Of a stretch of DNA of 32,866 nt, positions 1 through 32,866 are shown one piece after another; positions within the stretch are counted from its first letter, which is position 1; the number at the start of each line of letters is the position of its first letter. A program made the position numbers and the translations under genes. Below the pieces are notes generated by a model. It was not told where the DNA came from. It did not search any database and saw only the letters and a list, made by a program, of their open reading frames with translations. This DNA comes from a virus: positions 1-32,866 of IMG/VR virus record IMGVR_UViG_3300017971_000599; one strand, 5' to 3'.

Positions 1-150
1 CCGGAAATGCCGCCGACCCTGGCGCCGCTTATTCGACTCCAGGATCGGCGTAGTGTTCTGACGCGTCTCCCACCGATACGAGCCGTCGTTGCTCACGATG
101 AAGTCCGTGAACACACCTCTGGCATGATCGTATAAAAGCGGGCGACGCAT
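1..150 (-). CDS. Hypothetical head protein downstream of capsid, cut by left edge
   Basis: An open frame starts with ATG at 150, 12 nt after the capsid stop codon, and runs off the window at base 1, giving the first 50 residues (MRRPLLYDHARG, later a WETRQNTTPILESNK stretch). It contains no stop. The protein is acidic to neutral with a basic tail and no recognisable domain. Small proteins with a similar 'LLYD..G...T.PILE.NK' style commonly follow the capsid gene in podovirus-like phages, so a head-completion role is possible, but that is inference from position. The ribosome binding site is weak. The gene belongs to the minus-strand late operon. The C-terminal part is not in the window. Confidence 0.7.
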   Translation of the reverse strand, partial: MRRPLLYDHARGVFTDFIVSNDGSYRWETRQNTTPILESNKRRQGRRHFR

Positions 151-162
151 CACAGGGAGGCC

Positions 163-1158
163 CTACGAAAGTGAGCCGACCATGAAGTGCGCTTTCGGCG
201 CACCCATCTCCAGCGTTCCCTCGTAAGAGACATAAAACTTCTTGTTCGCGCCCGTCTTCGCGAGATCCACCGCGTGGAAATCGAGACCCGGCACCGCGCA
301 CATCTTCATGTAATTCGGATCGATCCCGAGAACGACATTCGTCGGCATGTGCCGATCGATGACGCATTCGATACGACCGAAGTCCGTCAGAAACGTCGAT
401 ACCGCACCGATGTAAACGCCCTCTTTCACGCTCGACATCGTGTACTCGTTCGGTATCACCGCGTCCCACGTCCCCACCTGAAGATCCGAAAACGCCGCCT
501 TCTGCTTCGGCGACATGTAGAGAATCCTCGGCGAACCGCCGTCCTCATACGCGTCCTGCATGCCGCCCTCGATGTTGGCCAACGCCAGCGCCTCCGGCGT
601 GCCGACGACGGGAATGTCAGACCCGTCACCCGACGGCATGGTGCCGTCAGACGCCACGTTGCCGTTCGTCATCCACGCCTGGATCGTCGCCATCGTGCGC
701 GTCGTGTCGAGACCGGAACTTATCTGCGCATCGGTCATCGTCGCATCCACCTGAATGCGAAGCTCAAGACCCGTCAGCAGCTTCTGATACGTCAGCTCCG
801 AATCCCGGCCGGCCTTGTCGACGTTATCAATCGTATCCGACACCGCCTTGGTATCGGCAAAGACCTGCGTCGCGTTCGAATGCCGAACCGGCGCAACGTG
901 CGCCGTCACGGTCGCCTCGAAGCCTTCCGGTTGTGCCCGATCAGCAAGATCAGGCGGCGCCTTCAGCTCCTGGACGAGCCAGTCGTGCAAGATCGCCTTC
1001 GACACGCCCTTACGCGCATTCGCGTATACAGGCACGTTGTCGGGATCAATGCGGTTTATTTGATCCGATAGGTCTTCCCGTTCACCGGATTCAGACCCAG
1101 GTCCGAAGGCACCGGATTGGACAACTTCCGCCGCCGGTGCCGTTTGTGATGCAGCCAT
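163..1158 (-). CDS. Major capsid protein, DUF5309/SU10 type
   Basis: 331 residues. The N-terminal pattern EDLSDQINRIDPDNVPVYA (about 28-46), the RHSNATQVF segment (about 92-100) and the following AVSDTID...AGRDSELTYQ region match the DUF5309/SU10 major capsid family, an HK97-fold shell protein of podovirus-like phages. The length is normal for that family. It forms the icosahedral shell around the packaged DNA. The gene follows the scaffold-like gene after 3 nt, in the order portal, small proteins, scaffold, capsid that is typical of these phages. The start ATG at 1158 is the first in frame. There is no N-terminal cleavage motif I can identify. The family assignment is recalled from sequence pattern, not from a search. 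Confidence 0.9.
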   Translation of the reverse strand: MAASQTAPAAEVVQSGAFGPGSESGEREDLSDQINRIDPDNVPVYANARKGVSKAILHDWLVQELKAPPDLADRAQPEGFEATVTAHVAPVRHSNATQVFADTKAVSDTIDNVDKAGRDSELTYQKLLTGLELRIQVDATMTDAQISSGLDTTRTMATIQAWMTNGNVASDGTMPSGDGSDIPVVGTPEALALANIEGGMQDAYEDGGSPRILYMSPKQKAAFSDLQVGTWDAVIPNEYTMSSVKEGVYIGAVSTFLTDFGRIECVIDRHMPTNVVLGIDPNYMKMCAVPGLDFHAVDLAKTGANKKFYVSYEGTLEMGAPKAHFMVGSLS

Positions 1159-1161
1159 AAT

Positions 1162-2211
1162 CTATCTCCGTCGTTGCTGTGCCGAAGCCAAGCGGCGCTT
1201 GGCCTCTATCTCCTGCGCAGCAGCACGGGCCGCCTCCAACGCATTCCCAGGACGATTCACCGCGTCAAAACGCTTCGTCGCCTCCGCGACAGCCTTCTGC
1301 TCACGGCTGCCACCCGACCTCTGTTGAGGAACCTTGTCCGATCCACGAATGACCTTCGGCGGCTTCGACCTCATCTTCTTCGAGCCCTTCTCCGCCGCCG
1401 AATGAAGCTTCCAGGCATCGTAAATGAACTTCCCCAACCGTGAATCCACGATCTGGTTGCAGTCCTCGTCCGAATACCCGTAAGACTTCACAAACGCCCG
1501 GCAAGCAGTCTGCTCCTGCTGCTTCACCGCGTCATCACCCCATGACGGAATCATCTCCATCAGCTTGGCCGCCTCAGCCTGCTTGCGCCGCGCCAGATCC
1601 ATCTCCGCCGCCTGCGCCCGCATCTGATGCTGCCGCACCAGCTCCTCCTTGCCCGCCTGCAAAGCAGCCTCCTGCCGCCTCGCCTCGTCGACGCGCTTCA
1701 AATACTCCATCGGGTCGCTCTGGTACATCTCCTCCGGGGGATACTCCACCTTGACCTGATCAAGACGCTGATACTCCTGCTCGATCATGCCAATCTGCGA
1801 AACATACTGCTCCCGGAGCTGCGCCGTCTCCGCTTGCTCAGCCTCAAAGCGCTTGCGCTCCTCCGCCAGCTCGCGTTGCCTGCGGTCCTGTGCCGACTGA
1901 TAGCTATAGCTCCGCAAAAGCTCGTCCAGGGGTACATGCTTCTCCTCACCGTCAACCTTGACGGCGTACAAAGCAGGCTCCTCTTCGAAACTCTCTTGGC
2001 TTACTTCACCGCTCTCAGCTTCGCCGGACGACGTCTCAAGGGCCTCCTCGAAAGGCTCCTCCCCACGATCTTCCTCGTCCAACTCGACCCCGGATTCCGC
2101 TCCATTCGCCAGGGCCTCCTCATCAGGGGACGGCGTCGGTGGCATGCCGCCAGCATTCCGCCCCTCATGAATCTCCTTCACCGCGTCCGCAATGCTCAAT
2201 CGCTCAACCAT
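1162..2211 (-). CDS. Scaffolding-like capsid assembly protein
   Basis: 349 residues. The first 110 residues are strongly acidic and low in complexity (Glu-rich, several Glu-Glu pairs). A long charged coiled-coil region follows (about 120-220, rich in Arg, Glu, Gln and Ala), then a conserved-looking segment with YGYSDEDCNQIVDSRLGKFIYDAWK, and a basic Ala/Arg-rich C terminus. This profile and the position directly upstream of the capsid gene fit a scaffold or capsid-assembly chaperone that organises capsid monomers and then leaves the head. ATG at 2211 overlaps the stop of the preceding gene in a TGATG junction, which argues for translational coupling; an in-frame GTG lies one codon upstream. 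No specific family was recognised. Confidence 0.75.
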   Translation of the reverse strand: MVERLSIADAVKEIHEGRNAGGMPPTPSPDEEALANGAESGVELDEEDRGEEPFEEALETSSGEAESGEVSQESFEEEPALYAVKVDGEEKHVPLDELLRSYSYQSAQDRRQRELAEERKRFEAEQAETAQLREQYVSQIGMIEQEYQRLDQVKVEYPPEEMYQSDPMEYLKRVDEARRQEAALQAGKEELVRQHQMRAQAAEMDLARRKQAEAAKLMEMIPSWGDDAVKQQEQTACRAFVKSYGYSDEDCNQIVDSRLGKFIYDAWKLHSAAEKGSKKMRSKPPKVIRGSDKVPQQRSGGSREQKAVAEATKRFDAVNRPGNALEAARAAAQEIEAKRRLASAQQRRR

Positions 2212-2432
2212 CACGCCGCCTCATCCCTCGTCAAATCTTCCATCCGCGACCGCAAAACCCCCGTGAAGTGCCGCAAGCCTATCGCAACCGCATGCAACTT
2301 CTCGCGCTCCTCAACCGTCTCCGCCGCGTACCAATCCTCGACCACCGCTTCCTGAAATTCACCCAGCTCGCCCCAGAACCACTGGTTCGTGGACAGCTGC
2401 CGCGCAAAGCTCCGGTCGACCGCATCCACCAT
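2211..2432 (-). CDS. Small conserved-type head-region protein
   Basis: 73 residues starting MVDAVDRSFARQLS, with a Trp-rich, mostly helical body (QWFWGELGEFQEAVVEDW, then an Arg/Glu-rich helix). It has no signal peptide or membrane segment. It overlaps both neighbours by TGATG junctions, so it is very likely translated as part of the portal-to-capsid operon. An in-frame GTG sits one codon upstream of the chosen ATG. The function is unknown. Its fixed place between portal and scaffold suggests a head-assembly role, which is inference only. Confidence 0.65.
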   Translation of the reverse strand: MVDAVDRSFARQLSTNQWFWGELGEFQEAVVEDWYAAETVEEREKLHAVAIGLRHFTGVLRSRMEDLTRDEAA

Positions 2433-2584
2433 CACGAATCACCCGGCTTCTTGTGCCAGTTCGAATGATCCGGCCGACGCGGCGGCTCCGGCGTCTTGCC
2501 ACTGTCGCCACCCGTCTCCGTCCGACTCCCAGACGGCTTCGTCCCGACCATCCAGTTGCACGAATCCTTGCCAACCCGGTCCAT
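2432..2584 (-). CDS. 50-residue hypothetical protein
   Basis: A short ORF beginning MDRVGKDSCNWMVG and ending in a Pro/Lys/His-rich tail (TPEPPRRPDHSNWHKKPGDS). It is preceded by a strong purine-rich binding site (GAGGGAAGGGAAGACG before ATG), starts 14 nt after the upstream stop and ends in a TGATG overlap with the next gene. These junction features make it a better candidate than the longer overlapping frame at 2439-2636, which starts inside the upstream gene and lacks a binding site. The composition suggests a disordered protein. The function is unknown. Confidence 0.6.
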   Translation of the reverse strand: MDRVGKDSCNWMVGTKPSGSRTETGGDSGKTPEPPRRPDHSNWHKKPGDS

Positions 2585-2598
2585 CGTCTTCCCTTCCC

Positions 2599-2985
2599 TC
2601 ACGTCCAATCAAACACCAAGTTGCCAATACCGACACCCACCGAGTGATGATGCATCAGCGCCAGACCGTCGCGTACCGTCGCCGACGCATCCTTCGCATC
2701 CGCGCACACAAAACCCAAAACCGGAAAATTTCCCGCCGTCGTAATACCCCGATGCGTCGCCCGGCTCAGCATCGCGCCGCGCATCCGCACGCTCAAACTC
2801 GTCATCGTCAAAATCAACGGCGCCGCGTCCGGCGTCGAATCCAGCAAATGAAGAAAATCCGTCAGAATCCACCGCGCCTCGCGAATGTCCGCCACCTCAA
2901 CCGTCTTCGCCGGGTAAACACCCGAATTTACGATCCCACGGTGGTCGGCCCGATTCGTCAAAACGCCGTGAAGCTTCAAACTCAT
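2599..2985 (-). CDS. Hypothetical protein in head operon
   Basis: 128 residues from ATG at 2985, which lies 4 nt after the portal stop codon with an AGG purine patch upstream; the frame is open further upstream but that part lies inside the portal gene. The sequence is a mix of short beta-like and helical stretches (SLKLHGVLTNRADHRG; VRMRGAMLSRATHRGITTAG; VRDGLALMHHHSVGVGIG) with two similar 'NRADHRGIVNSG' and 'SRATHRGITTAG' segments that may reflect an internal repeat. It has no transmembrane segment or known motif. The position just after the portal suggests a virion or assembly role, which is not proven. Confidence 0.65.
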   Translation of the reverse strand: MSLKLHGVLTNRADHRGIVNSGVYPAKTVEVADIREARWILTDFLHLLDSTPDAAPLILTMTSLSVRMRGAMLSRATHRGITTAGNFPVLGFVCADAKDASATVRDGLALMHHHSVGVGIGNLVFDWT

Positions 2986-2989
2986 CGAC

Positions 2990-5140
2990 CTACGCGCTCC
3001 CATTCCTCGGAATGTTCCCAGAACCCGGCGCATTCGGCATCTGCTCAACCTTCATCCGCTCCAGACGAGCCTCCATCGCCAATTCAGCACGCCGAACCTT
3101 CGCCTTCTCCTCCGCCTCAAACCACTTGATCGCCATCTCCTCCTCAAGACGACGAACCGCGTTCAATGCCTCCGATTCCGCCTCCGACCAGTCAATCCGC
3201 GAATCCAAACCTTGCTGCTCTCGACGCAAACGCAGCTCCTGCTGCGCCTTCATCATGTCCGATTGCATCTTCGCCCGAGACTCCGCCGCATCCAACTGCA
3301 TCTTCTGCTGAATCGCCGCCGCCTTCGCCTGCTTCTCAGGATCAACCGGCGGATTCTTCGCCGCCGCCTCCGCCTGAGCCCGCGCCGCCCGGTCAATCTC
3401 CTCCGGCGACCCAAAATACTTCCCAGGATCCCCCAACGGCGACAGCTCAACCAAATCATGCAGCGTCTGTCCGTACTGCCCCAAACTCACAACCGGATTC
3501 TGCGGACCCAACTGCATCAAAATCTGCTCCTGCGTCTGCTTCACAACCATCAGCGATTGCAGCTTCTCATCCCGATTGCCCGTCCCCAAACCAACATTCA
3601 CCGAAACCAACATGTTCGGATCAAACTCTCCTGGATTCACCGAACCATACGAACCACCGCGCCCCTGATACGCAACCTCCCCATCAAAATTACCCTGCAA
3701 CAACACCAGCAACTTGCGAAACAACGGCTTGATCAACGTCTCCGCATAAGACCGCGCATAAAACTCGAACTTCTTCTGCGCCAACCCCAGCTGACCGCGA
3801 ACCGCCGTCTCCGTCGTCGACTGCAACGCATCCGGATCCAACGCCATCGCCTGCCGACTCACACCCGTCGACATCTCCTTGCGCTCCTCGAAATACTTCA
3901 AAACCGCAATCGACTTGTCTCCCGTCCACGGAACCGTCAACGGTACAACCGCATCCGCACGACGCGCCCGAACAACCCCGTTGTACCGATTGTCCTGCAA
4001 CTCTCCCATGTTCACCTGACCCTCAACCGCCAGATGACGCGGGTTGTTCACCAACGTCGTGTTGTCCAACACATTGCGAACCAACTGCGTGTCAACGTCC
4101 TGCGTGTCCTCCGTGTACTCCGCCAGCGAATCCCCAATCACAACATGCGGCTTGGGTATCGGCGAGCCAATGCAGTACGGCTGACCCTCCACAACATCAC
4201 TCTCCAAAATCTGAAACTGATCACCAACCCCAAACACCCGGTGAACCGACGGCAAACCATCGCCATCCTCGTCAATCCGGCAGTACAACTCGTAAAACTC
4301 AACCTCCTTCGTCGACCAATGCGACGCATCATCCGGATTGGTATGATCATAACGCTGCCGCGCCTGACGCTCCTGCTCAACCTCCGTCTCCTCCAAACCA
4401 GGCGACGCCGCAGAATAAACCTTGTCCTCGTCAAAACCTCGCTCGATCAACGTGTACGCCCGAACCACCGAACGCTGACCCAAAATCACCGCCTCCTCAG
4501 CCGTCATCGCCTTGCGGTCAATCAACAACTCCTCGGGCGGCACCGCCTCAACCGATATCCCCTTCACACGCCGGCGCCGGCGCACATCAACCGAAATCAA
4601 ACCATCCAAACCCTCCCGCTCGCCAACAATCTCAACACCATCTCCCCCAGCCAGCAACTCAACACCCTCACGCGTCAAACCATCAACCGACCGCTCCTCG
4701 ACATCCTCGACCTCATCAACAAATACCTTCAAAATCGCCGTCTTCGCGACCAAACCGTCCTTGAACGCATCGTGCAAAACACGCCACCCGTCGTTCTTCT
4801 TCAGCAAAATGAAATTCGCCAGATCCGTCGCCCGCTCCGCCATCGCCGCCGACGCAGAACTCTCCGCAACGTACTCGCCCAACCGAGACGCCGTGCTGAA
4901 AACCTCCATCAAATACGAAACCGCGGAATCACAAACATCCCGAACCGTCGGCATCACAACGCCAGACCGACCCTCAGGACGAACCAAATCAGACTTCCCG
5001 TTGAAATAACGCCACGATCGCTCACGCCGCCAGGACACATCATCCTCGACGTAATCCTCCGCGTCCTCCAGCAATCGCCGGACAACGTCCTCGAACTCTT
5101 TCTCGCTTAATCGATGAGGCTCTGGGTAGGTCTCTGGCAT
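2990..5140 (-). CDS. Portal protein (large, podovirus/SU10 type)
   Basis: 716 residues from ATG at 5140; an in-frame GTG at 5167 would add nine residues and neither start has a convincing binding site. The protein forms the dodecameric ring at one head vertex through which DNA enters and leaves, and on which the tail is built. Supporting features are position between the large terminase and capsid genes, length typical of large portals, an acidic N terminus, a central region with VRRRRRVKGISVEAVPPEELLIDR, the segment NVLDNTTLVNNPRHLAVEGQ, and a long charged Lys/Glu/Gln/Met coiled-coil C terminus (about 590-700), as expected for an internal barrel or crown. Family assignment rests on sequence style and context. 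Confidence 0.85.
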   Translation of the reverse strand: MPETYPEPHRLSEKEFEDVVRRLLEDAEDYVEDDVSWRRERSWRYFNGKSDLVRPEGRSGVVMPTVRDVCDSAVSYLMEVFSTASRLGEYVAESSASAAMAERATDLANFILLKKNDGWRVLHDAFKDGLVAKTAILKVFVDEVEDVEERSVDGLTREGVELLAGGDGVEIVGEREGLDGLISVDVRRRRRVKGISVEAVPPEELLIDRKAMTAEEAVILGQRSVVRAYTLIERGFDEDKVYSAASPGLEETEVEQERQARQRYDHTNPDDASHWSTKEVEFYELYCRIDEDGDGLPSVHRVFGVGDQFQILESDVVEGQPYCIGSPIPKPHVVIGDSLAEYTEDTQDVDTQLVRNVLDNTTLVNNPRHLAVEGQVNMGELQDNRYNGVVRARRADAVVPLTVPWTGDKSIAVLKYFEERKEMSTGVSRQAMALDPDALQSTTETAVRGQLGLAQKKFEFYARSYAETLIKPLFRKLLVLLQGNFDGEVAYQGRGGSYGSVNPGEFDPNMLVSVNVGLGTGNRDEKLQSLMVVKQTQEQILMQLGPQNPVVSLGQYGQTLHDLVELSPLGDPGKYFGSPEEIDRAARAQAEAAAKNPPVDPEKQAKAAAIQQKMQLDAAESRAKMQSDMMKAQQELRLRREQQGLDSRIDWSEAESEALNAVRRLEEEMAIKWFEAEEKAKVRRAELAMEARLERMKVEQMPNAPGSGNIPRNGSA

Positions 5141-5221
5141 GTCGTGCCCAACACGTCGCCAAACCACAAAATCTTGTGCCTACCCCCGTATCACAACACG
5201 CTTTCCCGTGTCAAACCAAAC

Positions 5222-6697
5222 TCAAATATACCAACCCCCACTCATCCCCTCGTTCACGTTCCGCTCCCAACCACGCGACACCATCCCCAACGCCGCCGCG
5301 CCATCATGCGCAAACGTCAACGCCAACGCATCCGCTCCATCCGGCGACGCAAAACCTCGGCGCATCATGTCCGCCTTCGACTCCAACTGCAATTTCCCAG
5401 TCGACGTGTAAATCACTCGCGGAACAATCAACTCCTCAACAACCCATTCCTCACTCGGCATCCGCACAACCCGAGACTCAAACCACTGCCGCATCCGACC
5501 CCACAACTCATCACGCAACCGCATGTACGTCCCAACCGTCGACGGACTCTCCGAAACATTCACCGCTACCGCAGGCAACCCCAACTCACGCATCCGATCC
5601 GATACACCAGCTCCCAAACCAATCGCATCAACAAATATCTCAACAGGCCGAAACGCATCATCCACGTTGTCAAACTCAACCTTCACCGCGCCAACCAACT
5701 GCATCAAATCCAAATTCCGCCACTTCCGAAACTCCAAAACCTCCTTCCCTCGACGCTTGCACAAAACACTCGCCGCCGAACCAAAACGCGCAACATCCAA
5801 TCCCCAAACAACTCCCGCTCCAACATCCTCAATATCCCGACCCAACGATGGCGAAACCAACTCTCGCGGAATAAAACTCTCCTCATCACGATCCGGAAAC
5901 TCTCCCAATACCCGAATCCGATACTGATTCGAATCAACCCCATATCGCTCCCGCATCTCCCGCACAAAACCAGGATCAACCATCTCAGAATCAAAACACG
6001 AAACCCGACGACAACGCCACTTGTCCGACCACTTCGTATGCGTCCAATAAAAAAATCCAAACGACCGCGTCGGATTCCCCGTCAAAATCGTGATCGCCCC
6101 AGGCGTCGACATCGATCCACTCGCACTCTCAAAAATCGGCTCCGGAACTCCACTCGCCTCATCCGCGATCAGCAACGTATGCAACGCATGTACACCCTGC
6201 AAAGCCTCCGGCGTCTCGGCCCTGCTCGTCCGAAACGAAATAAACGCCTCCGTCGGCGACGACCGCAAACTTATCCGATCCGACGATACCTCCAATAAAC
6301 CCCCCAACGCCTCAGGCAACTCCTTCACCCAACGCTTCACCTCACTCGCCAACGCATCAAACAATTGCGGCGCCGAGGGCGCCGTCGCAACTATCTTCAC
6401 TGGCCAACACGTCAACAACTCATGCAACATCACCCACGCCAAAAATGTCGACTTCCCAACTCCATGACCCGACCGAATACTCAACCGCAAACACCCCCGG
6501 TCCAACGCCGCCAACTCCTCAGCCTGCCACCGTACAGGCTTCACTCCCAACACCGTCTCAACAAACTTCACTCGATCCCGACGCAACCCCTGTACCAACC
6601 CGTAAAACGGATTGTCAGGCGCCGATACCTCACCCGTCAAACTCGCCGCTCTCGCTTCCAATCTCGCCTCCACCACGGCGCTTCCGAACCTCGTCAA
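5222..6697 (-). CDS. terL: Terminase large subunit
   Basis: About 491 residues. It is the packaging motor: an N-terminal ATPase and a C-terminal RNase H-like nuclease that cuts the concatemer. Walker A is SGHGVGKS (76-83), Walker B LLIADE (175-180), and the coupling motif LTGNP (205-209). In the nuclease domain candidate metal ligands are Asp301 in GLDVARFG, Asp357 in IFVDAIG, and the Asp pair in SPDGADAL (453, 456). The exact start is unclear: the frame opens at TTG 6697, with GTG at 6676 and a TTG at 6664 that has the best purine-rich site. All of these overlap the end of the upstream gene. Portal follows after a short gap, the usual packaging-gene order. Confidence 0.93.
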   Translation of the reverse strand: MTRFGSAVVEARLEARAASLTGEVSAPDNPFYGLVQGLRRDRVKFVETVLGVKPVRWQAEELAALDRGCLRLSIRSGHGVGKSTFLAWVMLHELLTCWPVKIVATAPSAPQLFDALASEVKRWVKELPEALGGLLEVSSDRISLRSSPTEAFISFRTSRAETPEALQGVHALHTLLIADEASGVPEPIFESASGSMSTPGAITILTGNPTRSFGFFYWTHTKWSDKWRCRRVSCFDSEMVDPGFVREMRERYGVDSNQYRIRVLGEFPDRDEESFIPRELVSPSLGRDIEDVGAGVVWGLDVARFGSAASVLCKRRGKEVLEFRKWRNLDLMQLVGAVKVEFDNVDDAFRPVEIFVDAIGLGAGVSDRMRELGLPAVAVNVSESPSTVGTYMRLRDELWGRMRQWFESRVVRMPSEEWVVEELIVPRVIYTSTGKLQLESKADMMRRGFASPDGADALALTFAHDGAAALGMVSRGWERNVNEGMSGGWYI

Positions 6698-6932
6698 TCA
6701 TCCGAAACGCCTTCGGCAACTTCCCATTGAACCGCGTCACCCCACGACGAACATCCTTCGATCCAATACCAGGATTCTTCTCCAAAAACTCATCCAATAT
6801 CGCCAGCAAAATGTTGCTCAAATCCTCCGCGCGATCTCCACTCTCAGGATCCCGAGCCCGGTACAAACGATCCCCTCGCTGAACCTTCCCAGCTAACGCC
6901 GTTCCCCACGGCGGTGCAGACTGCGTTCCCAT
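6630..6932 (-). CDS. Terminase-associated small protein
   Basis: 100 residues from ATG at 6932, chosen because GGAGGAAGAG lies directly upstream; a longer frame opens at 7124 but that part crosses GC-rich non-coding DNA. The sequence has a helical middle (LSNILLAILDEFLEKNPG), then GIGSKDVRRGVTRFNGKLPKAF and a basic/Gly-rich tail. It overlaps the start of the large terminase gene, which suggests coupled translation. It could be a small terminase or DNA-recognition partner, but no family motif was recognised. It is the first gene of the late operon on the near side of the non-coding segment. Confidence 0.7.
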   Translation of the reverse strand: MGTQSAPPWGTALAGKVQRGDRLYRARDPESGDRAEDLSNILLAILDEFLEKNPGIGSKDVRRGVTRFNGKLPKAFRMIDEVRKRRGGGEIGSESGEFDG

Positions 6933-7217
6933 CTCTTCCTCCAAAATTTTCAAAAACCCCAGACATGCAGGGGGTGCCGTTTTTTCCACGCCGGCCGACC
7001 GGGCCCCGCCGAAGGGGGGGGGGTGTCCGGGGAGCGGTCGCCGTGGTCTCCAACCACCAGCAACCCAGCGGAAACCCTGGCTTCCAAGCCGATCGGCCCC
7101 AGTTGGGTAGCGGATGGGTAGCATTCCATGCCCTCAAACCTTCCGGCCCTGGCCGCTTCTCGCGGCGGCGGCGAGCGACGTGCGTGCTGAGCGTGTCCAT
7201 ATCGCCAACATTGTGAG
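6933..7217 (-). other. GC-rich non-coding segment between early and late minus-strand blocks
   Basis: There is no convincing gene here. The segment holds a run of ten G (7014-7023), a potential strong fold flanking it (GACCG near 6997 with CGGTC near 7040 and CCCC/GGGG tracts between), and a pair of TGGGTAGC repeats. It separates the two minus-strand operons. It also marks the switch in strand composition: to the left the plus strand is C-rich, to the right G-rich. Likely roles are a late promoter or leader, a packaging start site or a replication origin; the sequence does not decide among them. Confidence 0.55.
7104..7122 (-). repeat. Direct repeat matching integrase arm-site motif
   Basis: TGGGTAGC occurs at 7104-7111 and 7115-7122, a period of 11 bp. 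On the minus strand this reads GCTACCCA, three bases, GCTACCCA. The same motif with the same 11-bp period flanks the attP core on both sides near 16.5 and 16.8 kb. I see no other copies in the window. It may be a remote integrase or accessory-protein binding site, or a relic of an earlier attachment region. Confidence 0.6.
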
Positions 7218-7640
7218 CTATCGAGCGAGGCTTTTGCGTTGCATGGGTGGCGGTTGATTGATCTTCTTCTTTTCGACGAATGCGAGTTTGGCTTGGTCTT
7301 TTGATTCGTCGGAGATGAGGTTTGGTTCGGGTTGGTCTTGGTGTTCGATGGTGTGTTTGACTTCGTCCTGGAGTTTGCGTCCGAGTTCTTGGACGACGGC
7401 GAGGTGTTGGTGAGTGAGGGAGACTTCGCCGGAGACTTCGACGGTAGCTTTGGCTTTGCCCATGACGCGATCGATGAAGTACTGGGAGGCGGCGAGAGCG
7501 ATGCGTTCGTCCTGGGAGTTGATGAGGTTTCCCATGCGGGCGACGGCGTGCATGGAGTGTCTGCGGATTTGGGTTTCGAGTTGGCGGACGACTTTAGGTC
7601 TGCCTTTGGGGTTATAGACCTTGCCTTTTTCGAAGGGCAT
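7218..7640 (-). CDS. Small-terminase-like / DUF5681-type protein
   Basis: 140 residues. The N terminus (MPFEKGKVYNPKGRPKVVRQLE) has the 'F.KG...NPKGRPK' pattern seen in DUF5681-type proteins, which often sit next to phage terminase genes. The middle segment (AVARMGNLINSQDERIALAASQYFIDRVMGKAK) is helical, and the tail is charged and probably disordered. It may recognise phage DNA for packaging or act in late control. It is the last gene of the leftward early operon, 30 nt after the DUF1376 gene, with a weak binding site. Its coding strand is C/A-rich, unlike the late genes on the same strand. Confidence 0.7.
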   Translation of the reverse strand: MPFEKGKVYNPKGRPKVVRQLETQIRRHSMHAVARMGNLINSQDERIALAASQYFIDRVMGKAKATVEVSGEVSLTHQHLAVVQELGRKLQDEVKHTIEHQDQPEPNLISDESKDQAKLAFVEKKKINQPPPMQRKSLAR

Positions 7641-7669
7641 ATTTTTCGGCCTTGTTTAGGGTAGGTGTT

Positions 7670-8407
7670 TCAGCCTTTTAACCTATGTCGGGCGACGGCG
7701 ATAGGGTTTTTTACGTTTGGGTCGTTGGCGAGTTGGTGGAGGGTTTCGTTGATCCATTGGTCGCCTTTGTCTGGTCCGAGGAGTTGGTGAGCTTGTTGTT
7801 CGAGTTGGTTGATGTCGTTGCAGGTATCGGTGATTGAGGAGTTGGTTAGTTCGGCGATGTGTTTGGTGAAGCTTTCAGTGAATGCGCAAGGGATGTATTC
7901 CCCGATCTTTTTAAACCCCCCACCACCGTCGTCGTTTGGACCGTTTTCCCTCGCGGCAGTAGTACTCGGTATATGGGTAGGGTTAGGTATATATTGGTTA
8001 TGGTTATGGTTAGCATTGCCACGCGCGTTGGGAATGCCCGCGCGTGTGGCATTGGTTGTATTGTTGTTTTTCAGTGTGTTGTCATTCCATCTCTTTTGGG
8101 CTCGTTGTCGTTGGGTCTCGGAGAAATGATCGACTTTTGATCGACATTTGTTGAGCTTTTGTTGTTTCCATTTGTCATCTGAGAGGTGCCAGAACTCGGT
8201 GAGGATTTGTTCGATTTTGGGCCAGTAATTTCCGTGGACGCGGAGCATTCTGAGGATGCGTTTTTTGTTGTTTGGGATGGCGCAATCTGGGGATCGCCAA
8301 GCGAGCATGAGGAGCATGAGATAGATGCCGTGTTCTTCGAGTGAGAGGTGAGTTGTGTCGGCGAGGTATGCGTCTGTCCAGAGAGGGAGGGCTGGGTATT
8401 TAGCCAT
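7670..8407 (-). CDS. DUF1376 (YdaU-like) replication protein
   Basis: About 245 residues. The N-terminal part, MAKYPALPLWTDAYLADTTH, then LSLEEHGIYLMLLMLAWRSPDC and a later LRVHGNYWPKIEQILTEFW region, matches DUF1376, a domain of phage and prophage proteins in replication-initiation modules. A low-complexity Asn/Thr/His-rich linker follows (about 110-150), then an acidic/Gly run and a C-terminal helical part. Helicase-loader or origin-binding activity is likely by position but not shown. The first in-frame ATG is at 8416, and the ATG at 8407 fits the family N terminus better. The start overlaps the stop of the upstream gene, consistent with one operon. Confidence 0.8.
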   Translation of the reverse strand: MAKYPALPLWTDAYLADTTHLSLEEHGIYLMLLMLAWRSPDCAIPNNKKRILRMLRVHGNYWPKIEQILTEFWHLSDDKWKQQKLNKCRSKVDHFSETQRQRAQKRWNDNTLKNNNTTNATRAGIPNARGNANHNHNQYIPNPTHIPSTTAARENGPNDDGGGGFKKIGEYIPCAFTESFTKHIAELTNSSITDTCNDINQLEQQAHQLLGPDKGDQWINETLHQLANDPNVKNPIAVARHRLKG

Positions 8408-8870
8408 TGATGGCATCCAATTCGTTCAGCTTGTCTTGGGGGACGAAGTAAGCGGGGGCACGGTCGTTGGGAGCGTCTTGGAAGAGGTGGTTTTTCCCGT
8501 CGTTTCCGAGGATGAATCCACGGATTTCGAATGTCGGAATGCGGCCCGTGACGAGGACGTATTTATAGCCTGGATCGTCGCGTTCCCTGATCAGCAGGCG
8601 ACCGTTTGCGTGGTGCGTTTGCCTCACTTCGATATCGGGTGGAATGTCGGGTTTGCCTTTGAAGGTATTGACGCTGGCCGGCCAGTATTTGCCGAGGGCC
8701 TTTGCCACGGCGCACTCGGCTGCGGCGGCCTGGATGTCGGCATCCCAATAAGCGTCGTTTTTGACATATCCCGCCATGTCATGGCGCTGGTTCTTGAGCG
8801 ACGCGAGCGTTCGCATCATGCCGACCTGTGTTGCGGCGAAAACCTCTGGCCAAGTCAGTCTGACTTCCAT
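8400..8870 (-). CDS. Conserved phage protein, possible PD-(D/E)XK nuclease fold
   Basis: 156 residues. The features resemble a conserved protein seen in phage replication operons: WDADIQAAAAECAVAKALG (about 42-60), YWPASVNTFKGKPDIPPDIEVRQTH (about 62-86) and RPAYFVPQ-like DRAPAYFVPQ near the end. A Glu in the first helix, an Asp in PDI and the IEVR segment could form a degenerate PD-(D/E)XK site, with Arg in place of the usual Lys. It overlaps the RuvC-like gene by 16 nt and the DUF1376 gene, so it is probably co-translated. A DNA-processing role is plausible; the exact activity is unknown. Confidence 0.75.
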   Translation of the reverse strand: MEVRLTWPEVFAATQVGMMRTLASLKNQRHDMAGYVKNDAYWDADIQAAAAECAVAKALGKYWPASVNTFKGKPDIPPDIEVRQTHHANGRLLIRERDDPGYKYVLVTGRIPTFEIRGFILGNDGKNHLFQDAPNDRAPAYFVPQDKLNELDAING

Positions 8871-9328
8871 GCATTTCCCTGCGGTTCGGCGACGAGATCG
8901 AGCAGTGCTCTGGCGTCGGCTTCGTTGTCGTCGGTGATGTTGGGGTCGAGTTTCTGTTGGACGGCTTTGATGACGGCTTGCTTGTTGGCGTTTCCCTTGC
9001 CGGTGATGTGTTTTTTGATGGTTCCGACCGGGACGCCTTCGTAAGGGAGGTTATGGTGTTCGCACCATGCCTGGAGGGTTGCGAGGAAGCCGCCATAGGT
9101 ATGTGCCGCGTCGGTTCCGGCGTGGGCTCTGACTTCCTCGTAAAAGACGGCGTTGAACTCGCCTGAGAGGCTGTGGGCTTTTGAGAGCCACCACTTGAAT
9201 TTGAGGTATCGCATGCCGCCGCCGGAGTGTCGGTCGTTGGCGAAGCGTTCGGTTCCTGAAGTGATGTGGCCGTTGGCGGAGATGGCCCACCCGGTTTGGG
9301 TGCCGAGGTCGAGGGCGAGGACGTTCAC
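8855..9328 (-). CDS. RuvC-like Holliday junction resolvase
   Basis: 157 residues starting with GTG at 9328, which overlaps the upstream stop. It has an RNase H fold pattern: LALDLGTQTGW (Asp7), FYEEVRAHAGTDAAHTYGG (Glu64/Glu65 with the typical His/Gly-rich turn), a VPVGTIKKHITGKGNANKQA segment, and DDNEADARALLDLV (Asp133/134 and Asp138) near the end. This is the phage RuvC-like family that resolves branched DNA before packaging or during recombination. The length is normal for that family. It is third in the leftward early operon, after the Cro-like and winged-helix genes. Confidence 0.88.
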   Translation of the reverse strand: MNVLALDLGTQTGWAISANGHITSGTERFANDRHSGGGMRYLKFKWWLSKAHSLSGEFNAVFYEEVRAHAGTDAAHTYGGFLATLQAWCEHHNLPYEGVPVGTIKKHITGKGNANKQAVIKAVQQKLDPNITDDNEADARALLDLVAEPQGNAWKSD

Positions 9329-9690
9329 GTCGACTTCCAGTTTTTGGGCTCGGCTTGATCGCCGAGGAGGATTTCGCTTGGCTTGCAGCCTGTGGCTCGC
9401 GCCAGGGCTATGCGGCGTTGTTCGTGCGTTGGTTGTGCCGCGTCTTTTGTGATGGTGACCCAGTTGGGGACGCTGATGTTGTGTTTGGGGATGGAGTATC
9501 TGACGCGGAGTCCGCCGGTTATTCTGGCCTTTTCCAGGTCGCCTTTGACAATGAGTGATTCGATGGCGAGTTCGACGGCTTTTTTCGAGCAGTTGAGTTG
9601 CTCGGCCATGCTTTTGTGGGTGGGTGCGTGTTTGTCGCCGCGGCGGGCGGCTGTGAGGATGATGCTGTAGACTTGTTGGTCGGTGATCAT
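9325..9690 (-). CDS. Winged-helix DNA-binding protein
   Basis: 121 residues from ATG at 9690, which overlaps the Cro-like gene's stop in an ATGA junction; the frame is open further upstream but only as an overlap of the Cro-like gene. The N-terminal part (MITDQQVYSIILTAARRGDK, then THKSMAEQLNCSKKAVELAIESLIVKGDLEK) reads as a winged helix-turn-helix of the kind in phage replication and regulation modules. The second half is less structured, ending in a short basic/acidic tail with CKPSEILLGD, which resembles a second short helix-turn-helix. Its target is unknown. It probably helps control or start replication. Confidence 0.75.
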   Translation of the reverse strand: MITDQQVYSIILTAARRGDKHAPTHKSMAEQLNCSKKAVELAIESLIVKGDLEKARITGGLRVRYSIPKHNISVPNWVTITKDAAQPTHEQRRIALARATGCKPSEILLGDQAEPKNWKST

Positions 9691-9887
9691 GCCGCTTGGT
9701 CCCGCACCTTGATGCCCATGCCGCGCCAGAGTTTGTCGGCGGTGGAGAGGCGCAGGTCGTCGCGTCGGCGGAGTTTGTAGATGGCTTCTCGAGCGAGGCC
9801 GCATTTGGCGGCGAGTTGGAAGTCGTCGAGGCCGTGTTCTGCCTGGAAGTTGTCGATGTCTTGGAGGAGTGTTTGGCGTAGCGTCAT
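9687..9887 (-). CDS. Cro-like helix-turn-helix protein
   Basis: 66 residues. A compact helix-turn-helix is visible at about 20-43 (GLDDFQLAAKCGLAREAIYKLR). The size, single domain and divergent orientation to the CI-like repressor mark it as the Cro-like first gene of the leftward early operon. It likely binds the operator in its own promoter and turns down repressor synthesis when the lytic pathway is chosen; that is inference from arrangement. The promoter with TTGACA lies about 60 nt upstream. Confidence 0.82.
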   Translation of the reverse strand: MTLRQTLLQDIDNFQAEHGLDDFQLAAKCGLAREAIYKLRRRDDLRLSTADKLWRGMGIKVRDQAA

Positions 9888-9922
9888 TATGCTTCCCCGT
9901 TTAGAGAATGTTCATGCCTTCC

Positions 9923-9951
9923 TTCTAAAACACGGTTCACCGTACTGTCAA
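9923..9951 (-). promoter_or_regulatory. Leftward early promoter with operator in its spacer
   Basis: On the minus strand TTGACA (9951-9946), a 17-nt spacer, then TTAGAA (9928-9923) gives a sigma70-type promoter for the Cro-like operon. The spacer holds an imperfect palindrome with arms ACGGT/ACCGT (plus strand 9932-9943), beginning two bases after the -35 box. The same layout occurs at 10737-10766. A repressor bound here would cover both promoter boxes. Confidence 0.7.
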
Positions 9952-10004
9952 TAATTTGGTGAAGCGTCCTTGCGGTTTCCATTTGTCAACATACATTGGT
10001 GGGC

Positions 10005-10724
10005 ATGTCTGAACCTTCGGCACTGGTGCAGATGATCGAGTCGTTTTTGGCGGCTTCTGGTCATACCAAGGCACAATTGGCTGACGCGGCGCGGGTGCCG
10101 CGCACGACGGTTTATTCAATTTGCAAGGGCTATACGCAGAGCGCCCGCATGCCGACGTTTCAGAAGCTTTTGCTGGGCATGGAGTCTCTAGCTCCCCAGC
10201 ATGCGCCGGAGATGTCGACGTTTTTCGATGCGGTTCAGGACGAGGTGCCTAACATGACGCGGCAGTTAACGGTGCCGCCGGTGGTGGGCATTGTCGAGGC
10301 TGGGGTCTGGCGTGAGGCTGACGAGGCCGGCGCGTTGCCGCGCCAGGAGCAGGTTATGGCCGACCAGCGTTTCGCGCATATGGAGAAGGTGGTGTTTTAC
10401 GTGGCGTGTATGTGCTGCGATAAGCTGGTGGCGCAGGATTCGGCGGTGATGTGCGCCCGTTTTGATGATTTGGTGAAGAACCAGGGCCGTTGGCCGCAGA
10501 CGGGTGATTTGGTGGTGGTGTTTCGCCGCCGGGAGAACCTGATCGAGGCGACGTTGCGTCAGGTGGTCTTGAAGCGTGAGGCCATCGAGTTGTGGCCGCG
10601 TTCGACGGATCCGCGTTATCAGAAGCCGTGGGTGAAGCCGCGCGGCAAGAAGCCGGCGCTGGTGTACGATGACATTGAGATCCGGTATCTCGCCTTTGCG
10701 AAATACGAGAAATTCCCGACCTGA
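10005..10724 (+). CDS. CI-like prophage repressor with degenerate S24 domain
   Basis: 239 residues from ATG at 10005; a TTG at 9996 would add three. A helix-turn-helix spans about 24-42 (QLADAARVPRTTVYSICKG). A linker follows, with VVGIVEAGVW (93-102) resembling the Ala-Gly cleavage region, then a LexA/S24-like C-terminal domain (TGDLVVVFRRRENLIEATL and ELWPRSTDPRYQ). By alignment to the usual pattern in this family, the catalytic Ser falls on Cys137 and the Lys on Arg185, so self-cleavage may be lost. The protein should maintain lysogeny by binding the palindromes in the two flanking early promoters. It is transcribed away from the Cro-like gene. Confidence 0.85.
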   Translation: MSEPSALVQMIESFLAASGHTKAQLADAARVPRTTVYSICKGYTQSARMPTFQKLLLGMESLAPQHAPEMSTFFDAVQDEVPNMTRQLTVPPVVGIVEAGVWREADEAGALPRQEQVMADQRFAHMEKVVFYVACMCCDKLVAQDSAVMCARFDDLVKNQGRWPQTGDLVVVFRRRENLIEATLRQVVLKREAIELWPRSTDPRYQKPWVKPRGKKPALVYDDIEIRYLAFAKYEKFPT

Positions 10725-10736
10725 TATTTTTTTGTA

Positions 10737-10766
10737 TTGACGATACGGAACTCCGTACTCTATCCT
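10737..10766 (+). promoter_or_regulatory. Rightward early promoter with operator in its spacer
   Basis: TTGACG (10737-10742), an 18-nt spacer and TATCCT (10761-10766) form a sigma70-type promoter for the recombination operon that begins at 10801. The spacer contains the palindrome ACGGAACTCCGT (10745-10756) starting two bases after the -35 box. It is the same design as the leftward promoter's ACGGT/ACCGT palindrome. Repressor control of both early operons is the simplest reading. Confidence 0.7.
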
Positions 10767-10800
10767 CCATGCAACGCCATATTCAGACATGGAGGTACGC

Positions 10801-11022
10801 ATGGACATTCAGACACGCGCTGCGGTGAAGCAGGCTCGGGCCTGGGCTGAGCGCTTGGAGAGCCAGGCTTACTGCAAGGAGAGTGAGAGCGGGATGGCGC
10901 AGAGCCGTCTTGCGGCGACATCGTTGCGGGAGAAGGCGCGGATTCTGCGCAATCTGATCAAGGCGGTGACGGCTGAGGAGAAGGTTGTCGACCTTGATGC
11001 CATTCGGAGGGCGGGGTTGTGA
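10801..11022 (+). CDS. Small hypothetical protein, first gene of rightward operon
   Basis: 73 residues from ATG at 10801, chosen because GGAGGTACGC lies just upstream; an ATG at 10789 overlaps that binding site. The protein is almost wholly helical and charged (AAVKQARAWAERLESQAYCKESESGMAQSRLAATSLREKARILRN shown here in part as AVKQARAWAERLES), suggesting a coiled coil. It ends in a TGATG overlap with the exonuclease gene. As the first gene under the repressor-controlled promoter it may modulate recombination or replication. No family was recognised. Confidence 0.75.
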   Translation: MDIQTRAAVKQARAWAERLESQAYCKESESGMAQSRLAATSLREKARILRNLIKAVTAEEKVVDLDAIRRAGL

Positions 11023-11957
11023 TGCTGGCAGCGAACACCAACCCCGAACCCGGCATTTATTCGATCTCGCACGATGACTACGAGGCGGATCCTTGTCCGA
11101 CGCCGTCATTGCGGGCGTCTCTTGCCAAGATCATGTGGCAGCAGTCGCCACGGCACGTCTGGCTACAGCACCCGAAGCTGAACCCCGGCTATAAGCCGAC
11201 GACATCCAAGCTTCTGGACAAGGGTTTGGCCATCCATGATCTCCTGGATAAAGGCGGCGAGAACGTGGTGGTCATCGACTTCGACAGCTGGCGCACGAAC
11301 GCATCGAAGGAGCAGCGCGACGAGGCGCACGCGGCCGGCAAGGTGCCGATCCTCGCGGCCGACTTCGAGGAGATGCGAGTAATGGTGGATGCCGTCTCGC
11401 GTCAGCTGCGGCAGATCGAGGGTTTCGAGGGCAGCTACACCTCGGAGCGCACGGTGCTGTGGCGCGAGGGCGAGGCGTGGTGCCGTTCGCGTGACGACCG
11501 CCTGCCGGACGCCGGCAACATCGTCTATGACTACAAGTCTTGCGACAGCGCCGAACCGGAAGCTTTCACTCACACGCTTTTCAATCTGGGCTACGACATC
11601 CAAGCCGCGTTTCACGAGCGCGGATTGAAGGCCGTCGGCTGGCACGAGCAGCCGGAGCTTCGCTTCGTGGCGATGGAGCGCACGCCGCCTTATGGCGTGA
11701 GCGTGATCGCGCTGGGCGAGCAGGCACGCAAGGAGGCGCATGAGAAAGTGGAGTGGTGTTTATCCCGCTGGAAATGGTGCCTGGAGCGCGACTGGTGGCC
11801 GGGCTACTCGACCCAGGTCGCTTACGTCACTCCGCCTGTATGGGTCTCCCAGAAGCTCTCGGAGCGCAATCTGCGGGAGAGCTTGGTTCGGGAGGCTCTG
11901 GGCAAGACCGAGATCGAGTTGTCGATCAACATGCACAAGCCGCTGGAGGTGGCGTGA
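11022..11957 (+). CDS. RecE-like PD-(D/E)XK exonuclease (DUF3799)
   Basis: 311 residues. Features of the Cas4/RecE-type nuclease fold are visible: GLAIHDLL (His72), RSRDDRLPDAGN (Asp158/Asp159), IVYDYKSCDS (Asp170 and Lys172 as the D-x-K motif) and the following LGYDIQAAFHERG (Gln194). This matches the putative exodeoxyribonuclease VIII-like domain of phage recombination systems, which resects DNA ends to give 3' single strands. It overlaps both neighbours by TGATG junctions. Two genes downstream is a RecA-like ATPase, so together they likely form the phage's recombination module. Confidence 0.87.
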   Translation: MLAANTNPEPGIYSISHDDYEADPCPTPSLRASLAKIMWQQSPRHVWLQHPKLNPGYKPTTSKLLDKGLAIHDLLDKGGENVVVIDFDSWRTNASKEQRDEAHAAGKVPILAADFEEMRVMVDAVSRQLRQIEGFEGSYTSERTVLWREGEAWCRSRDDRLPDAGNIVYDYKSCDSAEPEAFTHTLFNLGYDIQAAFHERGLKAVGWHEQPELRFVAMERTPPYGVSVIALGEQARKEAHEKVEWCLSRWKWCLERDWWPGYSTQVAYVTPPVWVSQKLSERNLRESLVREALGKTEIELSINMHKPLEVA

Positions 11958-12244
11958 TGGATATTGTGAGAGCGAACGGCGAACCGTTGCCCTATCACCG
12001 ACTGCACGAGCATGTGCGCGGCGGTCTTGAGCGGTATTTCGAGAAAGCGATTCCGCCAGGGCATTTCCTGACTGCGGTTCTCGAAAACGACTTGCGAGAG
12101 GCCGTCGGCCGCGCCGACGACATCTCGATCGAGATCCTGCCCGACATCATACGGTGGCTCTACAACTACGCGCCCGCACGCTCGTGGGGCCGGCCGGCCA
12201 CGGTCAGTGTCTGGCTCGCAGAGAGAAGAGAGGAAATCGGCTAA
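11957..12244 (+). CDS. Hypothetical protein between exonuclease and ATPase
   Basis: 95 residues (MDIVRANGEPLPYHRLHEHV...). It contains a segment HEHVRGGLERYFEKAIPPGHFLTAVLENDL (shown in part) that is typical of small proteins in phage recombination operons: an aromatic, 'PPG.FL.AVL.NDL' stretch followed by a helical tail with IIRWLYNYAP. The start overlaps the exonuclease stop (TGATG) and its stop overlaps the ATPase start (TAATG), implying coupled translation. It has no membrane segment or metal motif. It may be an accessory subunit; the function is unknown. Confidence 0.75.
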   Translation: MDIVRANGEPLPYHRLHEHVRGGLERYFEKAIPPGHFLTAVLENDLREAVGRADDISIEILPDIIRWLYNYAPARSWGRPATVSVWLAERREEIG

Positions 12245-13236
12245 TGCCCTTTGAGTTCAAGCTGGCAGAGCGCAGCGCCACCATACCGCTGATCGGCCTT
12301 TACGGCGTCAGCGGTGCGGGCAAGACCTACAGCGCCCTGATGCTGGCGCGTGGTCTGGTCGGGCCGAAGGGCCGGATCCTCATGATCGACACGGAGTCCG
12401 GCCGGGGTCAGTTGTATGCGGATCGCATCTCCGGCGGCTATATGGTCGGCGAATTGAGCGAACCCTTTACGCCGGAGAGATATCGCAAGGCAATCATCGA
12501 CGGGGGCAAGGCGGCCGATGTTCTCATCATCGACTCGATGAGCCACGAGTGGGAGGGCGTCGGCGGCGTTCGCGACATGGCTGCCAGGATCGAGGAGAAG
12601 AGCGGCAAACCGGGCCTGCACTGCTGGATCAAGCCGAAGTCGGCGCACGCTCATCTCATGCTGACGGTGCTGCAGTGCCCTTGTCCGCTGATCGTATGCC
12701 TCAGGGCGAAGCACCGTTCGCGGCAGATCAAGAACGCGCAGGGGCGCACGGAGATCCTGCGCGATGACTTCGCCACGCCGATCCAGGCAGAGGATTTCAT
12801 TTTTGAGATGACCGTTCACGCGGAGATCGTCGCGGATCACACATTGCGCGTCACCAAGTGTTCGCACCCGGATCTGGAGAAGGTGTTCGTCAGCGGCCAG
12901 ATGGTCTCGATCGAGACCGGCGAGAAGCTGGCCGAGTGGTGCAAGGGGGTGACAAAACCTGTCACCCCTTCGAAGAAATCGGAGGCGCCATCCCCTGTGG
13001 CCTCCGATAGCGCGGAGGGGCCTATCCCGGAGCCCACAACCCGTGGCTCCTCCGCGCAGCCCTCTCACTGGATTGACGATCTGAAGCGACAGCTAGAGGC
13101 CGACGGATCCGCCGAAGCCGTGGAGCGGACGCGTAACGCGTACCGTGAGCGGGTGAAGGGCGGGTCGAAGGCGGACCAGCGCTACGCGATGAACATGGTT
13201 GAGAAGAGACTGAAGGAGTTAGCCGATGCAGGATGA
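12244..13236 (+). CDS. RecA-like P-loop ATPase (Sak4/AAA type recombinase)
   Basis: 330 residues. Walker A is GVSGAGKT (21-28), an LMIDTESGRG segment follows (46-55), and Walker B is VLIIDSMSHEW (93-103). The later LIVCLRAKHR segment fits the RecA-fold core of phage AAA proteins related to Sak4-type single-strand annealing or strand-exchange proteins. A Pro/Ser/Thr-rich linker (about 240-275) leads to a charged helical C terminus. It is the likely partner of the RecE-like exonuclease two genes upstream. ATG at 12244 overlaps the preceding stop and has GAGGAAATC upstream. Assignment to Sak4 specifically is tentative. Confidence 0.82.
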   Translation: MPFEFKLAERSATIPLIGLYGVSGAGKTYSALMLARGLVGPKGRILMIDTESGRGQLYADRISGGYMVGELSEPFTPERYRKAIIDGGKAADVLIIDSMSHEWEGVGGVRDMAARIEEKSGKPGLHCWIKPKSAHAHLMLTVLQCPCPLIVCLRAKHRSRQIKNAQGRTEILRDDFATPIQAEDFIFEMTVHAEIVADHTLRVTKCSHPDLEKVFVSGQMVSIETGEKLAEWCKGVTKPVTPSKKSEAPSPVASDSAEGPIPEPTTRGSSAQPSHWIDDLKRQLEADGSAEAVERTRNAYRERVKGGSKADQRYAMNMVEKRLKELADAG

Positions 13237-13516
13237 TGATTTTCTGTTGGTCTCTCCGTACAAGGAGGACAGGGGGGAGAAGATCGGCCGTGACCCCCGA
13301 TCACTGGATCCAAAAACCCGCCGGAGCGGCATCGAAAAATTCGGATGGCTTCCCAGCCTACCAAGAGCCATCCGCGCGAAGTGTTTGGACTGTTGTGGGG
13401 GAAGCTCCGGGGAAATACGGAAGTGCGTGGCAATTTCCTGCCCCCTTTGGCCACATCGGATGGGGACGAATACGCTGCACGCCAATTCGATGAAGGAGAC
13501 CAAGAATGCAGAGTAA
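13226..13516 (+). CDS. Cys-rich putative zinc-binding phage protein
   Basis: 96 residues. The central part PRAIRAKCLDCCGGSSGE (47-63) followed by IRKCVAISCPLWPHRMGTN has Cys53, Cys56, Cys57, Cys67 and Cys72, spaced like a zinc ribbon. The 'AI.AKC.DC.G...E...C....CPL.P.R.G' pattern is common in proteins of phage recombination and replication operons. It overlaps the ATPase gene by 11 nt and the next gene by 11 nt. The role is unknown; nucleic-acid binding is the most likely activity. Confidence 0.8.
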   Translation: MQDDDFLLVSPYKEDRGEKIGRDPRSLDPKTRRSGIEKFGWLPSLPRAIRAKCLDCCGGSSGEIRKCVAISCPLWPHRMGTNTLHANSMKETKNAE

Positions 13517-13802
13517 ATTTGATTTCGAGCGGTCGCATACGAAGGCGGGCGCACCCGATACGTCTTTCGAGGCGGCGGAGCATGCCAAGCGGTCGGCGGT
13601 GACCGACCGGGCGAAGGTCTATGTCTGTTTGCAGATATTCGGGCCGTCGACCTGCGAGGAGGTGGCGGACAAGATCTGCATGCCATTGCTGCGCGTGCGG
13701 CCTCGGATGAGCGACTTGAGAAACGCGGGCATCGTCGAGGACAGCGGGCTGCGTCGCAAGAACCAGACCGGAAAAAATGTTGTCGTGTGGAGGATCAAAT
13801 GA
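13506..13802 (+). CDS. Winged-helix-like DNA-binding protein
   Basis: 98 residues. Residues about 30-85 (AVTDRAKVYVCLQIFGPSTC then EEVADKICMPLLRVRPRMSDL and NAGIVEDSGLRRKNQTGK) read as a winged helix: a first helix, a 'T..E.A......' second helix, a recognition helix and a beta wing ending in NVVVWRI. Phage proteins of this kind often act in replication or as small regulators. It overlaps the next gene by ATGA. The start ATG at 13506 lies within the end of the Cys-rich gene, with AAGGAGACCAAGA upstream as a binding site. Confidence 0.75.
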   Translation: MQSKFDFERSHTKAGAPDTSFEAAEHAKRSAVTDRAKVYVCLQIFGPSTCEEVADKICMPLLRVRPRMSDLRNAGIVEDSGLRRKNQTGKNVVVWRIK

Positions 13803-13993
13803 ACATGCCTTTGTTGCTGAGTAAGCGTGAGGCGGCGCGGATCTTGTTTGGCGTCGAGCGCACCGAGGCCGGCGTCAAGCAGTTGGATCGCTGGGAGCAG
13901 GAGGGCGTGTTCCGTTATGTGCGGCAGACGCCCAAGGACCACCCGCGCATTCGCAAGGCCGACGTGGAAAAGTTGGCCCACATTAGCGAATAA
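13799..13993 (+). CDS. MerR/excisionase-like helix-turn-helix protein
   Basis: 64 residues from ATG at 13799, with GGAGGATCAA directly upstream; a longer frame begins at a GTG at 13787 inside that site. LLSKREAARILFGVERTEAG, followed by VKQLDRWEQEGVFRYVR and HPRIRKADVEKL, has the layout of small MerR-type DNA-binding domains used by excisionases and AlpA-like activators. It is a candidate directionality factor for the integrase 5 kb downstream, or an activator of later genes. Neither role can be fixed from sequence. Confidence 0.7.
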   Translation: MNMPLLLSKREAARILFGVERTEAGVKQLDRWEQEGVFRYVRQTPKDHPRIRKADVEKLAHISE

Positions 13994-14017
13994 CTGGAAT
14001 CTCTGGAGAGAAGACCG

Positions 14018-14155
14018 ATGCAAAACGAAGACAACATGTTTGACGGGCCCGACCAGTGGCATGATGCGCTGGTCGTCACCGGACGCATCCTGCTGGCTTT
14101 GGCCATCCTCTCACCCTTCATCGGCCTCTGGGTCGGCTACATGATATGGGGGTGA
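14018..14155 (+). CDS. Small single-pass membrane protein
   Basis: 45 residues: an acidic N terminus (MQNEDNMFDGPDQWHDAL) and one hydrophobic helix (about 19-43, VVTGRILLALAILSPFIGLW and on). A good site, CTGGAGAGA, lies 10 nt upstream; the same CTGGAGAGA-type leader recurs before several genes in this phage. It ends 2 nt before the next ATG. The function is unknown; an inner-membrane role such as superinfection exclusion is possible. Confidence 0.65.
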   Translation: MQNEDNMFDGPDQWHDALVVTGRILLALAILSPFIGLWVGYMIWG

Positions 14156-14157
14156 GC

Positions 14158-14802
14158 ATGGACACCACCAGACAGGTACTGAAAGGCGCCATCCTGCTGA
14201 CCGGCCTGCTGACAATCATGTTCATGGTCAAGGCGCTGACGCCGGAGTCCTTCGGGTCGGAAGTCTGGGCGGAGCGTACGCCGGGGGGCGCATTGCTCTT
14301 CATCCTCCTGGGCACCGTCTGGACGGCGTTTGGGATGCCCCGGCAGCTGGTGGCCTTCGGCGGCGGGGTTTCGTTCGGCTTCGTCGACGGGCTCGTCCTG
14401 GGGCTCGTGGCGGCCGTCATCGGGGCGGGCTTCGCCTATACCTTCGGGCGCACGGTGGGCCGGCGGCTGATCTCGGATCGGGTGCAGCGCAAGATGCCGC
14501 GCATCGCCCGCTTCGTGAACAAGAATCCGTTCGGCGTCACGGTGCTGGTACGGCTGCTGCCGGTTGGCTCAAACCTCTGCATGAACCTCGCCTCGGGGGT
14601 GATGGCGCTTCCGGTCACGGCGTTCATCGCCGGTTCGATCATCGGCTACCTGCCGCAGACGCTGGTGTTCGCGCTGGCGGGCTCCGGGGTCCAGGTCGAC
14701 CCGGCCTTGCGGATCGGGCTTGCCATCGTCCTGCTGGGCGCCTCGGGCGTCATGGGCGTGGTGCTATTCAAGCGCTACCAGGAGAGGTTCAACGATGACT
14801 GA
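14158..14802 (+). CDS. VTT-domain (TVP38/TMEM64, DedA-like) membrane protein
   Basis: 214 residues from ATG at 14158, preceded by GGGGGTGAGC. About five hydrophobic segments are visible. The central segment FGMPRQLVAFGGGVSFGFVDG, then AYTFGRTVGRR and FGVTVLVRLLPVGSNLCMNL, matches the VTT/SNARE-associated domain: a Gly-rich re-entrant stretch and an 'R..P..........G' motif. Host members are proposed to act in membrane lipid handling. Phage genomes rarely carry this family, and the surrounding genes are small and soluble, so this looks like captured cargo. Its codon use is more G/C-ending than the neighbours'. Confidence 0.85.
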   Translation: MDTTRQVLKGAILLTGLLTIMFMVKALTPESFGSEVWAERTPGGALLFILLGTVWTAFGMPRQLVAFGGGVSFGFVDGLVLGLVAAVIGAGFAYTFGRTVGRRLISDRVQRKMPRIARFVNKNPFGVTVLVRLLPVGSNLCMNLASGVMALPVTAFIAGSIIGYLPQTLVFALAGSGVQVDPALRIGLAIVLLGASGVMGVVLFKRYQERFNDD

Positions 14803-14929
14803 CAATCTTCGTTACACCTGGGTAGTTTGTACGCTGATTATTTGTGTAACCCTTGGTCTTTTGGTCGGACATTACACCGACGCGCAGGTCCGCATCGCCG
14901 AGATGGAATGGCAGGTCTGCGATGACTGA
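14795..14929 (+). CDS. Small membrane protein, MTD array
   Basis: 44 residues (MTDNLRYTWVVCTLIICVTL and on) with one hydrophobic helix at about 9-27 and a short charged tail ending in CDD. ATGACTGA at 14795-14802 is both this gene's start and the previous gene's end, an 8-nt overlap in a different frame. AGGAGAGG upstream is a good binding site. It is the first of seven genes in this phage that open on an ATGACTGA junction. The function is unknown. Confidence 0.65.
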   Translation: MTDNLRYTWVVCTLIICVTLGLLVGHYTDAQVRIAEMEWQVCDD

Positions 14930-15068
14930 CGCCGAAATATTTTTATTCGGGCTCTTTTTCAAAGGTGCCATCATCGTATGGGGAGCATTGGCGTTCACCC
15001 TTCTTTTGATCGGCATTATTCACATGGGTGGCCTCGATTGGATATTGAGGGACAAGGACGATGACTGA
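14922..15068 (+). CDS. Small membrane protein, MTD array
   Basis: 48 residues (MTDAEIFLFGLFFKGAIIVW and on) with one long hydrophobic helix at about 6-32 and a charged C terminus ending in DKDDD. It starts and ends on ATGACTGA junctions shared with its neighbours. It resembles the preceding gene in layout but not clearly in sequence. The two may be a membrane-protein pair. The function is unknown. Confidence 0.65.
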   Translation: MTDAEIFLFGLFFKGAIIVWGALAFTLLLIGIIHMGGLDWILRDKDDD

Positions 15069-15240
15069 CGACCTTATAAAGCGATTACGCAAAGAGTGCG
15101 ACTACTACTTTCAGTTCATGCTTTTGCGGGACGAGGCCGCTGACGCTATCGAAGCCAAGGACACGGAGATCGAGCGGCTGCGGACTGAACGTGACGTTGC
15201 AATCAAGGCGCTGGAGCTAATGGAGGCTAGCGATGACTGA
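15061..15240 (+). CDS. Small coiled-coil protein, MTD array
   Basis: 59 residues: MTDDLIKRLRKECDYYFQF then a module DEAADAIEAKDTEIERLR (about 24-41) and a short tail ending in EASDD. The first ten residues and the module recur in the genes at 15589 and 15809, so these are paralogues. It starts and ends in ATGACTGA junctions. Proteins with such a charged heptad segment are common in phage early regions and often have no known role. Confidence 0.7.
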   Translation: MTDDLIKRLRKECDYYFQFMLLRDEAADAIEAKDTEIERLRTERDVAIKALELMEASDD

Positions 15241-15592
15241 CATTCTGCTGAAAATGCTAGCGAAGAAGGCCCACGACGCGGCCCTGATCCTGCAAAGCCA
15301 GATCGAGAAAACCGACGGTCACACGCTTCCGTTTGAAAAGTGTCTCGCGAAAACTTGGGAGCAACGAGCTATCGACGCCCTCGAAGCCAAGAACGCCGAG
15401 ATTGAGCGACTTCGTGGCTTGATTGAAGAGCGCCAAAAGGAAGTTGACGCCATCATGGAAACCATGCCTATCGAATGGCGTGATCGGTGGTGTCGGGCCG
15501 AGATCTGTGGCTGCATGGGATGTGTCCAGAGTGGCAGCAACTGCCGGATTACCGAGAGGGAATGGCTAGAGTGGAAAGCGAGGCAGCGATGA
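15233..15592 (+). CDS. Coiled-coil protein with Cys-rich tail, MTD array
   Basis: 119 residues. The N-terminal part differs from its neighbours (MTDILLKMLAKKAHDAALIL), but the middle carries the shared module (RAIDALEAKNAEIERLR, about 45-61). The C-terminal part has several Cys and Trp residues (WCRAEICGCMGCVQSGSNC then RITEREWLEW), suggesting a metal-binding or disulfide unit. The start is an ATGACTGA junction, and the stop overlaps the next ATG. It looks like a mosaic of a new head, the common module and a new tail. Confidence 0.7.
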   Translation: MTDILLKMLAKKAHDAALILQSQIEKTDGHTLPFEKCLAKTWEQRAIDALEAKNAEIERLRGLIEERQKEVDAIMETMPIEWRDRWCRAEICGCMGCVQSGSNCRITEREWLEWKARQR

Positions 15593-15816
15593 CTGATGAC
15601 CTCATAAAGCAATTGCAGCGGGGAGCCGCCGAAGGCGTTGATGGCTGGTGGTGGATCATGGAAGAAGCCGCCGATGCCTTGGAAGCCAAGGACGCCAAAA
15701 TCGAGCGGCTGGAGAAATCCAACCGTATTTATGCGGCGACGATCACGGATCTACGGGAAGAGATTAAGGATCTGGAGAGGTCGCGTCGTGACATGAGGAC
15801 GCAAGTGGATGACTGA
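15589..15816 (+). CDS. Coiled-coil protein, MTD array
   Basis: 75 residues: MTDDLIKQLQRGAAEGVDGW, then EEAADALEAKDAKIERLE (about 25-42), then a second charged helix (DLREEIKDLERSRRDMRTQ). The first ten residues and the module are close to those at 15061 and 15809. It probably forms a coiled-coil dimer. Its start sits in ATGACTGATGA and its end in the next copy. The function is unknown. Confidence 0.7.
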   Translation: MTDDLIKQLQRGAAEGVDGWWWIMEEAADALEAKDAKIERLEKSNRIYAATITDLREEIKDLERSRRDMRTQVDD

Positions 15817-16243
15817 TGACCTCATAAAGCGACTGCGTGATGCGCGGCGTGGTCCCCTTATAAGAGAAGCCGCCGACGCCCTGGAGGCCAAGGACGCCGA
15901 GATCGAGCGGCTGCGGGCTGCGGTGAAGTCTTTAAGGATAAGCGTCGAAACTATTTGTGAGCCAGAGATCCGTGAGATCGAGCGGCTCGAAAGACAGATC
16001 CTGAAAGCCTACGCGGAAGGTGCCAGAGACGGCGTGAACGACGCGGAGATCCAGGACGAGATCTACCGCCAGATGACGACGCAGATCGCCGCCGACGCCA
16101 AGGAGATAGAAGAGTTGAATCGAGAGATCGAACGGCTTCGCGGCATCTGCAAAAAATCTTTGGACAAGCTGGTAAAGGACGGTGCGCGTCCGGGATGGGG
16201 TGTTGTAAAGGACTGGCTGGCTCAAGGAGTGGCTGAAAGATGA
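15809..16243 (+). CDS. Long coiled-coil protein, MTD array
   Basis: 144 residues: MTDDLIKRLRDARRGPLI, the shared module REAADALEAKDAEIERLR (about 19-36), and then a longer helical region (EIREIERLERQILKAYAEGA; KEIEELNREIERLRGICKKS) and a C-terminal part WGVVKDWLAQGVAER. It is the longest member of the array and may be its complete form. The start overlaps the previous stop by an ATGACTGA junction. The role is unknown. Confidence 0.7.
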   Translation: MTDDLIKRLRDARRGPLIREAADALEAKDAEIERLRAAVKSLRISVETICEPEIREIERLERQILKAYAEGARDGVNDAEIQDEIYRQMTTQIAADAKEIEELNREIERLRGICKKSLDKLVKDGARPGWGVVKDWLAQGVAER

Positions 16244-16521
16244 CTGACGCCACGGCGATCCGTCTGCAACGATGGCTGGCCGGATTCCGGGGCCTCCGGC
16301 CTGAGTTGATGCACGACATCGCGGTCGCCGTCGAGGTGTTGCAGAAGCGCCAAGCGACGGTCGACACCATCGACTATCTGAACGAGCTGCTCGAAGCCCA
16401 GAAGGTGAAGCTCGAAGCTCTGCAGACGGAGAACGCCGCGTTGAAGACCAAGATGAAGGCGCTTGATCACGAGCTGGTCAGCCGCCGGCAGACGGCGAAG
16501 CTGGAGCGGGAAATCGGGTGA
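16240..16521 (+). CDS. Coiled-coil protein, last gene of MTD array
   Basis: 93 residues. The N terminus MTDATAIRLQRWLAGFRGLR is distinct from the other array members, and a heptad-rich helix follows (LNELLEAQKVKLEALQTENA, then LKTKMKALDHELVSRR). It starts on the last ATGACTGA junction and ends 3 bp before the first attP arm repeat. It closes the rightward early operon, and a strong terminator follows at 16576-16609. The function is unknown. Confidence 0.7.
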   Translation: MTDATAIRLQRWLAGFRGLRPELMHDIAVAVEVLQKRQATVDTIDYLNELLEAQKVKLEALQTENAALKTKMKALDHELVSRRQTAKLEREIG

Positions 16522-16523
16522 TT

Positions 16524-16568
16524 TGCTACCCACCTGCTACCCGGTGGCGTTTCTGGGTAGCGCTACCC
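16524..16568 (+). repeat. attP left arm: integrase arm-type repeats
   Basis: TGCTACCC lies at 16524-16531 and 16535-16542 (11-bp period), followed by the perfect 14-bp palindrome GGGTAGCGCTACCC at 16555-16568, which supplies two more copies head to head. The same octamer pair with the same period lies on the other side of the core at 16784-16802. This layout is typical of arm-type sites bound by the N-terminal domain of tyrosine integrases. Confidence 0.75.
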
Positions 16569-16575
16569 AAAGAAG

Positions 16576-16609
16576 AACCCCGCAACCTACTGAGGAAGCG
16601 GGGTTTTTT
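16576..16609 (+). terminator. Rho-independent terminator, probably bidirectional
   Basis: AACCCCGC (16576-16583) pairs with GCGGGGTT (16598-16605) around a 14-nt loop and is followed by TTTT. It can end the rightward early operon. In the other direction it follows the tRNA 3' end directly, so it may be the host tRNA gene's own terminator carried within the attachment-site homology. Confidence 0.8.
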
Positions 16610-16657
16610 GGCTCCGCGGGCAGGACTCGAACCTGCGACCCGGTGGTTAACAGCCAC
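16609..16657 (-). other. attP core: 3' half of tRNA-Asn(GUU)
   Basis: Read on the minus strand, the segment gives anticodon arm GTGG-CTGTTAA-CCAC(C), the variable region, T-arm GCAGG-TTCGAGT-CCTGC, acceptor strand CCGCGGA, discriminator G and CCA. The anticodon is GTT (Asn). The 5' half of the tRNA is absent: the match breaks after the fourth pair of the anticodon stem (C instead of G). This is the usual attP of a phage that inserts in a tRNA gene and restores its 3' end. The 7-bp anticodon loop (16647-16653) flanked by the inverted stem arms is the expected strand-exchange region. Confidence 0.92.
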
Positions 16658-16721
16658 GGTACACGATATACCGTAGATACCCATACGAAGAAAAATAATG
16701 AAAAAAAGTACGGTTTGCCCC

Positions 16722-16750
16722 TTGTAGCAGGTGGTACAGTACACTATATC
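16722..16750 (+). promoter_or_regulatory. Candidate promoter for the attP-proximal operon
   Basis: TTGTAG (16722-16727), 17 nt, TATATC (16745-16750) resembles a sigma70 promoter reading toward the ribozymes and integrase. An A-rich stretch lies upstream (about 16688-16708). GTACAC-ATAT motifs at 16659 and 16739 flank this segment and could bind an accessory protein. There is no independent support. Confidence 0.35.
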
Positions 16751-16783
16751 GTATTGTAGAGGGACGCACCGGGACAAACAGAC

Positions 16784-16802
16784 AGCTACCCAGGTGCTAC
16801 CC
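16784..16802 (+). repeat. attP right arm: integrase arm-type repeats
   Basis: AGCTACCC (16784-16791) and TGCTACCC (16795-16802), with an 11-bp period, are in the same orientation and spacing as the left-arm pair. Together they frame a core region of about 240 bp, a normal attP size. Confidence 0.75.
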
Positions 16803-16880
16803 AAAAGATAGGGCAACAGAGCAGCCCACCAGGACGGCCCAGGTCGACGAGATTGGGATAGCCGGACGAGAGAGGGAAGA

Positions 16881-16930
16881 CAGTGTCATGCAGGATCGGA
16901 CCTGCATCTGATGAGAACCGCGAAACACTG
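16881..16930 (+). ncRNA. Hammerhead ribozyme, type III
   Basis: All core elements are in order. Stem III strands are CAGTG (16881-16885) and CACTG (16926-16930). The cleavage triplet is GTC (cut after 16887). Stem I is a 7-bp hairpin ATGCAGG/CCTGCAT (16888-16907) with loop ATCGGA. Then come CTGATGA (16908-16914), a short stem II GAACCGC (16915-16921) and GAAA (16922-16925). Stem II has only one standard pair, but CGG in loop I can pair with CCG in loop II, which may stabilise the fold. The purine-rich binding site of the gene at 16941 follows immediately, so cleavage would set that mRNA's 5' end at 16888. Activity is inferred, not measured. Confidence 0.85.
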
Positions 16931-16940
16931 GAGAGACGAG

Positions 16941-17168
16941 ATGAAACGCTTCACCAAGTACAACCTCCTGCTGCTGGCCGACAGCCACCCGCAGGTGAAG
17001 GTGACCGTGATCGGCCGACGCGGCAACAGGGGGCTCTACGAGTTCAAGCGCGGCAGTGTCGTGGTCACCGAGTGGGGCGATGGCTCCTACACCCGCACAG
17101 ATGTGCGACTTGACCTTGCCAATAAGATGAGCCCTCGCGAAGTCGCCAAGGCTCTGGAGCTTATCTGA
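16941..17168 (+). CDS. Small basic hypothetical protein
   Basis: 75 residues from ATG at 16941, with CTGGAGAGACGAG upstream overlapping the end of the type III ribozyme. The sequence (MKRFTKYNLLLLADSHPQVK and on) appears as an alpha/beta mix: a beta-rich middle (GLYEFKRGSVVVTEWGDGSYT) and a C-terminal helix (MSPREVAKALELI). It has no signal peptide or known domain. It is the first gene after attP on the integrase side, so it should stay linked to the integrase in a prophage. Its stop lies within a second copy of the ribozyme-like leader. Confidence 0.7.
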   Translation: MKRFTKYNLLLLADSHPQVKVTVIGRRGNRGLYEFKRGSVVVTEWGDGSYTRTDVRLDLANKMSPREVAKALELI

Positions 17169-17187
17169 TGAGATCCGCGAAACACTG
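17165..17187 (+). other. Half-copy of hammerhead core (leader duplication)
   Basis: CTGATGAGATCCGCGAAAC and the following ACTGGAGAGAC repeat the 3' half of the 16881-16930 ribozyme and its leader with one change over about 30 nt. The upstream strands needed for stem III and the GTC cleavage triplet are absent (the base before the potential stem I is in GCCA). It therefore should not cleave in cis. It overlaps the stop of the preceding gene and supplies the binding site of the next. Confidence 0.7.
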
Positions 17188-17196
17188 GAGAGACCG

Positions 17197-17547
17197 ATGA
17201 AAGCCACGATCTTCTACATCGAACTGACCGACAAGATGTACACCACGATTAAAGAGAACGGCTGGGGCTGCCCGATGGGCCGCACTTACATGGACGCGAA
17301 GGAGGGTGTCGTGGACGCGGCTACTGAGGAACTCTTCCAGCCGGCGGCGGTGATGGAGGCCGAGACCGAAGAGGAGATCTTCTTCAAGCTTCAGAACCTC
17401 GACACGCCCTGGACCGACCGCGACGATGTCGAGTGCGTCACCGACTTCCCGCGTTCGATGTCGGTCGGCGACCGGATTTCCTGGGACGATGGTCGCGTCA
17501 TGCGCTGCGCCATCTTCGGCTTCGAGAAGGTGGAGTTCCCGGCATGA
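17197..17547 (+). CDS. Hypothetical phage protein
   Basis: 116 residues (MKATIFYIELTDKMYTTIKE and on). The sequence has a mixed alpha/beta pattern with an acidic middle (EAETEEEIFFKLQNLDTPW) and a C-terminal beta-rich part (MSVGDRISWDDGRVMRCAIF, then GFEKVEF). It is preceded by CTGGAGAGACCG. It has no membrane segment or known motif. It is similar in style to small accessory proteins that vary between related phages. Lies in the first RNA unit defined by the ribozymes (16888-17865). Confidence 0.75.
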   Translation: MKATIFYIELTDKMYTTIKENGWGCPMGRTYMDAKEGVVDAATEELFQPAAVMEAETEEEIFFKLQNLDTPWTDRDDVECVTDFPRSMSVGDRISWDDGRVMRCAIFGFEKVEFPA

Positions 17548-17584
17548 ACCGGAGTCTCAGTTCGCTTTGGAGATGGAGAGAGAG

Positions 17585-17800
17585 ATGAAGAGGTTCGAAG
17601 TCGACAAAACTTACACGTGCCGGTCGGTATGCGACCACAATTGTATCTGGACTTTCAAGGTTGTGAAGCGGACCCAAAAGAGCGTCTGGCTAGAGGACGA
17701 AAGAGGTGAAGTCAGCCGGCGGCTCGTCAAATGTTTCCACAACGAAGAGACCCTGTTTCCATTAGGCATCTTTTCGATGTGCCCGGTGCTGACGGCGTGA
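17585..17800 (+). CDS. Small Cys-containing hypothetical protein
   Basis: 71 residues from ATG at 17585, after GGAGAGAGAG. It opens MKRFEVDKTYTCRSVCDHNC, with Cys-rich residues near the N terminus, continues with a beta-rich stretch (WTFKVVKRTQKSVWLEDERG) and ends in a short hydrophobic tail. Small 'F.VGKTY.CRS.CD..C.....V..RT....' proteins are common in phages; a zinc-binding or small beta-barrel fold is possible. The next element is a type I hammerhead starting 16 nt after its stop. Confidence 0.7.
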   Translation: MKRFEVDKTYTCRSVCDHNCIWTFKVVKRTQKSVWLEDERGEVSRRLVKCFHNEETLFPLGIFSMCPVLTA

Positions 17801-17816
17801 CGCACAACATTGTCAA

Positions 17817-17870
17817 GTCCACTGACGAGCCGGTGTGATCCCGGCGAAACGGCCTTCGGGCCGTCTGGAC
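17817..17870 (+). ncRNA. Hammerhead ribozyme, type I (copy A)
   Basis: Stem I is GTCCA/TGGAC (17817-17821 with 17866-17870). The core CTGACGA (17822-17828) follows, then stem II GCCGG/CCGGC (17829-17845) with loop TGTGATC, GAAA (17846-17849), and stem III CGGCC-TTCG-GGCCG (17850-17863), then TC, cleaving after 17865. Every conserved core base is present. Stem III is closed by a stable UUCG tetraloop. A weak TGT/ACA pairing outside stem I could extend it across a small internal loop. The site lies between two genes, and cleavage gives an mRNA that begins with UGGAC 25 nt before the ATG at 17891. Confidence 0.94.
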
Positions 17871-17890
17871 CATACACTCTGGAGGAAGAA

Positions 17891-18301
17891 ATGAGAAAAT
17901 TTCTAATTGCCCTATGCGTTGCGTTGATGCCTGCCACGGCTTGGGCAGCCTGCGATGTCGATGATCTAGAGGGCACCAAATGGAGCTATTACACGCTCGA
18001 AGCGGATGTCGTCGCGCTCATTGGCTTTTGCAATGTGAGGCTCAACCAAAATGGTCGAATGGTAAAAGGCGATGCATACAAATGCACTGCGTCGACCGGC
18101 CTTGACCAAGGAGAAGCCTGGATTGCTGGCGGCGGCTTGAAGATCAATAAGTCCTGTCGGGTGCGCGGCAGCATCTTGTTAGAGACCGGACAACGGCTGC
18201 TCTTCTCTCATGCCACTCTGAGCCGGGATCGGCAAATCATCATCGGCGTTGCCGATTATGGCATTGACGGCATCAGTTCGTTTCAAATGGTGCGTCGCTG
18301 A
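17891..18301 (+). CDS. Secreted hypothetical protein between two ribozymes
   Basis: 136 residues. A signal peptide is clear: MRKFLIALCVALMPATAWA, with a cleavage site AWA before ACDVDD. The mature part is a small beta-rich protein with several Cys (near residues 21, 48, 62 and 85), which could form disulfides in the periplasm. GGAGGAAGAA is a strong binding site. It has no recognised family; a lipocalin-like or other small beta fold is possible. It is the only gene between the two type I hammerheads, so it lies alone on the predicted 487-nt excised RNA. It may be a lysogenic conversion gene. Confidence 0.8.
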   Translation: MRKFLIALCVALMPATAWAACDVDDLEGTKWSYYTLEADVVALIGFCNVRLNQNGRMVKGDAYKCTASTGLDQGEAWIAGGGLKINKSCRVRGSILLETGQRLLFSHATLSRDRQIIIGVADYGIDGISSFQMVRR

Positions 18302-18357
18302 GTCCACTGACGAGCCAGTGCAACCCTAGCGAAACGGCGCGGAGGCGCCGTCTGGAC
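18302..18357 (+). ncRNA. Hammerhead ribozyme, type I (copy B)
   Basis: Stem I is GTCCA/TGGAC (18302-18306 with 18353-18357). CTGACGA follows (18307-18313), then stem II GCCAG/CTAGC (18314-18330) with one C-A mismatch and loop TGCAACC, GAAA (18331-18334), stem III CGGCGC-GGAG-GCGCCG (18335-18350), then TC with cleavage after 18352. Stem III differs from copy A in length and sequence but stays fully paired, which is evidence of selection for structure. An A bulge allows two more stem I pairs (GA/TC). It starts at the base after the upstream stop codon. The binding site GGAGAGA of the next gene follows. Confidence 0.92.
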
Positions 18358-18374
18358 ATCTAACCCTGGAGAGA

Positions 18375-18656
18375 ATGATGAACAAGTTTGCCATTGGCGT
18401 CATCGTTGGCGCGTTGCTGGCCTTCGGCGGCCTGCAGGCTTACGACCTGCAGAAGCCGCTAAGAGACCAGCCGTTCTTCGAGGCCATGCGGAAAATTGAC
18501 GAGATTGTTCTCCGTCAATGCTCCGAACATACGGGCGTCAGCTTCTACGGCATCTCCCTGACAAGCACCGAAGACTGTGTGCGCCAGATACAGGGCGAGT
18601 TGGCCATGAAACGCCTGCACAATTACGCCACCGTTCACGGTTTCTCAGACGAATAG
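18375..18656 (+). CDS. Small membrane-anchored or exported protein
   Basis: 93 residues from ATG at 18375 (a second ATG follows at 18378). An N-terminal hydrophobic helix (KFAIGVIVGALLAFGGLQAY, about 4-23) is a membrane anchor or uncleaved signal. The rest is a short charged domain with two Cys (QCSEHTGVSFYGISLTSTED, then CVRQIQGEL) that could form a disulfide in the periplasm. GGAGAGA precedes the start and lies just downstream of a type I hammerhead. It ends 9 nt before the integrase. The function is unknown. Confidence 0.7.
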   Translation: MMNKFAIGVIVGALLAFGGLQAYDLQKPLRDQPFFEAMRKIDEIVLRQCSEHTGVSFYGISLTSTEDCVRQIQGELAMKRLHNYATVHGFSDE

Positions 18657-18665
18657 GAGGATCCC

Positions 18666-19799
18666 ATGTCCCGCATCGAAATCAAAGACAAGGTCGTTCC
18701 CGGCCTGTACCTGCGCAAGAGCCGCGACAATCGCGGGACTTGGATATTCCGCAAGCGCATCGACGGCAAGCAGAAGACCTTGACGCTGGCCACTTGGCCG
18801 ACCGTCGGCGAGAAGGAAGCTCGCAAGCTTGCCGCGACCGCCGAGATCGAGGCCCGCAGGGGCGTGGATGTCACCGCCGAACGCAAGGAGCGGGTGGCCC
18901 AACGAAAGGCAGTAGAAGCGCAACCCACCCTCGGCGAATGCCTTGAGGCATACCGGGTCGTCATGGACGGCAAGCGCACCGGCGAGCGTATCATGCGCGA
19001 CCTGACCCGCGTGCTGGCGCCCCTGGCCGACCGCAAGGCCCCAGCCATCAACACGGTCGAGATCATGAAAATTCTCAACGAGAAGGCAACCACGCATCCG
19101 CGCATGGCCGGCCTGCTCTTCGAGATGATTCGGCCATTCTGGGGATGGATGCGCGATACCGGCCGCGTGCCCAGCAACATCATGCTCGACACCAAGAAAC
19201 CGGGCCGCAAGGAAGCCCGGGACCGCTACCTCGACAAGGCCGAATTAAAGGCCGTGTATGCGTCTTGTGACGAGATGGGCACCCTATGGGGTCCGCTGGT
19301 CCGACTGCTCGTCCTGACGGCCCAGAGGCGCGAGAACGTGGCCTCCATGGCCTGGGAAGAGGTCGACCTCGATCGCCAGCTTTGGACCATCCCCAAGGAC
19401 AAGGCGAAGACCGGGGTCGACTACGTCGTCCCGCTGCCGTCGCAGGCTTGCGACATCCTGCGGGACATCGGTCCCGGCGAAGGCCCCGTTTTCGGCAACC
19501 CCAGCGGCTTCTCGAAGATGAAGAAAAAGCTCGATGCCGTCTCCGGCGTCAGCGACTGGGTCCTGCACGATCTGCGGCGGACCTTTGCCACCCAGGCGGC
19601 CGGCGAGCTGAAGATCAGCGACACCGTCGCCGACAAATGCCTCAACCATGTAGGCGCGGGCACCTCGGGCACTGTGAAGCGTGTATATCAGAAGTATCAG
19701 ATGCTCGACGAACGAAGGGATGCCCTGCAAGCGTGGGGCAACTTCATTGAGAGGCTCGTTGGAGGTGCGAGCGAGAATGTGATCCAACTTCGTATGTAG
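18666..19799 (+). CDS. int: Tyrosine-family phage integrase
   Basis: 377 residues with a three-part layout: an N-terminal arm-binding domain of the type with LYLRKSRDNRGTWIFRKRI, a core-binding domain (about 85-180), and a C-terminal catalytic domain. Catalytic residues are Arg221 in TAQRREN, a Lys in KDKAKTG (about 244-250), His301 and Arg304 in HDLRR, His328 in LNHV, and Tyr341 in RVYQKY. It inserts the phage genome into the tRNA-Asn gene using the attP at 16.5-16.8 kb. The gene is 1.9 kb from attP and in the same unit as the ribozymes, so RNA cleavage may affect its expression. GGAGGATCCC is the binding site. Confidence 0.95.
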   Translation: MSRIEIKDKVVPGLYLRKSRDNRGTWIFRKRIDGKQKTLTLATWPTVGEKEARKLAATAEIEARRGVDVTAERKERVAQRKAVEAQPTLGECLEAYRVVMDGKRTGERIMRDLTRVLAPLADRKAPAINTVEIMKILNEKATTHPRMAGLLFEMIRPFWGWMRDTGRVPSNIMLDTKKPGRKEARDRYLDKAELKAVYASCDEMGTLWGPLVRLLVLTAQRRENVASMAWEEVDLDRQLWTIPKDKAKTGVDYVVPLPSQACDILRDIGPGEGPVFGNPSGFSKMKKKLDAVSGVSDWVLHDLRRTFATQAAGELKISDTVADKCLNHVGAGTSGTVKRVYQKYQMLDERRDALQAWGNFIERLVGGASENVIQLRM

Positions 19800-19808
19800 C
19801 TTACCAAC

Positions 19809-19849
19809 GGGGCCGATCGGACTGCCGCTAAACAAACCCGATCGGCCCC
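19809..19849 (+). terminator. Strong hairpin after integrase
   Basis: GGGGCCGATCGG (19809-19820) and CCGATCGGCCCC (19838-19849) are fully complementary over 12 bp around a 17-nt loop. It starts 10 nt after the integrase stop. No T-run follows, so it may act as a barrier to exonucleases or as attenuator rather than a classic terminator. Confidence 0.6.
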
Positions 19850-19866
19850 TTCATCTCTGGAGAGAA

Positions 19867-20052
19867 ATGATGAAGGAATATATCCTGGCTCTGGCGTTGA
19901 TACTAGGCGCTTTTCTGATCGCCGGATGGGTCGACAGTGCGCACGCACAGACCTCGGTCTATGATCTGGGCAACGGCAACTTCCGGGTCCAGACGCCGAC
20001 CAAGCCATTCAATTGCTATAGCACGGTGGCAGGGACTATCATCTGCTATTGA
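19867..20052 (+). CDS. Small secreted protein
   Basis: 61 residues (a second ATG lies one codon in). The N terminus has a signal peptide (KEYILALALILGAFLIAGWV, then DSAHA before QTSVYD). The mature part is only about 33 residues, with two Cys (FNCYSTVAGTIICY) that may pair. CTCTGGAGAGAA is the usual leader of this region. It sits between the post-integrase hairpin and the convergent late genes. Similar tiny periplasmic proteins are common in alphaproteobacterial genomes; the function is unknown. Confidence 0.65.
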   Translation: MMKEYILALALILGAFLIAGWVDSAHAQTSVYDLGNGNFRVQTPTKPFNCYSTVAGTIICY

Positions 20053-20061
20053 GCTTCACAG

Positions 20062-20136
20062 GCCCCCAAATGATCCCTCGGGGGCTATGTACTAGGTGGC
20101 TGCAGCGATGAGGGCGATGTATTCGAAGCCTAGTAC
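20062..20136 (+). terminator. Convergent-gene hairpins between plus and minus operons
   Basis: GCCCCC (20062-20067) pairs with GGGGGC (20080-20085), and GTACTAGG (20089-20096) pairs with CCTAGTAC (20129-20136), the latter overlapping the stop of the minus-strand gene. Placed between converging operons, they probably help stop transcription from both sides. The 32-nt interior of the second repeat contains CGATGAG and CGAAG, but lacks the C and U needed for a hammerhead core. Confidence 0.5.
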
Positions 20137-21902
20137 GTGAAGATGCCGCGCCGGGGGTCAAACCCCGGCGTGGTTTCTTCTTCCCCTCCCAACAATCCCC
20201 CCATTGGCGGTGGCGAGGTGAAATAACTCAGCGACGACGGGTTCTCTATCGGTCGCGTCGGCCTCAACCGCTTCTCCCCCTCGAACATCTCCTTGATATA
20301 GTCGCGATGACCCGTAGCCGTATGCGCGGCCCGCGCGTCATGCATTTGCTGCGTCGACATGCGCGGCAATTTCTCCAGCCCTGGGAACATATTCTCATGC
20401 GGCTCCAGCCGGCGGCGCATGCGGTCCCAGAGTTGCCATTGCGAGGAGAAGAGATGCAGTCCGGACTTCAACGCCTCTTCCTCGTTGGCCTGCAGAGCCC
20501 GCTTATAATTCTCCCCGATTTGCTCGACCTTCTCCGGTTCGCGGATCCATTTCTCGCTGCGCAGATATTCCGGCAGGTTCGGGTTGATACCACCCTTGGC
20601 CATGCGGAGCTTTTGTCGGGGCTTCGTCTTGTTTAATTCCTGCAGGAGACTGTAGCCCACCTCGCCATGCGGCAGATCGTCAATTGTCTGAGCCAGCCGC
20701 TCCGGGTTGTTTTTGTTCCACAAGGCTACTGCCCGATCCTCCCACTCCTTCCGCGCCCCCGGATCCTTGAAGATTCGGTCCTTGAAGATGTTTGCCATGT
20801 GCCGGTCGATCGCCGAGATGCCGGCATGCACCGGATCCTGCCAAACCAAACCGAAAGTTCCGGTTTTGCTCGATAGTCCCTCCGTCTGGCTCGCCACCCG
20901 CTCGACGAAGTGTGACCATTCCTCGTCCGGACGTTTGCGGAACCATTCCGGGTTCTCTCGGAAAAGCTGGGCCATCTCGGCCACCCGCGTGTAGTCGGTT
21001 GTGCCCCGCGCCCCGATGCCGCCAGTCTTGCCTTGAGCCCCCAGCCCCAACTCGTTCGCAATCTGTGCGCTCACCTGTTCGCGCTGCGCCTTCGGGATCT
21101 TATCCCCCACCTTCCACGGAATCATATTGGCGATGCGGTCGACATCTTCCGGCGTGTTAATCCGCAACCGTGACATGGCCATCTGGTTCGGGCTGAGAGG
21201 GTTGTTCGGACTGGTCATGCCGAAGACCAAGGAAGACCACATCTGCGGTTGCGTGGCCCCTTCCGGACTGGACACGGAGCGAGCCATCTTGTCCTGTATC
21301 TTGGTGTGCAGCTCCTTCGGAATGCGGCTGGCATCGATGCCGCCCGACTTCAGCTTGAGTAGGTCGTAATAGGTGAAGAGCCCTTCGGTCCCGCCCGGCA
21401 CCGAGAACTCCCCGCCGTCTTCGTATTTGTATTTCACGCCCGGGGTTTCCGGGCCGAGGCGCTCGATGCCCAGCTCGTTGCCAATCTGCTCGAAGTCTTG
21501 CGGCGACCAGTCCTTGGGCTCCTTGCCCTTGTAGGTCACGGGCATCTCGTCAAGAGGGTTGTGAGATCCTGTAATATTTCGTGAGGCCTGCCGGCCCATC
21601 GAGGGACCGGCCCCCAGCGCCCCCTGAGGCCCGCCCATGGTGTTCCAGACTTCGAGCATCCTTGGGGTGGCGAAGCCGCCCACCTCTCCCGTGCGCTCGT
21701 CATATCGTAATGGCAGCACGCCGCCGACCGCCTCGCCCTCCGGCGTATATCCGGAAAGCGCCTGCTGGTAGCCCAACAAGCCGGCCCGGCTCATGTCGAC
21801 CGTGTTTTGCCAGAGATCCTCGGCCGCCTGTCCAAGAATGCCGCCAGCCGTCGGCACGTCCGGATTGAGAATGCCTCTCGGGTTGCGTCGCGTGGTGGCC
21901 AT
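20130..21902 (-). CDS. Large virion-operon protein with SPN/KT/DRH motif domain
   Basis: 590 residues. The N-terminal part is Gly/Ala-rich and probably flexible. The middle has FGMTSPNNPLSPNQMA (about 228-243) followed by SSKTGTFGLVWQDP (344-357) and SAIDRHM (363-369). The Lys346 and Asp366/His368 spacing resembles the helix-hairpin-helix lyase pattern (K...DTH), and also a phage domain of unknown function with 'SPN ... KT.F ... DRH'. The C-terminal part is charged and helical. It is the last gene of the late operon, after the low-complexity proteins, so it may be an ejected protein. No enzyme activity is claimed. Confidence 0.65.
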   Translation of the reverse strand: MATTRRNPRGILNPDVPTAGGILGQAAEDLWQNTVDMSRAGLLGYQQALSGYTPEGEAVGGVLPLRYDERTGEVGGFATPRMLEVWNTMGGPQGALGAGPSMGRQASRNITGSHNPLDEMPVTYKGKEPKDWSPQDFEQIGNELGIERLGPETPGVKYKYEDGGEFSVPGGTEGLFTYYDLLKLKSGGIDASRIPKELHTKIQDKMARSVSSPEGATQPQMWSSLVFGMTSPNNPLSPNQMAMSRLRINTPEDVDRIANMIPWKVGDKIPKAQREQVSAQIANELGLGAQGKTGGIGARGTTDYTRVAEMAQLFRENPEWFRKRPDEEWSHFVERVASQTEGLSSKTGTFGLVWQDPVHAGISAIDRHMANIFKDRIFKDPGARKEWEDRAVALWNKNNPERLAQTIDDLPHGEVGYSLLQELNKTKPRQKLRMAKGGINPNLPEYLRSEKWIREPEKVEQIGENYKRALQANEEEALKSGLHLFSSQWQLWDRMRRRLEPHENMFPGLEKLPRMSTQQMHDARAAHTATGHRDYIKEMFEGEKRLRPTRPIENPSSLSYFTSPPPMGGLLGGEEETTPGFDPRRGIFTY

Positions 21903-21904
21903 CG

Positions 21905-22453
21905 TTATCTGCCTCCTGGCACCCTCTCAAGCGCCTGGGCGATCGACCCATACTTGCGGATCAAATCGCCCGCCGTCGTCTCCTCGCCCTTCCCGGTCGT
22001 GAACGTCTGCGGTCCCGTGCGCACCAGCCCGCCGGCCGGCCCGCCCGCGCCCTGCACCGGACCCGGAGGCAGCTGCGTCAATCCCGGCGCCGGAGCGCTC
22101 TTCGGCGCTTGCTGCATGCCGGACCATGGCGCCTGCCAGCTATTAAGCCACCCAGGACGCTCCCACCCTCGGCCCAAACCGGGGATCAACCCCCGTTTGA
22201 ATTGCTCGAATGGACTGATGCCGTAGAAAGCCTGCTGCATGTTGCCTTCATCGAACCCGCGTCGCTGGCCCATTCCCGTTCCAAGATCCCACCGCCGGAT
22301 CGGGTCCGGCCTGGGCATCGGCGAAATGCCGCCTGAGAGCCCCCCAGGCATGCCGTAGGGCATCGGGGGCAGGGTGGGGCGCATGGGACTGAACATGCTG
22401 CCAGCGAAGCCCTGAGGCGCTTGGGGAGGCATCCCTCCGAATAGTCCGACCAT
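21905..22453 (-). CDS. Gly/Pro-rich virion-type protein
   Basis: 182 residues of low complexity, rich in Gly, Pro, Met and Gln (MVGLFGGMPPQAPQGFAGSM; PMPYGMPGGLSGGISPMPRP). A short helical tail closes it (AGDLIRKYGSIAQALERVPG). Its start overlaps the stop of the tail-collar gene (TAATG), and its stop is 2 nt before the next start. Proteins of this type occur in ejection or tail modules of podovirus-like phages. No domain is recognised; the role is inferred from context only. Confidence 0.6.
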   Translation of the reverse strand: MVGLFGGMPPQAPQGFAGSMFSPMRPTLPPMPYGMPGGLSGGISPMPRPDPIRRWDLGTGMGQRRGFDEGNMQQAFYGISPFEQFKRGLIPGLGRGWERPGWLNSWQAPWSGMQQAPKSAPAPGLTQLPPGPVQGAGGPAGGLVRTGPQTFTTGKGEETTAGDLIRKYGSIAQALERVPGGR

Positions 22454-23442
22454 TATCCTGTCCTCATGATGAAGTAGACGAAATTGAACGCGGGCATATT
22501 GTTGACGGTATGGCTGTGCGCACCGTCGGCCCCGACCGTCAGACCGTGATCATGGCCTAGCCCGCCACCGGCCGACGCCACGTCACCGGAAACCACATGC
22601 CCATGTCCCCCCTGCAAATCCGTCTTGCCCACGCTCGGCTCCGCCGTCGAATCCGGATCATCCGGCGCACGCAACGTGTAATCCTGCTCCCCACCATTGT
22701 TCCGCGTCCGCGCCATCGCCTGCGTCATCCCGCCAATGATGTTCTCGTCCGTGACCGAACTCAAAGGCACCACCGTCGCATGACGATGGCCCCCATCCTG
22801 CCCCAGGACCAAGCCGCCGCTGCCATGAACATGCCCCGGGATCTCATTCTCCGTCAGAACATGCGAGGCCACCGAACTGCCCGCGTGCGCATGCGATCCG
22901 TCGCTCGATGTCGTCGCGGTGTCGTTGCCCCCGCCCGTCCCGATCTCGCCGTCCGCTTGCGCACCCCTGGCGAAAGCGTGGCTCATGTCCGGCGTCCCGT
23001 TCTGCCCATCGCAGATCGACCACCCACTCGGCACGTTCGCCGCCAACCCATACCACTGGATAATGGCACCGATCGGCAAGTGCGCATCGATGCCCGCCTG
23101 GATGGCCGCGTCCACATAGGCCTTGTCGGTCAGGTCGTCCACATCGCTCGGCGCGTAGCCGGGATCCATCGCCGCCGATAACAAGCCCGACACGTTGCCG
23201 CCGGTGAACTCCACATCATTTTGAGGTTGCCACCCTATCGGCTGGTCGGCACTGGCGAAGTCAGCCGGGTCGAGCCCCAGGTCGTGTGCCAGCTCGGCCA
23301 TGGCCGCCTTATCGTAGCGCTGCGTGTTGTTGAAGGTGTCAGCCGGCATTTGCTCCGGCGCTCCGACCGGCGGCGCGTCTGTGTTATTGTCCGCTATTTG
23401 GTCGAAGTTCTGATACTTCCGCCCTGTCGGCTCAGTCGGCAT
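22453..23442 (-). CDS. Tail collar / fiber protein with GxHxH repeats
   Basis: 329 residues. LPIGAIIQWYGLAANVPSGW, then SICDGQNGTPDMSHAFARGA (about 121-160), is the phage tail-collar signature of fiber-tip and microcystin-dependent-type proteins. The C-terminal half holds six G/P-x-H-x-H units (GSHAH, PGHVH, GGHRH, GGHGH, LGHDH, GAHSH), as in trimeric fiber tips that bind metal ions along their axis. It is likely a host-recognition protein. It overlaps the upstream gene by 11 nt. The N-terminal part has no clear attachment domain. Confidence 0.85.
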   Translation of the reverse strand: MPTEPTGRKYQNFDQIADNNTDAPPVGAPEQMPADTFNNTQRYDKAAMAELAHDLGLDPADFASADQPIGWQPQNDVEFTGGNVSGLLSAAMDPGYAPSDVDDLTDKAYVDAAIQAGIDAHLPIGAIIQWYGLAANVPSGWSICDGQNGTPDMSHAFARGAQADGEIGTGGGNDTATTSSDGSHAHAGSSVASHVLTENEIPGHVHGSGGLVLGQDGGHRHATVVPLSSVTDENIIGGMTQAMARTRNNGGEQDYTLRAPDDPDSTAEPSVGKTDLQGGHGHVVSGDVASAGGGLGHDHGLTVGADGAHSHTVNNMPAFNFVYFIMRTG

Positions 23443-25498
23443 TATAGGTCTCCATCAGCTTCTCGGTTCCCCATCCGCCGGTCTGGCGAACAGCGGATCG
23501 CAATGCGGACTGCACCAGCCTGTCGATCGTTCGCTGACCGGGACTGCGCCCGCCGCCAATCGGTGAGTTGAGAACCCGGTTGATCCGTTGCGGGTCCGTA
23601 TCGGTCAGAATGTCGGTGAGCCGGTTCAGCACCCGGTCGCGCTGCTTTTCGGAGATGCCCTTGCTCAAGGTCTCCACCGCGTTGAAAGCGTGCCGCGCCA
23701 TGGCGATGCCGGGGTTGTAGATGGCCTCGCCCATCTCGAACCGGCTTGCCACATTCTGGTTCTGGCCTTCCATGCGCATCGGCTCCGTCCTCGACCCTTC
23801 GGAGAGAGAACCGGCCCGGCTGGTGGCTTTCATGTCGGCTTCGAGCTGCAGTCCGCGCATCAGGCGATCCATCGCCGCGTCGCCTTCGGGACCGGCGGGG
23901 AACACTTGCCGCAACTGCTCGCGCCGCCGTTCGGACTTCATCAGGTTGTTGGCGATGTTCGCGCCCTCCGGCGAAGTCTCGATCAGCTCGACGACGCCGG
24001 CCCGAATGCCGTTGCGGAAAGCTTCCTTCTCGCCTTCCGTCATGCGCTCGGTGCGATACATCAGCTTGTCGAATTTCTTTGGGCTGGTGAACAGCTGCAT
24101 GCCGTCCTCCATGGCCGTCATCATTTGCGACGGACCCGCGTAAGATTCCCGTGCCTGCGCATAGAGCCCTTCGGTGTCGTGCGGATCGACAAAGCCGAGA
24201 AGGTCTTTCTTGAGCTGCAGCGCTTCGACACCTTCGCGTGTCAGCCGGCCCTGCTCGTTGACGCTGTCGTCGATGATGTCATCGAGCGCCCGCTTGACAT
24301 GGTCGAGACTCTCCAGGTCGGGCGTGTGTCCTGAATAGACCATGCGTCCGTCTTCTTCCCGGAAGAGCCTCGGCAGCTGCCGCCCGGCATTGGCGGCGCT
24401 GCGCTGAGCCCGCTTCCAGGCATCCTGCACGGTCGGCTTTTGCATGAACTCTTCAAGCTCGAATGAGTACGGAATTTGAACCTGCTCGTAAGCTTGAGCA
24501 TAGAGCGGCGCGGCATCGGCGCGGCGCTGCTCATCGAGCGCGATCCAGTCCTCGAAGAAGCGCGTCGACTTTCCCGTCTCGCGTTGTATGTCGCCCTTGA
24601 TGCGCTGGCCGGTTCCCTTGGCTCGCTGCTCCAGAAACTCCTGCACCCTGGCCCGCTTCGGACTCGGCCGCACGGCGAGCCATGCCGTCTTCTGCCGGAG
24701 GTCCGGCGAGAGGTCGGACAGTGTCAGCGGCTTGCCGAGGCGCTCGCCTTCGCGCATCCGTGTTACGGCCTGCTCCGGGGTCAGCCCGCTCTCGCCGACA
24801 TAGTCCCGCGTGGCCTGCGCGGCTTGCTGCTCGACCGATAGCGGATCCGTCGCGCGGTTGACCACCGGGGTCGCCGCCGCCGGCAGAACGCTGCCGATCA
24901 CCCCGATGCCGCTGCCGGCACCGGCTTGCGGCAAGGCCTCGCTTATCGGACCTTCCGCCGATCCCACCGCCTCCAGCCCACCACCGACACCGCCGATGGC
25001 CGCCTCCGTTCCCAGGCGTCTCGTAATGCCGGCGCCGCGCGGGATCAATTTCGCTGCCGTGATGGCCTCGCCCGCGCCCGGCACGAGGCCACCGGCCATC
25101 TCCAGGCCCATTGCCGATTTCGGATGCTGCCCGGCAAACCGCGCGATAGGCGCTTGCTCCGCCGCCAGCGCTTGCTCGTAGGGAACGTCCGTCGCCCACT
25201 CGCGGGCCGTCGCCAGCGCCTTCGGGCCGAAGCCCAAGGTTGCGCCCTGCAAAAGCGTCGAGCCGACCTCGCCGCCCGGCATCAGCTGTTCCATCCCGCC
25301 GGCCGTGCGCGTCTTCTTGAAGGCATCCATGAACTGTGGTCGGCCCTGATAGGTCGTGGCCTCCTTGAGAAAGCGATCCTGAATGATCGGGATTTGATTG
25401 TCGGGTGCGCCTCGACTCTTGGCATGCTTTCTTATCGCAACCATCCGCCGCGCGATTTCGTTGACATCACTCAGCCGCTTGACTTCCTCGGGCATCAC
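23432..25498 (-). CDS. Large internal virion (ejection) protein
   Basis: 688 residues. A Gly/Ala-rich hydrophobic stretch (about 75-210) has the feel of a membrane-active ejection protein, and the remainder is charged and helical (FLEQRAKGTGQRIKGDIQRE; MEDGMQLFTSPKKFDKLMYR). Large proteins of this type are packed in podovirus-like heads and enter the host cell with the DNA. There is no lysozyme or transglycosylase motif I can name. It overlaps the upstream gene by ATGA. Assignment is from composition, size and position. Confidence 0.65.
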   Translation of the reverse strand: MMPEEVKRLSDVNEIARRMVAIRKHAKSRGAPDNQIPIIQDRFLKEATTYQGRPQFMDAFKKTRTAGGMEQLMPGGEVGSTLLQGATLGFGPKALATAREWATDVPYEQALAAEQAPIARFAGQHPKSAMGLEMAGGLVPGAGEAITAAKLIPRGAGITRRLGTEAAIGGVGGGLEAVGSAEGPISEALPQAGAGSGIGVIGSVLPAAATPVVNRATDPLSVEQQAAQATRDYVGESGLTPEQAVTRMREGERLGKPLTLSDLSPDLRQKTAWLAVRPSPKRARVQEFLEQRAKGTGQRIKGDIQRETGKSTRFFEDWIALDEQRRADAAPLYAQAYEQVQIPYSFELEEFMQKPTVQDAWKRAQRSAANAGRQLPRLFREEDGRMVYSGHTPDLESLDHVKRALDDIIDDSVNEQGRLTREGVEALQLKKDLLGFVDPHDTEGLYAQARESYAGPSQMMTAMEDGMQLFTSPKKFDKLMYRTERMTEGEKEAFRNGIRAGVVELIETSPEGANIANNLMKSERRREQLRQVFPAGPEGDAAMDRLMRGLQLEADMKATSRAGSLSEGSRTEPMRMEGQNQNVASRFEMGEAIYNPGIAMARHAFNAVETLSKGISEKQRDRVLNRLTDILTDTDPQRINRVLNSPIGGGRSPGQRTIDRLVQSALRSAVRQTGGWGTEKLMETYNAD

Positions 25499-26625
25499 TC
25501 GCCCCCCATGGCCTCGATCTCGGCCGCCAACTCGGCTTCGACATCGGACATGATCGCCTTATAGTCCGCGTCCGAGATTTCCGTACTCGCCTGTGGCAAT
25601 GACAGCTCGCGATAGAGGTTCGGCACCGCCACCTCCGGATCGTAGCCGCGCGTCTGCGCGATGCCCCGGTAGTTCTCGAAGCGGTGGTCCTGCTCCGCCC
25701 GCGCTTGAGTGAAAAGAGAGTCCGCCGTCGCCTGGATATCCGCCCGCTGCTTCGGCCCCAGCTGCTCGCCCGTGACGAGCATGCGGTTATACATCGTCTT
25801 GATCCATTCCGGCACGGCGGTCGCATTGCGAAGCGTCGCCGCCTCGCCCTCGCGAACCGTCGAGGTCGGATCGAGGATCTTGAACAAGCTGAAAATGCCC
25901 GCAACGTCGCCGGCTCCGGTGCCCTGCCCCAGAGACGAGCGAAGGTTCGAATACTTCGTCTGCAGATCCTCGAAGTCGGCGCTCTCGCGCATGTATTCCT
26001 TGCGCAGTCCGGACGCGTTGGTGATGCGGCGTTCCGTCTTTTGCCCCAGGTAGGACAGGCCTTGGTTCGGATCCATCTGCATGAGCATGGCCCGCTCTTG
26101 CGGGCTCAGACTTTCCATCGTGGCCTGGAACGGGCTGAGAGCGCCTCCTGTGGGCGTTGGGGGCGGCGTGGGGCTTGGTGCCCCGACACCCGCTCCCGGC
26201 GCTCCTGGGCTTCCTGAGGCGCTTACACCGGCATTGTAGGCGAGACTGGGCGTTCCGACCGGCTCGACCGGCTGCGCGGAGATGCTCGGCCCCGGTCCCG
26301 GCGGAGCGGGAGCCGGCGGCGCACCGCCCGCCTGCGACGGAGATGGCGCACCGCCCATGAAGAGGTTCTGGTAGGCTTGCTGAGCCGCCCACTCGCGCTC
26401 GGCCTGTTGTTTCTCCAACTCCAGCGCTTCGCGCTCCAGCTTGGCCTGTTCCGCCGCTTGCGCATACTGGTTCTGCATATTGTAAGCCTGGAGAAAGCCG
26501 GCCGCGCCCTGCCCCAATCCTTGCTGCAGATTCTGCCCGCCAAGGATGCCGGCGCCCGCGCCGAATAGGCCCGCCGTCAAGGGGTCCAATGCTCCTCCCC
26601 CAAAGAGGCCACCGCCTGCTGCCAT
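25495..26625 (-). CDS. Internal virion / ejection-module protein
   Basis: 376 residues. The N terminus is Gly/Ala/Leu-rich (GLFGAGAGILGGQNLQQGLG), a charged coiled coil follows (AEQAKLEREALELEKQQAER), then a Pro/Gly linker (about 90-165), and a conserved-looking C-terminal domain with GIFSLFKILDPTSTVREGEA and WIKTMYNRMLVTGEQL. The 'LDPTS.VREGE' pattern recurs in structural proteins of related phages. Overlap with the next gene suggests coupling. It probably belongs to the ejected protein set together with its two neighbours. Confidence 0.7.
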   Translation of the reverse strand: MAAGGGLFGGGALDPLTAGLFGAGAGILGGQNLQQGLGQGAAGFLQAYNMQNQYAQAAEQAKLEREALELEKQQAEREWAAQQAYQNLFMGGAPSPSQAGGAPPAPAPPGPGPSISAQPVEPVGTPSLAYNAGVSASGSPGAPGAGVGAPSPTPPPTPTGGALSPFQATMESLSPQERAMLMQMDPNQGLSYLGQKTERRITNASGLRKEYMRESADFEDLQTKYSNLRSSLGQGTGAGDVAGIFSLFKILDPTSTVREGEAATLRNATAVPEWIKTMYNRMLVTGEQLGPKQRADIQATADSLFTQARAEQDHRFENYRGIAQTRGYDPEVAVPNLYRELSLPQASTEISDADYKAIMSDVEAELAAEIEAMGGE

Positions 26626-26634
26626 CGTCTCCTC

Positions 26635-27933
26635 CTATATGAGCCCCATGAGCCCGCCCAGCGCCGCGCCGCCCGCCAAATAAGGAGCGAAGCCGCCGAG
26701 GCCGGCCGTCGCCGCCGCGTCGCCCAGCACCATGTTGCCGATGCCCGCGCCCAGCATCCCGCCGCCCAGCATGCCCTGCAGCGGACTGGTTCCGCCGCCG
26801 CTCGTCGTCGAACCCATGCCGCTGAACGGCGAAATCTGGCTGATGTATTGCTGGGTCCAATTCGGATAGGAGCCTTGCCCGTACATCTGATCCATCCAAC
26901 GCTGTTGCTCGGCCCCCAGCTCCTGCTGCTGTTGCTGCTGCAACGCGCCGCCGGCCCCGATTAGCTGCTGAATGTCGGCGTAGTCCTGCAGCGCTAACTG
27001 CGGCGCCGCCCCGATCGCCGCGAGCTGCCGGCGCATGTCGTCTTGGTATTGTCCACCCAGTCCAGCGGTCGCTGCCAGTTGGTTGCCAAATCCGAGGTTG
27101 GCGAGAGATCCAAGCTGCCCTGTCGCTTGTAGCTGCGCTTGGAGCCCTTGGTTGTGGAGCCCGCCGATGCCTTGCGCCGCCGAGAGTTGCCGTGCCAAGT
27201 CCTGCCCATGAGTTCCCGCCAATGCTTGTTGGGCCGCCAGGGCCCGGTTCATGTCCGATTGATACTGCCCGCCGAAAAGACCCGTTGCCAGATCCCCCAG
27301 GCCCTGCGCGAGGTTCTCCTGGGCAATGTCTCGCTGGCCAACATGGGCCTGCGATCCGAGACGGCCCGCCCGGCTCATCTGCGCATCGATGTTCGGGACG
27401 ATGGACCGCTGGTAAGCGTCGGTCATCTGGCCGGCGGCGTCCTGGTACATGCCCTGCAGGTACGGGTTGCCCTGGCCCGTCTGCGCGAAGCCCGCCAGAC
27501 CCGGCAAGCCGATGTTCGATTGCAGCGCATTCAACCCCATCATGCCCATGGCCGGATTCTGCTGCTGCGCCGACGCGATGTTCTGATACGCATACGGCAT
27601 CGCCGCGTTGGCTCCCGCGTTTGGGTCCATCGCCATCTGACCGTAGATCGCCGCCGCCGGGTTGTAGCCGCCTTGCATCTGACCCATGAGCGCGGATTGA
27701 GCCGCGTCCGTCAGCGGACTGCCCTGCATCGCCCGCTGTGCTTGCCAGTCATAGCCCGCCATTTGCCACGGGTTCATCTGCGCGACGGTCTGCCCCGGAT
27801 AGGCGCCGGCCGATCCGCCCTGATACCAGTCGAGGGCGCCCTCCATGCCCGTCTTGATGTAGTCCTGGGCCGGTTTCCAGGGCTCGATCTTTGCCGTCGT
27901 CGTCCCGCCGCCGCCTTTGCCGCCGCTACTCAT
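26635..27933 (-). CDS. Gln/Ala/Gly-rich virion protein
   Basis: 432 residues. It has a short basic N terminus, then EPWKPAQDYIKTGMEGALDW, followed by a long Gln/Ala/Gly/Met-rich body with NIDAQMSRAGRLGSQAHVGQ and repeated LxxQxxLA-like heptads. A hydrophobic C terminus follows (GGFAPYLAGGAALGGLMGLI), which could insert in a membrane. This composition fits a tail-channel or ejection protein. A run of Gln (QQQQQQ) lies near residue 325. It is placed before the acetyltransferase-like gene in reading order reversed, i.e. next in the operon after it. Confidence 0.65.
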   Translation of the reverse strand: MSSGGKGGGGTTTAKIEPWKPAQDYIKTGMEGALDWYQGGSAGAYPGQTVAQMNPWQMAGYDWQAQRAMQGSPLTDAAQSALMGQMQGGYNPAAAIYGQMAMDPNAGANAAMPYAYQNIASAQQQNPAMGMMGLNALQSNIGLPGLAGFAQTGQGNPYLQGMYQDAAGQMTDAYQRSIVPNIDAQMSRAGRLGSQAHVGQRDIAQENLAQGLGDLATGLFGGQYQSDMNRALAAQQALAGTHGQDLARQLSAAQGIGGLHNQGLQAQLQATGQLGSLANLGFGNQLAATAGLGGQYQDDMRRQLAAIGAAPQLALQDYADIQQLIGAGGALQQQQQQELGAEQQRWMDQMYGQGSYPNWTQQYISQISPFSGMGSTTSGGGTSPLQGMLGGGMLGAGIGNMVLGDAAATAGLGGFAPYLAGGAALGGLMGLI

Positions 27934-27934
27934 C

Positions 27935-28333
27935 TCACAGTTCCTTTCTCAAAAGCACCCTGACCTTCGTGTAATTCTTGTGCCGCAATGGCCGCTCCCA
28001 TCCGGTGCGACCATCGACCGAAACGAAGCTGCACCCCAGGCTCTTCGCCCAGCAACAAACGTATTCCTCCATGTCGAGCAGCTCTTCGAGGTCGCCGCCG
28101 GCCAGCCAGATATGCGCGTACTTCGTGCCATTGCGCTCCAGCAGTTCGACGACCATGCAGCTGTGCTCGCCATCGAAGAATTGCGCCCGGCCCTGATCGA
28201 GCACTTCCTCGATATCCTCTATCGTGTGCAGCTCCCGGCCGCGCTCCAGCGCCTTCTCCAGAAGGTGCTTCTTCTGGTAAAAGGCCTGCTTTAGCGGCGG
28301 GATCTCATCCCAAACTGTCTCATCCAAGCTCAT
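27935..28333 (-). CDS. GNAT-fold-like virion assembly protein (T7 gp13 style)
   Basis: 132 residues from ATG at 28333, which overlaps the preceding stop (ATGA); the frame is open further upstream only within that gene. IEDIEEVLDQGRAQFFDGEH, then MVVELLERNGTKYAHIWLAG and EEYVCCWAKSLGCSFVSVDG with GRTGWERPL form a pattern like the small GNAT-like proteins near tail and ejection genes of podoviruses. In T7, a protein of that type aids assembly of internal virion proteins. The position just before three ejection-type genes supports the same job. Catalytic acetyltransferase motifs are not convincing. Confidence 0.75.
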   Translation of the reverse strand: MSLDETVWDEIPPLKQAFYQKKHLLEKALERGRELHTIEDIEEVLDQGRAQFFDGEHSCMVVELLERNGTKYAHIWLAGGDLEELLDMEEYVCCWAKSLGCSFVSVDGRTGWERPLRHKNYTKVRVLLRKEL

Positions 28334-29082
28334 CCGACCACCACATATCTGAAGGACATCGCCGAGGGAATCGGCGTCGGCTCGGTAACTACAACCGATG
28401 AAACGCCGAAGGTCGCCGATGTCAGATCGCCCGTTTCCGTGCCAGCCGTCCGACGTATCTGCAAACGCAGGATGTCGGCTGAACTGACGGGCGAGGTCAC
28501 GTTGATGGGGATAGAGATGAAAGCGTCCTGTCCGGTGTTGGTAAAGGATATCGGGTTGGTCGGGTCCGCGCCGTTCAGGCTGACGCCGATTTCGTATGTG
28601 ACATTGTTCCGCCCGTTCCATGCCAGCATTGCCGCGACCTGATAAACACCCGCATAGACCAGCTGAATGGTGCCGTTGAGCAGGCTATTCGCAACGCCGG
28701 CGGAAGAATCCCCGAAGTCGTAATCCGCAATGGTCGCCCAGTTCGTGTCGATGGTCTGCGTCCAGGGCGTCGTCTTTCCCATCTGGCCGAACTGCGCACC
28801 GCGATAAAACACCGTCGCCGAGAATTGCCGGTCACCGGGCTGAATGTAGTAGTCGGCCTGCGCCGCGATGGGATCCAGCGGCATGAGGTTGATGTAGCTC
28901 CACCGCGAGACGCGCGGATCCTGAATGATCGAGGAGACATTGGCCTCATCGATGGTGAAGTCGCCCACCGCGTTCAGCTTGCCATCGAGCGCCCCGTTGA
29001 CGGCCTGCACCAGCCGGCGCTCATCGCGCACCTTGCCGGTCGGCAGATTCAGGAATGTCGGCCGTCCACCGGGAATCGCCAT
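28330..29082 (-). CDS. Structural protein with beta-sandwich C-terminal domain
   Basis: 250 residues from ATG at 29082, overlapping the upstream stop (TGATG). The N terminus MAIPGGRPTFLNLPTGKVRD leads into a helical region (LVQAVNGALDGKLNAV). The C-terminal half has the rhythm of a C1q/TNF-like jelly roll: IQLVYAGVYQVAAMLAWNGR, a beta hairpin, YEIGVSLNGADP, ISIPINVTSPVSSADILRLQ. Such domains occur in phage tail and receptor-binding proteins. It lies between the DNA-stabilising protein and the GNAT-like assembly protein. A structural role is likely; binding function is not shown. Confidence 0.7.
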   Translation of the reverse strand: MAIPGGRPTFLNLPTGKVRDERRLVQAVNGALDGKLNAVGDFTIDEANVSSIIQDPRVSRWSYINLMPLDPIAAQADYYIQPGDRQFSATVFYRGAQFGQMGKTTPWTQTIDTNWATIADYDFGDSSAGVANSLLNGTIQLVYAGVYQVAAMLAWNGRNNVTYEIGVSLNGADPTNPISFTNTGQDAFISIPINVTSPVSSADILRLQIRRTAGTETGDLTSATFGVSSVVVTEPTPIPSAMSFRYVVVG

Positions 29083-30560
29083 CAGCGCCTCCCCATCGGC
29101 TTGGCCTCGACATCGACGCCGACCGCGTGATGCCATCCACCTTCGAGCTTCAAGCGAAAACGGTGAAACTTGCCGACACTGCGCAGCGGCACGTAGCCCG
29201 CGTTCTCGTCGAGCATCGCCGCCCTGACCCACTCCGGGTTGTTGGTGTTGGTCGCGTTGCGCGTGCCCACGTCCACCGTCACCGTCGAGGCGCCGTCGAC
29301 CTGCGGCACCATGCCGACCACCACCGTTTTTCCTTGCTTGGTGAAGCTCCGCTCTATCGTCTCCAGCTCCCCATCGAGGACCGACCCGGTAAAGAGGAAC
29401 AGGCCGCCATCCTTGATCGCCGATGTCTGCGCGAAGTTGGAGCCTTTCCAGATCGCGCTATCAAGCGGCGCCGGGATATCGTCGATGCTCGGATAGATCG
29501 CCGCCAGATCGTCGAGCGAAATGCCGACCGTCGCCGCCGTGCCCAGGCAATCAGGCCCGGCCACGTCCATGATACCCCAGCGGTTCACGTCGTAGGCATA
29601 GAGCAGGATCTTGTCGTGTTTGCCGTCAGGGGTGTTCACCGAGGTGAAGAGCCAGCCGACGGCGGAGAGTTGCGGGATATTGATCGCCGACATTTTCGGC
29701 AGCTCTTCCTGGATGGCGTTGACCGCAAACCAGCGGTCGATCTTTTCCGATCCGATGGGCTCCGAGTTCTGGCCGTTGAAGCGATGCCAGCCTTCATCGG
29801 CGAGGTAGAAGGTCGCGTCCTCGACGCGGATGACGCTCGCCGGCTCCTTGCACCCGACCGCGCCGTCGATCTGATCGAACTGCATGATGGCCGGCGGCCC
29901 GATGAAGTCCATTCTTACCAAACCGTCTTCGAGCAGTATGGTGCCGAAGTCGCCGCCGGTTATGCCGCGCACCTCGCCCAGATCCGGGATGTCCTGGAGG
30001 CCCGACATGGTCGACGGGTCCGGCGTCCAGCTGCCGGGGTTTCCCAACGCCGACCAGCGGACCTGATAGATCGATGGCACGCCAGCGTTATCGTTGACAT
30101 AACCAAGCACGACGAAGTCGCGAACCACCGCAATGAACCGGCCCGTCAGTCCGCTCGGCAAATTCGCCGCGTCGCCGAACGCCGAATCCGCCCCCAGCTC
30201 GAACGCCTGCATCGGGTCGACGCCATTTACCAGATAGACGAAGTCGCCATAGCGGACGTGTTTCCACGGCGTTCCGGAATTGTAGCCGCCGACCTTCGAC
30301 ACATCGGCAAAACCGCTGCCGCTGGTGAGCTGGTAAAGCTTGGTCGGATCGCCGGCAAAAACGAACACGTTGCGGCTGCTGTCCGCCACATGGAACAGCA
30401 AGCTCGCCGGTCCCGTGATGCCGCTTTCGTTGGCGTCACTCAGCGAAGGTACGGGCAAATACCCGGTAGCGGACGGGAGTGCATTGCGGATGTACTGCGT
30501 TCCCACCGTTGCTACCGGGGCTTGGTCCGGCAACCATTCGCCGAATGGCAGATCAGGCAT
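29082..30560 (-). CDS. DNA-stabilising tail accessory protein (P22 gp10-like)
   Basis: 492 residues. The opening MPDLPFGEWLPDQAPVATVG with NALPSATGYLPVPSL and GDFVYLVNGVDPMQAFELG shows a repeated beta pattern typical of the P22 gp10-like stabilisation proteins that close the portal channel after packaging. Beta-propeller-like segments run through most of the chain (LYQLTSGSGFADVSKV; VPLTVP-style turns). The length agrees with that family. The ATG at 30560 lies 1 nt before the stop of the preceding small gene. Assignment rests on pattern recall and position in the tail module. Confidence 0.75.
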   Translation of the reverse strand: MPDLPFGEWLPDQAPVATVGTQYIRNALPSATGYLPVPSLSDANESGITGPASLLFHVADSSRNVFVFAGDPTKLYQLTSGSGFADVSKVGGYNSGTPWKHVRYGDFVYLVNGVDPMQAFELGADSAFGDAANLPSGLTGRFIAVVRDFVVLGYVNDNAGVPSIYQVRWSALGNPGSWTPDPSTMSGLQDIPDLGEVRGITGGDFGTILLEDGLVRMDFIGPPAIMQFDQIDGAVGCKEPASVIRVEDATFYLADEGWHRFNGQNSEPIGSEKIDRWFAVNAIQEELPKMSAINIPQLSAVGWLFTSVNTPDGKHDKILLYAYDVNRWGIMDVAGPDCLGTAATVGISLDDLAAIYPSIDDIPAPLDSAIWKGSNFAQTSAIKDGGLFLFTGSVLDGELETIERSFTKQGKTVVVGMVPQVDGASTVTVDVGTRNATNTNNPEWVRAAMLDENAGYVPLRSVGKFHRFRLKLEGGWHHAVGVDVEAKPMGRR

Positions 30561-30561
30561 T

Positions 30562-30735
30562 TTACAAGCTCAGCTTTTTCTTCACGCCGTTCGGATCAAT
30601 CGGGTTTTTCCGCTTACACTGATCCGTCGTGCTGGCATCCTTGCCTGTCTTCACGTTGCCCGCGCTTGGCCCCGGACGTGAATCGCCTTTTGCCTTCGCG
30701 GGGCTGGAGGCGCTTGCGTCTTTACCGTAACTCAT
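30562..30735 (-). CDS. 57-residue basic hypothetical protein
   Basis: The ORF reads MSYGKDASASSPAKAKGDSR, then a Gly/Asn/Thr-rich middle and a basic end (CKRKNPIDPNGVKKKLSL). GGAGAAAGAA lies directly upstream. Its start overlaps the previous stop (ATGA), and it ends 1 nt before the next ATG. The composition suggests a disordered, possibly DNA-associated or scaffold-like peptide. It is too short for confident classification. Confidence 0.6.
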   Translation of the reverse strand: MSYGKDASASSPAKAKGDSRPGPSAGNVKTGKDASTTDQCKRKNPIDPNGVKKKLSL

Positions 30736-30887
30736 TTCTTTCTCCTTTTCACTTTCTTCGGAAGTTTGCCGCCCACGTCATGACTGATCATCTTGGCGGC
30801 CGCCGACTTGCTCATGCCCTTGCGCTTCGCCTTTCCGCTCGCCACGGCATGCGCTAGTCCTCTCTGCTTCTGGCTCTTGAATGGCAT
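30732..30887 (-). CDS. Small Lys-rich virion-region protein
   Basis: 51 residues (MPFKSQKQRGLAHAVASGKA and on), ending in PKKVKRRKK. The 'F.SQKQRGLAHAVASGK...G.SK..A.KMI.H..GGKLP' layout is common in small basic phage proteins encoded among tail genes. The start ATG overlaps the upstream stop (TAATG), and its own stop overlaps the next ATG (ATGA). It may bind nucleic acid inside the particle. The function is unknown. Confidence 0.7.
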   Translation of the reverse strand: MPFKSQKQRGLAHAVASGKAKRKGMSKSAAAKMISHDVGGKLPKKVKRRKK

Positions 30888-31273
30888 TATTCCACCAGCT
30901 CCAGGTATTTCTCCATCTGATCGACGTTGCCCTTGATGAAGCTCGACCGCCCCGTCACCAGCAACAGCATAAAGCACTCCTCGAAGATCCGTTGATCCAC
31001 CGGCCCTAGCTTGCCATCGCCCAGCTCGATGAAGTGGCTCGGCGAAATGCGCCCGATGCCGATGATGGCCCGCGGCACGATATAGGCATACTCGATCGGC
31101 AGGGCCCCTTCCGTGTGCGGGCACTTGTCGAAGCGAATCCACCGGCCTTGCTCCTCTACAGCGGCCACATGATCAGCGGCGAGAAGAGCAAGCAAAGCAA
31201 CAGCGCCAGCACAAGCCAGAGCAGCCAATCCGGTATCTCGGGCAAGATCAATCCAGGAGTGCGGCCAGCGCAT
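30887..31273 (-). CDS. Hypothetical protein with N-terminal membrane helix
   Basis: 128 residues from ATG at 31273 (GGTGGGTG upstream; a TTG at 31294 also opens the frame). The N-terminal region contains a hydrophobic helix (LAALACAGAVALLALLAADH, about 16-35). The rest is a compact domain with WIRFDKCPHTEGALPIEYAY and IGRISPSHFIELGDG, and an acidic helical end. It overlaps the lipoprotein gene by 26 nt. The nested arrangement with a lipoprotein recalls spanin pairs, but here the lipoprotein is upstream and the domain does not look like a coiled-coil Rz, so that reading is weak. Confidence 0.55.
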   Translation of the reverse strand: MRWPHSWIDLARDTGLAALACAGAVALLALLAADHVAAVEEQGRWIRFDKCPHTEGALPIEYAYIVPRAIIGIGRISPSHFIELGDGKLGPVDQRIFEECFMLLLVTGRSSFIKGNVDQMEKYLELVE

Positions 31274-31454
31274 CACCCACCGCGTCCTTCTCAAGTTTGC
31301 CGGTCGTCTCCGCCGGCTGGTTCACATCGGCGTCCCGGCTCTGATCCGGGTCCGACTGATAATTGTAGTTGCAGTTGATCAGGCAGAAGGTCTGCCGGGC
31401 GTCCTCTGTCGCCGTGCAGCCCATCAGCAAGAATAGCAGGGTCAGGTATCTCAT
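31248..31454 (-). CDS. Small lipoprotein
   Basis: 68 residues. The signal MRYLTLLFLLMGCTATEDAR has a lipobox LMGC, so Cys13 should be lipidated and the protein anchored in a membrane facing the periplasm. The mature part is short and acidic with CLINCNYNYQSD and a helical tail. The start overlaps the upstream stop (ATGA). Small phage lipoproteins are often outer-membrane spanins (Rz1) or exclusion factors. The absence of a Pro-rich Rz1 body makes either reading uncertain. Confidence 0.7.
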   Translation of the reverse strand: MRYLTLLFLLMGCTATEDARQTFCLINCNYNYQSDPDQSRDADVNQPAETTGKLEKDAVGDALAALLD

Positions 31455-32866
31455 GGCTCTTCGTCTCCCGAAGGTGGATAGTGCGGCGTCGAGTCCGAAG
31501 GCGGCACGTCGCCCCAGACCGTGAAGTCCGGCCCCGCGCCCAGGTTCTTGTAGAGCGCGTCCTCGACGTTGATCTCGCCATTCATGTAGACCAGCGCCGC
31601 GTTCCCGGTGGGCAGCTCGCCCTTATCGCCCAGATAGACCGGATAGCCGTCGATGGTGAACTTCTCGAAGTTCTGCGGCCAGTCGATGAACTCGTCCACG
31701 ATGTAGACCTCCTGGATGGCGCCATCCGTGTGCCGCGCCTCATCGACCGTGTCCTTGGTCGCCAGCCCGCCGAGGGTGACGTTCGCCGCCGCCGACCACT
31801 GGATCAGCTTGGTGGCATCCGTCCAGACCGCCTCCGCCAGCGCCTCGTGCTGGCTCACGTACATCTGGCACGTCAGGCTATCCAGATCGACCGACACCAT
31901 CACCTCGATCCAATAGTCCTTCAGCTCGGTCTGATAGGGCGCGAGATCGACCGAATCCGCGTACATGATGCCGGGATCGAGCGCGAAGCGAATGTAGCTG
32001 CGGTCGCGGCTGAACTTCAGCGAGAACGCTGACCCCGGCCCGGAATGCAGCAGCACCTCGTCACGCGGCTCGGGATCGACGGCCATGGGCCGCCGCGTCG
32101 TCGTCCGCGAGGATGCCTTCAAGGTGCGGCAGAAGTCGTCAAGTTCCTGCCACCAGCCCATATTCTGAGCCTGGCTCCAGGTGATCTTCGAGTCGCTCGT
32201 CGGCCCCCAGATAATGATCCCGTCGCAATCAGGATGATTGAGGCAAGTATCGAGCTGAAAGCGGAAGAAGTCGCCATCGATGTACTGATGCTTCAGCGCG
32301 TCGTTGGTCGGATGGTACTGCATCCACAGGTGAGCGAGGCAGATCTTGTTCGGCTGCACCCGCTTGCACTCGACGAACGAGCCTTCGGCATAGCGTTTCC
32401 AGCCCTGCCAGTCGTCGTAGAAGGTATAGAGCGAGGCCGAATTGTAGTCCAGCTCGTCGAACATGCCGCCAGGTTCATTGCACAGGTCGTCGTTGTGCTG
32501 GAGCTTGGCGAGGTTGCCGTTCGGCTGATGCGCCCCGTAGTCGCGATACGGCGCCATGCGATACCAGCCCGCCTTCTGGCCCGGCTTCAGCTTGCCCTTG
32601 TACCAGCGTAGGATCTCGCCGAAGTCCTCCGACATCGAGACCTTGTCGTGATCAGCCGAGTTATTCGTCCAGCCCTTGAACACCTTCTCGATATCGAGCA
32701 TGGAGTATTCGGTCCCGGCCCGCTCGGCGCAGCTCTCGATGTCCTTGCGCAAGGGCATGGTGTCGGATTCGTAAGGCGGCCTGGAACCTGATCCGCCCCA
32801 GCCCGAAGAGCCCTTGTCCGGGTGGTTGCGGTACTCCTCCGCGTAGTACCAGATATTGACCCGGTA
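31451..32866 (-). CDS. Tail-associated glycoside-hydrolase-like protein with LamG-like domain, 5' part off window
   Basis: The frame is open to the right edge: 36 residues precede the internal Met at 32758 (YRVNIWYYAEEYRNHPDKGS and on), so the true start lies beyond base 32866. The visible 471 residues have a TIM-barrel-like first part (LKPGQKAGWYRMAPYRDYGA; SLYTFYDDWQGWKRYA; IDGDFFRFQLDTCLNHPDCD; GIIIWGP) and a second part with beta-sandwich rhythm (SGPGSAFSLKFSRDRSYIRF; YWIEVMVSVDLDSLTCQMYV), like LamG/concanavalin domains. A depolymerase or cell-surface sugar-binding role is likely. Catalytic residues cannot be named safely. Confidence 0.7.
   Translation of the reverse strand, partial: YRVNIWYYAEEYRNHPDKGSSGWGGSGSRPPYESDTMPLRKDIESCAERAGTEYSMLDIEKVFKGWTNNSADHDKVSMSEDFGEILRWYKGKLKPGQKAGWYRMAPYRDYGAHQPNGNLAKLQHNDDLCNEPGGMFDELDYNSASLYTFYDDWQGWKRYAEGSFVECKRVQPNKICLAHLWMQYHPTNDALKHQYIDGDFFRFQLDTCLNHPDCDGIIIWGPTSDSKITWSQAQNMGWWQELDDFCRTLKASSRTTTRRPMAVDPEPRDEVLLHSGPGSAFSLKFSRDRSYIRFALDPGIMYADSVDLAPYQTELKDYWIEVMVSVDLDSLTCQMYVSQHEALAEAVWTDATKLIQWSAAANVTLGGLATKDTVDEARHTDGAIQEVYIVDEFIDWPQNFEKFTIDGYPVYLGDKGELPTGNAALVYMNGEINVEDALYKNLGAGPDFTVWGDVPPSDSTPHYPPSGDEEP

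Follow-up and report, generated by a model that had tools for sequence, protein, structure and literature searches.

Two hammerhead ribozymes (HHRs) standing on either side of a single small gene in a phage genome raise the question of what such a pair does for the gene between them. The locus analyzed here lies in a virus record of 32,866 bases, which is hereafter called the window, and the gene in question, gene A, is bracketed by two type I hammerheads, HHR1 and HHR2. An earlier note on this DNA proposed that cleavage at both sites frees a gene A RNA whose ends could be joined into a circle, as in retrozymes, and regarded this way of delivering a phage gene as new. Our results point to a different answer, namely that HHR1 and HHR2 are very probably self-cleaving punctuation of a phage operon that runs from approximately 16.6 kb, near a putative attachment site, to the integrase at 19.8 kb.

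The operon and its two type I hammerheads

The window contains a phiM5-like head and packaging module, with a terminase showing 48% identity to that of Sinorhizobium phage phiM5 and with portal and capsid proteins that gave clear best PHROG matches. A block of genes on the plus strand extends from a tRNA-Asn-like match (16611-16658) to a tyrosine integrase, and five small genes of unknown function lie between them (Table 1). The tRNA-like stretch matches tRNA-Asn genes in their 3' part over 48 nt and adjoins a terminator-like hairpin; it is probably where the phage attaches, ahead of the integrase operon. Elsewhere in the window, at 15060-15836, several consecutive small ORFs begin alike (GATGACTGAYGACCTNATAAAGC), contain a recurring coiled-coil-like segment (EAADALEAKDAEIERL) and are, judging from these repeats, a gene family grown via tandem duplication.

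Few of the operon's products have recognizable relatives. Gene 1 gave neither a family match nor a match among the phage records searched, in which gene 2 also had no relative; gene B had no family in Pfam and PHROGs profile searches, and the integrase had no close relative in the viral_contigs or genome_contigs collections. Gene A, whose N terminus resembles a signal peptide (MRKFLIALCVALMPATAWAA), had no match in Pfam, PHROGs, viral_contigs, genome_contigs, phages or plasmids, and its single-sequence structure model (pLDDT 42) was too poor for a structure search. As a whole, the HHR1/HHR2 operon had no close relative in the viral and genome contig collections and phage records searched.

Table 1. 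Genes and hammerhead elements of the operon, with window coordinates.
Feature	Position	Strand	Basis and remarks
Type III hammerhead	16881..16930	+	Scanner, shuffles, Rfam Hammerhead_3 below gathering
Gene 1, 75 aa	16941..17168	+	ORF
Copy of type III hammerhead 3' half and leader (direct repeat D8)	17163..17194	+	97% identity; ahead of ATG 17197
Gene 2, 116 aa	17197..17547	+	ORF; weak PHROG 37892 match, function unknown
Gene 3, 71 aa	17585..17800	+	ORF
HHR1, type I hammerhead	17817..17870	+	Core and stems read directly, scanner, shuffles, covariance model
Gene A, 136 aa	17891..18301	+	ORF; Shine-Dalgarno (SD) GGAGG at 17881-17885; stop codon 18299-18301
HHR2, type I hammerhead	18302..18357	+	Covariance model, folding, coordinates
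Gene B, 92-93 aa, N-terminal hydrophobic segment	18378 (or 18375)..18656	+	ORF, coordinates
Tyrosine integrase	18666..19799	+	PF00589, PF13356; phrog_1 integrase 4.8e-54; co-oriented, on 3' product of HHR2 cut

The two type I hammerheads can be read directly from the sequence. HHR1 has the layout GUCCA-CUGACGA-[GCCGG-UGUGAUC-CCGGC]-GAAA-[CGGCC-UUCG-GGCCG]-UC/UGGAC, with the predicted cut (slash) after 17865, and HHR2 has the layout GUCCA-CUGACGA-[GCCAG-UGCAACC-CUAGC]-GAAA-[CGGCGC-GGAG-GCGCCG]-UC/UGGAC, with the predicted cut after 18352. CUGACGA, GAAA and the GUC cleavage triplet are present in both, in agreement with the type I core (CUGANGA...GAAA and an NUH triplet). Stems I, II and III comprise 5, 5 and 6 bp in HHR1 and 5, 2 + mismatch + 2, and 7 bp in HHR2, each copy forming three helices with stem I open, and the 5 bp of stem I are identical between them. 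No type I match with stems of at least 5/2/6 bp occurred in 1500 dinucleotide shuffles of the window. In addition, a covariance model (R1), which excluded the window sequences and was built from a diverse set of 41 viral HHRs, assigned 67.0 bits (E 1.2e-18) to HHR1 and 46.3 bits (E 3.3e-12) to HHR2, the next best match within the window reaching 13.5 bits. The shuffles, the scanner and the R1 scores together rule out a chance or artefactual origin, and the type, coordinates and core bases that the earlier note had given for the pair are all correct.

The same note had suggested a covariance search with hammerhead models, and here the outcome was divided: R1 recovered both copies, whereas Rfam (RF00163) at gathering thresholds gave no match in the window. 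With Rfam 15 at gathering thresholds, 0 HHRs were likewise reported in seven comparable loci (L011, L040, L170, L058, L098, L020 and L114) in which this type I class occurs singly or in arrays, and because all of their HHRs are missed, the silence of Rfam on the window reflects insensitivity of the model. Phage type I HHRs are under-annotated, in that the Rfam hammerhead models miss the class, and a lack of annotation means little. The HHR at 498-551 of L114 is identical to HHR1 in stem I (GTCCA/TGGAC) and in loop II (GGTGTGATCCCGGC), which suggests that loop II and stem I travel together; the stretch of L114 examined had no match to the window proteins tested.

To call both copies complete is right for HHR1, and for the core of HHR2, but not for stem II of HHR2, which contains an internal C.A mismatch. 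The unconstrained fold of HHR2 (-21.8 kcal/mol) differs from the hammerhead fold (-18.4 kcal/mol), and in a longer context the hammerhead fold is not the predicted minimum for HHR1 either, although such energies omit the tertiary contacts of the core and cannot settle activity. HHR2 may be slower, because of the mismatch and because folding programs prefer another structure. These features of HHR2 would also fit a reading in which one or both copies are decaying relics of little activity, carried along with a duplicated gene cassette of which the leader and ribosome-binding site alone matter; fewer than four consecutive pairs in stem II is a rare state, found in less than 5% of 394 viral HHRs among the matches listed, and a half copy of another hammerhead at 17163-17194 shows that decay does occur in this operon. 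However, the core bases, the cleavage site and stems I and III are intact in both copies even though the sequences of stems II and III have diverged, and HHR2 still scores 46 bits by R1, which makes decay an unlikely account of the pair.

A type III hammerhead and its half copy

The description of the pair as bracketing one gene stands insofar as both type I hammerheads are real, but they are not the sole ribozymes of the operon, since a type III hammerhead at 16881-16930 and a half copy of it had been missed. The type III element has stems I, II and III of 7, 1 and 6 bp with stem III open, and both the core and a GUC triplet are present, as expected of this type. Its stem III is formed by CAGUGU and ACACUG, its stem I by AUGCAGG and CCUGCAU, and the predicted cut falls after 16887. 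Stem II is a single base pair, but CCG in its loop (AACCG) is complementary to CGG in loop I (AUCGGA), so that the two loops could pair; natural HHRs often have stems I and II paired with each other (PMC3088659). No equal of this element was found in 1500 shuffles, and it is the top Rfam match within 16860-17260 (Hammerhead_3, E 0.011; its 23.3 bits fall short of the gathering score). It ends 11 nt ahead of the ATG of gene 1 at 16941. No relatives of its 3' half were found in viral_contigs.

What the half copy repeats is the type III element's 3' half, along with the leader behind it. A partner search found no credible 5' half for it, and it is probably the relic of a partial duplication in which the cleavage strand was lost. 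Two additional pattern matches, at 16908 and 17165, correspond to the type III element and to this half copy, respectively. Within gene 1, at 17054-17060 and some 100 nt ahead of the half copy, there is a second CAGUGUC that is identical to the stem III strand of the type III element. It was not accepted as a long-range 5' half, since the resulting stem I would have no more than 4 weak pairs, and it is probably there by chance (about 1%), a long-range ribozyme being the less likely reading.

Altogether, the operon contains four HHRs or HHR-derived elements, each just ahead of a gene, and the bracket around gene A is part of this series. The stop codon of gene 3 ends 16 nt ahead of HHR1, and HHR2 follows the gene A stop codon with no base in between. 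From the HHR1 cut to the ATG of gene A there is a 25-nt leader that carries the SD sequence and is predicted to begin with a 5'-OH; gene B starts 22-25 nt downstream of the HHR2 cut and is followed by the integrase after a gap of 9 nt.

The predicted released RNA and the question of circles

If both hammerheads cut, the coordinates of the two sites (17865 and 18352) and of the gene (ATG at 17891, stop codon at 18299-18301) imply that a 487-nt RNA carrying gene A would be released, as had been proposed. It had further been proposed that this RNA closes through the stem I shared by HHR1 and HHR2, whether by the ribozyme or by the host RtcB, to give a stable circular gene A RNA. Stem I is indeed identical in the two copies and the ends of the released RNA are complementary; moreover, the inner 4 bp of stem I are shared in 72 of 151 adjacent HHR pairs from other phages among the matches listed. 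Complementary ends, however, carry no special weight, because they arise automatically for any neighboring HHRs that share stem I.

A comparison of stem I across arrays bears on selection for closure. Selection for circles should have kept the 3' strand of one copy able to pair with the 5' strand of the next despite changes in stem I. Among the 151 adjacent pairs (other contigs, matches listed), cross-pairing of at least 4 bp was found for 58% in the closing direction, the control values being 60% (reverse direction) and 52% (copies of a locus that are not neighbors); as self-pairing is required for detection, every copy pairs with itself and the informative comparison is that among the cross directions only. 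Of the 79 pairs with differing stem I among the matches listed, 57 could not close with 4 bp and 22 could. In addition, just one HHR is present in 27 of the 41 HHR-bearing contigs longer than 30 kb, and two relatives of the window by terminase, L020 and L106, have a single HHR each, which cannot excise anything. With no preference for the closing direction in these listed pairs, the retrozyme-like reading is unsupported, and we regard it as highly improbable for gene A.

Retrozymes are multicopy non-coding retroelements, bounded by HHRs, LTRs or target-site duplications, whose circular RNAs have been proven. The window resembles those of plants and animals in that two tandem HHRs bound a short unit, but unlike them the unit is a single-copy protein gene with an SD sequence in a phage operon; no second copy of the gene A unit was present among the repeats of 14700-18800. 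Moreover, spliced or circular products of comparable phage arrays have been sought and were not detected (Perreault et al., 2011; PMC3088659).

That work also bears on the supposed novelty of the arrangement. Tandem HHRs flanking single prophage genes were described there, with cleavage in vitro and in Escherichia coli, and the authors proposed that transcripts are processed in this way to gene-length mRNAs (Perreault et al., 2011; PMC3088659); flanking HHRs around prophage genes, their cleavage and the idea of processing were already published in 2011, and the arrangement is known from phages. As in the prophage arrays of Agrobacterium tumefaciens (a triple array with ardA), Azorhizobium caulinodans and Clostridium scindens (PMC3088659), co-oriented HHRs in the window flank single small genes or short blocks in a phage region and occupy intergenic positions before the next gene start. 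The A. tumefaciens array is near an integrase, as here, and its self-cleavage has been shown, whereas that of HHR1 and HHR2 is predicted from sequence. The window differs from these arrays in its flanking genes and in its combination of a type III element, half of a type III element and two type I elements. Different HHR motifs near each other around small, non-conserved ORFs of unknown function were described in a 2017 review, from which the window showed no difference in this respect and in which the role of phage HHRs was still described as open (PMC6155905). In the haloviruses HF1 and HF2, a hammerhead (HHphage) also precedes a start codon by a few nucleotides (PMC3088659), but these are archaeal viruses and theirs is a core variant ahead of a helicase gene, whereas the cores in the window are canonical.

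Placement of type I hammerheads in viral genomes

The locus alone is ordinary, and it is the survey around it that yields a simple, testable rule. Three pattern scans of viral contigs, together with the loci of terminase relatives, gave at least 317 loci, and in these at least 456 type I HHRs, at least 394 of them distinct, on at least 283 locus strands. As the patterns fix part of the core and stems, the percentages describe this sample among the matches listed. Two to eight HHRs were found on 87 of the 283 locus strands, and in no case on both strands of one locus, among the matches listed. When one HHR per locus was considered among these matches, a start codon preceded by an SD sequence followed the cut by 20-49 nt in 67% of cases, compared with 8.7% at random positions, and an upstream stop codon ended 0-3 nt before stem I in 42%, compared with 2.2%. 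The distance from the cut to the start codon had a median of 30 nt, and start-codon spacing was alike for single copies (69%) and array copies (63%), again among the matches listed. By their placement, viral type I HHRs behave as intergenic punctuation: the HHR fills the gap between a stop codon and the next ribosome-binding site, with the cut approximately 30 nt before the start codon. HHR1 and HHR2 fit this placement, with leaders of approximately 25 nt that carry an SD sequence and with stop codons 16 and 0 nt away. Such gap-filling suggests that mRNA is being processed and speaks against the formation of circles.

For the window, we propose that each HHR would fold as the polymerase passes and cut its own RNA co-transcriptionally, between the upstream stop codon and the SD sequence of the next gene. 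The upstream mRNA would retain its stop codon and end in the stem II and III hairpins with a 2',3'-cyclic phosphate, while the downstream mRNA would begin with a 5'-OH and a short leader, approximately 25 nt here, bearing the ribosome-binding site. The expected products are a 487-nt RNA carrying just gene A and an RNA that carries gene B together with the integrase, and as separate molecules they could be translated and decay at different rates. We infer cleavage from the conserved core and from the published activity of similar phage HHRs, and any effects on message stability, expression and translation are inferred as well.

The hairpins might instead be what matters, with cleavage incidental, if stable structures mainly protect mRNA 3' ends or act in attenuation; stem III is a GC-rich hairpin, and cleavage would leave it at the 3' end of the upstream product. 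In an alignment of viral HHRs (A1), however, the core positions are invariant except N7 and the stems vary freely, a contrast that is partly by construction in a core-selected sample, and a strictly kept catalytic core with stems free to vary leaves the hairpin reading with very little probability. Within the punctuation reading, it is conceivable, though we would not bet on it, that a terminating ribosome delays the cut by sitting over stem I and the core, so that cleavage is gated by translation; the suggestion arises because HHRs among the matches listed, and HHR2 with them, so often abut the stop codon. Were it true, heavily translated genes would stay linked to their neighbors and untranslated ones would be cut apart.

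The genes behind viral HHRs are as small and obscure as those in the window: the ORFs have a median length of 90 aa and are mostly without a named family, the named families including ArdA, ArdC, GP88, DUF6876 and DUF932 (matches listed). Relatives of the window by terminase were found at 47-57% identity. Two of them, L020 and L106 (49% identity), carry their single HHRs on contigs of 31 kb and 18.7 kb, and that of L020 has a stop codon ahead of it and the next start behind it. No type I HHR was detected by R1 in G001, MW202879, MW202711, MW202496 or C72C1, and phiM5 gave a marginal R1 match alone (13.6 bits). L020 also contains two group I introns near its capsid gene, at 11878-12101 and 12694-12946 (Rfam RF00028), and the tblastn match of the window capsid protein to L020 splits around the first of these.

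When R1 was applied to 42 whole contigs longer than 30 kb, 27 had one HHR, 14 had two to seven and 1 had none; eight HHRs are present on the 69-kb contig G008. The densest loci, L170/G008 (55750-61309), L040 (2777-7843) and L011, contain 7 or 8 type I HHRs in a span of a few kilobases, almost one for each gene.
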